DNA of 64,000 nt. Origin: Phycisphaeraceae bacterium. GTDB taxonomy: Bacteria; Planctomycetota; Phycisphaerae; Phycisphaerales; Phycisphaeraceae. Numbering within the stretch: position 1 is the first letter of the stretch; every line of letters begins with the position of its first letter. Under the pieces are notes generated by a model, which was not told the origin of the DNA, did not search any database, and saw only the letters and a list, made by a program, of their open reading frames with translations. The translations under genes and the position numbers were made by a program. Positions 1-64,000 of this stretch are shown here, piece after piece. The stretch spans positions 1 through 64,000 of the forward strand of contig PAIY01000096.1 in the NCBI GenBank assembly GCA_002704825.1, given 5' to 3'.

Positions 1-66
1 AAAACGGCAGGGAAGAATCACGCACATAGGGAAAGCACGCAGGCCGTTCACGATGCCAAAGATATT

Positions 67-1116
67 TCAGTTGGATCGCGGTTTGAATTTGAAAGCCTGT
101 TGCCCCGGTTCGTTAATGATGCCTTTGGCCATCTTCAACAAATGAGGTGGGATTGTGATGTGGTGTTTTCGCGCAGCAGGCAGGTTAAACAGAATCATGC
201 CTTCAATGGCATTGTTAATCTGAATCTGCGAAGGCTTGATTCCCGTGCGCACCAAATCCAGCGCAATGTGGGACGCCATGAACCCGTGTTCCATGGGTGA
301 TGCACTGATCGCCATCACGGCCCCGTCATCCACTGCAAACGGATAGATCCCAAGGATGGGTAATCGGCAGATTTTAGTCGTTGCAGCCATCACTTGTGCA
401 GGTGACATACTCTCCTGATCCAGACTGGTGGTTTTGATCGTGTGATACGTCAGCACCATCAGGGCATCGGAATCAAGGTTGGCCTGCTGGACATGCATTA
501 ACCATTGCTGGAGATTTTCGGCTTTGACGTAACGCACAATTTCAACTGGCATTTTCAGTGTTTTGGCGTAGGCAAGGTTCTGCTTGGAAGTCAGACTTTC
601 ATCGGTGAGAATGGTCACACGCTGAATGTTGGGGCTCAGGGATTTAGCCAACCGCAGCGTGTTGGTGAAGTGCGGGCGTTCAAGGATGCCGGTGACATGA
701 TCGTTGGGATAGCCGTAGTCTGAAAGCTTGCCGTTGACCCCGCAAAAGACGATAGGTGGACTCTCAGGCTTTTTGGACAATTGGCTGGCAAAGTAGGCTT
801 GAGCATTATCATCCGACGCGATGATCACGTCGGGTTTGAATGCTTGACTGACTGCAAGGGCTTTTTGACCTGCCTGGATTTTCCAGTTCTCGTCCGTGCG
901 ATGCTTGGTGTCCATGTACAGATATTTGACGTTCACCCCGGTGTCGGGCAACGCGCGTTTGATCCCCAGGTTGACGTGATCCACCCAGTCGTAGCCCTGG
1001 TGATAACTGTGCACAACGAGCATGCGATACTCGCATTTTGCTCTGCTTGTGATCCCCAACAGCAACACTGCTGCCATGCTCAGCATCATCGGAATGTTCA
1101 TTGGTCTGTTGCCCAT
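67..1116 (-). CDS. Periplasmic substrate-binding protein, ABC_sub_bind-like
   Basis: Predicted exported protein of 349 residues with a hydrophobic N-terminus (about residues 8-25) followed by a two-lobed periplasmic-binding-protein pattern. It has alternating beta/alpha segments, with KPDVIIASDDNAQAYF and PPIVFCGVNG as typical lobe-1 strands and RVTILTDESL opening lobe 2. This resembles the ABC_sub_bind (TrpX-like) family, which binds small ligands for an ABC importer or feeds a membrane-bound sensor kinase. No permease or ATPase gene lies next to it here, although the partner could lie beyond position 1. The nearest gene on the same strand, rsmJ, is 177 bp away and probably unrelated. The ATG at 1116 directly precedes the signal-like segment. 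Ligand unknown. Confidence 0.7.
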   Translation of the reverse strand: MGNRPMNIPMMLSMAAVLLLGITSRAKCEYRMLVVHSYHQGYDWVDHVNLGIKRALPDTGVNVKYLYMDTKHRTDENWKIQAGQKALAVSQAFKPDVIIASDDNAQAYFASQLSKKPESPPIVFCGVNGKLSDYGYPNDHVTGILERPHFTNTLRLAKSLSPNIQRVTILTDESLTSKQNLAYAKTLKMPVEIVRYVKAENLQQWLMHVQQANLDSDALMVLTYHTIKTTSLDQESMSPAQVMAATTKICRLPILGIYPFAVDDGAVMAISASPMEHGFMASHIALDLVRTGIKPSQIQINNAIEGMILFNLPAARKHHITIPPHLLKMAKGIINEPGQQAFKFKPRSN

Positions 1117-1293
1117 ATGCCCAGCCTGTCTTCGTCAAGTATTTTGAATACAAAACATATCGACTGGTTTGGGGGAATGTTGACATGAGAATGCTGCAAA
1201 GATGGATATGTCAGTGATGCGATTTCCTACAGACGTTACAGAAGTCTGAAACGATCATGCAGATTGTTTTTGAAGGGGTTGGGAAATGACCGG

Positions 1294-2250
1294 TTATTGG
1301 GACTTTGAGATGCCGGGGATGTACACGTCGTAGCGGACGCCTTTACCCCCGTGACTGACCACCGGATCAGGTAGCAGGGCGGGTGCCTTGGGCGGACGCT
1401 TGACGACGACGCGCCTGGTTGCCACCTGCAAAGCCAGTGGGACCAATGCTGCAGCATCCAGATCTTCACCCACCAGGTCATGAAGCACCAACATGGGTTT
1501 ACGCTGCGCCGTCTTGCGACCGGTCGGGAACATCGGGTCCAGATACACCACGTCGATGTTCGACCACGCTGACTCTGCTGGATAACGCTCGTGCCAATGA
1601 CGCAGCCAATCCAGTGCGCAACCTTGCCTGACGCACAATTCATCCGTTGGCAAAGTCGCATCACCCAACGCCCGACCCAGCGCATCCGCCAGTAAGGCAG
1701 CGACCACCGGGTTGCGCTCCAATGCATGGACATAACATCCCTGTGCATGCATCAGCCAGGTGTCCTCACCCCAGCCGGCAGTCGCATCAAGGACTCGCAA
1801 GGGTAAATCACTGCGTTTCTTGATCCCCAACGCCTTGGTCAACGGCTGCTTCAGAGACCGTCCTGCAGGTGACTGCGTATCGAGCTTTCTCAGATCGCAA
1901 CTCACCGGCTTGCCCTTGTCATCTCGCAAACGCAACTCCAGCCGATCTGCCGTCAACGTCAGCATCATCAAACTCGGTGTGGCATAACCAAGCGACAACT
2001 GCTGAGCCAATGCCTTGGCTTGGCCGACCAATTGCTCATCCGTCACCGGATCCGCATGCACACTCACACGTTTGTCTGACATGCCAACAGTATAGTCAGC
2101 TTGACCAAAATGTTTGCCTGCCCCCAGCCAAGCGTCAGCATGATCCAGTGTCGATCGCGGGTGCGAACACAGGACAACAGTGCGGACGGTCGTTGCCATC
2201 AAGTCCATGGCAACCAGTCCGGTGGCATCGAGCATGTCGTGATAATCCAT
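1294..2250 (-). CDS. rsmJ: 16S rRNA (guanine-1516 N2)-methyltransferase RsmJ
   Basis: SAM-dependent methyltransferase that would methylate N2 of G1516 in 16S rRNA. The C-terminal half has the Rossmann-fold motif I LDATAGWGED, the family motif LERNPVVAALL, the catalytic-loop motif VYLDPMFP and the KRPPKAPAL segment, all characteristic of RsmJ. At 318 residues it is longer than the roughly 250-residue E. coli enzyme; the extra length is an N-terminal domain of about 60 residues. No convincing ribosome binding site precedes the ATG at 2250, so the exact start is uncertain. It is a lone gene on the minus strand with no operon partner. Confidence 0.9.
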   Translation of the reverse strand: MDYHDMLDATGLVAMDLMATTVRTVVLCSHPRSTLDHADAWLGAGKHFGQADYTVGMSDKRVSVHADPVTDEQLVGQAKALAQQLSLGYATPSLMMLTLTADRLELRLRDDKGKPVSCDLRKLDTQSPAGRSLKQPLTKALGIKKRSDLPLRVLDATAGWGEDTWLMHAQGCYVHALERNPVVAALLADALGRALGDATLPTDELCVRQGCALDWLRHWHERYPAESAWSNIDVVYLDPMFPTGRKTAQRKPMLVLHDLVGEDLDAAALVPLALQVATRRVVVKRPPKAPALLPDPVVSHGGKGVRYDVYIPGISKSQ

Positions 2251-2277
2251 GACGGAGTTCGGGGGTGTTTTGCCAAT

Positions 2278-2310
2278 ATAAAAACAAGCTGACTCAATTT
2301 AGCCAGCTTG
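2278..2310 (-). terminator. Intrinsic terminator after the SDR gene
   Basis: On the minus strand a stem with CAAGCTG/CAGCTTG arms (outer arms 2285-2291 and 2304-2310) is followed by GTTTTTA. It lies about 35 bp beyond the stop of the SDR gene and fits rho-independent termination of that transcript. Confidence 0.6.
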
Positions 2311-2343
2311 CGTCGGAGGGTTATTCAGGTGGTCATGGGGAAT

Positions 2344-3096
2344 TTAGATCACGCCGCCACTGACAGTCAGGTTCTGGCCGGTGACCCAGGATGCGTCATC
2401 CGATGCCAGGTAGAGTACGGCCGAGGCGATGTCATTGGGTTGACCGATTCGCCCCAGTGGTGTCATGGCTTGCATCTGTGTTCGGAATTCACTCTCGGCG
2501 ATCCCGGCTGCGTGCAGACCTTCGGTTTCGACCATGCCCGGGCTGATGGCATTGACACGAATCTTACGTGGCCCAAGTTCTCGGGAAAGAGCCCCGGTGA
2601 TGGTATTGACCGCGCCCTTGGTCGCGGAATAGGTCAACACGCCGGGGATGGTACCGTTGGCGACGATGGAACTGATGTTGATGATGCTGCCACCGTTGTC
2701 ACCGAAAGCTTTGACAGCCTGTTGTGTGGCGAGCATCAAGCCCAGTACGTTGAGGTTAAACAGGCGATAAAAGTCTTCGGGGTTGACGTCTTCAATGCCG
2801 CTTTGCGAGTAGATGCCGGCATTGTTGACCAGAATGTCCAGTTGCCCGAAAGCTTCATGTGCCTTGGCAAAAAGTTGTTCGATCTCCTGGGGTTTGGACA
2901 GGTCGGCTTTGATGGCCACCGCTTTGCCACCGGCTGCGGTGATGCTGTCGACGACGTTCTGTGCGGCATCTGAACTGGAGGCATAGTTGATGACGACCGA
3001 GGCGCCAGCTGCTGCGAGCTTCTTGGCGGTGGCGGCCCCGATGCCCTTGGACGAACCGGTGACGAGTGCGACTTTGTTGTTTAAGGAAGCGGTCAT
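2344..3096 (-). CDS. SDR-family NAD(P)-dependent oxidoreductase (FabG-like)
   Basis: Classical short-chain dehydrogenase of 250 residues, the standard length. The cofactor motif TGSSKGIG lies at residues 13-20, NNAG at 91-94 and the catalytic Ser143-Tyr156-Lys160 set is intact (YSATK). The tail SDDASWVTGQNLTVSGG is typical of FabG-like members, which reduce 3-oxoacyl groups or oxidise diverse alcohols; the substrate cannot be read from sequence. It is divergent from the TetR gene at 3258, and the 161-bp gap holds two palindromes that are likely TetR operators. The simplest reading is an SDR repressed by its neighbour and induced by a reactive or aromatic small molecule. Confidence 0.9.
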   Translation of the reverse strand: MTASLNNKVALVTGSSKGIGAATAKKLAAAGASVVINYASSSDAAQNVVDSITAAGGKAVAIKADLSKPQEIEQLFAKAHEAFGQLDILVNNAGIYSQSGIEDVNPEDFYRLFNLNVLGLMLATQQAVKAFGDNGGSIINISSIVANGTIPGVLTYSATKGAVNTITGALSRELGPRKIRVNAISPGMVETEGLHAAGIAESEFRTQMQAMTPLGRIGQPNDIASAVLYLASDDASWVTGQNLTVSGGVI

Positions 3097-3170
3097 GGTG
3101 GGAATCTCTTTCTGTTTGAATGGGGTTGGCGGTTAACGATTGCTTTTGAGCTCATGAGCGTGTAAAATTT

Positions 3171-3236
3171 TGTACTGACAGGTACATAATAACCCGGCTT
3201 GTCGCCGAGTCAATAGATTTTGTACCGATTGGTAAA
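3171..3236. promoter_or_regulatory. Two palindromic operators between SDR and TetR genes
   Basis: Two 16-bp sites exactly 50 bp apart: TGTACTGACAGGTACA at 3171-3186 (perfect TGTAC/GTACA arms) and TGTACCGATTGGTAAA at 3221-3236. They share the core TACYGAYWGGTA, lie in the divergent intergenic region, and the second ends 22 bp before the TetR start codon. This is the expected layout for autoregulation by the adjacent TetR protein plus control of the SDR gene. Confidence 0.75.
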
Positions 3237-3257
3237 ATATTTTAAAGGACACCCATC

Positions 3258-3848
3258 ATGGCAGCAGGGCGCCCCAAAGCATTTGACCCCGACAAGGCAC
3301 TGGACTGTGCGCTGAAAGTGTTCTGGCAGAAAGGCTACGAGGGGGCGTCGCTTCCGGATCTCACCGAAGCGATGGGGATTAATCGGCCCAGTCTTTATGC
3401 CCAGTTCGGCAACAAGAAGCAGCTTTTTCTCAAGGCGATTGATCGCTACATCCAGGGGCCAGCCAGTCCTTCGGCGCAGGCGATCGCTCAACCCACTGCC
3501 CGGAAAGTGGTCGAGGCGCTTCTTTTCAACGGGATCAAAACCGTGAGTAACCCACGGACACCGCACGGTTGTCTGCTGGTGCAAGGCGCGTTGGTATGTG
3601 GTGACGATGCTCAGGACGTCTGCAAAGAACTGGCTAAGCGTCGCAAAGCGGCGATCACGTCACTTGCTGAGCGTTTTGAGGCAGCCAAAGTTCAGGGGGA
3701 TTTGCCAGCCGAGAGTGATGCCAGGACGCTGGCGTCCTATGTGATGGCGGTGGTATTCGGTATGGCGGTTCAGGCCACGCACGGTGTCAGCCGCCAGGAC
3801 ATGACCGCAGTTGCCGATTGGGTGCTTGCGTCCTGGCCGTCGAAGTGA
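3258..3848 (+). CDS. TetR/AcrR-family transcriptional regulator
   Basis: Repressor of 196 residues. The N-terminal TetR helix-turn-helix spans about residues 8-55, with ALKVFWQKGYEGASLPDLTEAMGI as its first part and NRPSLYAQFGNKKQLF as the recognition helix and following helix. The ligand-binding C-terminal part has the AefR/YxaF-like pattern TPHGCLLVQGAL with cysteines that could sense electrophiles. It is preceded by AAAGGA about 10 nt before the ATG at 3258. It faces the SDR gene across two operator palindromes, so it most likely represses both itself and the SDR gene. Confidence 0.9.
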   Translation: MAAGRPKAFDPDKALDCALKVFWQKGYEGASLPDLTEAMGINRPSLYAQFGNKKQLFLKAIDRYIQGPASPSAQAIAQPTARKVVEALLFNGIKTVSNPRTPHGCLLVQGALVCGDDAQDVCKELAKRRKAAITSLAERFEAAKVQGDLPAESDARTLASYVMAVVFGMAVQATHGVSRQDMTAVADWVLASWPSK

Positions 3849-4285
3849 AAATCCGCCTTAAGTCATATGGCGATGCGTTGACCACCGGGGCTGGATGAAC
3901 CATTCAGGAACACCCATCAGCCCATGCGGACAGGCTTATTTCAAGTCGGGGGCTGCGAACACCTATGTCTATCCGTTTGGAGATAGGAATTTGTCCCAAT
4001 AATTTTCTTGTCCTTTGCGGTGATTCGTGGGTATAAACGCCGCAAATGATGCGACAAATAGACCAATACAACTACCATGAATGCCGATTGGCCCAAATCT
4101 ACCTGGGTGACAAGACATTGTCTGCACGCCTTGCTGCTGACCAGTATAAAACATCGTCTGCTGGGCATTACGGAAGTATGGGGCGTTGAACTCAACTCCC
4201 AAGCAAGGTTAATATCCTGACACGTGATGTCGTCAAGTCTTAAACGGTTGAGAGTGAATTGCTCGCTCCCATTTGGAGAAGCAGA
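3849..4285. other. Intergenic region, 437 bp, no supported gene
   Basis: Lies between the TetR gene and the end of ppc. A 77-codon minus-strand open frame (3969-4202, TTG start) exists but lacks a ribosome binding site and any recognisable motif. No clear hairpin terminator was seen for either converging gene. Confidence 0.5.
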
Positions 4286-7027
4286 TCAACCCGTATTGCG
4301 TAGCCCTGCTGCGATGGCCTGGACCGTTAACCGCAATGCCTGTTCGATGGACTGTCGTGAATCTACGCCTGGATCATCAGCCTGCTTTCGTAACAGTGAT
4401 AACTGGATGTGGTTGAGTAGATCCACTTGCGGATTACGCACCGAGATGGAACGCGCCAGCCAGGGGATGTGACCACAGATGCGATCCTGCTGCTTGATAA
4501 AGAGTACCGCTTCGACTGCCAATTCAAACTCGCGGTTGAGTTTTTCCCAGATCGGCATGGCCGTTTCTGTGTCCGGGCAAAGCATGGCATAACGCATGGC
4601 GATCTGCGGTTCGCATCTTGCCAACGCCAACTCGGCATTATCAATCACCGCGCGGAACCATGGCCAATCCTGGTAGAGTTTGATGGTGTGCTGCTTTTGC
4701 TCATCGGTTAAGCAAGCCACCGCTTCACCAAGTCCATAGAAGGCATTGATGGGCATGCGGACCTGATTCCAGGCAAAGGTGTAGGGAATTGCCCGCAAGT
4801 CCTCAATACTCGCAGCGCCCGTGCGTCGGCTGGGCCTTGAACCAATGGGCAGTTTTTCCACCTGTGTCAGGGCTGTGGCATGATGCAGGTAGTTTTCAAA
4901 ACCATCGCATTGCACCAGATCGCGATAGGCCTTTAACGAACTCTCCGATAGCTGACGCGTCAACTGCTCGGTCATGTCCGTCATCTGGCTGGGCTTCTGG
5001 GAACTGACCATCAACGTCGCCCAGAAGAGCTGTTCCAGATGGCGATGAGCGATGGCAGGATCGTCATACCGTTCAGCAATAACCTCACCCTGTTCGGTAA
5101 TTCGCAGGTGTCCCTGCACGCTTTCAGGAGGTAGCGAGATGATGGCGCGGGCAGCTGGTCCACCCCCGCGTCCGATCGCACCACCTCGGCCGTGAAACAG
5201 CGTCAGCTTGATGTCGTGTTCCCTCGCCACTTGAGCCAGGCGACGTTGTGTCTGTAGCAATGACCAGTTTGAAGCCAGGTAGCCCCCATCCTTGGAGGAG
5301 TCGGAATAACCGAGCATGCACATCTGACCTTCAGGCCAATGGGCAAGGAATCGGCTGTACTGTTTGTCGGTGATCAAGGTTGTGAGAATATTATCCGACC
5401 GTTTAAGGTCATCGATGGTTTCAAAGAGTGGGGCGATGGGAATGCAACAGGCATCGTCAATCCGGTGTGCCGGGCTGGCGACTTTCAATAACCAGAGCAC
5501 GGCCATGATGTCACTGGGTTGGTGGGTCATGCTCACGATCAACGGGCCGACGGCCTGGTTTAACTGTTCCTGTGTGAGCGACTGAAGTAATTGCAATAAC
5601 TGCATCAGGTCGGCGGTCTGTTCACTGAGGTGTTTGCCTGTCACAACCGCAGCACGTTGGGCATGGTCCGTGGTGAGCATGCTCTGTCTTTGCGATTCAT
5701 CCAATGCTGCATAGTTCTGGTGAATGTCGGCCTGCTGCATAAGCTGTGTCACCGCATCGAGGACCATCTGGGAGTTGATGCGAATATCCACGCGCATCAG
5801 GTGCAAGCCGAAGACGCGGATGCGATCTTCCCATTGTTGAAGTGAGCCGCAGATCAATTCATCAAGCCCGGCTTCGAGCAGACTCTCGCGGATCATCCGC
5901 ACATCGCTGGCCAGTTCTGTAGCACTGGTATAGGCCGGCCCAGAATCGGTGGTGGTGGTGAAATGCTGACTGTGAGCCAATCTGAAATCGATCATGGCAA
6001 GCCAGTGCACAAGCCATTCGTCCGGATGCAGACGCTCGATGCGCTTGGCCAGTTTGGGCCAGCGTTGGCAATACTGTTTTAATTGCTCAGTGAGTTGAGG
6101 GTTGATGTGACATTCGGCGGTGGAGAGTGTCAAACGTTTACGCACTTTCTGACACTCGCGCTGATGTAGCTGCACGACCTTGGCACGGAGTTTCTGCAAG
6201 GTTTTTCGGGTCACCGCACAGGTCACAAACGGATTGCCATCACGATCACCGCCGACCCAGTTGCCCAGGCGGAAGGGGGTTTGTAGCGGCTTGTCATCAT
6301 CGGGTTGCCAGCTAAAGGCATCGCGGATGTTCTGGAAAATATGCGGGACAATCTGCCAGAGCGTACGCACTGCCAGGAGGTTTCGTCCCAGTTCTTCGAG
6401 AACCGTAGGCTTGCGGGCAGAGACCGGATCGGTGTACCACAAGGCAGCCAGGTCGCGCTTCATGCGCTGAATCTGGCGATGGCGTTCTTCGCTGGTGAGA
6501 TTTTCCTGATCCAGCACATACAAATCCTGGCGCAGGCGCATCAGACTCCGACGCAGACTTCGTCGCTTGGCTTCGGTGGGGTGAGCAGTAAAGACGGGTT
6601 CGATGTTGAGATTGTCGATGAGCTGTTGGAGTTGCGCGTTATCCATGCCTGTTTGACGCAATGAACTGGCCGCATTTTTGATGGTCTCGCTTTGGTTGTG
6701 GCTGACTTCCCGCTGTCTGAGAACGCGAACGCGATGACGATCTTCAGCAAGATTGACCAGGTCAAAATACATGCCGATGGCACGGGTTAATGTCATGTGT
6801 TCTTCAACACTGAGCTTCGATAGGGCGTCAGCAATTTTCTGATCAGCCGATGCTGCATCGTCTTTGCGTTGAAGGCTGATTTCCCGGAGTTGATGCAGTG
6901 TCTGCCAGTCCTGCTCTTCGCCATGCTCACGTACCAGGCGTCCGAGCAACCAACTCATGAGGTGGATATCACGTCTGAGTGCGCGGTCGTCTTTGATGTT
7001 TTGTTGATGTGTTGTGTTTTGGGTCAT
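4286..7027 (-). CDS. ppc: Phosphoenolpyruvate carboxylase
   Basis: Carboxylates phosphoenolpyruvate with bicarbonate to oxaloacetate, replenishing the TCA cycle. All family signatures are present: VFTAHPTEAKRR with the catalytic His149, GGDRDGNPFVT, MLGYSDSSKDGGY, the mobile-loop motif FHGRGGAIGRGGGPA, GSRPSRR, and the C-terminal NTG that reaches the active site. Its 913 residues fall in the usual 880-970 range. The ATG at 7027 is preceded by AGGAAAG. It lies 29 bp downstream of a winged-helix regulator on the same strand, so the two are probably cotranscribed from the promoter region shared with purE. The neighbouring purK and dabAB also handle bicarbonate. Confidence 0.98.
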   Translation of the reverse strand: MTQNTTHQQNIKDDRALRRDIHLMSWLLGRLVREHGEEQDWQTLHQLREISLQRKDDAASADQKIADALSKLSVEEHMTLTRAIGMYFDLVNLAEDRHRVRVLRQREVSHNQSETIKNAASSLRQTGMDNAQLQQLIDNLNIEPVFTAHPTEAKRRSLRRSLMRLRQDLYVLDQENLTSEERHRQIQRMKRDLAALWYTDPVSARKPTVLEELGRNLLAVRTLWQIVPHIFQNIRDAFSWQPDDDKPLQTPFRLGNWVGGDRDGNPFVTCAVTRKTLQKLRAKVVQLHQRECQKVRKRLTLSTAECHINPQLTEQLKQYCQRWPKLAKRIERLHPDEWLVHWLAMIDFRLAHSQHFTTTTDSGPAYTSATELASDVRMIRESLLEAGLDELICGSLQQWEDRIRVFGLHLMRVDIRINSQMVLDAVTQLMQQADIHQNYAALDESQRQSMLTTDHAQRAAVVTGKHLSEQTADLMQLLQLLQSLTQEQLNQAVGPLIVSMTHQPSDIMAVLWLLKVASPAHRIDDACCIPIAPLFETIDDLKRSDNILTTLITDKQYSRFLAHWPEGQMCMLGYSDSSKDGGYLASNWSLLQTQRRLAQVAREHDIKLTLFHGRGGAIGRGGGPAARAIISLPPESVQGHLRITEQGEVIAERYDDPAIAHRHLEQLFWATLMVSSQKPSQMTDMTEQLTRQLSESSLKAYRDLVQCDGFENYLHHATALTQVEKLPIGSRPSRRTGAASIEDLRAIPYTFAWNQVRMPINAFYGLGEAVACLTDEQKQHTIKLYQDWPWFRAVIDNAELALARCEPQIAMRYAMLCPDTETAMPIWEKLNREFELAVEAVLFIKQQDRICGHIPWLARSISVRNPQVDLLNHIQLSLLRKQADDPGVDSRQSIEQALRLTVQAIAAGLRNTG

Positions 7028-7056
7028 GCTGCTTTCCTGAGGTGTGAGGCGATGAT

Positions 7057-7392
7057 TTATTTTCGCGTTTTGCTTTTGGACTTTGTTGGCTTGGGATCAC
7101 TGACCATTTCCAGAAGCTGGTTGACTGTGCAATGTCCTTCGACCGGATGCCGCAACGGTTGATGGGGGGTGACAGTGTAGACATTGCGTCTGCCTTCACG
7201 GGTATGCGCCAAAACACCGGCAGCTTCAAGTTCCATGACAATGCGTTGGACAGCACGTTCGGTGATCCCCACCGCATTGGCTACATCGGACAAACGCATA
7301 TGCGGGTCCTTGTACAGGCAGATCAAGACATGCGAATGATTGGTCAGAAAAGTCCAGGTATGTCCTGAGGCAGATTCAGTTGTTGGTCTCAT
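7057..7392 (-). CDS. Winged-helix transcriptional regulator (MarR-like)
   Basis: Small DNA-binding protein of 111 residues. The segment HMRLSDVANAVGITERAVQRI is a winged-helix recognition unit and REGRRNVYTV is the wing. The tail is short and basic (KPTKSKSKTRK), with no obvious effector domain. The ATG at 7392 is chosen over an upstream ATG because AAGGAG precedes it by 7 nt. It sits 29 bp before ppc and divergent from purE. The intergenic region contains three tandem 14-bp repeats that are candidate binding sites. Inference: a local regulator of the ppc and pur-dab units; its signal is unknown. Confidence 0.75.
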   Translation of the reverse strand: MRPTTESASGHTWTFLTNHSHVLICLYKDPHMRLSDVANAVGITERAVQRIVMELEAAGVLAHTREGRRNVYTVTPHQPLRHPVEGHCTVNQLLEMVSDPKPTKSKSKTRK

Positions 7393-7507
7393 GAAAAATC
7401 TCCTTGACAGGACATAGTATAACGATAGTATAAACACGAAACAAAATTCGTGTATTAAAATTCGTGTATTAAAATACGTGAAATAAAAAACACAAAAGGA
7501 ATGTCAG
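7393..7507. promoter_or_regulatory. Divergent regulator-ppc/purEK-dabBA control region with tandem 14-bp repeats
   Basis: AT-rich 115-bp gap. Two exact copies of AAAATTCGTGTATT (7443-7456 and 7457-7470) are followed by a third, diverged copy AAAATACGTGAAAT (7471-7484). An inverted half, ACACGAA at 7434-7440, pairs with TTCGTGT at 7447-7453. Repeats on one 14-bp register suggest cooperative binding of a regulator to both promoters. AAAGGA at 7495-7500 is the purE ribosome binding site. Confidence 0.7.
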
Positions 7508-8011
7508 GTGTTAAATTCAACAAACAACGTTCAAGTGGGTCTGATTATGGGCAGTCAATCGGATTGGCCGACGATGAAGCATGCTGCGGATATGCTGGAC
7601 TTATTTGGTATCAAGTTCCAGGCTGCGGTGGTTTCGGCTCATCGGACTCCGCATCACATGGTTGCTTATGGGCAGGAGGCGGCAGACAAAGGTTTGGCGT
7701 TGATCATTGCCGGAGCCGGTGGTGCAGCCCATTTGCCGGGCATGATTGCTTCGTGTACCACCTTGCCGGTGATTGGCGTGCCGGTGCAAAGCAAGGCTTT
7801 AAATGGGATGGATTCGTTGTTATCCATTGCCCAGATGCCCGGGGGCGTTCCGGTTGCGACCATGGCGATCGGTTCAGCCGGTGCTAAAAATGCTGGCATC
7901 CTGGCAGCACGCATTCTCGCGTTAAGTCAACCTGATCTGAAAATCAAGGTTGAAGATTTTATCAAGCAACAATCCGATCAAGTGCTCAAACAGGAGATCC
8001 CCAATGATTGA
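7508..8011 (+). CDS. purE: N5-carboxyaminoimidazole ribonucleotide mutase
   Basis: Class I PurE of 167 residues. It converts N5-CAIR, made by PurK, to CAIR in purine synthesis. The signature GSQSDWPTM, the conserved SAHRTP loop with its catalytic His, and [11 protein letters not shown] are all present. The start is GTG at 7508, 7 nt after AAAGGA. The purK start codon overlaps the purE end by 8 bp, implying translational coupling. It is the first gene of a four-gene unit, purE-purK-dabB-dabA. Confidence 0.97.
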
Positions 8012-9200
8012 CCAACCGTCTATTGAACCGGGTGCGACCCTTGGCGTTTGGGGAGGCGGGCAATTGGGCATGATGTTTGTCCAGGCTGCTTCGGCAATGG
8101 GCTATCGCACTGCAGTCTATTCACCTGATCCGAATGCTCCGGCTTGTGCACATGCTGATATGGTTTACTGCGGTGATTATGAGGATATCGAACAGGTCTG
8201 GCGTTTTGCCAAAGCCTGTGATGTGACCACGCTTGAATTTGAAGATGTGCCTGTCACGACATTGCAATGGGCCTCAGCATACACGCTGGTTCGCCCGGGA
8301 ATCAACGTGTTGAAATACACGCAGAACCGGGCTTTGGAAAAGCAGTTTCTTTTGGACAACCACTTACCTTGCGTCCCGCATGTGGTTCTGGAAAGTGTCA
8401 TGGGACTACACACTGCGGTCAAGCAGATCGGCATTCCCTGCGTGTTGAAAACGGTGACCAATGGTTACGACGGTCATGGACAATACGCGATCCATCACCC
8501 GGGGCAGGTCCATGGCTGCTGGCAGAAAATGGGACGCCAACAATTGATTTGTGAACAGTGGATTGACCATCAATGCGAGTTGTCAGTTCTGGTCGCCCGA
8601 TCGGCAGGGGGCCAAATGGTGACGTTCGGCCCGATTGTCAATGAGCATCACAATCATGTGCTGGACATCTCCTCTGTGCCCGGTGACCTGCATCCGTCGG
8701 TCACCCGTCAAGCCACAGCTTTGGCTGAGCAGGTCGCTTTGAGCTTGGATCTTGTCGGGATCATTGCTGTGGAGATGTACCTGCTGCCTGACAACAGGCT
8801 GCTGATCAACGAAATTGCACCCCGCCCGCACAACTCAGGTCATCTCACTTTGCAGGCCACGGATGCCAGCCAGTTTCAACAGCAGGTTCGCGCGATTTGC
8901 AACCTGCCGCTCATGCCCATGCAGCAGGAGCAACCAGCAGTGATGGTCAACATCATGGGCGATCTCTGGGAATTCGGTGAGCCGGACTTTCAACAGCTGC
9001 GTGATCTTCCCAATGTACATCTGCATTTGTATGGAAAAATACAGGCCCGGCCCGGACGCAAAATGGGACACATCACCTGCCTGGCCGAGTCTGTACAAGC
9101 TGCCAGGCAACTGGCCCTTGAAGCCCGCAGGAAACTGCGCAAAACACGCCCCAAGTCCACGCACGACGACAGCAGACAAGAGCAACTTCAAACTTCTTGA
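8004..9200 (+). CDS. purK: N5-carboxyaminoimidazole ribonucleotide synthase
   Basis: ATP-grasp ligase of 398 residues that carboxylates AIR with ATP and bicarbonate to give N5-CAIR. The N-terminal [12 protein letters not shown] is the PurK Rossmann-like motif. The ATP-grasp core includes [25 protein letters not shown] and [12 protein letters not shown], the last supplying metal and ATP ligands. The ATG at 8004 follows CAGGAGAT and overlaps purE. Only 14 bp separate its stop from the dabB start, so a bicarbonate-using enzyme is directly coupled to a bicarbonate uptake system. Confidence 0.97.
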
Positions 9201-9214
9201 ATGGAAAGTAATTG

Positions 9215-10768
9215 ATGACTTTACTCGCCACAATCTTAATCGCTTCCGTTGGTCTACTCTTTATCCCGGGACTCATTGGCTCCAACACAGCCAATCAACA
9301 AGTTAAACCGTTTGGCCGTTTTGCCCTGTTTGCTGCGATGTTCAATGTGATGGGGGTGACCGTCGCAGCCGTGTTGCAATTAGGCCAGGGATTGCAAATC
9401 ACACGATTGGATTGGCTTGGCCTTTGGCAACCCGCCCTTTATCACGACCGTTTTTCGAGTGTCATTCTCTTGCTCATTGCGTTTTTGGGCCTTGTGGTGA
9501 TGCGGTATGCCATGCGTTATCTCGATGGGGATTTGCAGCAGGGCCGCTTTATCCGGTGGCTGTGTCTGACACTGGCCAGCGTGCAATTGTTTGTGATCTC
9601 CGGCAACTTGCTGCTGACCACCCTGGCATGGATGGCATGCAGTTATGGTCTGCATCATCTGCTGATGCATTACCCGGATCGTCCCGGCGCTTCCCAGGGG
9701 GCCTGGCATAAATTTATCGTCAGCCGCATCGGTGATGTCTTCCTTGTCACCGGATTGGTTTTAACCTGGACCGCCTTTGGCACATGGGACTATGGTTCGA
9801 TTTTTCAACAAGCCCAGTCGGCAACCTCCGCCAACGCACCTGCGCCAATCCTCACACTTGCAATTGGATTGTGTTACGTGATCGGTGCCATGACCAAGTC
9901 CGCCCAGTTGCCTTTTCACGGTTGGTTGCCCAAGACGCTACAGACGCCCACGCCTGTCTCTGCGTTGATGCATGCAGGGATTATCAATGCTGGCGGATTT
10001 CTGGTGATACGCCTTAGCCCGATGTTGCAAACCACGCCGATCGCGCTGAACCTGCTGGCGATCGTCGGGGTAGCGACGGCCATTATGGCTTGTCTGATTA
10101 TGATGACCCAAAGCAGCATCAAGCATGTTCTGGCCTATTCGACCATCGCTCAAATGGGATTCATGATGCTCGAATGCGGCTTGGGCGCATTTAATCTGGC
10201 CATGGTGCATCTGGTTGCTCACTCGGTTTACAAAGCCTACGCATTCTTGAACTGTGGCAGTGTGGTCGATGAAGCGACTCAATCCTGCTATATCCAGCCG
10301 CCAGTCAAACACTGGCAGACAACGCTTTGCACCCAGCTTGCTGCGGTTTTGCTTGCCATAATGGTGAGTCTGGTCAGTTGGATATCCCTGGCAGCAAGTG
10401 GGCATCTCAACATCGCTGAGTGTGTCCTGTGTCTGATTCTGACGTTGGCGATCATCCAGATACTTCACGAAGCCATGGCAACAGGCTCGTTTAAAATACT
10501 GGGTAAAGCTGCGCTCGCGTCAGTCTTTCTCGCAACCGCCTACGCCTTGGTGACACTGGGCAGCCTGACATTGATTCCCGATGTCCAACTCATTCATGCT
10601 GGCAGTTGGGCGTGGTCCAATCTGCTGGTGGCCGCCTTGGTTGCCATGGCTTTTGTTGCACTGACCGGGTTTGATCTGTGGCGAAAAACCCACCCGGACA
10701 AACCGCTGGCTCAAAAACTTTATGTCCACGCATCAAACGGTTTTTACCTGGACATGTCCCGCAAGTAA
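9215..10768 (+). CDS. dabB: DAB system membrane subunit DabB (NuoL/MrpA-like)
   Basis: Polytopic membrane protein of 517 residues in the proton-conducting membrane transporter family. The signature SAQLPFHGWLPKTLQTPTPV followed by SALMHAGIINAGGFLVIR is the conserved antiporter core. The next gene is a DUF2309/UPF0753 protein, which identifies the pair as DAB, an energy-coupled inorganic-carbon accumulation system in which DabB passes cations to drive CO2 hydration by DabA. ATG 9215 is preferred over TTG 9212 because GGAAAG precedes it at suitable spacing. It is the third gene of the purEK-dabBA unit, not part of a complex I operon. Confidence 0.9.
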   Translation: MTLLATILIASVGLLFIPGLIGSNTANQQVKPFGRFALFAAMFNVMGVTVAAVLQLGQGLQITRLDWLGLWQPALYHDRFSSVILLLIAFLGLVVMRYAMRYLDGDLQQGRFIRWLCLTLASVQLFVISGNLLLTTLAWMACSYGLHHLLMHYPDRPGASQGAWHKFIVSRIGDVFLVTGLVLTWTAFGTWDYGSIFQQAQSATSANAPAPILTLAIGLCYVIGAMTKSAQLPFHGWLPKTLQTPTPVSALMHAGIINAGGFLVIRLSPMLQTTPIALNLLAIVGVATAIMACLIMMTQSSIKHVLAYSTIAQMGFMMLECGLGAFNLAMVHLVAHSVYKAYAFLNCGSVVDEATQSCYIQPPVKHWQTTLCTQLAAVLLAIMVSLVSWISLAASGHLNIAECVLCLILTLAIIQILHEAMATGSFKILGKAALASVFLATAYALVTLGSLTLIPDVQLIHAGSWAWSNLLVAALVAMAFVALTGFDLWRKTHPDKPLAQKLYVHASNGFYLDMSRK

Positions 10769-10849
10769 TCGCCAATCAGTTCAAGTGCATCAAATATTCG
10801 ATGACAAAAAAAGTGATCCAATCGCCCAAGCGGCAAAGGAATATTTCTC

Positions 10850-13354
10850 ATGCAAACCACTTCAACCCTCACTGACATAGCATCGAATCTGAATGTGGAA
10901 CATCCTTCAGACTCGCAAGAGATACATCAACAGACACTCGAAGAAGTCTTTGATCAGATTCAATCCCTGATTGCACCGCTTTGGCCTCTGCAGGATTTTT
11001 CAGCCGTCAATCCATTTGCCGGTTGGTCTGATCAAACGTTTCTATCTGCCATGCAATCGATCAATGCACTGCGTGATTGTGACATGCTCATGCCCGCGAC
11101 CTATTACAAAAAACAATGGCAAGACCATTTAATTTCACAACAGCAGCTAGACAGTGCATTGGAACAATGTGCATCTGAATATCCTGCGTACTATGACAAA
11201 ATGACCGTTGTGCAGATCATGCAATGGCTTGAACAGGAGCCAGTACAGACTGCTGATTCAGAACCGTTGCGAACCTGCTACAGCTATGCGCAACGGGTCG
11301 ATCAAGCAATGGGTTCAAAGCACGAACAAAGCATCATCGATGAAATCTCCAGATTCTGTGGCAGTTACTACGATCAAGGTCAGGCAGCCTGGTCGAACCC
11401 CTGGCAAGACCTGCCTTTGTTTGCAGCATGGAAAAAATGGGTTGCCATGCATCGCAAACCTGCCGTCGTGGATATCGATGTTTTTCGAAACCTGCTTGCT
11501 GAATGTGATGATGATCCCAAGAACGTCATCACCATGATCCTTGCTGAAATGAATTGCCCCGCAGAGTATTGGCGCGATTGGCTTCTCACCGAACTCTATA
11601 CCATTTCCGGTTGGGCCAGTTACGTGAAATACTGCGACTATCAGAAGCAAATCATTGAGCAGCAAAGCCATGAATTGTTGGAACTGCTTGCCATCCGATT
11701 GTTCTATGATCTGGCAATCAAACGATCACTGCCTGATCTGGAGATGCAACCCGTCTGGGCAGAGAGTCATATTGATAAAGCTGATCCCGTTCCACATTCC
11801 GTGGCCATGTGCTATCTGATGCAGATTGCAACCGAGATTGCTTACCGAGAAAAGCTGCTTGAGCAAATACCCGGTAAAACGCCTCAAAAAACAGATCAGA
11901 ATGGCGTGTCTTCCATACAGATGGTTTTCTGTATTGATGTCCGTTCGGAGATCACGCGAAGAAACCTTGAAGCCATCGATTCTGAGATTAAGACCTATGG
12001 CTTTGCAGGATATTTCGGAATTCCCATGCGACATATTGAACTCGGAGCTGATGATGGGCCAGCCAATTGCCCGGTGCTTCTGAGTCCTGCGGCCTCCGCT
12101 CATGAACATCACCATGCGTATTCAGAACACGCAGATCAACAGGCGATTGAAAAGATCAAGGCAAACGCGCATGGCAAACAAGTCCTCAAGCGAATGCAGA
12201 CCTCGGGCAGCTACTGCTTCCCCTATATCGAAGCGTTGGGACTGACCTACGTCAGCAAACTTTTAGCCAAATCTTTCATTCAGCCTTGGAAGGCAATCAA
12301 ACAACACAAGCACCACCATCACAAGAATGGACACAACTGTCTCACGCATCCCGTGCTGGACATGCCTATGGAAAAACAAGCTGAGTTGGCCCAGGGCATG
12401 CTTCAAAACATGGGTCTACTCAACAAACTCGGTGACCTGCTTGTGCTTTGCGGGCATGGCAGTGATGTAACCAACAATCCCTATCGTGCCAGCTTGGATT
12501 GCGGCGCATGTGGGGGGCACACCGGCAAAGCAAACGCCCGGGTGGCTGCTGCCATGCTCAATAACCCAGCAGTCCGCAAACACCTGGCCCATCGTGGTAT
12601 CCATATTCCTGATCACACACATGTCCTGCCTGCACTACATCACACCACCACGGATCGCATTGAATTACTTGATTTGCAGGATGTGCCACACGCCCATCAA
12701 CACCTGATAGATGATTTGAAAATCTCCTTGCAACAAGTGCAGTTAGCCGCACAAAACGAGCGAATGACCCGAATGGGCACCAAAGATCCCATGGACCTTC
12801 TTCGAAGAAGCAAAGACTGGTCAGAACTCAGACCCGAATGGGGCTTGGCTGGCAATGCTGCTTTTGTTGTTGCGCCTCATCAGCGAACCGCAGGCATGAA
12901 CATGAACGGGCGCGTTTTCATGCACCACTATGAGTCGGAAAATGATCCACAAAACAAAATCCTGGAAGCCATCATGACTGCGCCCATGATCGTGACGAAC
13001 TGGATCAATATGCAATACTTTGCTTCGGTGGTTGATCCAAACAACTTCGGCAGCGGAGACAAAACAACCCATAACGTTGTTGGCCAACTTGGCGTACTCA
13101 GTGGAAACGGCGGAGATTTAAAAACAGGATTGCCCTGGCAGTCCGTGCATGATGGTCAAAATTGGCAACATCAACCCCTGCGATTGCAAGTGTTCATTGA
13201 GGCACCCAGAACAAGCATCCGCAAAATTCTCGATCAGCATGAAGCTGTACGAAATCTGGTGAGTAATGGTTGGATCTATTTGCTGGCAATCGAACAGGAG
13301 CAAATCTATCTTTGGAAGCCATCAGGCAATTGGCAGTCTATTTCGAATCTATGA
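10850..13354 (+). CDS. dabA: DAB system catalytic subunit DabA (UPF0753/DUF2309)
   Basis: Cytoplasmic carbonic-anhydrase-like subunit of 834 residues that with DabB converts CO2 to bicarbonate vectorially. The four residues expected for the zinc site and catalysis are all visible. These are Cys361 and Asp363 in FCIDVRSE, His536 in LCGHGSD, and Cys551 in LDCGACGG. The spacing of 15 between the last two equals that described for Halothiobacillus DabA. A His-rich stretch KQHKHHHHKNGH at about 486-495 is not a usual family feature that I recognise. It lies 81 bp after dabB and ends the operon. Functional in principle, as no residue is lost. Confidence 0.93.
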   Translation: MQTTSTLTDIASNLNVEHPSDSQEIHQQTLEEVFDQIQSLIAPLWPLQDFSAVNPFAGWSDQTFLSAMQSINALRDCDMLMPATYYKKQWQDHLISQQQLDSALEQCASEYPAYYDKMTVVQIMQWLEQEPVQTADSEPLRTCYSYAQRVDQAMGSKHEQSIIDEISRFCGSYYDQGQAAWSNPWQDLPLFAAWKKWVAMHRKPAVVDIDVFRNLLAECDDDPKNVITMILAEMNCPAEYWRDWLLTELYTISGWASYVKYCDYQKQIIEQQSHELLELLAIRLFYDLAIKRSLPDLEMQPVWAESHIDKADPVPHSVAMCYLMQIATEIAYREKLLEQIPGKTPQKTDQNGVSSIQMVFCIDVRSEITRRNLEAIDSEIKTYGFAGYFGIPMRHIELGADDGPANCPVLLSPAASAHEHHHAYSEHADQQAIEKIKANAHGKQVLKRMQTSGSYCFPYIEALGLTYVSKLLAKSFIQPWKAIKQHKHHHHKNGHNCLTHPVLDMPMEKQAELAQGMLQNMGLLNKLGDLLVLCGHGSDVTNNPYRASLDCGACGGHTGKANARVAAAMLNNPAVRKHLAHRGIHIPDHTHVLPALHHTTTDRIELLDLQDVPHAHQHLIDDLKISLQQVQLAAQNERMTRMGTKDPMDLLRRSKDWSELRPEWGLAGNAAFVVAPHQRTAGMNMNGRVFMHHYESENDPQNKILEAIMTAPMIVTNWINMQYFASVVDPNNFGSGDKTTHNVVGQLGVLSGNGGDLKTGLPWQSVHDGQNWQHQPLRLQVFIEAPRTSIRKILDQHEAVRNLVSNGWIYLLAIEQEQIYLWKPSGNWQSISNL

Positions 13355-13546
13355 TTGTCAGGTACAAGAAAATGGCACAAGTTTGAAAATGGATGTCAAC
13401 CTTGTGCAACGGGATGGCTTATTGAATTATGACCAACTGTAGGCAATATGGAAACCTGACGACATCGCTAAGTTAATCCAAAGATTGTCCTGCATTAGCG
13501 CAACCTCGGCACAACAATGACATTTTGACGATATTCAGATAAAGAT

Positions 13547-13579
13547 AAAACCCGCTAAGTGGTTATCTTAGCGGGTTTT
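13547..13579 (-). terminator. Terminator downstream of tRNA-Pro
   Basis: Perfect 13-bp inverted repeat (arms 13547-13559 and 13567-13579, AAAACCCGCTAAG and complement) with A/T tracts on both sides. It can work in both directions and lies 7 bp beyond the tRNA-Pro 3' end; it may also stop dabA transcripts. Confidence 0.85.
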
Positions 13580-13580
13580 A

Positions 13581-13660
<80 letters not shown>

Positions 13661-13802
13661 ATTTTGTGCGTTGATTGTACAAGGCAAACGGGCAGATTCC
13701 AATTCGTCTTTCATCAAGATCGACTTGTCATACCCATGCCCAATTCCCGAACCCGTTTTCCAAGTTTCCGTGAGAACTTCCGGGGTCGGGGGGTGAGGGG
13801 AA

Positions 13803-13885
13803 AGGCCGCGGTGGGATTCGAACCCACGATAGCTTACGCTAGCTGATTTGCAATCAGCCCCATTAGTCCACTCTGGCACACGGCC
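13803..13885 (-). tRNA. tRNA-Cys-like (anticodon GCA) with long class II variable arm
   Basis: An 83-nt cloverleaf. The acceptor is GGCCGTG/CGCGGCC, the D stem has 3 bp, and the anticodon stem GCTGA/TCAGC encloses the loop TTGCAAA, giving anticodon GCA (Cys). The variable arm has 14 nt with a 4-bp stem TAGC-GTAA-GCTA. The T arm GTGGG-TTCGAAT-CCCAC is canonical. The discriminator is U73, the main identity base for cysteinyl-tRNA synthetase, and CCA is not encoded. Class II arms belong to Ser, Leu and Tyr tRNAs, so the combination is unusual. Cys identity is favoured by U73 and GCA, while Ser charging through the long arm is an alternative. Confidence 0.85.
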
Positions 13886-13976
13886 GAATTTTTCGTCAGC
13901 AGCACATTTAACCAGATATCCCCCCAAAGGTCAAATGTCTGTATTCATCAATTCCCAACACGTCAAGACCACCGGA

Positions 13977-14495
13977 TTATTCCGAAAATTCCTCGAGCAT
14001 CCGTTGGATATACCGCAAAGCATTAAGCTGCTCGGTGGCTTTGTTCAATGACTCACTACGATCGGCAGCAGGCAGGGCCACCGCGGTGTTTAACGCATCA
14101 GCAATCGCCTGCATGTACGCCTTCTCCTGTTCGTCTGCCCATTGCTTGAGTCGGTCGAGTTCCGCCTGGTTGTGACTCGCCTGGGCATCCTCAAGCTCCT
14201 CGCGGATTTCCATCATCTCCATGAGCAGGTTCGGTGGCAGTTGCTTGCTGTCTGTAATCGGTGTGTCTGCCAGCAATGCGATCATGGCCGACGCCCGGTC
14301 AAACGGATTCTTGAGCGTCAGATACGCCTTGTTGATTGCCGCAGAACGATCCGCTGCATCCGCCTGATCCAACGGGTCCACAAAGCGATCGGGGTGATTG
14401 GCAGCCGACTGGGCGACAAAAGCCCGATGCAATGCCTTGGCATCGACATCAAACTTCATGGGGACATTCAACAATTCAAAAGGATTGGGTTGCAT
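13977..14495 (-). CDS. hscB: Fe-S cluster co-chaperone HscB (DnaJ-like)
   Basis: J-domain protein of 172 residues. The N-terminal J domain contains the HPD motif (ANHPDRF), and the C-terminal part has the HscB oligomerisation/IscU-binding pattern PPNLLMEMMEIREELEDA followed by a three-helix bundle. It would deliver the IscU scaffold to the Hsp70 HscA for [2Fe-2S] transfer. No isc or hscA gene is next to it. The ATG at 14495 matches the family start (PFELL a few residues in). Length is usual for HscB. Confidence 0.85.
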   Translation of the reverse strand: MQPNPFELLNVPMKFDVDAKALHRAFVAQSAANHPDRFVDPLDQADAADRSAAINKAYLTLKNPFDRASAMIALLADTPITDSKQLPPNLLMEMMEIREELEDAQASHNQAELDRLKQWADEQEKAYMQAIADALNTAVALPAADRSESLNKATEQLNALRYIQRMLEEFSE

Positions 14496-14710
14496 GGGGA
14501 TAGTTTAGATCACATCCGGTTGGTTGCAAAAATTCTGTTGGGTATCAAAGGCATGCGGCATCACACTGATTTTTGAGCAATCATTCCGTCTGTAACGCCA
14601 TGGCGTCTGATAACGATGTTGGATCATCGAAAAAGTTTTTCCATTTTATGGACGCTGCCAAAGTGTTTCGTACCATTAACCGAAAAGGGGGGAGTCAGGA
14701 GTCATTTTCT

Positions 14711-15121
14711 ATGGCAAGTTCTCCCGTAATTCTCGTTGCTGATGACGATCCAGTCTCACTTCGACAATATGAACTGGTGCTCAAACCGTTTCTCGGTCAG
14801 GTGGAGTATTACACCGCGACCAACGGCATTGATGCGGTACGGATGGCAGCGGTCCAGCGTCCCCATCTGGTTCTCATGGATTATGCCATGCCTTCGATGG
14901 ATGGACTCAAAGCCTGTGAGCAGATGCGTCGACTTGAAATCGAGCACGATATGGACATCTGGATCATCAGCGGCTACTCCGACGATCTGGACAAGTCACT
15001 GGTCACCCATGCCGGCGCCACCTGCCTGATCAGCAAGCCTATTCGCGTTTTGCCGTTCCGCGAGATGATCGCCAACCAGTTGAATCTGGCGTTCGAGTTA
15101 CCGTTGAACAAGGCAGCTTAA
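14711..15121 (+). CDS. Stand-alone response regulator receiver protein
   Basis: A single receiver domain of 136 residues. The acidic pocket is DDD near residue 11, the phospho-acceptor Asp lies in LVLMDYAMPSMDG, the switch Ser in IISGYSD and the conserved Lys in ISKPI. There is no output domain, so it works by protein contact, as CheY- or Spo0F-like proteins do. ATG 14711 is chosen because CAGGAG lies 8 nt upstream; longer in-frame extensions have no receiver homology. No histidine kinase is adjacent. Confidence 0.85.
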   Translation: MASSPVILVADDDPVSLRQYELVLKPFLGQVEYYTATNGIDAVRMAAVQRPHLVLMDYAMPSMDGLKACEQMRRLEIEHDMDIWIISGYSDDLDKSLVTHAGATCLISKPIRVLPFREMIANQLNLAFELPLNKAA

Positions 15122-15186
15122 GTACGCATGTTGTAGTTATCATCGCACCCAGTGGACAACACGGTTTTTAGCCACGTTGATACCTA

Positions 15187-15879
15187 TCAACGAAAGATTT
15201 TTAATCTTTTTACGGGCCAATAGCGTAAGTCAACAACACCAATCAGATTGGCTTTTTTGATAGGTCCTGTGAATCTTGAGTCATTCGACTTTTCGACATT
15301 ATCGCCAATGGCGAAGTATTCGTCTTGGAGTTGGATCGTCTGACCATTTTCGTACAACATGCGAAATGCACCGGGATAATCAAATGTCAAACGTCCCTGT
15401 AGATGACTTGGGAGTTGAATCATTTTGTCATTGATATAAACATTCCCATTTTCAAACCGCAGCCGTTCACCGGGCATGCCGATGACACGTTTACAGAATG
15501 CCTCTTCATGTTCATCTGTTGGGTAAAAAGCGATAAAATCCAACCGAGTTGGGGCCAATATTTTATTGACAAAAATATGATCACCAGCTTCGATAGTTGG
15601 TGACATGCTCTGTGTGGGAATACTGTATCCTTCAAGAACGAATGGCTTTAATGTTATGGCAACTACAATTGCAGTTGCCAATCCCCAAATCATGACCACG
15701 CCTAAAAACGCAAAGGCCATTTTGATTGTCAGCTTAAATTGCCGTTTAATGACGTAAAAATAGATATAGAAGAAACACGGAATAATACATAGCCATATTG
15801 CCTCTGTAGATTCATTGGGGGTTATTAAACTCGACAGGACATGTTCCATGATAAGAGCGGCATAGTAGATCGCTGTCAC
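15187..15879 (-). CDS. lepB: Signal peptidase I (S26 family)
   Basis: Membrane serine protease that removes signal peptides on the outer face of the cytoplasmic membrane. Two or three hydrophobic segments (about 28-44 and 55-77) precede the catalytic domain. The nucleophile is Ser91 in QSMSPTI, the general base Lys130 in FCKRVIGMPGERL, and GDNVEKSNDSR is the conserved box E. Its 230 residues are typical of the short Gram-positive-like form. The GTG start at 15879 overlaps the TGA of a 45-codon membrane ORF upstream, suggesting coupling; a later ATG (15849) is a possible alternative start. Confidence 0.9.
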   Translation of the reverse strand: MTAIYYAALIMEHVLSSLITPNESTEAIWLCIIPCFFYIYFYVIKRQFKLTIKMAFAFLGVVMIWGLATAIVVAITLKPFVLEGYSIPTQSMSPTIEAGDHIFVNKILAPTRLDFIAFYPTDEHEEAFCKRVIGMPGERLRFENGNVYINDKMIQLPSHLQGRLTFDYPGAFRMLYENGQTIQLQDEYFAIGDNVEKSNDSRFTGPIKKANLIGVVDLRYWPVKRLKIFR

Positions 15880-16013
15880 TTGATGCAGACGATGATGCCA
15901 TTGCGGAAATTACCTTCGCTTGATCCAAGCCAATTGGCGGTTTTACCGTAAAACCAACCGTTCAGAACAAGCACCACTACCAATAATGCTGCACATATAA
16001 ATAAACTAACCAT
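15876..16013 (-). CDS. Small predicted single-pass membrane protein, 45 residues
   Basis: ATG at 16013 to TGA at 15876. It starts MVSLFICAALLVVVLVLNGW, a hydrophobic segment, followed by a short polar tail FYGKTANWLGSSEGNF. Its stop overlaps the lepB GTG in a GTGA junction, the usual sign of translational coupling. The ribosome binding site is weak (GAGAG about 10 nt upstream). I do not recognise a family. It could be a genuine lepB partner or only a leader peptide. Confidence 0.45.
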   Translation of the reverse strand: MVSLFICAALLVVVLVLNGWFYGKTANWLGSSEGNFRNGIIVCIK

Positions 16014-16070
16014 CGTTGGATTTCGCTCTCAATGTTATCAAGGGTTGTTTCACGACTGTCAGACTCTCGG

Positions 16071-16910
16071 TTACATCTTCTCCACTTCGGCTTGCGAGAT
16101 GGCTTTGAACTTCAGTTCGGTGGTTTTGCCTTCCTCGACAATGAATTCTGATAAGCCTGTTTTTCGGCTGAATTTGGTTAACAGGAGCTTGTACTGACCG
16201 GGGGCCAGGTCGATGCGTTGGGATTGGCCGTTGGCATCGAATTTGTGATAGGTGCTGAGATTGCCACCCGCGGTGACGGTACCGATGTAGAAACCACCTG
16301 CTTTGATATCGTCGGTTTTCTCCAGATTGATCTGGACTTGCCCCATGCGTTTTTCCGGGCAGGGATGGACGATGATATCGCCGATAACATTGATCACACC
16401 CGCTTTGGGGAACTTGGTTTCAAAGAACAGTGAACCCGCTTGTGCGTTGGCGATGACCAATCGCGGATCGGGGCTGTTTGCGTTCTGAAAGTAAGCCCGG
16501 ATGTGCTCCCAGATCACAAAATCCCCATCCTGTGCTTTGTAAAAGCTTGAGCCGTTATCGACTTCTTTAGTGAGTTTTCTCAGGGACCGACTGCCGAGCA
16601 GGACGGGTGAGTCATCCATGCCATCGGACTTGATGATACGGGCAAGACTGTAATGTCTTTTTGAAGCAAATTTCTGGTTGGCCAGCATGGACAGGGCGTC
16701 TTTCCATTCCTGACTTTCGACATCTGCTTTGACCACTTCGATCAACGGGCCATCGTAGTCCGGGATGACTGTGGGGGTTGGGGGCTCGTGATGTTGCGTG
16801 ATTACCGGTTGGACTTTTTCCGCTTCGGGTTCTTTGCTGCAACCAACAAACAAAGACATGCCAAGTCCGATAGCACAGAACAATGCGGTATGAGTGAATA
16901 ATTGTTTCAT
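16071..16910 (-). CDS. Predicted lipoprotein, tandem paralogue family member 1
   Basis: Exported protein of 279 residues with a lipobox-like LFVGCSKE, so likely lipid-anchored. A proline-rich linker follows. The rest is a domain shared with the next two genes: a DGDFVIWEH segment, then HPCPEKRMGQVQINLEKTDD, then TVTAGGN, APGQYKLLL and a C-terminal LKFKAISQAEVEKM. The pattern resembles beta-sandwich domains of the carboxypeptidase-regulatory type, but I do not recognise the family and assign no function. It is the last of three paralogues on the same strand, separated by 230-bp gaps or less, so each may have its own promoter. Confidence 0.75.
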   Translation of the reverse strand: MKQLFTHTALFCAIGLGMSLFVGCSKEPEAEKVQPVITQHHEPPTPTVIPDYDGPLIEVVKADVESQEWKDALSMLANQKFASKRHYSLARIIKSDGMDDSPVLLGSRSLRKLTKEVDNGSSFYKAQDGDFVIWEHIRAYFQNANSPDPRLVIANAQAGSLFFETKFPKAGVINVIGDIIVHPCPEKRMGQVQINLEKTDDIKAGGFYIGTVTAGGNLSTYHKFDANGQSQRIDLAPGQYKLLLTKFSRKTGLSEFIVEEGKTTELKFKAISQAEVEKM

Positions 16911-17147
16911 GATTATCTCCTAATCAAGTGACCCCGGAGCATACGACGAGGATTAGCCCGGAATGCAGGTTCAGATGTGTTTGTTGAGAAGTTCCCCGTA
17001 AACGATGTGTACGTTGTATTGTTGATTTTAGCTTGTGATTGTCAAAGGATGTGCTGGGGGGGTTAAAGCAGTGTTTCATGGCTGCATCAGAAGGGCAAGT
17101 TTTCGTGATGCACCATGGGTTTGATCTTTCTGCTTGCTGGGGTCGGA

Positions 17148-17996
17148 TCATTTCGCTTTTTCATCAATGGGTTCAAACGTCTGACTCACCAACTCCACCG
17201 CGTTTTGTGACGAAGCTTTGAAGTTAAGTTGCGTGATGACACCGGGGTTGATTTTGAAGTCGAATCGACCTTTGACCGGATCAATTTGGCGGAAGAGAAA
17301 ACTGTAAGGCCCTGGCGCCAGTTCGATGGGTCGGTTGTTGTTGTAGGGCCAGCGGTAGTCGATGCCGTAGATTCCGCCGTTGGCCACCATGTTGATGGTG
17401 AAGCTTGAGCATTTGACGTTTGAGCGTTTTAGCAATGTGACGACGAGTTTGCCCCGCATCTCTTTGGGACAGACTTTCATGTACAGGTCATAGCAACGGG
17501 GCTTGCCGGGTTGGGGTGGTTCGCTGGTGAAAAAATCCATGACACCGCTGGCTGCGTGGCCGATGCGGAAAGGGTGTTTGGCAGGCGCACTGCTGTTGAG
17601 ATGATCCCAGATGATCAGATCCCCGCTGTCGACTTTGACCATCGCACCATTGCCCGAGATCGGTTTGCCGGGCGAGTAGCTTCTGGTGGTGGTTCCCGAT
17701 GCAGTGATGGGAGCACGTTTGGTGGGATACTCCTGTTTGACATGGAAGACGGTATATCGGCCGCGCTGGGTTGCCGGGCTGGTTTTGAGTTGTCTGAGGA
17801 AGTTTCGCCACAATGTTGGATTGGTGTTTGCCCGGGTGACTTCAATGCATGGGTGTTTCTCAAAGCTCAGGTGATCAAGCTGGACGATTTGAACCTGTTC
17901 GTCACTGTCGGTTGGTTGTTCTGCGTGGACACTTTGGGCTCGCAGCAGTCCGCTGCCAAGTATCAGCAGCATCAGCAGGTTCAATGAATGTCGCAT
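17148..17996 (-). CDS. Predicted secreted protein, tandem paralogue family member 2
   Basis: Exported protein of 282 residues with a Sec signal (about residues 1-25, ending VHAEQ) and no lipobox, unlike its two neighbours. It shares their core: DSGDLIIWDHL, KVCPKEMRGKLVVTLLKRS, NMVANGGIYG, LAPGPYSFLF and the C-terminal TQLNFKASSQNAVELV. An insert, PPQPGKPRCYD, precedes the CPKEMRG motif. Function unknown. Twenty-eight bp separate it from the frameshifted paralogue upstream. The three look like a recent lineage-specific expansion that has diverged strongly in sequence. Confidence 0.7.
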   Translation of the reverse strand: MRHSLNLLMLLILGSGLLRAQSVHAEQPTDSDEQVQIVQLDHLSFEKHPCIEVTRANTNPTLWRNFLRQLKTSPATQRGRYTVFHVKQEYPTKRAPITASGTTTRSYSPGKPISGNGAMVKVDSGDLIIWDHLNSSAPAKHPFRIGHAASGVMDFFTSEPPQPGKPRCYDLYMKVCPKEMRGKLVVTLLKRSNVKCSSFTINMVANGGIYGIDYRWPYNNNRPIELAPGPYSFLFRQIDPVKGRFDFKINPGVITQLNFKASSQNAVELVSQTFEPIDEKAK

Positions 17997-18024
17997 CAGA
18001 AAAGTTCCTTCCGGCGGGAGCGGT

Positions 18025-18874
18025 TCAGTTTACTTTTTCCAGTTGGGTTTGAGAGATGGCCTTGAATCGCATGGTCGTGGTTTGCTGTGGCAGGATGGTC
18101 ACGGGCCAGCGACTTTTTGCCAAATCAAAATCCGGGAAGACGGTTTTGTACTCGCCGGGTGGCAGCGGTATTAACGCGGATTGCCCATCTTCGGTCAGGA
18201 TGTAGTTTTTCGCCATAGCGACCGCCCACCGCTACACTGCCCAGGGTGACAGCGGTGGTCTGGATATCAGCGGTTTTATCAATTTCAATTTTCAAATGTC
18301 CCATGATCGCCTTGGGGCAGGGCTTGATGGTGAGATCACCCACAGCGTTGATCTTGCCTTTTTCGGGGATGTCGATGGGAAAGTCACGGTTGCCTGCCAA
18401 CAGATGCCCGACACTTAGAATGTCTTTGCCGTCAGGGCGGTCGGACTTGGCGTGAAGATGGCGAATGACCACGAAACGGCTTTTGAATATGTTGGCATAC
18501 CTCCCGTCAAGGGCTTGATCAGCCGTCAATCCTTCGAGCTTGCTGGCTTTCAACATCGCTGGCAGGGCATCCGTCTGGTCCTCAAAAATGACACGGACGA
18601 GTGATAGCCGCGATTTTGGCAGATGTTTCTGCCTGGCGAGTTTTTGAATCGCCTGTTGCCAATCCTGATCATCCGGTGCAGGCGGGGTAATCTCGATGAG
18701 CTTGGGTAACTGAATCAGGGGTGTATCTTGCCTGGAGGCATTCTCAGTCGGTGAGGAATCTTCCCGACTACAGCCCGTGGCGAAAATCAGGCATAAAAGG
18801 ACTAATCCGCCCATCAATGCTTTGCATGTCGTTTGGAGTAGCCCAGTTGCTTCAGAAACCTGGCCTTGAGACAT
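18025..18874 (-). pseudogene. Predicted lipoprotein, tandem paralogue 3, frameshifted
   Basis: The N-terminal part (18874 to about 18210) has a lipobox-like FATGCSRE and the shared motif KPCPKAIMGHLKIEIDK followed by SVAVGGRYG. There the frame runs off the family pattern. The continuation, YILTEDGQSALIPLPPGEYK to RFKAISQTQLEKVN, lies one nucleotide out of frame and ends at 18025. Removing one base in GGCGAAAAAC (around 18208-18213) restores both the frame and the exact spacing seen in paralogue 1. Total length is 850 nt, one more than a multiple of three. Either a real single-base insertion or an assembly error. Confidence 0.7.
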
Positions 18875-19081
18875 GTCGTTTCTCCATCAACCAATGGGTT
18901 TTATGGGAGAAACACACGTGACTCCCCCGGATCTAGACATTTTGCCAGCATGACCGGCGCAGGTCAATCTGTTGGAGAGTTATGGCCGGATATTCGTGTG
19001 AAAAATGCCGCCCGTTGACACGTGATGCCGGTTTAAAGTATGATTCCGTCTTACAGTCGAAGCCTATTGATACTGGCAGGC

Positions 19082-19159
19082 TGGTCAAGTCCGCCAGGTT
19101 GTGCTATACTTGACGACTTGACATTAACAGTAGCTTTGGGATAATCCCAAGGCTCTTTT
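19082..19159 (+). promoter_or_regulatory. tuf promoter and leader hairpin
   Basis: A sigma-70-type promoter is visible as TGGTCA (19082-19087), a 17-bp spacer and TATACT (19105-19110). About 20 nt beyond the expected start, a 10-bp stem (19132-19141 with 19145-19154, loop TAA) is followed by CTTTTTAATTA. It reads as an early intrinsic terminator or attenuator within a leader of roughly 200 nt before tuf. The rest of the 441-bp gap back to 18875 shows nothing else I can support. Confidence 0.55.
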
Positions 19160-19315
19160 TAATTAGGAACATTGGCATCTTGGGCGTGTGCTCGGAGCCA
19201 GGAAAACAGACGGCTTTGACGAAAGTCAGGCCACTACTAGAGAACATTGGGTTCAGGCTGAAATTAAGGTGCCGGTACCCGCATTCAAGAACTTTGTTCG
19301 GAGGAATGGTTAGCG

Positions 19316-20518
19316 ATGGCAAAAGATGTCTTCAATCGTACAAAACCGCACGTGAACGTTGGCACCATTGGTCACATTGACCACGGCAAGACCACCACCA
19401 CGGCTGCAATCACCGCTGTTCAGGGCGCCAAGGGTCTGGCTAAATTCACCAGCTATGACGACGTGGCCAAGGCTTCGGAATCAGAAGGTCGTCGTGACTC
19501 GACCAAGATCGTCACGATCGCCACGTCCCACGTGGAATATGAAACCGAAAACCGTCACTATGCTCACGTCGACTGCCCCGGCCACGCCGACTTCGTCAAG
19601 AACATGATCACCGGTGCCGCTCAGATGGACGGCGCCATTCTCGTGGTCGCTGCTGACGACGGCCCGATGCCCCAGACCCGTGAGCACGTGCTGCTCGCCC
19701 GTCAGGTGAACGTGCCCAAGCTCGTTGTCTTCCTCAACAAGGTCGACCTGGTCGAAGACGAAGAACTTCTTGAACTCATCGAAATGGAAGTTCAGGAACT
19801 TCTGACCAAGTATGACTTCGAAGAAGATACCCCCATCGTCCGCGGTGCTGCTTTCCCCGCATTGCAGAACCCCAGCGATGAAACCGCCAACAAGTGCATC
19901 GGCGACCTCATGGACGCCATTGACAGCTGGATCCCCGAACCCCAGCGTGAAACCGACAAGCCCTTCCTGATGTCCATCGAAGACGTCTTCTCCATTAAGG
20001 GTCGTGGTACCGTCGGTACCGGTCGTATCGAACGTGGTGTGGTCAAGGTTGGCGACGAAGTCGAAATCGTCGGTCTCCGCGACACCCGCAAGACCACCAT
20101 CACCGGTGTCGAAATGTTCAACAAGACCATGGACTCCGGCCAGGCCGGCGACAACTGCGGTTGTCTGCTTCGTGGTGTTGAAAAGGACGAACTGGAACGC
20201 GGTCAGGTTCTGGCCAAGCCCGGCACCATCACCCCGCATCACCAGTTCGAAGCCGAAGTCTACGTGCTGACCAAGGAAGAAGGCGGTCGTCACAGCCCGT
20301 TCTTCTCCGGTTACAAGCCGCAGTTCTACTTCCGCACGACCGACGTGACCGGCCAGATCAAGCTTCTGGGCGGCGCCGAAATGTGTATGCCCGGCGACAA
20401 TATCGCTGTCGAAGTCGAACTCGGCAAGCCGATCGCTATGGAAGAACAAAGCCGCTTCGCTGTCCGTGAAGGTGGTCGTACCGTGGGTTCTGGTGTTGTC
20501 ACCAAGATCCTTGCCTAA
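19316..20518 (+). CDS. tuf: Translation elongation factor Tu
   Basis: GTPase that delivers aminoacyl-tRNA to the ribosome. The G1 motif [14 protein letters not shown]3 DCPGHADF and G4 NKVD are intact, and domains 2-3 ([30 protein letters not shown]) are complete over 400 residues. Switch I differs from the textbook form. The usual RGITINTSHVEYE is replaced by [13 protein letters not shown], preceded by a charged segment [12 protein letters not shown]; the magnesium-coordinating Thr is kept. ATG 19316 follows a GGAGG-type site. Dense use of GTC/AAG/GAA codons indicates high expression. A terminator follows before rpmG. Confidence 0.98.
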
Positions 20519-20534
20519 TTTTGTATTTCAAGTC

Positions 20535-20612
20535 CCAGTCAGCGGTCAGGTTGGTGGGCAGGCTGCCTCAAGCAACTTGCACAACTGACCGCCGACTGGC
20601 GACTGCTTTTTT
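20535..20612 (+). terminator. Terminator or attenuator between tuf and rpmG
   Basis: A 15-bp inverted repeat with one mismatch (20535-20549 with 20585-20599, CCAGTCAGCGGTCAG type arms) followed by CGACTGCTTTTTT. It would end tuf transcription or reduce read-through into rpmG. Confidence 0.7.
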
Positions 20613-20647
20613 GAACGCTTGATCAAGCGTGAATTGGAGATGAAGCG

Positions 20648-20830
20648 ATGGCCAAGAAAAAAGGCGACGCCGTCGAATACGTCTGGCTGCAATGCACCGA
20701 ATGTGGTGATTTGAATTACCGCACCCCGGTCAATGTCAAGGGTGGTATCGCAGACAAGCTCAAAGCCGGTCTGAAAAAGTACTCACCGCGCCTGCGTAAG
20801 CACACGCTGCACAAAATCAAGCGCAAGTAA
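20648..20830 (+). CDS. rpmG: Ribosomal protein bL33
   Basis: Large-subunit protein of 60 residues. The N-terminal CxxC (Cys16, Cys19 in [11 protein letters not shown]) is present, but the second zinc pair, normally CPxC, is replaced by SPRL (Ser46, Leu49) before the conserved [11 protein letters not shown]. It is thus a half-lost zinc ribbon. The segment [14 protein letters not shown] lengthens the middle compared with 49-55 residue homologues. ATG 20648 follows a GGAG site. The order tuf-rpmG-tRNA-Trp-secE-nusG is the classical bacterial arrangement. Confidence 0.95.
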
Positions 20831-20937
20831 ACCATGGACGCTCACCTTGATGGTGGGCGTCTGGTCAGTTGTCCTGTCTATTTCACGACATCCGACCAGA
20901 CGCCTGCACCGCAGGTGACTTGCAAGCTTGATACGTT

Positions 20938-21010
20938 ACGCCAGTAGCTCAATTGGCAGAGCAGTTGATTCCAAATCAACAGGTTAGGGGTTCAAGTCCT
21001 CTCTGGCGTG
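20938..21010 (+). tRNA. tRNA-Trp (anticodon CCA)
   Basis: A 73-nt cloverleaf with acceptor ACGCCAG/CTGGCGT, discriminator G73 as expected for Trp, and anticodon loop TTCCAAA. CCA is not encoded. It sits between rpmG and secE, its usual place in many bacteria. Confidence 0.95.
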
Positions 21011-21241
21011 TTTTGAAACGGTGCTTTACGCGGGATTGACGAATTTCCTTTCGTGCATCTTTGCATTCCTGCCGAGGCATGACCGTTTGCGATTGTCAGT
21101 TTAACAGGGCGATCTTTGAGGTCAGGGCATCATGCGTTGACGCGGTGGACAGTCAATGCTGTGAGAAATAGCTGCGACACTGCGTGTCGCTGATTGCTTA
21201 AGCCGATGGATCGCCTCACGAGAAGACGGGAAGCAATCATC

Positions 21242-21658
21242 ATGGCATTGACCATCAAAAAACCCGGGCAGGGATATTGGACACGTATGCTCAGCGCCAT
21301 CGGCGCAGGCATCATGCTCTTGGCCTGCCTGGCATGGCTGTGGGGTGAACTCTCATCCGCTTTCACCGAAGATTCAACCCGAACCACCGTGCAGGCAATC
21401 GTCGCCTGTCTGATCGTCCTGGGTGGTGGGGGCATCTGCTACTGGGTGATGAACAAAGACAAAGTCGTCGACTTCTTCATCGCCACCGAGTCCGAAATGC
21501 GTAAGGTCAACTGGCCGACCAAGAAAGAACTGATCGGGTCCACCTGGGTGGTTATCCTCGGCACGTTGTTCCTGGCCGTCCTGCTCGTCGCCATCAACCT
21601 GTTCTTCGCATGGTTCTTCAGCGACAGTGTCCTGGGCATCCTGCATACCGGTGCTTGA
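21242..21658 (+). CDS. secE: Preprotein translocase subunit SecE
   Basis: Clamp subunit of the SecYEG channel, 138 residues. The conserved amphipathic-helix motif SEMRKVNWPTKKEL lies just before the last membrane span (about residues 100-120). Two additional hydrophobic spans (about 14-38 and 49-72) precede it, so the protein resembles the three-span E. coli form, not the short single-span form. ATG 21242 begins MALTIKKPGQG; an in-frame extension upstream is unlikely. nusG follows 76 bp downstream in the standard order. Confidence 0.95.
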   Translation: MALTIKKPGQGYWTRMLSAIGAGIMLLACLAWLWGELSSAFTEDSTRTTVQAIVACLIVLGGGGICYWVMNKDKVVDFFIATESEMRKVNWPTKKELIGSTWVVILGTLFLAVLLVAINLFFAWFFSDSVLGILHTGA

Positions 21659-21734
21659 TCCGGCTATCGCAATACACCAACCGACACACAAACAACACCC
21701 ACGCATCAAACGCACATTGGATTGAGGATCAAAC

Positions 21735-22412
21735 ATGACCGAAGATCAGGATAATCTCCAGCAAGAAGAAACCGAAACCCAGGACCAGGCTCCGGAAGCA
21801 ACCGAAGCTCCGGAATCACAGGTGCCGGCTTCTCCCGAAGAAGAACCCATGATCACGCCCGGCATGAACTGGTTCGTGCTTCGCGTTGCCTCCAACAAAG
21901 AAGACTCCGTCAAGGAAACCCTTCTCCGCAAAATCAAAATCGAAGGCCTTGTCCATCTGGTCAACCGCATCCTCGTCCCAACCGAAAAGCAGAAGACCAT
22001 CAAGGCTGGCAAGCAGAAGATTCTCGAAAAGAAACTCTACCCCGGCTACGTCTTTGTCGAAATGCGACTCGAAGATGACGGCCGCATCCCCCAGGATGTC
22101 TTCTTCCTGATCAAGGAAACCACCGGCGTGGGTGACTTCATCGGCACAGCCGGTCGTCCTGCCCCGATGTCCGTCCCCGAAATCGAAAAGATGCTCCAGG
22201 CTTCCAAACCTGCAGAACAGCAGCCCGAAGTCAAGATGGAATTCCAGAAGGGCGATCAGATCAAGATCAAGGAAGGTCCTTTCGAGAACATGGAAGGCAC
22301 TGTCGACAAGATCCTCCCCGATCAAGGCAAGGTCCGCGTGATCGTCATGATCTTCGGCCGCGCCACTCCCGTCGAACTGGAATACTGGCTCATCGAAAAA
22401 GTCGAAGAGTAA
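21735..22412 (+). CDS. nusG: Transcription termination/antitermination protein NusG
   Basis: RNA polymerase elongation factor of 225 residues. An acidic, Gln/Glu-rich extension of about 40 residues comes first. The NGN domain follows (NWFVLRVASNKE to YPGYVFVEM), and then a KOW domain (FQKGDQIKIKEGPFENMEGTV). The family-typical TTGVGDFIG is present. The extension makes it longer than the about 180-residue norm. ATG 21735 is preceded by GAGGATC. A strong terminator follows at 22474, so the usual rplKAJL-rpoBC genes do not continue this operon. Confidence 0.96.
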   Translation: MTEDQDNLQQEETETQDQAPEATEAPESQVPASPEEEPMITPGMNWFVLRVASNKEDSVKETLLRKIKIEGLVHLVNRILVPTEKQKTIKAGKQKILEKKLYPGYVFVEMRLEDDGRIPQDVFFLIKETTGVGDFIGTAGRPAPMSVPEIEKMLQASKPAEQQPEVKMEFQKGDQIKIKEGPFENMEGTVDKILPDQGKVRVIVMIFGRATPVELEYWLIEKVEE

Positions 22413-22473
22413 CCCCCAAAGCCGTGCCACTCCCGTGGCACGGGTCGCCAACAACGATCAATCAAAACGAATA

Positions 22474-22501
22474 AAAACCCAGACTTGCCCGTCTGGGTTT
22501 T
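22474..22501 (+). terminator. Intrinsic terminator after nusG
   Basis: An 11-bp stem, AAAACCCAGAC (22474-22484) and its complement (22491-22501), with loop TTGCCC and a following T tract. A textbook rho-independent terminator. Confidence 0.9.
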
Positions 22502-22563
22502 TTATTGAGAATATTCAATCGTCTGAGACATAAATTGCTTCACACCAATCAACGGGGGAAACC

Positions 22564-22965
22564 ATGCCGGTTGTTATTGTCTGTCTAGCCAGCTTCTTCG
22601 CTGCCAAATACATTCGTCGCAGAGCTTTTGCCACGTTGACCTATGATCAGGCGATATTCGTTGTCGATGCGTATGCACAACTGCGAAAATGGGTTCTGCC
22701 ATTGCTTGGTTTGTATCTGCTGTCATTTCTCGCATTGATGTACTCCAGTCTCTCCTTTGCATCACAAACGGTCATTCACTTTGTGATATGGGCACTGGTT
22801 GCCATCCTTTTCATTCTCATCAATGCCGTGAAAATGACGAAGCTTGAGATGCCCGCCAATTTCGTGAATCTGTTTCTGCTTTCAAGATTCGTCTCGCTGG
22901 TCGGCACGGCCTTTGCGACCTACCTGTTACTCATGTTGGTTTATCAAGCAGAGTCTTCAGGTTGA
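22564..22965 (+). CDS. Hypothetical multi-span membrane protein
   Basis: A 133-residue protein with about four hydrophobic spans (near 2-12, 44-62, 67-88 and 106-127) separated by short basic or polar loops (KYIRRR, NAVKMTK). No family motif is recognised. ATG 22564 follows a GGGGGAAA ribosome binding site. Monocistronic, placed after the nusG terminator. Confidence 0.65.
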   Translation: MPVVIVCLASFFAAKYIRRRAFATLTYDQAIFVVDAYAQLRKWVLPLLGLYLLSFLALMYSSLSFASQTVIHFVIWALVAILFILINAVKMTKLEMPANFVNLFLLSRFVSLVGTAFATYLLLMLVYQAESSG

Positions 22966-23338
22966 GATCGAACAGGTGATATGTTACGCATTGTCTTAGC
23001 GAGCCGGCTCGTGCCGAGCCGGTCCGGGATGACGCCATCAAGGTGTCTCATCTGCAATTCCTCAAAAGGTTCCTGGCACCGTTGAGTTCTCCAAAAAACC
23101 AAACTTGCCCAACGACTCGATGCCCCCAAGCCAGCTTCAACCGTGCCGACACCAACGCCGACGGCCGTCTGAGTCAAGCCGAAGTGGAGTAGTTTGTGAA
23201 AGCAAGTTTCTGAGTCAGATACCTTAGCTTGGTGAATGGTGCTGTTGATAGGTTACACACTGTATCAGCGAGCCGGCTCCCAAGTAGATTTCGTTCTCAA
23301 ACATTTATGCTGTTATTCACCAGATACTCGGGTTTAGG
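22966..23338. other. Gene-poor stretch with a diverged direct repeat and a GC-rich palindrome
   Basis: A segment of about 33 bp at 22978-23010 recurs in altered form at 23247-23279; both contain GTTAC and end in AGCGAGCCGGCTC. The first copy runs into a palindrome CCGGCTCG/CGAGCCGG. An EF-hand remnant lies between the copies. The repeats may mark an old duplication or excision. Confidence 0.5.
23136..23213 (+). pseudogene. EF-hand gene remnant
   Basis: Translation in this frame gives FNRADTNADGRLSQAEVE, a calcium-binding EF-hand loop (D-x-N-x-D-G-x-L-x-x-x-E). A TAG codon follows and then FVKASF and TGA. One substitution, TAG from CAG, would make the TAG a Gln. No start codon or signal peptide remains upstream. 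It reads as the tail of a decayed EF-hand protein, a type frequent in planctomycetes. Confidence 0.5.
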
Positions 23339-23941
23339 TCAATCGTCATAATTTGTGTTTAATGGATGATGATCAAATACACCATCTTCCTGCACTGTGA
23401 TAATGAATAAAGAGTGTTTCTCTTGCAGTACGGTTTGCGATTTGGCTAAGCCATGCAAGAAACCTAATCGATGGTGCCCTTCCATTAGGTGAAATGGCTC
23501 TCCTAGCGGATAACCGTCAGGTCTAGTGATACCTTTCGGATTTTCGATAATAAGAGGAGGTAACGGCCATGTACCGTTATATGTCATGTAGTTTGCGAGT
23601 TGATTGCTTTTAGCATCTGGTGAAGTACGTATGTAGTTAGACCATATCGTCAGTAATCCACCATCAGTATCTGGCCACTCTCTCACTTTTTCAAAAATTA
23701 GCTGGGTAGGCCATTCTTCCCTGCGAAAATCTAAAGTCCGAAGATTTAACCAATCATATTCTGTTGTACAACTGTAATGTTGCCACAACCATTGCTTGCA
23801 TGCTTCCGGAGGGAAATTGGGTATTAACTTACGGATACGTTCCCAGTATGAAGGCCAAGGTTCGTATTCAAGAGTGTCTCCATATCCCACTGGTTCTAAT
23901 TGAGCCCACAGTTGCTTAATTGACTTATCATCATGTTTCAT
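23339..23941 (-). CDS. AT-rich gene with a ParB-like HHRL motif, function unknown
   Basis: A 200-residue soluble protein rich in Trp (EYEPWPSYWERI, KQWLWQHYS, REWPDTDGG). Near the C-terminus, FHLMEGHHRLGFLHGL recalls the D/E-G-H-H-R motif of ParB/sulfiredoxin-fold proteins, but the rest of that fold is not evident. Base composition is clearly more AT-rich than the flanking genes, which suggests acquisition by transfer. ATG 23941 follows GGGAAG. It is adjacent to the 23943 gene on the same strand, almost touching, which may be accidental insertion next to that stop codon. Confidence 0.6.
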   Translation of the reverse strand: MKHDDKSIKQLWAQLEPVGYGDTLEYEPWPSYWERIRKLIPNFPPEACKQWLWQHYSCTTEYDWLNLRTLDFRREEWPTQLIFEKVREWPDTDGGLLTIWSNYIRTSPDAKSNQLANYMTYNGTWPLPPLIIENPKGITRPDGYPLGEPFHLMEGHHRLGFLHGLAKSQTVLQEKHSLFIITVQEDGVFDHHPLNTNYDD

Positions 23942-23942
23942 T

Positions 23943-25727
23943 TTACTTCCCAAACAACTTCCCAACCCCCTCTTTAACCTGATCGACCTTGTCGGCATTT
24001 TCCTTGCCGATGGATTCTTTGAGTTTGTCGGTGGCTTTGTCCATCAAAACACCGGCTCCGGCATCGACCATGGCCTTCTGCAGGGCTTTGCTGTCGACGG
24101 TGATGGCGGGGTTATCGATCGGGCCTTTGAGTCCGATTGGCAGACTCAGTTGATTCACCTGCTGCGATTTGCCTGCGATGTTGAGCGTGGCGTTATGCAG
24201 CGTCACATTCAATGGGCAGTCCAGTGATGCGGTGCCTGCGTCGTTGGTGAGTTTGCCGTTGAGATTCACATCAAACGTCCCGCCGGAGAGTGGGGCGTTA
24301 CCACCGATTTTCAGGTCGCTGGCAATCTTGTCGGTTTCAAAGCCTTTACCCACAAACTTGAGTGTGCCCGGCTCGGTGGACTGATTGGGCATCGCAACGT
24401 TGAACACCAGGTTTCCCGTGCTCGATGTGATGTCGATGGTGGTGGGGCTATCAAGCAGATGCCCATGCGTTGAGAGATTGGTTGCGTTGATGTCGATGGT
24501 CTGGTCAGGGAGTTGAGCGACCTTGACTTTCCCCGCGGTGAGCTTGCTGATGGTCAGTGTCGGGCTGTCGGTGATCAGATGCGATGCGGTGACGCGGGCA
24601 TAACCCAGTTGCTGAATTTGCTGCTCCAGTCGATCTTCGAGCGTCTGTTTTTCGGATGCTTCACCGCCTTGAGGACGAGAAACTTTTTCCAGCCACTCGC
24701 GGACTTGCGATAAGCGGTCCTTCCATTTTTTGGCGGTGGCGATGTAATCTTCAATTGTCTTGGTATCTTCCTGGTCGATGACCGGTGGCTGGGAGGGTTC
24801 GACTTTCCTGCCGACCAATGCGCCTTTGACTGCACGTTTTTCGCCACTGGTTGCATCGACGAAGGTGACGTTGTCCATGGTGATGCGTTTGCGCAGCAGG
24901 TCTTTGCCGGAGATGTTGATGTTGACGGTCTCGGCACGCAGCAGGTCGGTCTCCAAGGCGTTGGGGTCGGCCATGGCAAGTTTCTCGATGGTCATCCGAC
25001 CTTCGGTCAAGTCAACCTGAGCGTTGGCGACATCCACCGTCGCTCCGTTGGCACGCTCCAGGGCAGCGATCATATAGTTGGTGACAATCTGGTCGGTGAA
25101 GAACATGCGCACGATGATGGCCAGCGCGATGAACAACACAACGCCAATCACACCGACCCAGCGGATGGCTTTGGCGCCCTTGGTTTGAAGCATTTCCTGA
25201 TAGGTTTTCTTTGAGCCTTTACCCATGAGAACCCACGTGAGGAACTTGACCGAGCCCTTGGAAGACCACTTTTGGTAGGCCTCGGAACTCTCTTCGAGGT
25301 TGGCCATTTTCATGCGATACGATTTAACGGACTTGATCAGCAGCATGCCCAAGACGATCCCGAGGATCAGGCCTGTGAGTAAACCGCCGGTGACCACGTA
25401 GTATTCAAAACCCAGTAACGCGGTGATCGGTGCATTGATCAGCGACTTGAACAAGCCGGTCGTCGGACCATCCAGAAGCGCACGGCCGATGGCAAAGGTC
25501 ACCGGCATGAGCGGGATGGAAATCGCCTTGGCCAATAAGCCCGTCAAACCGGTGATCCAGATGTTGGCGTTGAAGATGGCAAGCAGCAGAAGCAGCATCA
25601 CGATCATGCCAGCAGCTTGTGTCCAACCGGGCATGAAGCCGAGCATGCCTCCCAAACAGGTTGCGAGAATGATCTGGGCGGATGTGGTATTGCCACGAAG
25701 AATTTTACCGATCTTGCGAGTGATCAT
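23943..25727 (-). CDS. Membrane protein fusing TIGR03546-like and AsmA/TIGR03545-like parts
   Basis: A 594-residue protein. The first 165 residues are hydrophobic with several spans (AAGMIVMLLLLLAIF, TGLILGIVLGMLLI) and a Gly/Leu-rich start, resembling the TIGR03546 family. After a linker and one more span (about 190-210), the rest is an AsmA-like periplasmic region with repeated strands such as GRMTIEKLAMADPNA and the coiled segment EKQTLEDRLEQQIQQLGYARV. The C-terminal LKESIGKENADKVDQVKEGVGKLFGK is helical. AsmA-like proteins act in envelope lipid transport; the role here is inferred only. The two families usually occur as adjacent genes. Confidence 0.6.
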   Translation of the reverse strand: MITRKIGKILRGNTTSAQIILATCLGGMLGFMPGWTQAAGMIVMLLLLLAIFNANIWITGLTGLLAKAISIPLMPVTFAIGRALLDGPTTGLFKSLINAPITALLGFEYYVVTGGLLTGLILGIVLGMLLIKSVKSYRMKMANLEESSEAYQKWSSKGSVKFLTWVLMGKGSKKTYQEMLQTKGAKAIRWVGVIGVVLFIALAIIVRMFFTDQIVTNYMIAALERANGATVDVANAQVDLTEGRMTIEKLAMADPNALETDLLRAETVNINISGKDLLRKRITMDNVTFVDATSGEKRAVKGALVGRKVEPSQPPVIDQEDTKTIEDYIATAKKWKDRLSQVREWLEKVSRPQGGEASEKQTLEDRLEQQIQQLGYARVTASHLITDSPTLTISKLTAGKVKVAQLPDQTIDINATNLSTHGHLLDSPTTIDITSSTGNLVFNVAMPNQSTEPGTLKFVGKGFETDKIASDLKIGGNAPLSGGTFDVNLNGKLTNDAGTASLDCPLNVTLHNATLNIAGKSQQVNQLSLPIGLKGPIDNPAITVDSKALQKAMVDAGAGVLMDKATDKLKESIGKENADKVDQVKEGVGKLFGK

Positions 25728-26026
25728 GATTTTCCTTTGGTATGTTGATTTCCCGGACGGTTCATGGGGTGTGGGGGGTGTTTATTTTACTATCAATCTC
25801 ACTGAGTCATGGGGGTTTGTCAACTGGTTAACCAACATTCAATGATATGACTTGATTCATTTTGTCAGTTGGTCGTGTGTATTTAATCGGAGCAGCATGA
25901 TGTATTGTCTTTGTTGTCAGTTGCTGGTTTTTTGCTTTGAATCTCAAGATTTCGCTGATTTGTCTGTATTGTTTGATTCGGCAGTTATACTGGTGTTTAC
26001 CTGATAATCGATTCAAGGAGATACAA
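25728..26026. promoter_or_regulatory. Divergent intergenic region
   Basis: An AT-rich 299-bp gap between the TIGR03546-like gene and the secreted protein gene. It must hold both promoters. No operator-like palindrome was identified. AAGGAGATA at 26015-26023 is the downstream ribosome binding site. Confidence 0.4.
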
Positions 26027-26773
26027 ATGACTCGCACGCTTAATTTATTGTCCATGTTGATGGTGGTTCTCTTTGCAGGTTCACTCCAGGCACAGATCAT
26101 TGCAACGGATGATTTTGAAGCTGCAACCATCACCGACAGCAAGATGTCCGGCGGCAGTGGTTTTGACGGTGACTGGATCTTGCGTGGTACGGCAAAGACG
26201 GACTTTTCCATCGTTGAGCAATCCCTGCAATATGACAGTGGTGATATCAAAGTCGAGGGTGGCAAGAAGGCTTTGCAGTACGTGGCAAGCGATAAGGGCA
26301 TTGCATTGATGGCGGTTCGCAATCTGCCAACGCAGACCGAAACTGTTTTTCTGAGCTTTCTGATTCAAGCGAGCAACAGCACGGACACCAATGATTTTTT
26401 CCAGATCGGTTTTGATGCAGGTAAGTCTTCAGCCCCTAATCTCAGTGTGCTGCTCCAAAGCAAGTTCTACCCGCGAAGCAGCACTGCCACCGGCGGCGCA
26501 CCGTCTTTGATGGCAGTCAAGCAGGGCGAAACATTCCTGTTGGTCATGAAAGCGGAGCACGTCGAGAACACCACCAACTATGATCAGGTGACGCTCTTTG
26601 TCAATCCGACAAGCCTGGATGAATCGGCCAACAAGTCCGTGCACCAGACTAAAAACTCGGGCATCAGCCAGATCAAACGCCTGCTGATCCGTAAAGCATT
26701 CACCGAAGCCGGCGACACATTCACCGTCGATCAAATCCGCATCGGCAAAACATTTGAAAGTGTGGTCAAATAA
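26027..26773 (+). CDS. Predicted secreted beta-sandwich protein
   Basis: A 248-residue protein with a signal peptide (TRTLNLLSMLMVVLFAGSLQAQ, cleavage after Ala) followed by DDFEAATITDSKMSGGSGFDGDW. This start is typical of concanavalin-A-like jelly-roll proteins that are common in planctomycetes. No catalytic residues can be named. The end, DTFTVDQIRIGKTFESVV, is the usual last strand of this fold. Strong ribosome binding site AAGGAG. The next gene, a CE15-like esterase, is on the same strand 126 bp downstream, so a role in polysaccharide binding is possible. Confidence 0.65.
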   Translation: MTRTLNLLSMLMVVLFAGSLQAQIIATDDFEAATITDSKMSGGSGFDGDWILRGTAKTDFSIVEQSLQYDSGDIKVEGGKKALQYVASDKGIALMAVRNLPTQTETVFLSFLIQASNSTDTNDFFQIGFDAGKSSAPNLSVLLQSKFYPRSSTATGGAPSLMAVKQGETFLLVMKAEHVENTTNYDQVTLFVNPTSLDESANKSVHQTKNSGISQIKRLLIRKAFTEAGDTFTVDQIRIGKTFESVVK

Positions 26774-26899
26774 GATCGACCGTTTTTCTGCAGTTGATCG
26801 TGTTGACTTAAGTGAACCCACGACATTCAGGACGAGTTGGTTGACTGGATCGTTGGGATATTTTAAACTTATGATTTCTCGCGACATCAAGACTTTTTT

Positions 26900-28609
26900 A
26901 TGCGTCAAATGATTTGCATGAGTTGTGTGCTTTGGGTTTGTCAGTCGATGGTTGTGCATGCTGCGACACCGGTGATGCCTCATGCGTTTAAGCGCTGGAC
27001 GGTGTATGCGCCGGTGGAGATGGCGAAGGTGACGTTGGGTGATCATGATGTCATGCCATCAAGCCTGCCAGGGACCGACGGGCATGCCGTTGCCGGTCAT
27101 CGCGTGACTGTCTCCAAGGGGTATGAGCTGGATATCGCGCGGACTCTTGGACTTGCTGTTGAACGCAAACGCGCTGCCGTCTTGATGACGCAGATTGCTT
27201 CCGACGAAGCCAGAACCATCAAAGTCGGTGCGTCAGCAGATTGGTGGATGCATTGGTATGTCAACGGCAAGCCTGTGTTCACCACCGGTGAGCGGGGCAA
27301 TGTCTACGGGACGCGGTCGATTCGCGAGCATGTCTTTGAGCTGCCGTTGCAGGCAGGGGATAACCTTGTTAGCGTTGTAGTCGAATCCGGGACTGGCGGC
27401 TGGAAATTGTTGGCTGGATCGGATCGGACCATTGCAGATCTGGAGGCTGATGTGGACAAAAAACTTGATGACTATCTCGACAAACCGTTTGAGTACATCG
27501 TTTCGCCTGAAAAAATTCGACAATACACCCTCCCATCCCTGATGACCACAGACGATGGCAAGCCGGTGGCCACCGTTGAGCAATGGGAAAATGGTCGACG
27601 TCTGAAGTTGCTCGATGCGTTTAAACATCATGTCTACGGCGAAATCCCCATGCAGCTTGATGACCTGTCATTTGAAGTGGTCAGCCATGATCCGCAGGCA
27701 CTGGATGGCAAAGCTGACTTCCGCATCATCCAGATCAAGATGAAACGCAAAAACAAAACGCATGCATTTCATCTGGAACTCTATACCCCCAGGATGGGCA
27801 AGCCGGCTCCTGCATTTTTGCTGATCAATAACCGCCGTCACACGCCAGAGCCAACCGATCCGGATTCAGGATTCTTCCCCGCCCGCAAGTTGATCGAAGC
27901 AGGCTTTGCAGCAGGGGAGTTCAACAACAAGGAACTGGCAGCGGACAACAATGAGCACTTCCATGAAGGTGTGCTCCAGCTTTATCCGGAGTTGTTGAAA
28001 AAATCCGATGGCCCGCGAACGATCAGTGCCTGGGCGTTGGGCGTGATCCGTTGCGTGGACTATCTCGTACAGGACGATGCGATCGATGCCAAGCGGATCA
28101 GCGTGGTTGGGCATTCCCGTGGGGGCAAGACTGCGTTATGGGCTGCGGTCAATGACCCGCGCATTGCCATGACCTGCCCCAACAACTCAGGGTGTACCGG
28201 CACCGCCATTGCTCGGCGCATGTTTGGTGAAACAATTGCCGACATCAACAAGCAATTCCCCTATTGGTTTAACGATGTCTACAAACAGTATGACAATCGA
28301 GAAGACGATTTGCCGGTGGATCAGCATATGCTCATTGCCCTGATGGCGCCGCGTCCGGTCTGTGTCGGCAGTGCCATCGAAGACCACTGGGCGGACCCCG
28401 AAGGTGAGTACCTGTCCATGGTACATGCCACGCCGGTATACAAGCTTTACGGTTTGGAAGGGTTGTCACCATCTTTGCCGGTTTCGATTGAAAAGCAGGT
28501 GTTGGGGCAGAACCTGTCTTACCACATACGTCATGGTGGCCATGGTCTTAGAGAGTATGATTGGCAGTGTTACATGAATGCCGCCCGGACTTTTCTGAAG
28601 ATTCAATGA
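26900..28609 (+). CDS. CE15-like glucuronoyl esterase / alpha-beta hydrolase
   Basis: A predicted exported esterase of 569 residues. The signal peptide covers about residues 1-21. A beta-sandwich-like N-terminal region of about 170 residues precedes the hydrolase. The hydrolase has the nucleophile Ser406 in VVGHSRGGKTALWAA and NNSGCTGTAIARRMFGE, DQHMLIALMAPRP and EDHWADPEGEYL follow. HGGHGLREYDW carries the catalytic His. These match bacterial carbohydrate esterase family 15, which splits esters between glucuronic acid on xylan and lignin alcohols. The N-terminal domain is an addition to the usual 400-residue enzyme. Substrate in this organism is inferred. Confidence 0.8.
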   Translation: MRQMICMSCVLWVCQSMVVHAATPVMPHAFKRWTVYAPVEMAKVTLGDHDVMPSSLPGTDGHAVAGHRVTVSKGYELDIARTLGLAVERKRAAVLMTQIASDEARTIKVGASADWWMHWYVNGKPVFTTGERGNVYGTRSIREHVFELPLQAGDNLVSVVVESGTGGWKLLAGSDRTIADLEADVDKKLDDYLDKPFEYIVSPEKIRQYTLPSLMTTDDGKPVATVEQWENGRRLKLLDAFKHHVYGEIPMQLDDLSFEVVSHDPQALDGKADFRIIQIKMKRKNKTHAFHLELYTPRMGKPAPAFLLINNRRHTPEPTDPDSGFFPARKLIEAGFAAGEFNNKELAADNNEHFHEGVLQLYPELLKKSDGPRTISAWALGVIRCVDYLVQDDAIDAKRISVVGHSRGGKTALWAAVNDPRIAMTCPNNSGCTGTAIARRMFGETIADINKQFPYWFNDVYKQYDNREDDLPVDQHMLIALMAPRPVCVGSAIEDHWADPEGEYLSMVHATPVYKLYGLEGLSPSLPVSIEKQVLGQNLSYHIRHGGHGLREYDWQCYMNAARTFLKIQ

Positions 28610-28691
28610 CGGTTGATCATTCACGCGATCCGGTGATTTTTGCTTACAATAAGCTTTTGTCGTTCCATGGAACATGGCGGAGTCACGTTGT

Positions 28692-29426
28692 ATGCAGCTA
28701 TTAATCAGTCCGACCAATCTCGGCGAAGCGAAGCTGGTTGCCGACGCCGGTTGCCCGATTGTCGATATCAAAAATGTCGATGAAGGCTCGCTGGGCGCTC
28801 AGCCTGTTTCGGTGATTCGGCAGGTGATCGCTGCAGTCGGATCAAGCGATGCCAGGGTCAGTGTTGCCATTGGTGATTTACCTTGCTTGCCGGGAACCGT
28901 GAGTCTTGCTGCCCATGGTGCTGCGACACTTGGCCCGGACTTTATCAAGGCAGGCTTGCGTGGGGCGACCGGTGCGGTTGATGCGCGTGCGATGATTCAA
29001 GCGATGGTTCAGAGCGTGCATGATGTGGATCAACGCATCATCACCGTCGCCTCGGGCTATGCCGACTTTAAGCGATTCGATGGCCTGCATTGGCAGGACC
29101 TGCTTGAAGCTGCCAGCAAGACTTCCGTCAACGTGGTGATGCTTGATACATTGATCAAAGATGGGCAAACGCTCTTTGATGCCATGTCGATGTCGGACCT
29201 GCATCGCTTTACCGACATGGCTCATGATGCTGGCTTGAAAGTCGCCTTGGCCGGTTCGATCAGCATGGAACACCTTGATCGACTCTGCGAGATCAACCCC
29301 GACATCCTCGGCATGCGTGGCGGGGTTTGTCATCAGTCCGATCGCACACAAGGCATCTGCTCGCAACGTTTGACCCAACTCATCAACACGCTGCAACACC
29401 AGCCGACTGTGCACACCGGAGCATGA
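28692..29426 (+). CDS. mfnB: (5-formylfuran-3-yl)methyl phosphate synthase MfnB
   Basis: A TIM-barrel enzyme of 244 residues (DUF556). It condenses two glyceraldehyde-3-phosphate molecules to the furan precursor of methanofuran. The N-terminal MQLLISPTNLGEAKL and VDIKNVDEGSLGA match the family; Lys27 aligns with the Schiff-base lysine, and Lys86 and Lys156 are further candidates. IGDLPCLPGTVSLAAHGAA is also characteristic. ATG 28692 is preferred over the one at 28674 because CGGAG lies about 9 nt upstream and homologues start at this point. The kinase gene follows after 3 bp. Together they imply synthesis of a methanofuran-type cofactor for C1 metabolism. Confidence 0.85.
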   Translation: MQLLISPTNLGEAKLVADAGCPIVDIKNVDEGSLGAQPVSVIRQVIAAVGSSDARVSVAIGDLPCLPGTVSLAAHGAATLGPDFIKAGLRGATGAVDARAMIQAMVQSVHDVDQRIITVASGYADFKRFDGLHWQDLLEAASKTSVNVVMLDTLIKDGQTLFDAMSMSDLHRFTDMAHDAGLKVALAGSISMEHLDRLCEINPDILGMRGGVCHQSDRTQGICSQRLTQLINTLQHQPTVHTGA

Positions 29427-29429
29427 CCC

Positions 29430-30218
29430 GTGATCGATTGGCATCTGATTAAACTCGGTGGCTCGGTCATCACGCACCCGGATCACGCGGACAAGTTTTA
29501 CGCAGCCAATGTCCAGCGGATTGCCCGGGAAATAGCTGCAGTCTCCAAGCCCTGCATCCTCGTCCATGGCACGGGGCATGTCGGTAAACCACCTGCCATC
29601 GAGCATGGTTACGCGGACACCGGCATCATCTCTGCCAACAACACACTGCTTTCCGTACAGGTTCGGCTTGAGCTACGCCATCTGCATCAGCATGTGTTGC
29701 GAGTGTTGTTGGATGCTGGGATTCGAGCTTTGCCGATGGACACCGCGACTTATTTCAATGATGACGGTTCGGATTTCAGGCAGCCGGATTTGAAGGATAG
29801 TCTCATGCAGGCTCTCGAAGCAGGATGCGTGCCGGTGTTTCATGGTGATATGGTGCAGTTGCCCGACCATCGTTTTGCGGTGGTCTCCAGCGATGCGATC
29901 ATGTCTGTTTTGGCAAGGTATCTCAAGCCGGACACCACGTTGTTACTCACGGATGTCGATGGTGTTTATGCAGACGCTGGTGATCAGTCGCAGCAGGTCA
30001 TCGACACGTTAACGCCAGCCAATCTCAAGCAGATGCAGCAGCAGGCGTCCGATCAACAGGATGTCAGTGGTGGGATGACAGGGAAGGTGAAACATGCCAT
30101 GGCCATGGCTGCACATTGTCAGCGGTGCATCATTGCCAACGGACTGACTGAGGGCGTGGTGTTACGATTGCTTGAAGGTGAAACAGGTTTGGGGACGCGC
30201 GTTTTGCCTGAAAATTAA
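29430..30218 (+). CDS. Amino-acid-kinase-family kinase, probably MfnE-like
   Basis: A 262-residue kinase of the aspartate/glutamate/uridylate kinase fold. LIKLGGSVIT is the N-terminal phosphate loop, HGTGHVGKPPAIEHG the substrate loop, LLLTDVDGVYAD the nucleotide-binding motif, and TGKVKHAMAMA the C-terminal Lys motif. The isopentenyl phosphate kinase signature HGxGSFGH is altered (GHVGK, with no His in the last place), which argues against that enzyme. Its coupling to mfnB, with a 3-bp gap and a GTG start at 29430, points to the methanofuran pathway kinase. The exact substrate is inferred from context. Confidence 0.65.
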   Translation: MIDWHLIKLGGSVITHPDHADKFYAANVQRIAREIAAVSKPCILVHGTGHVGKPPAIEHGYADTGIISANNTLLSVQVRLELRHLHQHVLRVLLDAGIRALPMDTATYFNDDGSDFRQPDLKDSLMQALEAGCVPVFHGDMVQLPDHRFAVVSSDAIMSVLARYLKPDTTLLLTDVDGVYADAGDQSQQVIDTLTPANLKQMQQQASDQQDVSGGMTGKVKHAMAMAAHCQRCIIANGLTEGVVLRLLEGETGLGTRVLPEN

Positions 30219-30922
30219 GCCTTTTTTGACTTGGCTTGTGAGATGGCATCGCGCATCGACGCCTTGATCAGTCTATTCATGCAACGTCGGGCATCGGCTG
30301 CATCCTGTCTGTCAATCGCCCGAGCCAGTTGAGCATGCTTGAGCCATAACCATGCTAAATGATGCAGATTTCGGTGATGGCTTTGATGGCCGAAGATGAA
30401 CTGCTTGACATGCCCCTGCATGATGATGGATTGAGCAAACGGATTGTCTGCAGCTTCAAGAATCAATTGGTGAAACTTTTCGTCTGCTGCATGGTATTGG
30501 GCCAGCTCTTTACCTTGCATCACCGGCTTTTGAGACTTGCGGAAACGATGGATTGCACGGTTCATTCTGACGACACATGCCTGTAATTGCTTTGTACATT
30601 TCTCGCTTCGCTTTTTCGCTGCTTTGCTCGCTGCCATTGTCTCAACTGCCAGTCGGACTTCGTAGATATCCTTGATCTCACGGAGTTTCGGCTGGACAAC
30701 ATACGTCCCGCTGGAGGGACGCTGTACCAGCAAGCCCTCACGCGCCAGACGCTGAATCGCCTCACGCACCGGTGTCCGGCTGTACCCCAGTTCCTTGCCA
30801 AGCTTGGTTTCAGAGATGCGTTTGTCCCGTGGCAGGACACCATCAAGCACCATCGCGCGAACCTGCTCGTAAGCTCGCTGACTTAAGACCGGACTGGATT
30901 CTGAACCGTGACTTGGGGGCAT
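30215..30922 (-). CDS. GntR-family regulator with FCD domain
   Basis: A 235-residue regulator. The winged helix includes LGKELGYSRTPVREAIQRLAREGL and the wing SSGTYVVQ at residues ~50-85. An all-helical FCD effector domain follows; members often bind sugar acids or other carboxylates. The ATG at 30922 follows CGAGGTG; a start 12 codons upstream lacks a ribosome binding site. Its 3' end overlaps the end of the kinase gene by 4 bp, convergently. The gap to the divergent gene at 31077 holds two near-identical palindromes, so it probably regulates itself and the 31077-35497 unit. Confidence 0.9.
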   Translation of the reverse strand: MPPSHGSESSPVLSQRAYEQVRAMVLDGVLPRDKRISETKLGKELGYSRTPVREAIQRLAREGLLVQRPSSGTYVVQPKLREIKDIYEVRLAVETMAASKAAKKRSEKCTKQLQACVVRMNRAIHRFRKSQKPVMQGKELAQYHAADEKFHQLILEAADNPFAQSIIMQGHVKQFIFGHQSHHRNLHHLAWLWLKHAQLARAIDRQDAADARRCMNRLIKASMRDAISQAKSKKA

Positions 30923-30963
30923 TGACACCTCGTGCGTAGAAAATAAGAAAAAGTTCATTAAAA

Positions 30964-31021
30964 CCGGTATACCGGATTGACCTTGGGCAAGGCACGTCTA
31001 AACTGTAAACCTGTATACCGG
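30964..31021. promoter_or_regulatory. Paired GntR operators
   Basis: CCGGTATACCGG at 30964-30975 is a perfect palindrome. CCTGTATACCGG at 31010-31021 is a near copy centred 46 bp away. Both contain a GTATAC core flanked by GG/CC, as expected for an FCD-type GntR dimer, and they lie between the GntR gene and the divergent operon. Confidence 0.75.
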
Positions 31022-31076
31022 TTTTTGCAAGACCGACTTGGAACTTTCACTCCCTACTTGTCACGGTATGTGAATC

Positions 31077-32258
31077 ATGAACACACCCAACGTCAATGAT
31101 CCAGCCTTGCTGGCCCCCAAAGTCTACATCCGTCAATTTCCCGACACCTTAAAACCGCGGCAATTTCAGGGCATTCCCGGCATTGCCTGCACATCCGATC
31201 AGACCCTTTGGGCGACCTGGTACGGTGGGGGGAACAACGAAGGTCCGGACAATTACATCATGCTTGCCAACTGTCCCAAGGACGGTCAATGGTCCGAACC
31301 CTGGCTGATTGTCCGCCATGATGTTCCCAATGTCCGCGCGTTTGATCCGACTTTGTGGGTCGACCCGCAAGGTCGCTTGTGGCTGTTCTGGGCGCAGACC
31401 GAGGTGGGAAGAAAGTTGGGCGACTCGCAAAACGACGGGGACGGCGCACCTGATACCAATAGCATCTGGGATGGTCGTGGCGGTGTCTGGGGGATCTGTT
31501 GTGAAAACCCAACGCAGCAACCTGAAGTCTGGCAGGAACCCCATCGTTTCTGTCATGGCATCATGATGAATAAGCCCACCGTCGATGAGGCTGGCAACTG
31601 GCTGATGCCCGCGTCGATCTGGAATCTCAAGCCCTACGACCCGGCAATTGATGAATCACAACGCGGCCCGACGGTGACCATCTGTGATGGCAAAACACTG
31701 GATGCACAGATGCAGGCAACCCCGGGTCATGTGCCTGATCTGGTCTTTGACGAACACCATGTCCTGACGATGAAAGACGGACGCTGGGGCATGTGGATTC
31801 GTACACTCAGCGATCAACGATTGGGTGCAGTGAGTTACTCTTCGGATCGTGGCAAGTCATGGTCCGACGCCCAACTTTGCAGCATTCCCTGTCCCAACAG
31901 CCGCTTTTATGTCGGCCGACTCAAGTCCGGTGCGCTACTGCTGATTTCACATCACATCACTGACACTGTACGTCAGAGTGATAACAAATGGCCTGCCCGT
32001 TCACACTTGACCGCATGGGTCTCCGACGATGAAGGTCAGACCTGGCTCGGCGAATTGCTCATCGACGAACGTGAACAGGTTTCCTATCCTGATGTTGATA
32101 TTGCTGATGACGGGACCATCCATGTGATCTACGATTACCAACGCTACAAGGATCGACAGATTCTGTACGTCGCGCTCACTGAAGATCATATCCGGCAGGG
32201 CAACACGCCTGTTACGATCAATGTCGTCAATCAGGCAACCTGCCCGTTGGATGACTAA
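31077..32258 (+). CDS. Sialidase-fold (BNR beta-propeller) protein, cytoplasmic
   Basis: A 393-residue six-bladed propeller with BNR/Asp-box-like elements such as SYSSDRGKSWSDAQL and AWVSDDEGQTWLGEL. Other landmarks are LWATWYGGGNNEGPDN, HGIMMNKPTVDEAGNWLMPA and PDVDIADDGTIHVIYDY. No signal peptide, so it would act inside the cell. The family includes exo-sialidases and unrelated glycosidases or lyases on rhamnose- or uronate-containing glycans; I cannot fix the substrate. It is the first gene after the GntR operators; two more signal-less glycosidase-like genes follow at 17- and 15-bp spacing. Confidence 0.75.
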   Translation: MNTPNVNDPALLAPKVYIRQFPDTLKPRQFQGIPGIACTSDQTLWATWYGGGNNEGPDNYIMLANCPKDGQWSEPWLIVRHDVPNVRAFDPTLWVDPQGRLWLFWAQTEVGRKLGDSQNDGDGAPDTNSIWDGRGGVWGICCENPTQQPEVWQEPHRFCHGIMMNKPTVDEAGNWLMPASIWNLKPYDPAIDESQRGPTVTICDGKTLDAQMQATPGHVPDLVFDEHHVLTMKDGRWGMWIRTLSDQRLGAVSYSSDRGKSWSDAQLCSIPCPNSRFYVGRLKSGALLLISHHITDTVRQSDNKWPARSHLTAWVSDDEGQTWLGELLIDEREQVSYPDVDIADDGTIHVIYDYQRYKDRQILYVALTEDHIRQGNTPVTINVVNQATCPLDD

Positions 32259-32275
32259 GGCAAAGGCAGCAGTCC

Positions 32276-33904
32276 ATGCGATCCATTTTTCTCAATCAGG
32301 ATGATGCGCATTTTTATTCCTGTCATCCCACGTCCGACATGACCGTCGAGGGGCTTGAACGTCTGGTGGATTTTTATGTCACCGACACACAGGTTGCAGG
32401 TTTACTCTTTTGCACCAATCTCCAGAAGGCCCTTTTTGACAGTCAAGTCTGGGAGCCACTCTATGCAGACTACGATCCGGACGCCGGCCCTGATCAACCC
32501 TGCTTAGCCAAACTCAAGCCGGAGATTCGCCAAATCGTACCCGGTGATCACGGGCGCAATTGGGTGCACAATCTCTGGGTGCTTAACCGTAAACATGGCA
32601 TCAAGCATCATCAGGTTTGGATCGACCGTTGCCGACATCATGGCATTGAAGGCTGGCTGACCATGCGCATGAATGACAGTCATGGTCTCAAGGAGTTCGA
32701 ACGTGACGCGAAGGGCATGGAATCCTGCGGTGATTGGTTGATGCTCTGCCCCTCCAGACATTGGCAGGAAAACCCACAACTCCGGCGGGCGCCCTGGCGA
32801 TCCGAACGCAGTTGGGAGGGTTCGTACAACTATGCATTGCCCGAAGTGCGTGATCATCACATGGCATTGATTGATGAACTCTGCACCACGTTCGACTTTG
32901 ATGGTCTGGAACTGGATTGGATGCGCTGGGGCCTGATGTTTGCGCCCGGCGACGAAGCAGCAGGACGGGCAATACTCAGCGACTTCGTGCAGCAGGTCCG
33001 CAGTAAACTTGATCAGGCAGAGCAACGTATTGGGCATCCCATTCGTCTTGGCGTGCGCGTGCCATCCGAACCACAGGAGGCACTGGCCAATGGTTATGAT
33101 GTTCCGCAATGGGTCCGCAGCGGTTGGGTGGACCAGGTGGTGCTCTCGTCCTTTTTCGGTCTGGCCAATCTCGATATCCCCGTGGAACTCTGGCGTTTGA
33201 TTCTTGGTGATGATGTGCGATTGATCGCGCACGCTTCAGGTGTAGCAGCACCATATCCCGATGCAGGCGTGACTGTCGGTCATCTTGATCATCAGTATGG
33301 CTGTGCGTCATCTGCCTTGCATCGTGGTGCTGATGGCGTTTACCTGTTTAACGAGTGTTACACGGAAAGCTCCAATCCAAGCCAGCTCAAAACCATGCTC
33401 GAGCACCAGGGGTCATTGGAAACCTTGGATCAGGTTGCCCGCCGATATCCGGTGACCTTTGCCTGTCATCGTGCGCCCGGCGATGTGCAACGGGCCTTAC
33501 TTCCCATCCCGATCTCACCGCCGTCAATCGGTCGAGACATGGGGCGCATGGAACACAACATCACGCTGCGAATTTACATCGGCCGCAAACCTTCGACAGG
33601 GCGCGCTGTGTTGCTATTGGGATTTTGCCCGGACACACCGATGCTCAATACCGAAAAACTCCAGGCAAGACTCAATGGGCAGAACATCAAGCCGATGGTC
33701 GATCGCCCGACGTCTGCCTTTGAAAACAACACAATCGACTTTGGTCATGATCCACTCAAGACGATCAACCAATGGATCGGTTTTGATTTGACGTTAGCGA
33801 TGTTGCACGATGACACGAATGTGATTGAGTTTTTACCTGCCGAGTCGTTTGATGATGTTGCAGGTGAATTGCGATGGGCCGAGATAGTCGTTGAACCTTC
33901 ATAG
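32276..33904 (+). CDS. Glycoside-hydrolase-like TIM-barrel protein
   Basis: A 542-residue protein with no signal peptide. The central part matches the glycosyl-hydrolase-like GHL10 type of barrel: VRDHHMALIDELCTTFDFDG is followed by LELDWMRW, whose Asp/Glu pair is a likely active site. WVDQVVLSSFF and GADGVYLFNE are later barrel strands. A beta-rich C-terminal domain follows residue ~430. It is in the middle of a three-gene cytoplasmic unit controlled by the GntR operators. Probable role: hydrolysis of an oligosaccharide after import. Specificity unknown. Confidence 0.7.
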   Translation: MRSIFLNQDDAHFYSCHPTSDMTVEGLERLVDFYVTDTQVAGLLFCTNLQKALFDSQVWEPLYADYDPDAGPDQPCLAKLKPEIRQIVPGDHGRNWVHNLWVLNRKHGIKHHQVWIDRCRHHGIEGWLTMRMNDSHGLKEFERDAKGMESCGDWLMLCPSRHWQENPQLRRAPWRSERSWEGSYNYALPEVRDHHMALIDELCTTFDFDGLELDWMRWGLMFAPGDEAAGRAILSDFVQQVRSKLDQAEQRIGHPIRLGVRVPSEPQEALANGYDVPQWVRSGWVDQVVLSSFFGLANLDIPVELWRLILGDDVRLIAHASGVAAPYPDAGVTVGHLDHQYGCASSALHRGADGVYLFNECYTESSNPSQLKTMLEHQGSLETLDQVARRYPVTFACHRAPGDVQRALLPIPISPPSIGRDMGRMEHNITLRIYIGRKPSTGRAVLLLGFCPDTPMLNTEKLQARLNGQNIKPMVDRPTSAFENNTIDFGHDPLKTINQWIGFDLTLAMLHDDTNVIEFLPAESFDDVAGELRWAEIVVEPS

Positions 33905-33919
33905 AGATTGAGATGGATC

Positions 33920-35497
33920 ATGTCAGAGACTTTGTATAACGGGATCGTTTTGCCAGACGTTTGGCCTCCTGCCGGTTTTGATAATCGAGCGACCTCGCCA
34001 CAGGTTGTTCCTTATCTGGACAATCGCCCTGAGGTGATTGATATCAGTGTCGGGCGACAATTGTTTGTCGATGACTTTCTGATTGAACGTGACGGCAATG
34101 CGATGACGCGCGTGTATCACAAGCCGGATAAGTACACCAACAACCCGGTTCTCACGCCACAGACCGCGGAAGAAACCTGCCCGGACTTCCCGTCGTGTGC
34201 GATTGCCAAGGGTGGTGGCGTGTGGTTTGATGATCTGGATAACAAGTTCAAGATGTGGTACATGACCGGGTATCTCGGTTACGCTGCGCTGGCGGTCAGT
34301 GACGATGGTGTGCATTGGCAAAGGCCTGCGTTTGATGTCGTGCCTGGGACGAATCTGATCTTGCCCAAGGACATACATCCTGACTCGGGGAGTGTGATCA
34401 TTGACCACTTCACCGACGACCCGACGCAGCGATACAAGATGCTGCTGCGCGAACCCAACCCACCCGGGGCGGCCTGTTTCCCCGGGCTTTTGTTCACTTC
34501 CCCCGACGGTATCCATTGGAAGCAGGTTGCCAAGACCGGCGATATGGATGACCGGAGCACCATGTTCTACAACCCATTCCGACATCAGTGGGTGCAAAGT
34601 ATCCGCCTGTTTAATCAGCCCAATGGTCGCATTCGTGCTTACAACGAACACCCGGACTTTGTGCAAAGTGGTGTATGGGATAAAGCCGAACTCAACGAAT
34701 GGCTCCGTGCAGATAATCAGGATGTCGGCAAGTTCATGCGCGCTGAACTCTACAACTTTGATGCCTTTGCCTATGAGTCGGTCATGATCGGCTTTCATCA
34801 AATCCTGCATGGGCCACCCAACATCACTGGTGAAAAGACAGGCTTGCCCAAACTCACCGAGTTGTACCTGAGCACCAGCCGTGATGGCTATCACTATCAC
34901 CGCCCGGATCGTACGCCCTTTATCGGTGCCCGTCGCGAGTATGGCTCGTGGGAGTATGGCTACGTCGAATCCAGCGCGGGGATGTGTCACATCGTCGGTG
35001 ATGAACTGTGGTTCTACTACTCGGCCTTGGCGGGGAATCCCGATCGCATCACCGCAGATTGGCGCGTCAACGGAACCTATGCCAACGGCAGTGTCGGGCT
35101 GGCTAAACTCCGCCGAGATGGTTTTGCTTCCATGCGTGCGATGTATGACGGGGGGACCATTCTCACCCGCAGACTCAAGTTTGCTGGCAAGCAGCTGTTC
35201 GTCAACGCACACACCGTCGGTTCCCTGTTGACCGTTGCGGTACTTGATGATCAGGATCAACCCATCAACGGTTTGTCTCATGAAGACTGTGTTGGCTTCA
35301 TGGGAAACAGCACCTGTACGCCAATCCATTGGAAGACGCGCGACCTGGCAGGACTTGGCAATCAGAGAGTCCGCCTTGAATTCAAATTCCGCCGTGGTGA
35401 TCTCTATTCCTTCTGGATCACCGACGATGAGCAAGGCAAGAGCGGTGGCTTCATCGCAGCAGGTGGGCCGGGACTTAAAGGCGCTAGAGATATTTGA
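33920..35497 (+). CDS. Five-bladed-propeller glycosidase-like protein (GH32/GH43-type)
   Basis: A 525-residue protein without signal peptide. The start region VGRQLFVDDFLIERDGNAM is a marker of this planctomycete/verrucomicrobial family. Repeated blades follow: FKMWYMTGYLGYAALAVSDD, LLFTSPDGIHWKQVAKTGD and ELYLSTSRDGYHYHRPDRT. The Asp and Glu residues in VDDF and WEYGYVESSAG could be catalytic. A C-terminal jelly-roll-like segment follows. The ATG at 33920 gives a 15-bp gap after the barrel gene. It completes the GntR-controlled cytoplasmic unit. The exact GH family and substrate are not determined. Confidence 0.7.
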   Translation: MSETLYNGIVLPDVWPPAGFDNRATSPQVVPYLDNRPEVIDISVGRQLFVDDFLIERDGNAMTRVYHKPDKYTNNPVLTPQTAEETCPDFPSCAIAKGGGVWFDDLDNKFKMWYMTGYLGYAALAVSDDGVHWQRPAFDVVPGTNLILPKDIHPDSGSVIIDHFTDDPTQRYKMLLREPNPPGAACFPGLLFTSPDGIHWKQVAKTGDMDDRSTMFYNPFRHQWVQSIRLFNQPNGRIRAYNEHPDFVQSGVWDKAELNEWLRADNQDVGKFMRAELYNFDAFAYESVMIGFHQILHGPPNITGEKTGLPKLTELYLSTSRDGYHYHRPDRTPFIGARREYGSWEYGYVESSAGMCHIVGDELWFYYSALAGNPDRITADWRVNGTYANGSVGLAKLRRDGFASMRAMYDGGTILTRRLKFAGKQLFVNAHTVGSLLTVAVLDDQDQPINGLSHEDCVGFMGNSTCTPIHWKTRDLAGLGNQRVRLEFKFRRGDLYSFWITDDEQGKSGGFIAAGGPGLKGARDI

Positions 35498-35828
35498 CTT
35501 TGACGCAGATGTCGCATTGAGCACCGGGTGTCAACCCGGTGCCCCTTGGATCAACGTATGCACAACGGGCACCGGGTTTACACCCGGTGCTCAACTTTGA
35601 TAATGACATGCATAAACCCCCTTCGCGGGAATGACGAAATCAAGGGGCGCATCAGCCTCCGCTCCTCGCGTTGTATCCCTTTGCGTTGACTTCGTATCAC
35701 GATCCGAGAATCACCAAAGATCAAATGGTTCGTGATTGACTTGTGGGCTTATACGTATAATATCCGTTGATTCAGATGCTTTTTGAGGTGTCATCACTGC
35801 ATGATGCCTGGTGAATGGATCAGCAGTG
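35498..35828. other. Intergenic region with two identical hairpins and a palindrome
   Basis: The hairpin GCACCGGGT-ACCCGGTGC occurs at 35521-35542 and again at 35569-35590. Downstream, CTTCGCGGGAATGACGAA (about 35621-35638) resembles one arm of the 63031-63109 repeat. TTATACGTATAA at 35749-35760 is a perfect palindrome and a candidate LacI operator or promoter element for the gene at 35829. Confidence 0.6.
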
Positions 35829-36881
35829 ATGGCCAAGTCGAAAGCAAAAACCAAACCGGTCACCTCGCGTGATGTAGCCAAACGTGCCGGAGTTTCCCAG
35901 GCGACGGTGTCCCTGGCCATGCGCGGGTCGGATCAGGTGAGTCAGAAGCGCATTGAACAGATCCGTGAACTTGCCCGTGAGATGGGCTACTTCCCGCGTG
36001 CTGCCGGTCAGATGCTGCGTAATCGCAAGACCGGTTATGTCGGTTTGATCATGGCTGCCAAAGACCCGGAGATGGCGGTATCCAGCGGTTTCATGGGGCC
36101 GGTGATGGCGCAGGTGGTGCGCACGTTCTCTGAAAATCAGACGCCGTATCTCGTCGAATTTCACCATCATGACACCGCCGAGCAGCACCTGCCCCGACAA
36201 GTCGCTTCGGGCATGGTCGATGGGATTCTGGTTGTCGGTGACGTCGGCAAGCAGGTCACCCATGCCCTGAGTCAGAAGGCGGATTTTCCGTGGGTGAGCA
36301 TTGGTGAACCCTCGGATTACTGTGTTCTCAATGATGCCACGCATGCAGTCGATCAAGCGGTTGAGAAAATTTACAACTTAGGACATCGCAGGATCGCTTA
36401 CGCCGGTGGGCCGAACATATACCAGGAGCATCGCGAATCACGCGCGGGCTTTGAAAAATGTGTCAAGCCATACAAGCTTAAACAGATGGCCAAGGATTGG
36501 GTGCGATCGTTTGATGAAGAAGATCGTTCACAGGATTTTGCCAACCATGTTTATCAATGGTGTCGCACGGTTCTGGGTCGTAAGCATCGACCGACTGCCA
36601 TACTCTGTCGCAGTGATGCAATCGCACGGACTGCCGTCTTTGCTGCTGCGAGTATGGATATCACGTTGCCCCGGGATTTAAGTGTGATCAGTTGGGGTAG
36701 CGCAACGCGCATCGCCCAGAGTTATCCCTGCATTGACACCATGATTTTTAACACCGAAGCGATTGTCAGTTCCGCCATGGATCTACTCTCCAAACGAATG
36801 AAACACACGGTGATAAAGCCACAAACCATCCGTATCCCCATGCTGATCTCAGAGGGCATGACCGTTGGTCCTTGCCCGTGA
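35829..36881 (+). CDS. LacI-family transcriptional regulator
   Basis: A 350-residue regulator. The N-terminal helix-turn-helix VTSRDVAKRAGVSQATVSLAM (residues 10-30) and the following hinge region lead to a periplasmic-binding-protein-like core (TGYVGLIMAAKDPEM, DGILVVGD, NLGHRRIAYAGGP, PTAILCRSDAIA). It would bind a sugar effector and control local carbohydrate genes. ATG 35829 gives a lysine-rich start; the alternative six codons upstream adds nothing. The SGNH gene starts close to or overlapping its 3' end. The nearest palindrome is TTATACGTATAA at 35749. Confidence 0.9.
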   Translation: MAKSKAKTKPVTSRDVAKRAGVSQATVSLAMRGSDQVSQKRIEQIRELAREMGYFPRAAGQMLRNRKTGYVGLIMAAKDPEMAVSSGFMGPVMAQVVRTFSENQTPYLVEFHHHDTAEQHLPRQVASGMVDGILVVGDVGKQVTHALSQKADFPWVSIGEPSDYCVLNDATHAVDQAVEKIYNLGHRRIAYAGGPNIYQEHRESRAGFEKCVKPYKLKQMAKDWVRSFDEEDRSQDFANHVYQWCRTVLGRKHRPTAILCRSDAIARTAVFAAASMDITLPRDLSVISWGSATRIAQSYPCIDTMIFNTEAIVSSAMDLLSKRMKHTVIKPQTIRIPMLISEGMTVGPCP

Positions 36882-36949
36882 TGTTCAGCATGCAATGGAT
36901 TTTCAGCCACGATCTTGAAAACGTACTTACACGAAATACCATCACCGAT

Positions 36950-38698
36950 ATGACTATCACACCCAAGCCATTGAACTCTCATGCAGCCATTTTGAAAGCC
37001 GGTTGTACGTCCATCATCATTGATCACGGGGATTTCAGTTCAAGCACACCGCGCGATCAGACATTGGCCAGATTGTCACGTGTTTATTCAGTCAAAGTTG
37101 CAGCGGTGATGTTATTCATGATGCTCAGTTTGTTTGCAGGAACTGTGCAAGCGCAGGAACATGGGGCGGATTTGTTGCCTGTGTTCACACGATCGCATGA
37201 GGGTCAACCGCTGCGCGTCTCGGTGCTGGGTGGGTCGATCACACAAGCGGGTAAAGGTTGGATCACCAATTGGCTCATCAAGCAGTTTCCCAAGTCCACT
37301 GTGATGATGAACAACGCAGGCATGAGCGCGACCGGCAGCAGTCTGGGGATTTTCCGGTTGCAACGTGATGTGATTGCAGCGCAGCCGGACCTGGTTTTCA
37401 TCGAGTATGCAGTCAATGACAGTGGGACGAATGATGCAGATGCGATTCGTTACACCGAGAGCATTGTGGTGCGTTTGAAATCCCTGCCACACCCGCCGGC
37501 GATTGTGTTTCTCCAGGCTGCTGCAAAGAACGGTTCAAAGCGATATCGTCATCAACAAGTCGCAGCACATTACGGTTTATTCGATATTGATCTGCAGGTT
37601 GCAGTTGATCACTATCTCAACGAAACAGGTCAGGCATGGTCGGCGGTGATGTCCGACAGTGTGCATCCCAACAAGCAGGGACATGCGCTGTATTCACAGG
37701 TGATCGCTGAGAAGCTCCAGCCGTTTGTCGAGAAGTCACGCAAATATGTCGCGTCAACGCCGGTCACGCTCCCCAAACCGATAAGTGACAAACCGCTGAT
37801 TCTTGATGGCATGATGATGCCGATCCCGGTGCAGACTGGCTGGAAGCAGATTCATTCGCTGCCGCATTGGTGGTCACGGTTTTTCAATGGCGGGGTGGTG
37901 TCGGATCAGGTTGGAGCGGAGTTGACGCTTGCGGTGCGTGGCAGCATGGTTGGCTTGCTCTTCCCATTGGACAGTAAGACCGGCGGGACGTTTTATGCCA
38001 GTCTCGATGGGCAGGACCCGGTGCTTATCGACCAATCCTATCGTGGCGGATATAGCTCGCGCATCTTTGGCAAGGACATGGTTGCCAGTGAGCATCAATT
38101 GAAAATTGCCGTCGCCAACCCGATCCACAAAGACGCTGGCACGGTGATGATGGGTTATCTGCTCGTTGCTGGTCACACACAAAGCAAGCAGCAGGTCACG
38201 GAGTTTGAACCCCTCGATTTGTCTGCCATGGCGCGTCGATCTTTCCAGCCGGTTCCCGCAAACCGATGGCAATGGGCGGGGATGTACGGGGGCAGCGAAA
38301 AGACCACCGCCAAGGCGACCGCCGATTTACAGACACCATTTGAGCCTGAAACCCAACCCCGGAAAGTCACATGGAAAGATTATGCTGGCGAAGGAGTGAT
38401 TGTGAATTTTGCACCCATCACCGGCGTCAAGGACCGTGGCGTGTGCTATGCACGAACCACCATCACACGTGAAAAAGCAGGCGAATCGCTCATGGCATTG
38501 AAGCTGGATTACTTTGCAAAAATCTGGATCAATGGTCAACTGATTCACACCATTGATCGCTCAAAGCTTGGCGGGATTGCACCGACTTTGCCGTTCCTTT
38601 TGCCTGTGGATTTGAAGGCCGGTGAGAACGAGATTCTCATCAAAGTCCACGCAGGAAGCAATGGCAGCATGTTCGGCATGTATCTGCAATCGCCCTGA
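36950..38698 (+). CDS. Secreted SGNH/GDSL esterase with C-terminal jelly-roll domain
   Basis: An exported esterase of about 580 residues. A long N-terminus leads to the signal core AAVMLFMMLSLFAGTVQAQ. The SGNH blocks are complete: VLGGSITQAGKGW (Ser), NNAGMSATGSSLGIFRL (Gly), IEYAVNDSG (Asn), DSVHPNKQGH (Asp/His). Such enzymes deacetylate polysaccharides. The last 200 residues resemble a galactose-binding-like domain (KIWINGQLIHTIDRSKLGG). The start is uncertain: 36950 is an ATG without a good ribosome binding site, and GTG 37105 just before the signal core is an alternative. It converges with araC with 3 bp between. Confidence 0.8.
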   Translation: MTITPKPLNSHAAILKAGCTSIIIDHGDFSSSTPRDQTLARLSRVYSVKVAAVMLFMMLSLFAGTVQAQEHGADLLPVFTRSHEGQPLRVSVLGGSITQAGKGWITNWLIKQFPKSTVMMNNAGMSATGSSLGIFRLQRDVIAAQPDLVFIEYAVNDSGTNDADAIRYTESIVVRLKSLPHPPAIVFLQAAAKNGSKRYRHQQVAAHYGLFDIDLQVAVDHYLNETGQAWSAVMSDSVHPNKQGHALYSQVIAEKLQPFVEKSRKYVASTPVTLPKPISDKPLILDGMMMPIPVQTGWKQIHSLPHWWSRFFNGGVVSDQVGAELTLAVRGSMVGLLFPLDSKTGGTFYASLDGQDPVLIDQSYRGGYSSRIFGKDMVASEHQLKIAVANPIHKDAGTVMMGYLLVAGHTQSKQQVTEFEPLDLSAMARRSFQPVPANRWQWAGMYGGSEKTTAKATADLQTPFEPETQPRKVTWKDYAGEGVIVNFAPITGVKDRGVCYARTTITREKAGESLMALKLDYFAKIWINGQLIHTIDRSKLGGIAPTLPFLLPVDLKAGENEILIKVHAGSNGSMFGMYLQSP

Positions 38699-38701
38699 TC
38701 C

Positions 38702-39559
38702 TCAACGTTGAGTCTTCGCCGAAGCCCTGCGATAGTCCGTCGGACTTCGCCCGTTTTGACGCTTAAATGCAGTGGTAAACGCAAAGGCATTGTCATAGCC
38801 AACCGCGTGAGCGATCTGTTCAATGAGCATGTCCGTGGTGGTCAGCAGGATGCCCGCGCGTTGCATGCGCAGTTGGGTGACCTGCTTCATTGGCGCGTGA
38901 CCGAGTTCGGTTTGGCAAAGGCGTCGCAAATGCTCGGAGCTCAAGTCCGCCAACTCTGCCAAGCGGTCATTGTTCCATTTGGAAGCCAGGTTCATATCCA
39001 CCGCCTGCCAGAGTTGCCAAAGGCGACTGGGTTTTTGATTGGACTCACAGGCACGTTGAATCAGTTGGTCAATGAGGCCAACCCATTGGCGGATAATAAC
39101 CGGATCGTTCGCACCAACAACTTCATGATGCAGACACGAGATCGCAGCATGGATCGGCTGAACCTGTAAATCGACCAACACGGGTTTATCAATCGGCAAG
39201 CGTTCCAACCACTGCGTTTGCTCATACATCACCCAGCAGACATCCCACGTGCCGCGTTTGGGGGCATGGTATGCATGCAGGATATCCGCGGGTGTGAGAT
39301 AGGCTTGATTGGATGAGCAGGTCTGCCAGGCATCGTCAATGCGAACTTGCCCATGACCGCTGAGACAGGCAAGGATTTGAAAAACGTTGTGATCATCACG
39401 AACGAACGCAAACCCGTTTCTTGCCTGTGAGATCCCCAGCATGGTGATCCCAAACTCACGCATGACGTTCACCTGACTGGCGGTGACAATGCGCTCAGCG
39501 GTGTTTTTGCCAATGGTGTGTGTTTTGCGAAGGGAATTGTGTTTCTTGCTTATGTTCAT
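38702..39559 (-). CDS. AraC-family transcriptional regulator
   Basis: A 285-residue regulator. The N-terminal cupin-like ligand domain contains QILACLSGHGQVRIDD and AYLTPADILHAYHAP. The C-terminal double helix-turn-helix starts WNNDRLAELADLSSEHLRRLC and ends IAHAVGYDNAFAFTTAFKRQNGRSPTDYR, the AraC signature. It is divergent from the GH2 gene across about 100 bp, so activation of GH2 by a sugar ligand is the natural reading. Convergent with the SGNH gene. Confidence 0.92.
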   Translation of the reverse strand: MNISKKHNSLRKTHTIGKNTAERIVTASQVNVMREFGITMLGISQARNGFAFVRDDHNVFQILACLSGHGQVRIDDAWQTCSSNQAYLTPADILHAYHAPKRGTWDVCWVMYEQTQWLERLPIDKPVLVDLQVQPIHAAISCLHHEVVGANDPVIIRQWVGLIDQLIQRACESNQKPSRLWQLWQAVDMNLASKWNNDRLAELADLSSEHLRRLCQTELGHAPMKQVTQLRMQRAGILLTTTDMLIEQIAHAVGYDNAFAFTTAFKRQNGRSPTDYRRASAKTQR

Positions 39560-39660
39560 TTTTTGATATCCAGTTTATAAACATGTCGTTTTGTTGAATA
39601 GTGACAAATTTGCTGTTTGTCTGAAATGTATCGAATGAGGAAAACGAAAAGGTTTTGATT

Positions 39661-41457
39661 ATGTCCACCAATACACCACGAGCAGAGTATCCCCGTCCCC
39701 AAATGGTCCGCAAGGATTGGTTGTGTTTGAATGGTTCATGGGATTTTGCATTTGATTTTGCTGATACCGGGCTTAAGCGTGGCATGCTGGAGCAGGCGTT
39801 TGAGAAGACGATCACCGTGCCGTTCTGCCCGGAGTCTGATTTGTCGGGGATCGGTTATACCGACTTCATGAATGCGGTGTGGTATCGCAGGCAGGTGACC
39901 ATTCCTGAGTCATGGCAAGAGAAGCGATTATTGCTGCACTTCCAGGCAGTGGATGACGAAGCGACGGTGTGGGTCAACGGCAAGCAGGTCGGCAGACATC
40001 ATGGGGGCTGGACGCCGTTTACCTGTGACATCACCGATGCCGTTGGTGATGCATTGACGGCTGAGATTGTGGTGCGTGCTCGGGATAACCGTGATCCCAA
40101 GCCGCAGGGCAAGCAGTCGATTCGCTATGAAAATTTTGGTTGTCTCTATACGCGGACCACCGGCATCTGGCAGACGGTTTGGATGGAGCCGGTCCCCCAA
40201 ACCGCATCACTTAAACGCTCACGCATCACGCCCAATTGCGCGCAAAGTCGATTTGAGATTGAGCAGCCTATTGATGGCGCCTTCGCTGCAATGCAGTTAC
40301 GTGTCACTGTCGGAGATGAGCAGGGTGAAGTCGCAGTGGTGCAAAAAACACTGCAAAACATGATGGTCCCGCGTGTCGAGGTACCCATCCCTGATGATCG
40401 ATTGCGTCTGTGGTCAATAGATGATCCGCATCTCTATGACCTGATAATCGAACTACTCGATGCTGATGGCAACGTGATTGATACGGTTGAAAGCTATGCC
40501 GGCATGCGCAGCGTCAGCATTGACGGCAAAGCGATTTTGATCAACGGCAAGCGTGTCTTCCAACGCCTGGTCCTCGATCAAGGTTACTACCCCGATGGCA
40601 TCATGACCGCCTCTTCGGATCAGGCGTTAATCGATGATATCCAATTGAGTCTTGAAGCCGGATTCAACGGCGCACGTCTGCATCAGAAGGTGTTTGAAGA
40701 ACGGTTCCTCTATCACGCGGATCGCATGGGCTATCTGGTTTGGGGTGAGTTTGGTGATTGGGGCTATGGTCGATATGACGGACATCGCCAGCCGCATGAT
40801 GCTTTCACCACCACGTGGGTGACCCAGTGGCTTGAAGCGGTTGCGCGTGACTATTCGCATCCGTCAATCATCGGTTGGTGTCCGCTTAATGAGACGGCAG
40901 CACCGATGGATGACCAGATTCACAATCTCGATGACGTGACGCATGCGATGTATCACGCGACCAAACTCGCAGACCCCACGCGACCCGTTCTGGACACCTC
41001 GGGCTATTCGCATCGCGTTGTCGGTGCGGATGTCTATGACTGTCATGACTATGAGCAGGACCCCGTGAAGTTCCAGGCGAACCAGGCAGGATTGGCGGAG
41101 AATAAGCCGTTTACCAATGGTTCGGATCAACCGGCCCCCTGGTCGATTCCCTATGCCGGCCAACCGTTTTTTGTCAGTGAGTTCGGCGGTATCTGGTGGA
41201 ACCCCAGGGCCGCTGCAACGGAGAATTCATGGGGCTATGGGCAGCGTCCCAAGAACATTGATGAGTTCTATGAACGCTTTGAAGGTCTGTGTACGGTCCT
41301 GTTGCAAAACCCGGATATGTTCGGCTACTGCTACACGCAGTTAACCGATGTGTTCCAGGAGCAAAACGGGATTTACTCTTTCAATCGTGAATCAAAATTC
41401 GACATGAAAAGAATCTTTGACATTCAAAGGCAGGTCGCTGCTATCGAGAAGCGGTGA
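39661..41457 (+). CDS. Glycoside hydrolase family 2 enzyme (cytoplasmic)
   Basis: A 598-residue enzyme of the beta-galactosidase/glucuronidase superfamily. The sugar-binding domain includes YRRQVTIPESWQEKRLLLHF and VWVNGKQVGRHHGGWTPF. The TIM barrel has the acid/base Glu411 in GWCPLNETAAP and the nucleophile Glu507 in FFVSEFGGIWW. No signal peptide, hence intracellular action on imported oligosaccharides. ATG 39661 follows AAAAGG. The next gene starts inside its stop codon (GTGA), so the two are translationally coupled. Exact sugar specificity unknown. Confidence 0.88.
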   Translation: MSTNTPRAEYPRPQMVRKDWLCLNGSWDFAFDFADTGLKRGMLEQAFEKTITVPFCPESDLSGIGYTDFMNAVWYRRQVTIPESWQEKRLLLHFQAVDDEATVWVNGKQVGRHHGGWTPFTCDITDAVGDALTAEIVVRARDNRDPKPQGKQSIRYENFGCLYTRTTGIWQTVWMEPVPQTASLKRSRITPNCAQSRFEIEQPIDGAFAAMQLRVTVGDEQGEVAVVQKTLQNMMVPRVEVPIPDDRLRLWSIDDPHLYDLIIELLDADGNVIDTVESYAGMRSVSIDGKAILINGKRVFQRLVLDQGYYPDGIMTASSDQALIDDIQLSLEAGFNGARLHQKVFEERFLYHADRMGYLVWGEFGDWGYGRYDGHRQPHDAFTTTWVTQWLEAVARDYSHPSIIGWCPLNETAAPMDDQIHNLDDVTHAMYHATKLADPTRPVLDTSGYSHRVVGADVYDCHDYEQDPVKFQANQAGLAENKPFTNGSDQPAPWSIPYAGQPFFVSEFGGIWWNPRAAATENSWGYGQRPKNIDEFYERFEGLCTVLLQNPDMFGYCYTQLTDVFQEQNGIYSFNRESKFDMKRIFDIQRQVAAIEKR

Positions 41458-42275
41458 AGTTGGTAAAATCTGCGGGCAAGGATTATCCAATCGTGGATGA
41501 TCCGAGGAACGTTGTCTGCTTATTTGATTGTTTGATCATGACTGAAAAAACCGATCCGTTTGGCGGCTATGACCGTGAAGATTTCCAACTCGAGGGCATT
41601 GATTGCATTCTCGTTAAACCTAAAACTGCAGCAGCAGGGAACCCGTGGATTTGGCGGGCACGTTTCTGGGGGGCCTGGCCGGTGACTGAACTGGCGCTAT
41701 TGGAAAAAGGCTTTCACGTGGCGTATATCGATGTCGCGGACCTGTTTGGTTCACCCAAGGCGATCACGCGGTTTGATCTGCTTTACAAGTATCTGACAAC
41801 CGAGCGCTGCTTCTCAGCCAAGCCTGCATTGATGGGCTTTAGTCGTGGTGGTTTGATCATCTACAACTGGGCAGCGAAGAACACTGACAAGGTCAGCTGT
41901 CTCTATGCCGACGCCCCGGTGTTGGATGTGAAGAGTTGGCCCGGTGGTAAAGGCAAGGGACCGGGCAATCCCGATAGCTGGGGCAAGTGTCTGCAGGCTT
42001 ACGAGATGACCGAAGAACTGATGATGCAATGGGACGGCAATCCCATGGATCACATTGACACGCTGGTTAAAGCGGGGATTCCCGTGATTCATGTTTGTGG
42101 TGATCGGGATGAACCCGTGCCGTTTGATGAAAACAGTGAGCCGTTTATCAAGGCGTATCGCCAGCGGGGCGGTGTCGCTGAACTGATCGTCAAAGAAGGT
42201 GTTGGCCATCACCCGCATTGCCTGGAAGATCCGGCGCCGATGGTTGAATTCATTCTCAAGTACACGGTGGGTTGA
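41454..42275 (+). CDS. Alpha/beta-hydrolase, probable carbohydrate esterase
   Basis: A 273-residue hydrolase without signal peptide. Nucleophile elbow GFSRGG (about residue 126), acid DRDEPVPFDEN and catalytic His in VGHHPHCLED are all present. The overall layout, GNPWIWRARFWGAWPVTELAL with its oxyanion-hole region, is that of the prolyl-oligopeptidase-like or acetyl-esterase group. Its GTG start overlaps the GH2 stop by 4 bp, so it probably removes acyl groups from the same oligosaccharide. It converges with the beta-lactamase-fold gene at 42291. Confidence 0.78.
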   Translation: MKLVKSAGKDYPIVDDPRNVVCLFDCLIMTEKTDPFGGYDREDFQLEGIDCILVKPKTAAAGNPWIWRARFWGAWPVTELALLEKGFHVAYIDVADLFGSPKAITRFDLLYKYLTTERCFSAKPALMGFSRGGLIIYNWAAKNTDKVSCLYADAPVLDVKSWPGGKGKGPGNPDSWGKCLQAYEMTEELMMQWDGNPMDHIDTLVKAGIPVIHVCGDRDEPVPFDENSEPFIKAYRQRGGVAELIVKEGVGHHPHCLEDPAPMVEFILKYTVG

Positions 42276-42290
42276 GGTATCACGGTTTGT

Positions 42291-43397
42291 TCATTGACGA
42301 GCTTCACCCAGCAGCTTGAGCACTTTGTCATATTCGTTGATGCTGATGACCTTGTCGCCACCCATGCGGACAAGCACCATTTCCCATTGTGGGATGATGA
42401 TGCAGATGTTGTTGAGATTGCCTTGTGCTGCAAAAGTCCGCGCCGGTGCCGAGGGCCATTTTCGCTGTCCGGTGTGTTCAATGCCGTTGATCCACCAGTT
42501 CAAACCGTAACAGCCGGGTAACACCGTGTACCACGCGCCATCTTTGTGTGGTGGCATGTCTGATGGGACACGCGGCGTGGTCGCGTAGTCAATGTAACGC
42601 TTGCTGATGAGTTGCTTGCCTTGCCATTTCCCATCGTTGGCATACAACCAGCCAAAGCGAGCCATCTGGTACGCGTTCATCTCAAGGCCGGTGGACGTGA
42701 ACCCCGAACCACCGTTGATCGTGATCCCATCAATCGGGCCGAAGTCCTTCCAGCGATATTGGTCGCGATCCATCCCAATCGGATCACCGATGCGTGCTTT
42801 AAACAGACTGTCCAGAGATTGACCCGCGATATGTGATAAAGCAAGCGCCAACACATCGGATTGCCCCGAGTAATGCATCGCGGTCCCCACAGGGTACATC
42901 GGTCTTGCAGGGGTGAATGGCTGGCCTTTGATGTTGGCAAAACCACTGGTAAACGTGGCTAAATGTTCCAGTGTGACATCGGGATATTTTTCCTTGAACT
43001 CCGGTAAAACGTCCGCAAGCAATGTCTGTGGCGTGCATTTGCCATCGTCCCACAACAAGCCAAGACACGTGCTCATGTAGGACTTGGTGCATGACCAGAT
43101 ATGCGTCACCGACTGCGCATCCGAACCTTCCCAGACGACTTTCCCTTTGTAAATCAGCACCGCGCGTGAGTTGCCAAGGTCATTGCAGATGTCATCCAGC
43201 TTGGCCATCGCAGCATCCACCTTGGTGGTGTTCAGGCCCATGTCCTGAGGTGTTGCGTGTTGCCAATGATCCGTCGGATAGGTGACGGGGGTTGATGACA
43301 AAGGGATGCGTGTGTTATTGGAAGTGCAACCTGAGATGCTTATCACAACAGAGAACATCAACAGAATCATCAAACGATTGGACAGAGTTAAACGCAT
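42291..43397 (-). CDS. Beta-lactamase-fold serine hydrolase, lipoprotein
   Basis: A 368-residue protein with an N-terminal hydrophobic stretch ending in ISGCTSN, a lipobox. The serine-hydrolase motif SxxK is SCTK in HIWSCTKSYMSTCLGLL, and MHYSGQSDVLALALSHIAG provides the Tyr motif of the class C beta-lactamase/esterase family. Such planctomycete proteins are often esterases or peptidases, not resistance enzymes. ATG 43397 follows GGAG by 6 nt. It follows the sulfatase on the same strand at about 100 bp. Confidence 0.8.
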   Translation of the reverse strand: MRLTLSNRLMILLMFSVVISISGCTSNNTRIPLSSTPVTYPTDHWQHATPQDMGLNTTKVDAAMAKLDDICNDLGNSRAVLIYKGKVVWEGSDAQSVTHIWSCTKSYMSTCLGLLWDDGKCTPQTLLADVLPEFKEKYPDVTLEHLATFTSGFANIKGQPFTPARPMYPVGTAMHYSGQSDVLALALSHIAGQSLDSLFKARIGDPIGMDRDQYRWKDFGPIDGITINGGSGFTSTGLEMNAYQMARFGWLYANDGKWQGKQLISKRYIDYATTPRVPSDMPPHKDGAWYTVLPGCYGLNWWINGIEHTGQRKWPSAPARTFAAQGNLNNICIIIPQWEMVLVRMGGDKVISINEYDKVLKLLGEARQ

Positions 43398-43497
43398 CGC
43401 GATCTCCACATTCAGGAATCAGGGACACATCAGGTTAGTGGATTTATTCAGTGATGAAAAATCACACACACGATTCGTTTCACGATGTATCAGTTGG

Positions 43498-45042
43498 TTA
43501 ACGCAACGGCTCCTGCCGACCGGATGTATCAAGTGCTGCGAATGATTCACTGCCCGGCTTGGTGACGCAATGGGCATAGCCCGGCCCAAGGGCATCGACA
43601 AGCGCCTGTGTCGGGGCAGGGTCTTGATACAGTAGGCCATAGTCCGGTTCGTCTGTCGGCAGGGCATGACCTTCATACGCGGTCCATTGATCACCGGTGA
43701 CAATGAGTTGCTGATCGTCGCCTTCGGACATGCGTTTGATGAGTCTTGCTTTGAGTGTTGCAAGGATATCTGCATCGTCAGGATTCTCGGATTGATCCTG
43801 TTTTTCCAGTGGATCGCGTTGCAGGTCAAAAAACCATTCACGCTGATCGGCTGCGCTGAACAGGTACTTGTGTGTTGCAGTGCTGATCATGTACAAGCCA
43901 TAGGATCCGGTCTGGAATTGGCTGAAGGTTGCATCACGGCCGGACTTGTTGTCAGCGATTTGCTGCAGGGGCAAGCCTTCATTGCACACCGTCGATTCAT
44001 CGCAATGGGCATGACTCAAGAACGTGGGATAAATGTCGAGTAAACTCACCGGCGTGTTGCATTGCTCACCGGCTGCAAAGTTCTTCGGATAGCGCACAAC
44101 CAACGGCACACGACAGGCTGCATCGAGCATACATCGCTTACCCACGCACCCATAATCACCAAGTAACTCGCCGTGATCCGCTGAGAGCAGAATCAGCGTG
44201 TTGTCGATTTCGTCTCCCAACGCTTCAATGATCCTGCCCATGTGATAGTCGATGAAACTGATGCAGCTGTAATACGCTGCTTTCATGGTTCGCATGAGTA
44301 AACCGTCGTAACCTGCATCGCGATACTTGTATCGGTTCTGGGCATGGTTCCAATAGGCTTGCAATTTATCCATCCCATCAAACCGCAACGGCTCGGGCAT
44401 TTCCGATGTGCGATAGAGTTTGTTCCAGGGTGTTGGCGATTCAAACGGGGGATGGGGTTTGATGAAACTGGACCACAGGAAAAACGGACGGTCGGTGTCG
44501 CGGTTGTTCAGAAAGTCAATGCTGCGATCCGCTGTCCATGCTGTGTTATGCAGTTTGGCAGGCAACTGCGAGGGTTGCGGGATGTAGTAGTACTCACTGC
44601 GAATACCATGCGGTTCATGAACGTGATCGAAGTCATTGTCTTTGAGGAATTGGCGATACGCGTCTGCTGGTCCTGCGCCTTCCTCGGAGATGTCGCGTGA
44701 TTCAAAGCCCCACATCCTTGAAGCGTCCGGTGTGAAGTGCATCTTGCCCACGCCGTGTGTCTGGTAACCTGCTCTCGTGAGATGATCCATGAAGCTGGGG
44801 ATATCCTGACGCATCGGCATGTTGTCATGACAACCATTGCGATGCGGCGGCATACCCGTCACCAGCGCACAACGTGCTGACACACACACCGGAGAGGGCG
44901 TGTAAGCCCGCGTGAAAGTCGTCCCCTCCCGCACCAACCGATCCATCGTCGGTGTCTTGATGATGTCGTTACCCAACGCCGCAATCGTGTCATAGCGTTG
45001 CTGGTCAGTAAACAGAAACAGGATGTTGGGGCGTTGAATCAT
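43498..45042 (-). CDS. Type I sulfatase
   Basis: A 514-residue formylglycine sulfatase. The start PNILFLFTDQQRYDT supplies metal-binding Asp residues. The modification site is CVSAR (Cys53-Arg57) followed by CALVTG; the usual central Pro/Ala of C-x-P/A-x-R is a Ser. The remaining motifs GVGKMHFTPD and LLSADHGELLGDYG with VGKR are intact. No signal peptide is evident, so either it is cytoplasmic or its N-terminus is atypical. It would remove sulfate from a glycan. The start codon is close to the highly conserved N-terminal strand. Neighbours are the lipoprotein hydrolase downstream and the GH42-like gene upstream. Confidence 0.9.
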   Translation of the reverse strand: MIQRPNILFLFTDQQRYDTIAALGNDIIKTPTMDRLVREGTTFTRAYTPSPVCVSARCALVTGMPPHRNGCHDNMPMRQDIPSFMDHLTRAGYQTHGVGKMHFTPDASRMWGFESRDISEEGAGPADAYRQFLKDNDFDHVHEPHGIRSEYYYIPQPSQLPAKLHNTAWTADRSIDFLNNRDTDRPFFLWSSFIKPHPPFESPTPWNKLYRTSEMPEPLRFDGMDKLQAYWNHAQNRYKYRDAGYDGLLMRTMKAAYYSCISFIDYHMGRIIEALGDEIDNTLILLSADHGELLGDYGCVGKRCMLDAACRVPLVVRYPKNFAAGEQCNTPVSLLDIYPTFLSHAHCDESTVCNEGLPLQQIADNKSGRDATFSQFQTGSYGLYMISTATHKYLFSAADQREWFFDLQRDPLEKQDQSENPDDADILATLKARLIKRMSEGDDQQLIVTGDQWTAYEGHALPTDEPDYGLLYQDPAPTQALVDALGPGYAHCVTKPGSESFAALDTSGRQEPLR

Positions 45043-45267
45043 GATGCATCATGCTAGTCCACCCGCTTGCCAAGTCAAGCATTTAAGTTGATCGCTTGAA
45101 TTGTAATATTTTGTTCTTGAGACTTGTTCATCTCGTTAAAATATGTGCGTCAGGGAATGTATATTGCATGATATTGCGCGTTGCGAGATGTTTGGTCGTG
45201 CTGTTTTGCTTGCGAAGTCAGTACTTAAAAGTTGGTGCGATCATGCTTTTTCTGATTGAATTGTTGG

Positions 45268-48200
45268 TTAATCGATTTTTCTGACTTTGAAAATCTGCAG
45301 TTGGCCGGTGACTGCCTTGTCGGTTTGCCATTGCAGAACACCTTCCGGTTCGACAGTGATGATGCCCAGTGATTGCTGTTGTCGGTGGATTTGAGTCAAC
45401 TCATAGCGACCGGGTTTGAGGTCCGTGAGTTGGACGGTGGTTTGCGCTTCGCCCCATTTTTCACGATTGACATCAATGTGCATTAGCTGCTCATACCATC
45501 GCGTCCCGGGCACGCGCACGAAGCGTCGATAGACACCTGCATACACTGTCTTCTCATCTTCACGACGAAGGCGGCATTCAAACCCGGTGTCCAATTTGCC
45601 ATTGGGTTGGATGGCCGTGATGGGGTGTTTGATCTGCGCCCAGTTGAGGATGTCCGGGGTTTGTTGGCGATGCGTTGAAAATTCAGCTTCCGGTGCGCTG
45701 CCGGGTTGCGGGGCTTTCTGACCAGCTGCCCCAAGGTATTTGATGTTCACGTTGCCCGGCAATTCGATGAGCAATTTGCTTAGCAGGTTTCGCGATTGGG
45801 GTTCTTCGACACAGTACTTGCCCGCATTGCCGACGATCACCGCTTTGCCGCCTTGTTTGACGTAGTCCACCACGCGCTGCATGGCGTCGCGTGTCATGAC
45901 TTGGCCCGCAACGAAGACCAGCTTGAACTTCTCAAGTTCGACCCAGGGCGTGTATTCGTTTGCAAAATGGGCGGGTGTCTGGAAGTAGGCAAAGAGACCT
46001 GCATAGATATCCATGCCGGAGATATTGGCAAAGAAATTGTGCTTGAGACCGTTGGTCAAGCCATCAATCCGACTGCCCAGCACAAGCACTTGGGGTTCGT
46101 CGGCAAGGGCCTGGTTATACGCTTTGATGGTCGGCAGCCAATCGGCAACCGCATCGAGCGCGCGATAGTACCGCAATTCATCGCCCTTGTGTCGTTCATG
46201 CCAACGGTAGCTGTAGTTCCATCCCTGGTTGAAAATCGAACCATAGAATATGTCACTGTCGATGATCTCCAATGAACTGGGCATGTAGAAATGATTCTCA
46301 TAGAGATAGCGAATACCGCCTTGATTACACATACTCATCAGCGCGGTGGAGAAATAGTTCGGCCCGCTTTCATCGAAGAAATAAGCCTTGTTTTCAGCCA
46401 GTTCCGGGATTGCCATCTCCGGCGCGCCGTTTCGGGCGCTGCGGTAAATGGAGATGGGGCGGACCTTGTCGAGTTTGCGGATCGTTGCCATCGAATCAAG
46501 CAGACGCTGGTTGGCGGTGTGAATTTTAAAGTGCACAAAGTCCAGCCAATCTTCGGAGATGTCGGGGCCTGCCAGTTCCAGAGACTGCTCGGGGATGGCA
46601 ATGGGCTTGGGCAGTTGTTTGGGGGCTTTGCCATTGGCGATGAGCCATTGGTTAAATGCATGTTGATAGCTTGGCGAATAGTCCGTGGTGGCATGTTCAA
46701 GTTCGGGTTTAGCGACCGCTTCCATAAAACCGCTGATCATGAGTTTGTACTCGGTGACCGCGGGGTTGTGTCGGACATGGCGCACCGCTGCATCAAGCCA
46801 GTTCAGATAATCATCACGCTGGGCATACCAGACACTGGCTTCGGGATTACGCATGCCGATCCGACCCAGTCCCATACCCAGTGGATGTCCGAACTGGTTG
46901 ACGCGCAGATCACCGTCCCACCAATCCGGTTTTTCAGGAGGCCAATTCCCCAGCACACCGACCCACGCCAGAATGTCCAGGCCAGCTTCGGCAGCGAGTT
47001 TGTTTCGTCGATCCAGTTCTTCCCAACGGAAGACGCCGGGGAGTACTTCGGTGTCCGCCCAGCACATCATCTGTGAGATGTTGTTGATGTTGCGTTGGAT
47101 CACATGGTCATTGAGCCAGTTGTCGTAGTAGCCCAGTTGGTTACGCTCGACCCATGGCGTCTCTGGCCAGGTGACGTGACGTTCGGAGTACCACGGGCGG
47201 TTGTACTCGGCAGTGAGATGCACGTCGTTGCTGGGGGAAGTTGCATCGTAAAGCTTGTTGGGCATGACGAAGTCTGCTTCACTTGTCTGATCCCATGCCA
47301 CACCAAAATGCAGTCGCACGCGATCGAGAAGTTGGCTCCCATCCAGTAGATCCGCCTTGATGTAATAGTCGGTCGCAGTGACGGGAAGTGTCAGTTCAAG
47401 ATCGGGCTTCCATGTCAGTTCACGTTGCGTAAGGACTTGGCGTTTGGAGTTGGTGAGTTGGATTTGGACCTTTAAATCAGGGTGTTTTTGCAAATCCAGG
47501 ATGTTCGGCTTGCCGGTGAGTTTGAGGGTTGCCTGCTGAGTTCCTGCAGGGAAAACGTGGTTGGGCATGTTGGTTTGCCACGCCCAGGTGTCGGTGGTGA
47601 TGGGTTGTGTTTTCGGTGTGTTGCTGCGATGGACGTTGTACCGGTAGCGTCGTTCGCTGACAAGCTTGCCATCATGCCATGCCTTGAGTGTGAGAAAGTA
47701 CAGGCCGGTTTGGAAACGTCCGACGCGGATGGCATCACGCAAACGCTTGACCGGGTCGTTGGCATCAAGTGTGAGTTGGGATTGGTGTTCCCAGACGATG
47801 GGCCCCTGGTATCCGTCGGAGAGTTGGGCGAGCACGGTGTATTGGCCGTCAGCGTTGACAAAGTCATCCGGGAAAATCAGTAGCGGTTGATCATAGCCAA
47901 ACCGGTAACGGTCGTAGAGCAGCCAACTGTGATCCGCGAGAAGTCCGTCCTGATCCTGAATGCCAAAACCGGTGAAGATGAGTTGCCGGGATTGGTCGGA
48001 AGGTTTCTGAGATGTGATTTGAATCCCCGTGAGTTTGTAGGGCGTTTGCCAGGCTGCATCGATGAAGTCGTTTTGAAACTCAGGGGTCAAACGTTCGCGG
48101 ATTTGATCGACCGAAGGTTGCTTGAGATTCAGCGAGAGCAGTTGGTCCCACATCGGCCAGGTTTGTTGATCATCACCAGACAGTCGATTGGGACGACTGC

Positions 48201-48294
48201 GCATGGCAGTGAGTGTCAGGTCTCGGCCTTGCTGATCCTGCAGGCAAAATGCGACGGTCATCCCCGGCGTTAACCCGTAGACAAAGCTGCGCAA
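45268..48294 (-). CDS. GH42-like glycoside hydrolase, main part of a frameshifted gene
   Basis: A 1008-residue frame. Several beta domains (residues 1-330) precede a barrel region with NNISQMMCWADTEVLPGVFRW, AGLDILAWVGVLGNWPPE and YLYENHF, and a later trimerisation-like Rossmann part, KLVFVAGQVMTRDAMQRVVDYV, as in beta-galactosidase family GH42. The frame stays open upstream of 48294 to about 48348, reading PIPLPTNTWRLRSFVYG, which clearly is still coding. It therefore joins the 48336-49145 frame across a run of nine A. Intact, it would make one exported protein of about 1290 residues. Confidence 0.7.
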   Translation of the reverse strand: MRSFVYGLTPGMTVAFCLQDQQGRDLTLTAMRSRPNRLSGDDQQTWPMWDQLLSLNLKQPSVDQIRERLTPEFQNDFIDAAWQTPYKLTGIQITSQKPSDQSRQLIFTGFGIQDQDGLLADHSWLLYDRYRFGYDQPLLIFPDDFVNADGQYTVLAQLSDGYQGPIVWEHQSQLTLDANDPVKRLRDAIRVGRFQTGLYFLTLKAWHDGKLVSERRYRYNVHRSNTPKTQPITTDTWAWQTNMPNHVFPAGTQQATLKLTGKPNILDLQKHPDLKVQIQLTNSKRQVLTQRELTWKPDLELTLPVTATDYYIKADLLDGSQLLDRVRLHFGVAWDQTSEADFVMPNKLYDATSPSNDVHLTAEYNRPWYSERHVTWPETPWVERNQLGYYDNWLNDHVIQRNINNISQMMCWADTEVLPGVFRWEELDRRNKLAAEAGLDILAWVGVLGNWPPEKPDWWDGDLRVNQFGHPLGMGLGRIGMRNPEASVWYAQRDDYLNWLDAAVRHVRHNPAVTEYKLMISGFMEAVAKPELEHATTDYSPSYQHAFNQWLIANGKAPKQLPKPIAIPEQSLELAGPDISEDWLDFVHFKIHTANQRLLDSMATIRKLDKVRPISIYRSARNGAPEMAIPELAENKAYFFDESGPNYFSTALMSMCNQGGIRYLYENHFYMPSSLEIIDSDIFYGSIFNQGWNYSYRWHERHKGDELRYYRALDAVADWLPTIKAYNQALADEPQVLVLGSRIDGLTNGLKHNFFANISGMDIYAGLFAYFQTPAHFANEYTPWVELEKFKLVFVAGQVMTRDAMQRVVDYVKQGGKAVIVGNAGKYCVEEPQSRNLLSKLLIELPGNVNIKYLGAAGQKAPQPGSAPEAEFSTHRQQTPDILNWAQIKHPITAIQPNGKLDTGFECRLRREDEKTVYAGVYRRFVRVPGTRWYEQLMHIDVNREKWGEAQTTVQLTDLKPGRYELTQIHRQQQSLGIITVEPEGVLQWQTDKAVTGQLQIFKVRKID

Positions 48295-48335
48295 CCGCCA
48301 TGTGTTTGTTGGCAGGGGGATGGGTTTGTCAAAGG

Positions 48336-49145
48336 TTAAAGTGTGAACTTTTTTTTTACATCATCGAGTTGGAGACTGATGAGATTGTCCTGCGTTTGCA
48401 GGATTTTTCCATCACCAAGCAAGGAGCATGTTGCGATGGGGGCTGCCCATGTGTTGGTTGATTGGACGCCTGGGGTTTGCCACAGCGTGGTGAGTTGGGC
48501 CAAAGGCAATGCGGTGAGTGGTGCGGGTTTGAAGACGAAGGGGTTAGGGGCAGGTTTGACTTGTGCTTGTTTGGGTGCATCGACTTGATGCAGGGAGGCG
48601 TTATCGAAAATCACGTTGCCGACTTTGGGCATGGCGTTGTTCTTGCCGTTGGAGAGAATGAGCATGGGACGCACGGAGACTGCGTTGGCGGGCGCCTTGG
48701 CAGTGACTGAGACGATGATGGATGCATGATTACCTTCGATGCGATCACCCTGTTCAGCAGCGATGGTTTTGCGATCCGCATCAAGCCAGATCATGGCGGC
48801 GCGGACATTGTCATCCTCATCCAGATGAGCCGTCTTTGCTTCGACTGATAGCTGGTAGTACTTACCCGCTTCAACCGCGGGAGTATGGGCGTTGGGCAGG
48901 AACCAGCGATCCTGATCTGAACCGGCGCCGATGAGTTGCACCGCAGCATTGTCACCGTCCTGAAGGTAGATTGCTTTGCCGGGTGTATTGGTTTGACTGA
49001 TCCACGAGGTCACTTTTGCCTTGTGATGACTTTGAAAATCACCATTGGGTAAGAGGTTTTGCTTCTCATCGGCGAAGAGCGTTGCGCTACTGAGCAAAAC
49101 GGTTGCGGTGAGTGTCCAGACAAAAAACGTGCGGATGGGATTCAT
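48336..49145 (-). CDS. N-terminal part of the frameshifted GH42-like gene (signal peptide, binding module)
   Basis: A 269-residue frame. A signal peptide (TFFVWTLTATVLLSSATLFA) and a carbohydrate-binding-like domain (NLLPNGDFQSHHKAKVTSWI to NVIFDNASLHQV, the typical 'N-G-D-F' start of CBM4/9-type modules) are followed by a Pro-rich linker. It ends LQLDDVKKKFTL because the nine-A run moves the reader into a stop; one more A would continue directly into the downstream frame. Its start is 46 bp after the pseudopilin stop, so it belongs to the LacI-pilin-GH unit. Confidence 0.7.
   Translation of the reverse strand: MNPIRTFFVWTLTATVLLSSATLFADEKQNLLPNGDFQSHHKAKVTSWISQTNTPGKAIYLQDGDNAAVQLIGAGSDQDRWFLPNAHTPAVEAGKYYQLSVEAKTAHLDEDDNVRAAMIWLDADRKTIAAEQGDRIEGNHASIIVSVTAKAPANAVSVRPMLILSNGKNNAMPKVGNVIFDNASLHQVDAPKQAQVKPAPNPFVFKPAPLTALPLAQLTTLWQTPGVQSTNTWAAPIATCSLLGDGKILQTQDNLISLQLDDVKKKFTL
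48349..48357 (-). other. A9 homopolymer at the frameshift
   Basis: Nine A residues on the coding strand. Ten would join the two frames as DDVKKKVHTLTFDKP. Candidates: sequencing/assembly error, real null mutation, or transcriptional slippage, which poly-A runs of this length permit. Confidence 0.75.
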
Positions 49146-49190
49146 GGTTCTCCAGCGTGGTTGGATTGGTTTGCCAATGTATTGCGTATT

Positions 49191-49850
49191 TTACTTGTCA
49201 GCGTCCCAGTACTGTTTCTGGACGTTGTAGCTGTCCAGTTCATTGTTCGTTGAACTGGCATGTCCATCGACAAATGCGATGTTGGCATTGTCGGTGTGGC
49301 GGGGGTACATGTACTGTTTACTGTCGGTGCGCGTGATGCTGTAGGCACCGAAGTTGTCTTCGCTGAGATGCCCGCTGTCAGCGACGAGGATTTTGCGTTG
49401 CTGATTGAAAATCTCAAGCAGACGTGTGTATTTGAGATTGCCCGTGCCACCATTGCCCAGCCGGACATTAAAGCCGTAGGAGGTTTCCAGGTAGTTATCC
49501 GCTTCAAAACCATCATCGGATGGACAGTGATAAAGCTGGGGCATTTCGGTTGTGCTGTTGAGATAGGTGAAGTTGATGTAGGGGGCGATGGCATGGGTGT
49601 GCCAATACTTTTTGTTGGCAGCGTCCGTGCCGTCGTAATGGACAGGCAGCGTCTCACGGTTGTCCCCTGCATAGGCCAGTAACGTGAAGCCGACCTGTTT
49701 GAGATTCGCCAGGCATTTGACGCTTTGGGCGGACTTGCGTGCTGCACCCAATGCCGGCAGGAGAATCGATATCAGCAAGCTGATGATGGAAATGACCACC
49801 AGCAGTTCGATGAGTGTAAAGGCGTGGGATGCGTTGGATTTGGTCTGCAT
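49191..49850 (-). CDS. Type IV pilin-like pseudopilin with H-x9-DG tail
   Basis: A 219-residue prepilin-like protein. Cleavage/methylation region AFTLIELLVVISIISLLISI, with Ala instead of Gly at -1. The globular part has PQLYHCPSDDGFEADN and ends PRHTDNANIAFVDGH, i.e. His-x9-Asp-Gly. This class is abundant in planctomycetes and related phyla, and its members sit beside carbohydrate genes. ATG 49850 follows AAGGA. It lies 19 bp after the LacI gene and 45 bp before the GH42-like gene on the same strand, so it is part of that unit. Biochemical role unknown. Confidence 0.85.
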   Translation of the reverse strand: MQTKSNASHAFTLIELLVVISIISLLISILLPALGAARKSAQSVKCLANLKQVGFTLLAYAGDNRETLPVHYDGTDAANKKYWHTHAIAPYINFTYLNSTTEMPQLYHCPSDDGFEADNYLETSYGFNVRLGNGGTGNLKYTRLLEIFNQQRKILVADSGHLSEDNFGAYSITRTDSKQYMYPRHTDNANIAFVDGHASSTNNELDSYNVQKQYWDADK

Positions 49851-49869
49851 GGTTGCTTTTCCTTGAGGC

Positions 49870-50931
49870 TCATTGTTTGGCCTGGGCGACACTGTCCCGC
49901 CAGATGACGTGTGCTGGGACGAAGCGTTCCTGTGGCGTGGTATCAGTCGACTTCTCGTCATTCTGAATCTGTTGGATGAGCATCTCAATGGCTTGCTTGA
50001 CCAACTCAGATTCATCACGCTGAATGGAACTCAAATTCAAGGTCGGGTCCGAGCAGAACCACAGATCATCATGGCCGACGATGCTGACATCCTCCGGCAC
50101 GGATAGACCGCGTTGCGTTAGCGCCTGCATCGCGCCCATCGCCATCCAGTCATTACCCATGAGCATCGCAGTAGGGGGCTTCTCCAGAGACAGGAGTTGG
50201 TTGACTGCCTTGGCACCACCTTCCAATCCGAAAGGCAGATCAGCGAGTATCAGTTGATCATCCACATTGAGATTCAACTGACGCATGGCTGACTGATAAG
50301 CCTCATGACGCATGCGATTGGTGGTGTACTGGATCAAATGTGTTGCCAGAGCAATGCGGCGATGTCCCAGATCATGCAGTCGCGTGATCACGTCGATGAC
50401 GGCTTGCCTGGCGTCCAGTCGAATGGTGGGGATACCCAGGCGGTCTGCCGAGTCGTTAATGCCGACGATGGGCAGGTCGTATTGCTGGATGCGTGGGACG
50501 ATGGCTTGGTCGGGATGACCGGCTAGCAAAATGCCATCGACCCGGTTTTCCAGAATCATGCCCGGCAAGTTCATGGGGGTAGCATCACTGTTCTCAGACG
50601 TCCGTGGGGTAAAGGCCACATGGATATGCATTCCGCGTTGCGCCAGAGCCTGCTCGACCAACAGCAACACACGGTTGACAAACGGATGGTCCGGCTGGTT
50701 GGCATCCGTCGAAGGCATCAACAAGCCAATCGCGTTGGTCTTGCGGGATCGCAGCGGCTTGGGGCGGTAGCCGTACTTCTGGGCCAGCTTTCGAATCTCA
50801 CAAGCGCGATCAGGATGGATCCGCGGATCACCGTTGAGCGACCGTGAGACCGTGCTCTGGTTGACGTTTGCCAACTTGGCCAACTCGCGTGTCGAGATGC
50901 CGTCTCGGGTTGTCTTGGGTGGTTTGATCAT
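49870..50931 (-). CDS. LacI-family transcriptional regulator
   Basis: A 353-residue regulator. Helix-turn-helix ISTRELAKLANVNQSTVSRS and hinge RKLAQKYGYRPKPLRSRKT are followed by the periplasmic-binding-like core (NAIGLLMPSTD, DGILLAGHPD, DLGHRRIALATH, PEDVSIVGHDDL). ATG 50931 is taken as the start; longer versions would place the start codon inside an operator. Two palindromes, at 50948-50983, lie just upstream and suggest autoregulation of the LacI-pilin-GH unit. Confidence 0.92.
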   Translation of the reverse strand: MIKPPKTTRDGISTRELAKLANVNQSTVSRSLNGDPRIHPDRACEIRKLAQKYGYRPKPLRSRKTNAIGLLMPSTDANQPDHPFVNRVLLLVEQALAQRGMHIHVAFTPRTSENSDATPMNLPGMILENRVDGILLAGHPDQAIVPRIQQYDLPIVGINDSADRLGIPTIRLDARQAVIDVITRLHDLGHRRIALATHLIQYTTNRMRHEAYQSAMRQLNLNVDDQLILADLPFGLEGGAKAVNQLLSLEKPPTAMLMGNDWMAMGAMQALTQRGLSVPEDVSIVGHDDLWFCSDPTLNLSSIQRDESELVKQAIEMLIQQIQNDEKSTDTTPQERFVPAHVIWRDSVAQAKQ

Positions 50932-50947
50932 GGTTGGTTTGCTGATA

Positions 50948-50983
50948 TGCATCTGATGCATAATCATTGGTGCATCAGATGCA
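50948..50983. promoter_or_regulatory. Two LacI-type operators
   Basis: TGCATCTGATGCA at 50948-50960 and TGCATCAGATGCA at 50971-50983 are the same 13-bp palindrome in opposite orientation, 23 bp centre to centre (about two helical turns). They lie just before the LacI start. Confidence 0.8.
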
Positions 50984-51105
50984 AAAGTCAATGGTGTGTT
51001 GGAAAAGTTTCTCTGTTGGAATTTTAAATGTTGATTAATCAGTCGCTTGGAGACCAGATGGCTTGCCTTGAGATGGTGTGATACGAGCTGATTCAAGATA
51101 TAAAA

Positions 51106-51139
51106 AAAGCGACCGCATGTTGAATCATGCAGTCGCTTT
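51106..51139 (-). terminator. Terminator after tRNA-Ile
   Basis: A 14-bp inverted repeat with one mismatch (51106-51119 and 51126-51139) followed on the minus strand by a T tract. It ends the tRNA transcript 7 nt after the tRNA. Confidence 0.85.
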
Positions 51140-51145
51140 GAATGA

Positions 51146-51218
51146 TGGGCCCGACAAGACTTGAACTTGTGACCTCACCGTTATCAGCGGTGTGCTCTAC
51201 CAGCTGAGCTACGAGCCC
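51146..51218 (-). tRNA. tRNA-Ile (anticodon GAT)
   Basis: A 73-nt cloverleaf with acceptor GGGCTCG/CGGGCCC, discriminator A, anticodon loop CTGATAA and T loop TTCAAGT. CCA not encoded. Isolated from rRNA genes, whereas this isoacceptor often sits in rRNA spacers. Confidence 0.95.
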
Positions 51219-51396
51219 GTAGCTTTGAGGCGGAATACTGTAACGAAACTTTCCGATCTCGTCAAATCAATCTCAAACATTGGCTTACCCCCGGCAGGAG
51301 CATGTGTTATGGGACGTTTTGACGGATGTTCAACTGGTTTCCCGGCTGTGAATGGGGGTTTGGTTCCGTGTATTTAAGTGTCGCCTCAAGCTCGTT

Positions 51397-52728
51397 TTAT
51401 TCGACGATTTCGCCCACGAGCATGATGGCGCCGGTGTACCAGTCCCAATTGTCGTACTTGGCAGGATTCTTGTCGACATCCGGCTGGTTGCGTTTGAAAA
51501 GGACACTCTTCTTGTCAAATTTTTCGTCCAGGACGGTGATTTTGACGGTGTGCACCGCGTTGGGATCGGCAATATGCCCCAGGCCGAGCATGGACAGGCG
51601 GTAGTAGGTGCAGTAGCGGTCCATGCGTTTGACCTTGCGGGTCTTGCCATCAAGGTTGATTTCGACCATGCCGCATCCGGGGCCCAGCAGGTCATACAGA
51701 TAGATGGTCGAACCTTTGAACTTGAAGCTGAGGCTGGCACCGGGCTGGAGTTTCCAGACACTGGGCATGCGATTGCCAAAGGATTTGCCCTGGCCTTGAT
51801 CCTTGGGCAGTTCGGTTGCCGGGCCGGAGATCATGCTGGCGGTCAGCGCGACCATCTTGGCTTGTTCCCAGTTGGCCGGATCCAGCGGGGCGGGGAGCTT
51901 GTGGGCGACGGGGGTTTGACCACCTGCGGCTTTGATGGCGGGGACACTGCGTTCGATGGCACGCATGTACAGATGATGGCCGGTGTTGGTGTAAGGATGC
52001 ACGCCGTCTTTGGCAAAGACGATCTGGCCTTCCTTGGTCATCGGCAGCTTGTCTGCATCAAAGTTCACCGAGTCACCTGACACAGCTGTCATCTCCGCGC
52101 CGGGGTACTTCATCACCAGTTTGCCTTCACCGACGAGTTTGTTGGCTTCAATCCCCATGTGAATCGAAGGCACACCGTAGTGATCCGCAACGGCCTGCAT
52201 CACTGATGCCGAGCGTTTCATTTTGCCGTCTTTAAGGTTCTCGATGTCACGATCGATCACGGTGTAGACAAAGACAATATCGCAGTTGGGCAACTTGCTC
52301 CAGGTCTGACGGACGATGCCTTCCATGCACTGGGTGATCTGCGTCGGCGAAGCGCCTCTGTCATTCACTGCAAACTCCACGAAGACCAGGTCCGGGTTGT
52401 GTTTGAGTACATCCTTATCAAGTCGGAAAACGCCCAGGTTCGAACCCGTCCCGCCGATGGCAGCGTGAATGCCTTTGATTTTGGCTTTGGGATACTGCTG
52501 CTCAAACCATTTCTCGCTGAGTACGCGATAGCCCGGCTGAGCGGTGATGCTGCCACCCAGGTAAGCAATGGTGACGTCTTCGCCTTTTTCAAGTTTGTTG
52601 AAAAAGTTCGGCAAACCCTGACGCGGTGTGCATTCCACCGCATCACGCAAGGGGTAATCACTGGCAGCAAACGCAGGTAAGGCGCTGAGACACAGACTTA
52701 AAACCATCATCAGATAAACATGCTTCAT
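51397..52728 (-). CDS. Secreted SGNH/GDSL hydrolase with C-terminal beta domain
   Basis: A 443-residue exported esterase. Signal peptide ending ALPAFAASD. SGNH blocks: IAYLGGSITAQPGYR (Ser), IHAAIGGTGSNLGVFRL (Gly), FVEFAVNDRG (Asn), KDGVHPYTNTGHH (Asp/His). After residue ~300 a beta-sandwich domain follows (QPGASLSFKFKGSTIYLYDLL). It shares architecture and block I-III wording with the enzyme at 36950, so they are paralogues. Role: probably removal of acyl groups from extracellular polysaccharide. It stands between tRNA-Ile and a 404-bp gap and is apparently monocistronic. Confidence 0.85.
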   Translation of the reverse strand: MKHVYLMMVLSLCLSALPAFAASDYPLRDAVECTPRQGLPNFFNKLEKGEDVTIAYLGGSITAQPGYRVLSEKWFEQQYPKAKIKGIHAAIGGTGSNLGVFRLDKDVLKHNPDLVFVEFAVNDRGASPTQITQCMEGIVRQTWSKLPNCDIVFVYTVIDRDIENLKDGKMKRSASVMQAVADHYGVPSIHMGIEANKLVGEGKLVMKYPGAEMTAVSGDSVNFDADKLPMTKEGQIVFAKDGVHPYTNTGHHLYMRAIERSVPAIKAAGGQTPVAHKLPAPLDPANWEQAKMVALTASMISGPATELPKDQGQGKSFGNRMPSVWKLQPGASLSFKFKGSTIYLYDLLGPGCGMVEINLDGKTRKVKRMDRYCTYYRLSMLGLGHIADPNAVHTVKITVLDEKFDKKSVLFKRNQPDVDKNPAKYDNWDWYTGAIMLVGEIVE

Positions 52729-53132
52729 CGGGAAACTCCGTTAGATCAAAGAGATTGGTATGACCTTTCATTGTATCCCTGCCACGGCCTATCGGCTTGC
52801 TTTGTTTTGTATCCATTGGCTGTGAATCTGTGTCTGATTAGCAATGTGGATTGATGAATGGTTCGAGATCAGTGATGTTTTAAGGGGCGAACTGACGCGA
52901 CATCAAACGGTGACATTTTAAACACAGTGTTGATACCCGGTGCTCATGACATCAAACCACGTAAACGCAAATGACGGAAAATGATGATCACGCTAAAACG
53001 TAACTTCCCAACCACCCCATGAGATTCAGTCGCGGATTTGTTTTGTTTTTTCCTACCAATCTGCTTCTGATCTGTTACCTTCACACGTTTGGCAATGACT
53101 GATTTTCAAGACGTGAAACAAAGGCCTCGGCG
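52729..53132. other. Intergenic region, 404 bp
   Basis: Holds the promoters of the divergent SGNH and thioesterase genes. No ORF, tRNA-like fold or strong palindrome was recognised. A T-rich stretch TTTGTTTTGTTTTTTCC lies at about 53038-53054. Confidence 0.4.
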
Positions 53133-53627
53133 ATGCATCGCAATGACCTAATGGACAGACAATCCCAGCATACCTCTGAAGACGAACACGCAAACGATGC
53201 CAACGAGCAGTTGCAACGCCGCCGCGAACAGGCACATCCCAACTGTTTTGTCTGTGAACCGCATCGGCCGTTTGGTTTGCGGATGGCATACGAATCGCAA
53301 GCGGATGGCTCGGTACGTGCGCACATGAATTGCCCCAGGCTTTGGCAAGGATACCCGGGCATGGTGCATGGCGGGATCATCGCATCGATTCTCGATGGTG
53401 CCATGACGCATTGTCTGTTCGCCCGTGACATTGCTGCGGTCACCGCCGATTTGCATGTGCGTTACCGTCACCCGTTACTGGTTGATGCCGATGCGATCGT
53501 CACCGCCAGAATCACACGCGAGATGGCCCCGGTCTTTGTCCTCGAAGCAAGTATCATCCAGCAGGACAAGATCCGCTGCACCGCCACCGGCAAGTTCATG
53601 GATCGTGATTTCGCAACAGCAGAGTGA
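53133..53627 (+). CDS. Hotdog-fold thioesterase (PaaI/YiiD-like)
   Basis: A 164-residue acyl-CoA thioesterase-like protein. A hydrophilic, Gln/Asn-rich first 35 residues precede NCFVCEPHRPFGLRM, a conserved cysteine-containing start of one hotdog subgroup, and YPGMVHGGIIASILDGAMTHCL with the HGG and following acidic residue of the active site. VRYRHPLLVDADAIVTARI is the usual next strand. It cleaves acyl-CoA thioesters; chain length unknown. ATG 53133 or 53151 could be the start. A REP-type palindrome begins 14 bp after its stop. Confidence 0.85.
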   Translation: MHRNDLMDRQSQHTSEDEHANDANEQLQRRREQAHPNCFVCEPHRPFGLRMAYESQADGSVRAHMNCPRLWQGYPGMVHGGIIASILDGAMTHCLFARDIAAVTADLHVRYRHPLLVDADAIVTARITREMAPVFVLEASIIQQDKIRCTATGKFMDRDFATAE

Positions 53628-53640
53628 TGGGGCAAAGGCA

Positions 53641-53710
53641 ACCCGCTTACTTCGTGCGCGGCTCTTTTTACGCATACATTCTCAAAGAGCCGCGCACGAA
53701 GTAAGCGGGT
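53641..53710. repeat. REP-like inverted repeat, left copy
   Basis: A perfect 27-bp inverted repeat (53641-53667 and 53684-53710) with a 16-nt loop. The arms contain CTTCGTGCGCGGCTCTTT. A second pair lies at the other end of the RAYT gene, giving the REP-RAYT arrangement. Confidence 0.88.
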
Positions 53711-53785
53711 ATTGATATGATTATTCATGTGTAAATGGAATTTTCTTGAAGCTTGGCCGATTTCTGGGACGCATGGAGCCTTTTC

Positions 53786-54298
53786 ATGGCGATGGCATAC
53801 TTCATCACCTTTACGACTTATGGCACATGGTTACATGGGACGGAAAAGGGGATGGGATCGGTCGATCGAAAAAACAACATTCACGGTCAACCATTTGTCG
53901 AATCCGATGCCAATCGTATGAATCAATCGCGATCATCCATGTCGCAGCCGCCATATGTCCTGGATGCTCCGCAACGCAGGATTGTTCTTGACGGTCTGGT
54001 GTCATTGTGTCGTGAAAAAGCATGGACACTTCATGCAGCACATGTCCGCAGCAATCATATGCATCTGGTGGTTACTGCCGATCGTGAAGCTGGGCGATTG
54101 ATGAGTGACTTGAAGGCACGGGCATCACGTGACTTAACGCGAGCAGGATTCGATTTCGTTGGCCGTACACGGTGGACACGTCATGGCAGCACGCGACACT
54201 TGTTTGATATGGCCGCAGTGGCAGACAAGATTGATTACACCCTCAATGAGCAGGGTCAGCGTATGGCATGTTACGATGCTCGCGAGCAATCACCGTAA
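53786..54298 (+). CDS. REP-associated tyrosine transposase (RAYT, Y1/HUH family)
   Basis: A 170-residue single-strand transposase of the IS200-like Y1 family. The metal-binding HUH motif is His91-Met-His93 in VRSNHMHLVV and the catalytic Tyr151 lies in DKIDYTLNEQG. The opening AYFITFTTYGTWLHG is characteristic. RAYTs nick and join single-stranded REP sequences. It is flanked on both sides by the same REP palindrome, and its TAA stop lies within the right copy. ATG 53786 follows GGAG by 7 nt. All catalytic residues are present, so it may be active. Confidence 0.9.
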   Translation: MAMAYFITFTTYGTWLHGTEKGMGSVDRKNNIHGQPFVESDANRMNQSRSSMSQPPYVLDAPQRRIVLDGLVSLCREKAWTLHAAHVRSNHMHLVVTADREAGRLMSDLKARASRDLTRAGFDFVGRTRWTRHGSTRHLFDMAAVADKIDYTLNEQGQRMACYDAREQSP

Positions 54299-54374
54299 AG
54301 AGCCGCGCACGAAGTAAGCGGATTGTCTCAAGCGTTCATCAAGCAGAACCCGCTGACTTCGTGCGCGGCTCTTT
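54297..54374. repeat. REP-like inverted repeat, right copy
   Basis: Arms of 25 bp at 54297-54321 and 54350-54374 with one mismatch, and a 28-nt loop. It is the same sequence as the left copy in opposite order. It overlaps the RAYT stop codon and ends 102 bp before rpmB. Confidence 0.88.
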
Positions 54375-54475
54375 AAAAATCCCCCTTGCATTGCCTTGGC
54401 GACTCTGCTATATTGTTTGGCTCGTTACTTTGGACGACGAAAAACTTTGGTTTTTGCCCGGAAGGGATGTTTGAT

Positions 54476-54745
54476 ATGCCACGCGTTTGTGAATTTACAG
54501 GTCGTAAAACTCAGGTCGGTAATGCTTATGCTTACCGCGGTAAAGCCAAGTATCTTGGTGGCGTGGGTATCAAGGTCACCGGCAAGACCAAGCGCAAGTT
54601 CAAGCCCAACATTCAGGAAGTCACTGCCATCGTCGATGGTGTGCCGACCCGTGTGAAGGCTTCGACCAAAGCGATCAAGAGCGGCCTGATTGTCAAGCCC
54701 CTCAAGCGTCGCTATGCCTACAAGCCCGAGGCCGCCCAAGGCTAA
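54476..54745 (+). CDS. rpmB: Ribosomal protein bL28
   Basis: Large-subunit protein of 89 residues beginning MPRVCEFTGRKTQVGNAY, the bL28 signature. KRKFKPNIQEVTAIVDGVPTRVKASTKAIK matches the middle. The C-terminal tail is basic and slightly long (LKRRYAYKPEAAQG). The start is preceded by GAAGGG. It stands alone, not next to rpmG as in many bacteria. Confidence 0.95.
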   Translation: MPRVCEFTGRKTQVGNAYAYRGKAKYLGGVGIKVTGKTKRKFKPNIQEVTAIVDGVPTRVKASTKAIKSGLIVKPLKRRYAYKPEAAQG

Positions 54746-55386
54746 GTCTTTTCTGGTGGGGCCTTTGAGGCTTACCAGGTCCACCGTCACAGGGGCGCTC
54801 GGCTGCATGACGCGGCGAACCGGATCATCTGTGGCAAACTGACGCATGCATTGGCCAGCGGGACCTTCATTTTTGACAATTTAACCACTGTCGGGCCGGT
54901 ATACATTGACCGGCCCAATTTTCGTGCTAGGAATATAACAGGTTCGGACTGTCTTGCAGTCGCGAATCGGCCTTGCACAACATGGGGTGGGAGAAAACGG
55001 CGGCAACGTCCTGAACGGTCAACCGCTATCCACATGCGTTTGATCCCCATCCAAATCACCTCGTCGACCGGTACGCAACCGAATCGGCAGGATTGGAAAA
55101 GTGGGATGTCCGAAAGTCACGTACCGGCGTCGCAACACGCAACTTTGACGCGATACGATTAGACGAAACATCCAGAATCAAAATGTGAAAATCGTGACAC
55201 GAATGCTTACGCCAGCATTTTTGTTGTGATCCGACGATGTCTTGATGGGAATATTCCCATCAGACGAGCGTTAACCTTTGAGGACCCCCCGGATGAAAAA
55301 TCCGGAATCCCCGGTTCTCTCGGATTGAATCTCTTGTGACTTTGGTCGTCACAGGGAATAGCTTCCGGGGGCGGGGGGGGAAGCGG
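54746..55386. other. Long intergenic region before dnaG, 641 bp, with hairpins
   Basis: No convincing ORF. GGGCCGGT/ACCGGCCC at 54893-54916 followed by AATTTT is a likely rpmB terminator. A 20-bp perfect palindrome centred on GAATATTC occupies 55243-55262. CCGGAT-loop-ATCCGG at 55289-55305 is a further hairpin. The middle (about 54930-55230) is structured-looking, but I could not match it to SRP RNA, RNase P RNA, tmRNA or 6S RNA. Confidence 0.5.
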
Positions 55387-57447
55387 ATGGATCGAGACGA
55401 TCTGAAAAGACAGGTTCAGGAAGCCACCGACATCATCCAGTTGATCGGTGAACAGGTGACACTGCGCCCCAAGGGCAAGGAGTTTGCCTGTCTGTGCCCG
55501 TTCCATGAAGACCGCAACCCGTCGATGTTCGTCTCGCCCCAAAAACAAATCTACAAGTGCTTTGTCTGTGGTGCGGGCGGTGATGTGTTCAGCTTTGTCA
55601 TGAACTATCACAAGCTCAGCTTCCCCGAAGCCATGAAAGTCCTGGCTGAACGGGCAGGCATTGAACTGCCGGACACGCGCAGCCCGCAGGACACCGCCAA
55701 GGCATCGCTGCGTCAGAAACTTGCTGACGCCAACAAGCTTGCCTGCACGTTTTTCCAGCGTCAGTATCAGCATCAGCAAGTCGGCGCCAAGGCCCGCGCG
55801 TATGTTGCTTCGCGCGAGATCAACGAGCAGATGCTTCAAGCGTTTCAGATCGGCTACGCACCCGACTCATGGGACGCCTTGGCCGGCTACCTGGCCAAGC
55901 GCAATCTCCCCATGGAAGACTACGTCGAATGCGGTCTGGTCAGTCCCCGCAAGACGGGCAACGGCATGTTCGACCGCATGCGTCACCGCCTGATCTTCCC
56001 GATCTGTGATGCACTTGGCCGACCCATCGCCTTTGGTGGCCGGATTCTCCCCGACGGCACGTTGGGTGATAAAAACGAAGCCAAGTATCTCAACAGCCCC
56101 GAAACACCGCTGTTCAATAAGTCCCAGACGCTTTACGGACTTCACCTTGCCAAGCAGGCGATCATCCAGACGCGCACTGCCGTCATCGTCGAAGGCTACA
56201 TGGACGTGGTCGCCTGCCATCAGCATGGTGTCTGTAATGTGGTCGCTGCACTGGGGACCGCGCTGACCAAGGAACATGCTCACGCTTTACGACACTTTGC
56301 TGAGAAGGTCGTCCTGCTGTTTGATGCCGACGAAGCCGGTCAAAAGGCAGCGGATCGTGCGGTCGAAATTTTCATCGGTGGCACGCTCGACGTGACCATC
56401 GCGGTCCTGCCCGATGGCAGTAAAGACCCCGACGAACTGCTCAAGCTCCCCAACGGTCGTGAAATCTGGGACAAGGCCATCAAGGACTCGCGTGATGCGC
56501 TCGACTACCAGTTCGACCGCATGAAGTCGCAGTTCACCGAGAACGACACCGTCGCAGGACGCCAGCGTTTGACCGAGGAATACCTCCGCAAACTCGCTTT
56601 GCAAGGTCTGGAAAAAATGTCACCCATCCGACGCGGGTTGGTCTATGAACGCATTGCCAACCTGGTGCATCTGGACGAAAAGTCCATTGGTGAAATGGTC
56701 AGCCGGTTAGCCAAAACCAATCGCCCCACGCCACCCAAGCCGCAGCAGCCTGCTCCAACGCCCCAACACCCCGGTGAAGCGGAATACCTGGATGTGATGG
56801 ACGGTGATCCAGCGATGATGGACCCGGACATGCCACACGCCAGTGATTTGGCCCCCGGAAGCTTTGAAATGGCGGATACGGGTGCTCAAAACCAACCCAA
56901 TGTGCAACCGCAACCGGCTTTAACGGGTAGCGCTCCCAAGGTGCGCAGTCGCGCTTTGAAACTGGCTGAACGTCAGTTACTCGGTTGCCTGCTGCATCGG
57001 CCGGATCTCTTTGGCATCACGCTCGATGACGGGCATGCCTTTGAGGAAGCGATCATCCCCGGCGACATGACCACGGATGCCGCCAACGCGTTGTACCACG
57101 TGGTCTATGAGCGGATTGCTGCAGGGGACACGCTGCGGTTAAGCAGTCTGCTGATGGAACTCATGGAGCAGGGCCGCCAGGATTTGGCGAACCTGTTGAC
57201 GCAGGCTGACGCGGACATTGAAAAATTGAACATGACTGAACCAGAGCAGTTGGAAGCGGTTTTCCGCAAGGCTGCTGAGAAATTATTGGAAATGCGACAG
57301 ATCGACGAGAAGCTGCAGACGCGCGATATGGCGTTAAATGCAGATTCTGCTGAACTTCAGGAGCATTTGTTACGTCAAATACAGGAACAACACCGCGCAA
57401 ACCCGTCACCGATACGGATTGCCGGCCTACCAAGAGGAAAAAGTTGA
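55387..57447 (+). CDS. dnaG: DNA primase
   Basis: Makes RNA primers for replication. A 686-residue form. The zinc finger [15 protein letters not shown] with [15 protein letters not shown] (C-H-C-C) is at the N-terminus. The TOPRIM core includes [17 protein letters not shown] and [19 protein letters not shown]. The C-terminal helical part, which contacts DnaB helicase, starts after a Pro/Gln-rich linker with many Asp and Met (about 450-540). ATG 55387 is chosen by homology; a G-rich stretch just upstream supplies a ribosome binding site. rpoD follows, the classical dnaG-rpoD order. Confidence 0.96.
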
Positions 57448-57553
57448 CCCGTTTCAGTGGACAAATGCAGATTCATATGGTCAATTAAGTGACTATGCGT
57501 TTGTTCCCAGACCATTTGGCAAATGGGTCAGTTTAAGGGAAAGGATAAAGCAA

Positions 57554-59311
57554 GTGCTCGGATTTGGAACTCATCCTGCGTTGGAAGAAATGATCGAGAA
57601 CGGCCAGGCTCAAGGCAAGGTCACCTACGACGAACTCAACGCGCTGTTGCCTGACGAAATGGTCGAACCGGACCAGATCGACAAGGTGCTCTACCGTCTT
57701 GAGGAACTCGGCGTGCAGATGGTCGAAGGCACCGTCGAACCCGTGCGTCGCAAGCCGGCCTCGGTCATGATGGAAGACATCGAAGAAGAAAACCCCGTCA
57801 ACCCCAACTCGGTGGATGGCGAGATCGACGAAGACGAAGTCGAAGACCCCGAACAACTGCGTGCCGATTTGGCCCAGGCGTTGCAGGAAGCTCAGAGTCG
57901 TCGCATTGATGACCCGGTTCGCATGTATCTGACCCAGATGGGTGAGATCAGCCTGCTGACGCGTGACGAGGAGATTCGTCTTGCCAAGAAGATCGAAACC
58001 TGTCGTATGATCTTCCGTCGCAAGGTACTCGAAAATGATTACTGCATCGCCAATGCCGTGGAAACACTCACACAGGTCCATGATGGTGAACTGCCGTTTG
58101 ACCGCACGATGAAGATCTCCACCGCTGAGGATGATGCCAAGAACAAGATCGCCGCCCGCATCCCCAACAACCTCAAGACCATTCGTCGCCTGCTGGATAT
58201 CAACCGCCAGGAATGGGATGTGATCGAAGAGCTCGACATCTCCACCAAGGCCGGCGCCAAGCAGGAAGAGGAAACCCTCGACCGCATCCGCAACCGTCGT
58301 CGCAAGATGACCACGCTCATTGAAGAACTCTCGTTGCGTACCAGCAAGGTTCAGCCTCTGCTGCGCAAACTCAAGAGTATCTGCTCGAAGATGAAGCAGC
58401 TTCAGCGTGATCTGGATCGCGCAGACCGTTACCCCGATCGCTACGATCCCGAAGACGTGATGGTCATGGAAGAAGAACTTTCGGGTCTTCGCAGCCTGGT
58501 GCTCAGCGATCCTGAAATTCTCGAAGAACGCGTCAAGGACATCACCGTTGTCTTCGACGAATACGAAAAAGCCAAGCGTGACCTCTCCGGTGGCAACCTT
58601 CGTCTGGTCGTCTCCATCGCCAAGAAGTACCGCAACCGTGGCCTCTCGTTCCTGGACATCATTCAGGAAGGTAACACCGGCCTGATGCGTGCGGTGGACA
58701 AGTACGAATACAAGCGCGGCTACAAGTTCTCGACCTATGCCACCTGGTGGATTCGTCAGGCCATTACCCGCGCCATTGCCGATCATGCCCGCACGATTCG
58801 TATCCCGGTGCACATGATCGAAACCATGAGCAAGCTGCGTAACATTGCCAAGAACCTGCTGCAGAGTCTTGGCCGCGAGCCGACGATCGAAGAGATCGCC
58901 GAAGCCGCCCGCATGCCCGTCGCCGAAGCGCGTCGTGTGCTGAAGATCAGTCGTCACCCGATTTCACTGGACCGCCCGGTCGGTGAATCCGAGGACAGCT
59001 ACTTCGGTGACTTCATCGAAGACGAACGTGCTGAAAATCCGACCGACTCTGCCACCGCCGAGATGCTTCGCAGTCGCATCGAACAGGTGCTCAAGACGTT
59101 GACCTACCGCGAACGCGAAATCATCAAGCTCCGCTACGGCATTGGTGACGGTTACACCTACACGCTCGAAGAAGTGGGTCGCATCTTCAAGGTCACCCGC
59201 GAACGTGTCCGCCAGGTCGAAGCCAAGGCCATCCGTAAACTCCAGCATCCCGTCCGTGCCCGCAAACTCGCCGGCTTCCTGGACGGCAGCTGGGAAGGCG
59301 AAGCCGATTAA
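57554..59311 (+). CDS. rpoD: Primary sigma factor RpoD
   Basis: Housekeeping sigma-70 factor of about 585 residues. Region 1.1 contains [15 protein letters not shown], region 1.2 [18 protein letters not shown], region 2 [20 protein letters not shown] and [15 protein letters not shown], and region 4 [21 protein letters not shown]. The frame extends to 57338, overlapping dnaG, but no plausible ribosome binding site lies there. GTG 57554 follows AAGGA by 8 nt and fits the family start, so it is preferred. Between regions 1.2 and 2 is a long non-conserved insert of about 180 residues, common in primary sigma factors. Confidence 0.95.
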
Positions 59312-59354
59312 CCCACATGGCTTCATGCCTCAAATAACATCACTGATTTGACTC

Positions 59355-59386
59355 ACGGGAGGTACGTTTGTGCCTCCCGTTTTTTT
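59355..59386 (+). terminator. Intrinsic terminator after rpoD
   Basis: An ACGGGAGGTAC stem pairs with GCCTCCCGT and a T7 run follows. Confidence 0.9.
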
Positions 59387-59712
59387 ATGGACGGATTGCG
59401 ATTCGCGGGTTCATGCCCGCAAAGGGACTCGCTATTTGCGACTCGTGTTTACAGCTGCTTTGAAGGGCATCAGTCCAAGGCAACCGAGCCAAAACGGCTC
59501 GGCTATATAGAACATAGCCCGGCCATCTTGGCCGGGACTCAAATGCAACAAAACCGCTGAAAAAAATCGTGCGTCCCACGTCCCATTTCAAGTTGGCGGA
59601 TATCAGGTATCGCTTGAGGAAATTGAAAAATATGTCAGTAATTTCTTGACTAAGTCAGATGGCCTGCCTAACGTTTCTGCAGGCAATTTGTTTCTTTATC
59701 TCAGGTGAATCC
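59387..59712. other. Intergenic region with small hairpins
   Basis: Includes CGGGTTCATGCCCG-type and CCCGGCCATCTTGGCCGGG (59518-59536) hairpins and a partial copy of GGCTCGGCTAT. No gene supported. AGGTGA at 59703-59708 is the ribosome binding site of the next gene. Confidence 0.45.
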
Positions 59713-60876
59713 ATGGTCTATCGTCTTTGTCTTCTTGTCGCATTGTTATTGCAAGTGACTGTAGTCAATCGGCTTGCAGCCAATCAGTTGGAACTCAAAA
59801 ACGCTGATTTAGCCCTCAGTGAGTCTACGGGCAAGCTCGATGGCTGGCGTGCAGACCTCAAAACCATGGAGCTGAGCACGATCAGCAGTGATCTGCCCGA
59901 CGGCGTGGACTCGGCGTTGCGCATCAAGCCCACCAAGTCGCAAAAGTATCTGGGGTTCATCTCCCAGGGCATTCGACTCGATGGCAAGGGCGGCAGCTTT
60001 CTGCTCACCGGCTACATCCGCACCGAGGCCGCTGGCCAAGCGTTGCTGGAAATCAAACTCTTTAAAGACCGCAAGGAACTCAAACGCATCGACAGTGTCC
60101 GCGTCACCGGCGATTGGCAGAAAGTCAACGTGCCCTTTGAGTCGATGGATGCCGACAGCATGCAGGTGCTCTGCCGCTGGAACTCCGGCGATGCCCAGGT
60201 TGGTAAAGCTCTGGACTTTGCAGCACTGGAACTTTTCACCTGTGACAAGTCGCTGGCCATCATCGGTGATTCGACGGTTCAGGACTACGCCATCAACTCA
60301 CCGAAGCGCGGTTGGGGGCAGATTCTCAAAGAGCGTTTCACACCTGCCATCGTGGTGACCAACTATGCAGCAGGAGGGCGGAGCACCAAGACTTTCATCA
60401 GCGAAAAGCGATGGGAAGCAGTGCTCGCTGCCAAGCCTGACTTTGTGTTGATCCAGTTTGCCCACAATGACTCGCATGCCAAGGATCGTCCAGAGTCGAC
60501 GGATGCGGACAGTGACTACCGGGAGTATCTGATTCAGTATGTCAAAGAGGCCCGCGCGATTGAAGCGACGCCGATCCTGGTGACCCCGCCGCACCGTCGC
60601 GTGTTCCGTGATGGCAAGTTAGCCAAGCATCTGGACGCCTACGCCAACCAGATGCGTCAGGTGGCCAGGGAATTGGATGTGCCGTTGGTCGATTTGTATG
60701 CCATGACCAAGGAGCATTTTGAGAAGCTCGGCGAGGAAGCCTGTATTGCTTTATTCTGCAGTGACTCGGATCGTTCGCACTTTTCGGTTGAAGGTGCAAC
60801 GCTTTTAGCCGATCACATTGCAGCACAACTGCCCACGGTTTGTCCTGCCATGGCAGAGTATTTAAAGATAAAATAA
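59713..60876 (+). CDS. CE12-like rhamnogalacturonan acetylesterase
   Basis: A 387-residue exported esterase. Signal peptide (LCLLVALLLQVTVVNRLAAN), then a beta-sandwich domain of about 150 residues (GKGGSFLLTGYIRTEAAGQALLE), then the SGNH domain of family CE12: LAIIGDSTVQDY (Ser), NYAAGGRSTKTFI (Gly), FVLIQFAHND (Asn) and SDRSHFSVEGATLLA (Asp/His). CE12 enzymes deacetylate rhamnogalacturonan or xylan. ATG 59713 follows AGGTGA. A pseudopilin and a GntR-SBP regulator follow at 21 and 9 bp, forming one unit with the beta-helix gene. Confidence 0.88.
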   Translation: MVYRLCLLVALLLQVTVVNRLAANQLELKNADLALSESTGKLDGWRADLKTMELSTISSDLPDGVDSALRIKPTKSQKYLGFISQGIRLDGKGGSFLLTGYIRTEAAGQALLEIKLFKDRKELKRIDSVRVTGDWQKVNVPFESMDADSMQVLCRWNSGDAQVGKALDFAALELFTCDKSLAIIGDSTVQDYAINSPKRGWGQILKERFTPAIVVTNYAAGGRSTKTFISEKRWEAVLAAKPDFVLIQFAHNDSHAKDRPESTDADSDYREYLIQYVKEARAIEATPILVTPPHRRVFRDGKLAKHLDAYANQMRQVARELDVPLVDLYAMTKEHFEKLGEEACIALFCSDSDRSHFSVEGATLLADHIAAQLPTVCPAMAEYLKIK

Positions 60877-60897
60877 CCATACTATTGGAGGAATATC

Positions 60898-61593
60898 ATG
60901 ATCATCGGTAAGTTCACATTTCGCACCAAGGGATTCACGCTCATCGAGTTGTTGGTTGTGATTTCAATTATCAGCTTGTTGATATCCATTTTGTTGCCCG
61001 CGTTAGGTTCCGCACGTAAGCGTTCTGCACAGATCAAGTGTGCCAGTAATCTCAAGCATGCAGGTTCAGCGATTTCGATGTATGCCATGGACTTTAATGA
61101 TTTTTTCCCGCAGGCGGATGCCTCTGCAGACTTCAGGTGGTATATCGCTTTGCCTCGGACCGGGTATGTCAACGGTTCGCAAAGCTTGATGTGTCCTGAA
61201 GCCCAGAATCCCAAGGAAAGCTGGTATGGCGGCGGTAAATATGCACCGGTTTCCTATGGGATGAATTCAATGATTGGTGGTTTGAATTCATCTTCATATC
61301 CCCAACGCCAGTTCCGTGAAATCGACACAACCCCACAGGGGCTGGTTAAAACACCAATCGTGACGGACGTCATGGACGGTCAATATGTCATTCATAAGAA
61401 CAGCAATGCAGGTAATGATCCTTATGGTAACTCACCTCCTGGACGTATTGCCATCCGTCATATCAGTGAAATCAATGCATTATTTGGTGATGGACACGTC
61501 AAGAGTATTAAAGGCCCCTTTGCACCGACCGGCCACAATGTCTGGTGGCTGGACCCGTTTGTTTTATATGATCCTGAATACATTCGATTTTAA
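60898..61593 (+). CDS. Type IV pilin-like pseudopilin with H-x9-DG tail
   Basis: A 231-residue pseudopilin. Leader cleavage at Gly before FTLIELLVVISIISLLISI. The globular domain contains QSLMCPEAQNPKESW and ends AIRHISEINALFGDGH, again His-x9-Asp-Gly. Strong ribosome binding site GGAGGAATATC. Paralogous in architecture to 49191-49850, and likewise placed between a carbohydrate-active enzyme and a sugar-type regulator. Its function, whether in a pseudopilus, surface binding or export, is unknown. Confidence 0.88.
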   Translation: MIIGKFTFRTKGFTLIELLVVISIISLLISILLPALGSARKRSAQIKCASNLKHAGSAISMYAMDFNDFFPQADASADFRWYIALPRTGYVNGSQSLMCPEAQNPKESWYGGGKYAPVSYGMNSMIGGLNSSSYPQRQFREIDTTPQGLVKTPIVTDVMDGQYVIHKNSNAGNDPYGNSPPGRIAIRHISEINALFGDGHVKSIKGPFAPTGHNVWWLDPFVLYDPEYIRF

Positions 61594-61602
61594 GTTGCCA
61601 AG

Positions 61603-62928
61603 ATGTTTAATAACAAAACTTCACAAGTCAGACACCACATTCTCGATCAACTCGAGGCCGGCACGCTCAAGGCAGGTGACCGTCTGCCCGGTGCCCGTGA
61701 GTTGGCTCTGCAGCTTGATATCTCTTTTCTCAAGGTGCAGCAAGCGATCGAAGGACTCTGCCGTGATGGTGTACTTGAAGTACTCAACCGACGTGGGACG
61801 TATGTCCAGAAAACCTGGGCCAACTGCGTTTTGCCTGAGAATATCAGTATTTTCCGCATGCAAAACGAATTCCCATGGCTTGCAGGTATCCGTCAACGCA
61901 TCGAAGAACACCTGCCCGGTGTCCGCTTTACCAATGCCTTTCCCGTCGGGGCGATGGAACTCAAAACCACGTACCACGTCCAGTCGCATTGGGATCAGTA
62001 CCAGGATCTCTCGGAGATTCTCGAAGAATGTTACCCCGACATGGATGACTTTTTCAGTCAACCTTTTGAAGCCGGTCGCATCGGTGACAAGCTCATCGGC
62101 ATCCCGTTTATCTTCTCCCCACGCGTGGTGTTCTTCAATCCGACGCTGTTTGAAAAAGCCAACTGTCCCTTACCCAATGACAACTGGACTTGGGATGAAT
62201 TTCTCACCATCGTGCGGAAACTCTCGGAAGTGTATCCTGCTGAGCAGATCGTCAACTGTCATAACGGCCCGTTTTACTGGATGAACTTTATCATGCGGGC
62301 TGGCGGGAAGTTGGTCGATGCTTCCGTCGACAACCCCGTTCAGATCGACTCACCCAAGACCCGTCAGGGCATGCGCTATTACCGGGAACTGCGCGAATTG
62401 CTTGGCGTGGACAATCTCTGGGAAACTCCCAATACCTTCAAGCGTGGCAAGTGTGCGATGTACATCAGTGAACGCCAGTATGTTCACCAGATGAACCACG
62501 TCGACTTTGATGATTGGCAAACCGTCAGCCTGCCCAACTTCCCCGGTGGCAAAAACATCACCACCCAGGCGACCGACTTGCTTTGTATTCACAAGGCATC
62601 GACCAATCCCCAGGCCGCCCGAGAGTACATCCGCCTGATGCTCTCGGATACCGTGCAGGATTGGATCGCCCGTGAAAAATACGGCATTCCGATCCGCAAG
62701 AGTTCAGCATTCAAATCGCTGGACCTCACCAACCCGCGCGATGCCATCTTCGCCCGTGAGATTTCCAATATCTCCGCGGAGTACAACCTCAAGTATCCCC
62801 ACCTTACCCAGACCATCATCCAGGGCATCACGCAAATGCTCAATGACGACCGGGACATCGATCAGGCTGCCCGCGATCTGGCCAACCTCGCAAGACAATA
62901 CATGTCCATCTGGAAGATGGCGGTTTGA
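61603..62928 (+). CDS. GntR DNA-binding domain fused to ABC solute-binding domain
   Basis: A 441-residue protein without signal peptide or lipobox. Residues 1-72 are a GntR winged helix (QVRHHILDQLEAGTLKAGD and ARELALQLDISFLKVQQAI, wing NRRGTYVQ). Residues ~78-441 match a type 1 extracellular sugar-binding protein: IGDKLIGIPFIFSPRVVFFNPTLF, NWTWDEFLTIVRKLSE, FKRGKCAMYISERQ and SLPNFPGGKN. The solute-binding fold therefore serves inside the cell as the effector domain, as the periplasmic-binding-protein core does in LacI. It would sense a mono- or oligosaccharide and control this esterase-pilin-lyase module. Known only as sporadic database entries as far as I recall. Confidence 0.85.
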   Translation: MFNNKTSQVRHHILDQLEAGTLKAGDRLPGARELALQLDISFLKVQQAIEGLCRDGVLEVLNRRGTYVQKTWANCVLPENISIFRMQNEFPWLAGIRQRIEEHLPGVRFTNAFPVGAMELKTTYHVQSHWDQYQDLSEILEECYPDMDDFFSQPFEAGRIGDKLIGIPFIFSPRVVFFNPTLFEKANCPLPNDNWTWDEFLTIVRKLSEVYPAEQIVNCHNGPFYWMNFIMRAGGKLVDASVDNPVQIDSPKTRQGMRYYRELRELLGVDNLWETPNTFKRGKCAMYISERQYVHQMNHVDFDDWQTVSLPNFPGGKNITTQATDLLCIHKASTNPQAAREYIRLMLSDTVQDWIAREKYGIPIRKSSAFKSLDLTNPRDAIFAREISNISAEYNLKYPHLTQTIIQGITQMLNDDRDIDQAARDLANLARQYMSIWKMAV

Positions 62929-63030
62929 TTGGCCAGGGATTAGGGAATAGGGAATAGTGGAAAGGCAAGAAGACAAAAATGCTATGCCATATAAACCATA
63001 GCAACTCGCATAAACAATCGCCCATTCCGT

Positions 63031-63109
63031 CACTCCCGCGAAGGCGGGAGTCCAGTGACAACTGCAAGCGTAAACAGAATGCCACTGGATTCCCGCCTTC
63101 GCGGGAATG
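63031..63109. repeat. Imperfect 27-bp inverted repeat
   Basis: Arms 63031-63057 and 63083-63109 with two mismatches, of the type CCCGCGAAGGCGGGA. A partial copy occurs near 35621. Such dispersed elements are common in many genomes and no gene is attached here. Within a 357-bp gap (62929-63285) that otherwise shows only a short GGGAATAGGGAATAG repeat. Confidence 0.7.
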
Positions 63110-63285
63110 ACGAATCAAACTTTTGTTTGGCGATCAATAACGTGAACCACTCTAGTTTTGCGTCAATCCTGATTTGATTGAACACCGCATGTCAATGCGG
63201 TGCAGGTCCGAACTCATTTTTATACAAAGTTCAACGTGAATTCCTGAAACTTATCGAATCCAATTCGACTCACAAGGTTTAAATC

Positions 63286-64000
63286 ATGAAACGCATTTTC
63301 GTCATGTATCTGCTGGCTGTCTTGCTGCTGGCTTCATCATTGCTCAAAGCCCAGGACACGTTGGAACTCATCCCCACGCTTGAATCCTGCAGCGTGTATC
63401 TCAAAGCAGATAACCGTCAGCCCAACCAACTCACCGTCCAATACCGCATGGCAACGGACACCACCTGGCATGAAGGTCACGCGCTGTCTCGCAGCGACAA
63501 TGATTCGACGCTGCGCACATCCCTGTTTTATCTCAAGGAAGAGACCGGTTACCAGGTCCGCGTGATCGATGCCAACAAGCAGGTGATCGCCCAAGGCAAG
63601 TTCCAAACGTGGTCCGCCAACCCACCTGTTGCCAGGACGGTTTTTCTCAATGCCGGCGATTTTGCTGATGGCGGTTTGCATCTCACGCAAGGGGGAAATG
63701 CGTCAGGCTGGATACGCTATGTCGGTGATGGGCAGACGGTGATGGATGTTGCCAACACTGCAAACGCTGCCATCCATGTCGAAAATACCAGCCATATCAT
63801 TCTCGAGAACATCATCCTCAAAGGCGGCATCCGTCACGGTATTCATCTGGATCAAGCTAGCCACATCATCGTTCGCAACTGCGACATCTCCGGCTACGCC
63901 AGACTCGGCACCCAACGCATCGACCGTGATGGCAAGTACTACGACGAAAACAACAAAGCCATCAACTGGGACAGTGGCATTAACATCGACCAATCCCAAC
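63286..64000 (+). CDS. Right-handed beta-helix protein (polysaccharide lyase-like), 3' end outside window
   Basis: Reads through the window end without stop (238 codons visible). It starts MKRIFVMYLLAVLLLASSLL, a signal peptide, then a fibronectin-III-like domain (NQLTVQYRMATDTTWHE, ETGYQVRVID). Then come beta-helix coils such as AAIHVENTSHIILENIIL and GIHLDQASHIIVRNCDIS. Such proteins include pectate and other polysaccharide lyases. As it lies downstream of the CE12-pilin-GntR-SBP unit, it plausibly acts on the same pectin-like substrate. The catalytic end cannot be seen. Confidence 0.75.
   Translation, partial: MKRIFVMYLLAVLLLASSLLKAQDTLELIPTLESCSVYLKADNRQPNQLTVQYRMATDTTWHEGHALSRSDNDSTLRTSLFYLKEETGYQVRVIDANKQVIAQGKFQTWSANPPVARTVFLNAGDFADGGLHLTQGGNASGWIRYVGDGQTVMDVANTANAAIHVENTSHIILENIILKGGIRHGIHLDQASHIIVRNCDISGYARLGTQRIDRDGKYYDENNKAINWDSGINIDQSQ

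Follow-up and report, generated by a model that had tools for sequence, protein, structure and literature searches.

Reviews count as long-armed the tRNAs for serine, leucine, bacterial tyrosine and selenocysteine. A gene in the 64,000 nucleotides of contig PAIY01000096.1 of Phycisphaeraceae bacterium that we analysed (the window) raises the question of whether a tRNA with a cysteine anticodon and such an arm is the working cysteine tRNA of its host, and how it came by the arm. The initial annotation of the locus offered two readings: either the lineage has a cysteine tRNA that acquired a long arm, or a Ser-like tRNA decodes Cys codons.

Structure of the gene and its variable arm

The gene occupies 13803-13885 on the minus strand (83 nt, class II, CCA not encoded). 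ARAGORN calls tRNA-Cys(gca) at this position, the Rfam tRNA model RF00005 matches with identical ends (54.4 bits, E 6e-9) and an order-specific tRNA-Cys covariance model gives 78.8 bits. The sequence GGCCGUG UG CCAGAGUGGACUAAUGGG GCUGA UUGCAAA UCAGC UAGCGUAAGCUAUC GUGGG UUCGAAU CCCAC CGCGGCC U forms an acceptor stem of 7 bp including one U.G pair, a T stem of 5 bp and a D stem of 3 bp, and folding of the gene strand yields -34.4 kcal/mol (z -2.7 against shuffles). The description of the locus as a class II tRNA with a GCA anticodon and U73 is thus confirmed by ARAGORN, by the Rfam ends and by direct reading. The check for a misplaced fold gave the same picture, with the covariance match keeping the same ends and ARAGORN giving the GCA anticodon.

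The anticodon GCA, for the Cys codons UGU and UGC, was placed by ARAGORN at 13849-13851 (minus strand) in a 7-nt loop, UUGCAAA, that is invariant in A1. The discriminator U73 lies at 13803 on the same strand and is also invariant in A1, but U73 was demanded by the search pattern. The identity table in PMC9976931 gives U73 and GCA as the main elements of cysteine identity, with G2-C71 and C3-G70, in agreement with the earlier naming of U73 as the chief cysteine identity base; all of these elements are present in the window tRNA.

The variable arm (13828-13841, minus strand) has the 14 nt first ascribed to it: UAGC (13841-13838), the loop GUAA (13837-13834), GCUA (13833-13830), then U47 and C48 (13829-13828). 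The 4-bp stem of the same description needs qualifying, as UAGC/GCUA forms only with U44 paired; if position 44 is free, as in the host tRNA-Ser and tRNA-Tyr, the stem is 3 bp (AGC/GCU). Positions 8-26 (13859-13878, minus strand) contain a core of class II type with G9 (13877), G13 (13873) and A22 (13863), as judged by comparing distinct long-armed and short-armed sequences. With an arm of more than 10 nt that includes a stem, and with a G9, G13.A22 core, the gene as read from its sequence is a tRNA-Cys by its identity bases and class II by its structure. A tRNA-Sec is marked by UCA, G73 and a long acceptor branch, and here we read GCA, U73 and 7/5. The 7/5 acceptor-T arm, from which it had been argued that the tRNA is not of the 8/4 or 9/3 kind, holds, together with a 3-bp D stem.

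Among the 14-nt arms (31 distinct sequences), 98.9% of cells preserve the three V-stem pairs, and at each of these pairs both partners vary (GC, AU, UA and CG). These compensatory changes argue for a variable arm that is folded and functional and under selection at the RNA level. Pairing over the whole cloverleaf was far lower in shuffled and slid controls, and the arm loops are mostly GNAA tetraloops.

Downstream, after 142 bases, comes a tRNA-Pro(TGG) gene called by ARAGORN (13585-13660, also minus strand), and the two genes are possibly transcribed together. On the 3' side of tRNA-Pro, a consensus scan gave a terminator-like hairpin of 15 pairs with a loop of 7 (13545-13581, minus strand), a weak candidate, as the count of such hairpins in the scan was not above that in shuffles.

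Search for a second tRNA-Cys

The source genome comprises 6.4 Mb in 268 contigs and is 88.9% complete. A second tRNA-Cys was not found in it by a loose pattern (a GCA loop with a T loop on its 3' side, at any spacing that fits class I or class II), which returned the window gene and five unrelated matches. A covariance model trained on 14 short-armed tRNA-Cys of the order was then applied to five genomes, with 150 candidates scored in each (a first Rfam tRNA scan of the source genome had 150 of its 278 candidates scored). The top match was the tRNA-Cys in every one of the five, and Cys was separated from all others by 21 bits. This search gave one locus of 78.8 bits, and no second tRNA-Cys, both in the source genome and in the same-genus Planctomycetes bacterium syqfu (CP087563.1; G031), a complete single-contig chromosome. 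The runners-up in the source genome were a tRNA-Arg and a tRNA-Tyr (57.7 and 57.3 bits), and the short-armed control genome G049 scored 97.1 bits.

The source genome has one CysRS, of 502 aa, in which Cys33 (motif CGPTVYD) is encoded by TGT and Cys251 (motif HIECS) by TGC. We take these two residues to be zinc ligands. The use of TGT and TGC at conserved cysteines indicates that UGY most likely means Cys in the host, and the lack of a second tRNA-Cys in both genomes indicates that the window gene is most likely the working tRNA-Cys, being the only candidate found for the UGY codons. An accessory copy, as a second ordinary tRNA-Cys would have made it, is disfavoured by both the pattern and the covariance model.

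Other unusual tRNA genes were seen in the source genome. A 113-nt tRNA-like gene, for which ARAGORN makes no call, is present at G000:C111:54456-54568 (L321:1501-1613) and, in the same-genus chromosome, at G031:C1:1616177-1616289. It has the loop UUUGAAA, A73, a long D stem and a variable region of about 40 nt with two possible hairpins; its sequence is 98% the same in one species of the genus, and it was not found in 59 other relatives. On contig G000:C76 (L040:101-187) there is a tRNA-Leu with the anticodon AAG (A34), which is unusual for a bacterium.

Arm classes, tertiary core and history in the order

Among 101 genomes of the order (Phycisphaerales), 99 match a pattern of GCA loop, T loop and U73. 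The 77 parsed tRNAs fall into two arm classes, 37 with an arm of 12-18 nt and 40 with a loop of 5-6 nt (5 nt is ordinary), on the same body. The acceptor, anticodon and T arms are near-identical in the two classes, so the arm was gained or lost in place and the gene does not descend from tRNA-Tyr or tRNA-Ser; on this alignment, the window gene is orthologous to the tRNA-Cys of its relatives. The comparison over relatives that had been proposed at the outset therefore gives one body with two arm classes. It supports the gain of a long arm by the cysteine tRNA of the lineage and leaves the Ser-like tRNA decoding Cys codons without support, the body being shared with short-armed tRNA-Cys and no second tRNA-Cys having been found.

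Long arms are frequent in the family of the window (f1) and in f2, and occur as single cases in f3 (G033) and f4 (G003); none was seen in f5 or f6, except one extra gene in G015. Both forms alternate within families, even inside one genus (g20). The extra gene in G015 (G015:C32:16775-16827, L158), which accompanies a normal short tRNA-Cys, likewise has GCA and U73; its arm is 17 nt long and its body is different. Among the matches listed in a phylum-wide search (392 genomes), tRNA-Cys is short-armed, bar four Sec-like GCA tRNAs. These four, in other families of the phylum (G226, G389, G241 and G375; L161, L162, L163 and L164), have GCA and U73, a Sec-like long D stem and arms of 22-26 nt, and the one in G241 coexists with an ordinary short tRNA-Cys.

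We scanned 84,980 named species genomes for long-armed tRNA-Cys with a pattern that demanded GCCT at 70-73 and GGTTCGAATCC, which other forms would escape. This returned 111 stretches, 80 of them listed. Among these 80, 75 are genuine (71 full cloverleaves and four 3' halves), and nearly all of the genuine matches listed are labelled Phycisphaerales or Planctomycetota. Five listed matches in other phyla (Wallbacteria, Vannielia, Sinomicrobium and two Dehalococcoidales) give no good cloverleaf in this frame and were rejected; the two from Dehalococcoidales look like ordinary short tRNA-Cys caught through a repeated motif. The record QWIH01000018.1, labelled 'Leptolyngbya sp. PLA1' (L276), has a tRNA-Cys of Phycisphaerales type, and its label is probably wrong. 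The 3' halves run from the anticodon arm on (L273:711-760, L229, L262:478-529 and L264) in genomes that also have the full gene, and they look like attachment sites of putative integrated elements using tRNA-Cys.

The tertiary core also differs between the arm classes. G9 with G13.A22 is found in 63 of 71 distinct long-armed sequences. The distinct short-armed sequences number 36, and 26 of these have A9 with A13.A22; the exceptions are A9/A13 kept in 8 of the 71 and G9/G13 in 8 short-armed sequences. The host tRNA-Ser and tRNA-Tyr examined have G9 and G13.A22. Over 10 independent contrasts of arm against core, 5.7 go in the same direction, 0.4 in the opposite one and 3.9 leave the core unchanged (sign test, p about 0.06), which is suggestive of a core change that accompanies the arm class, not strictly. 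In class I tRNAs, two positions of the short loop, 45 and 46, contribute to core triples that involve the D arm. This region has another architecture in long-armed tRNAs, so a change at positions 9 and 13 is to be expected. For long-armed tRNA-Cys, the exact core contacts and the molecular role of G9 and G13 are what we infer from this.

The arm class was mapped on a tree of CysRS from 74 Phycisphaerales genomes, taken as a proxy for the species tree, with most genomes being MAGs. The mapping needs 15 changes (14-15 on bootstrap trees), and at least 10 are forced by supported branches; by this measure, the arm class of tRNA-Cys has switched at least 10 times within the order. Neither this recurrent switching nor the altered tertiary core had been anticipated in the initial annotation. 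Gains and losses of the arm cannot be told apart by parsimony, which gives 7-9 gains and 5-7 losses at equal costs, and 1 gain and 16 losses if the cost of a gain is doubled. The gene of G074, short-armed inside a long-armed genus and with G9/G13 retained, looks like a loss.

It is possible, though less likely than not, that the arm was gained once and early in the ancestor of the order and then lost about 16 times, rather than gained repeatedly. This account bears on history alone and leaves the explanation of function preferred below untouched. Parsimony favours it when gains are weighted at double the cost of losses, and several short-armed genes (G074, G091, G016 and G039) keep G9/G13 as if an arm had been lost. 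However, the short forms of f3, f5 and f6 are nearly all A9/A13, which would require reversions of the core (their exceptions, G066 and G020, differ at position 9 only), and, among the matches listed, the remainder of the phylum has short arms.

Charging, rival identities and significance

We consider it very probable that the host has a single working tRNA-Cys in which the short loop was replaced by a hairpin, with the CysRS elements kept, in a reversible and repeated switch. The starting point would have been an ordinary tRNA-Cys whose short variable loop gave way to the hairpin, set between U44 and the final bases that precede the T arm. The elements that CysRS reportedly reads in bacteria (U73, G2-C71, C3-G70 and GCA) would have been retained. 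In most lineages, the core that uses the short loop (A9, A13.A22) would have passed to the form of the host tRNA-Ser and tRNA-Tyr (G9, G13.A22). The arm has the geometry of tyrosine tRNAs, in which two free bases separate a short stem from C48. SerRS should not charge this tRNA, because it would read the placement of the arm and G73, while TyrRS would be excluded by U73 and the C35 anticodon, and LeuRS by U73. Charging would fall to CysRS, with all UGU and UGC codons decoded by the long-armed tRNA. The switch itself is reversible and recurs within the order.

Several observations bear on the sorting of this tRNA by synthetases. Reviews place serine identity mainly in the variable arm, in E. 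coli in tertiary shape, plus G73. The three host tRNA-Ser examined all have G73 and an arm stem of 6-8 bp that reaches C48 with zero free bases; tRNA-Cys and the host tRNA-Tyr have a short arm stem and two free bases before C48, a count that is ambiguous in arms of 16-18 nt with a bulge. Arm placement and U73 plausibly keep SerRS off tRNA-Cys, and the identity bases argue against charging of the window tRNA by SerRS, LeuRS or TyrRS. In the CysRS alignment of relatives, no clear adaptation tracks the arm class, consistent with an enzyme that makes no contact with the arm. Columns and inserts show modest associations only, strongest at the C-terminus, in statistics that ignore kinship and multiple testing. 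In several f2 genomes of both arm classes (L167, L168, L169, L208 and L209), the CysRS matches are split near residue 258, which suggests an insert.

The likeness to the host tRNA-Tyr, which has the same D-arm layout, a 13-nt arm and the same two free bases, could be read as a serine- or tyrosine-type tRNA mutated to GCA and now decoding Cys codons, possibly ambiguously, the more so as tyrosine GUA becomes cysteine GCA by one base change. Such an origin is very improbable. The short-armed tRNA-Cys of close relatives differ little from the window gene in the acceptor, anticodon and T arms; this common body rules out descent from tRNA-Tyr, and the two forms interchange within families and within genus g20. 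No other tRNA-Cys was found, and U73 and C3-G70 are cysteine elements, against G73 in the host tRNA-Ser examined. We give equally little credit to the idea that the gene is an extra tRNA-Cys, accessory or derived from selC, in a genome that also has an ordinary one. It is true that other parts of the phylum have GCA/U73 tRNAs that combine a long arm with a Sec-like D stem (G226, G241, G375 and G389), in G241 together with an ordinary short tRNA-Cys, but the window gene has a 3-bp D stem, a 7/5 branch and no Sec-like features, and it is the only tRNA-Cys found, as is its counterpart in the complete chromosome of G031.

The gene resembles several known systems in part. It shares with class II tRNAs (bacterial tRNA-Ser, tRNA-Leu and tRNA-Tyr) the long hairpin arm and the G9, G13.A22 core, in a geometry closest to host tRNA-Tyr, but has a cysteine anticodon, U73 and short-looped sister genes in the order. 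With ordinary class I tRNA-Cys it has in common U73, G2-C71, C3-G70, GCA and the body of the short-armed genes of the order, differing by the G9/G13 core and by a 14-nt hairpin arm where the ordinary form has a 5-nt loop. The reports of long-armed selC-like tRNA-Cys in some bacteria to which the initial annotation alluded correspond to selC* tRNA-Cys (Mukai et al. 2017, in PMC7609411). The passages on them in PMC7609411 describe mostly GCA, U73, a long variable arm, an 8/4 branch, Sec-like long stems and, in some groups, their own selB*/cysS*; cysteine identity and a long arm are common to both, whereas the window tRNA is 7/5 and the only tRNA-Cys found. Allo-tRNAs, likewise unexpected long-armed bacterial tRNAs, have 12-bp 8/4 or 9/3 branches (PMC7609411), unlike its normal 7/5. 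Nematode nev-tRNAs also put a class II arm on a tRNA for class I codons, but they are extra genes, poorly expressed and leucine-charged in vitro (PMC4033280, PMC4300185), whereas no other tRNA was found for the codons of the window tRNA, which retains the cysteine identity bases. In the open-access literature searched, we found no report of a long-armed 7/5 tRNA-Cys.

By textbook account, class is an invariable sign of the amino acid that a tRNA carries. Here the sole tRNA found for cysteine changes class repeatedly. Class switches within one order, usually with the matching core change, provide natural paired experiments on core triples, the arm and synthetase selectivity. Scaffolds of 7/5 type with a long arm have evidently been kept usable for a synthetase other than those of Ser, Leu and Tyr, which bears on rejection by SerRS and on engineered tRNAs. 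More speculatively, and in our estimate improbably, the switching may be adaptive, the arm altering recognition by a partner other than CysRS, such as a toxin that cleaves tRNAs, an enzyme that modifies them or an element whose integration site is the 3' half of the gene. If so, tRNA class would be an evolvable defence or specificity trait, beyond a fixed mark of amino-acid identity.
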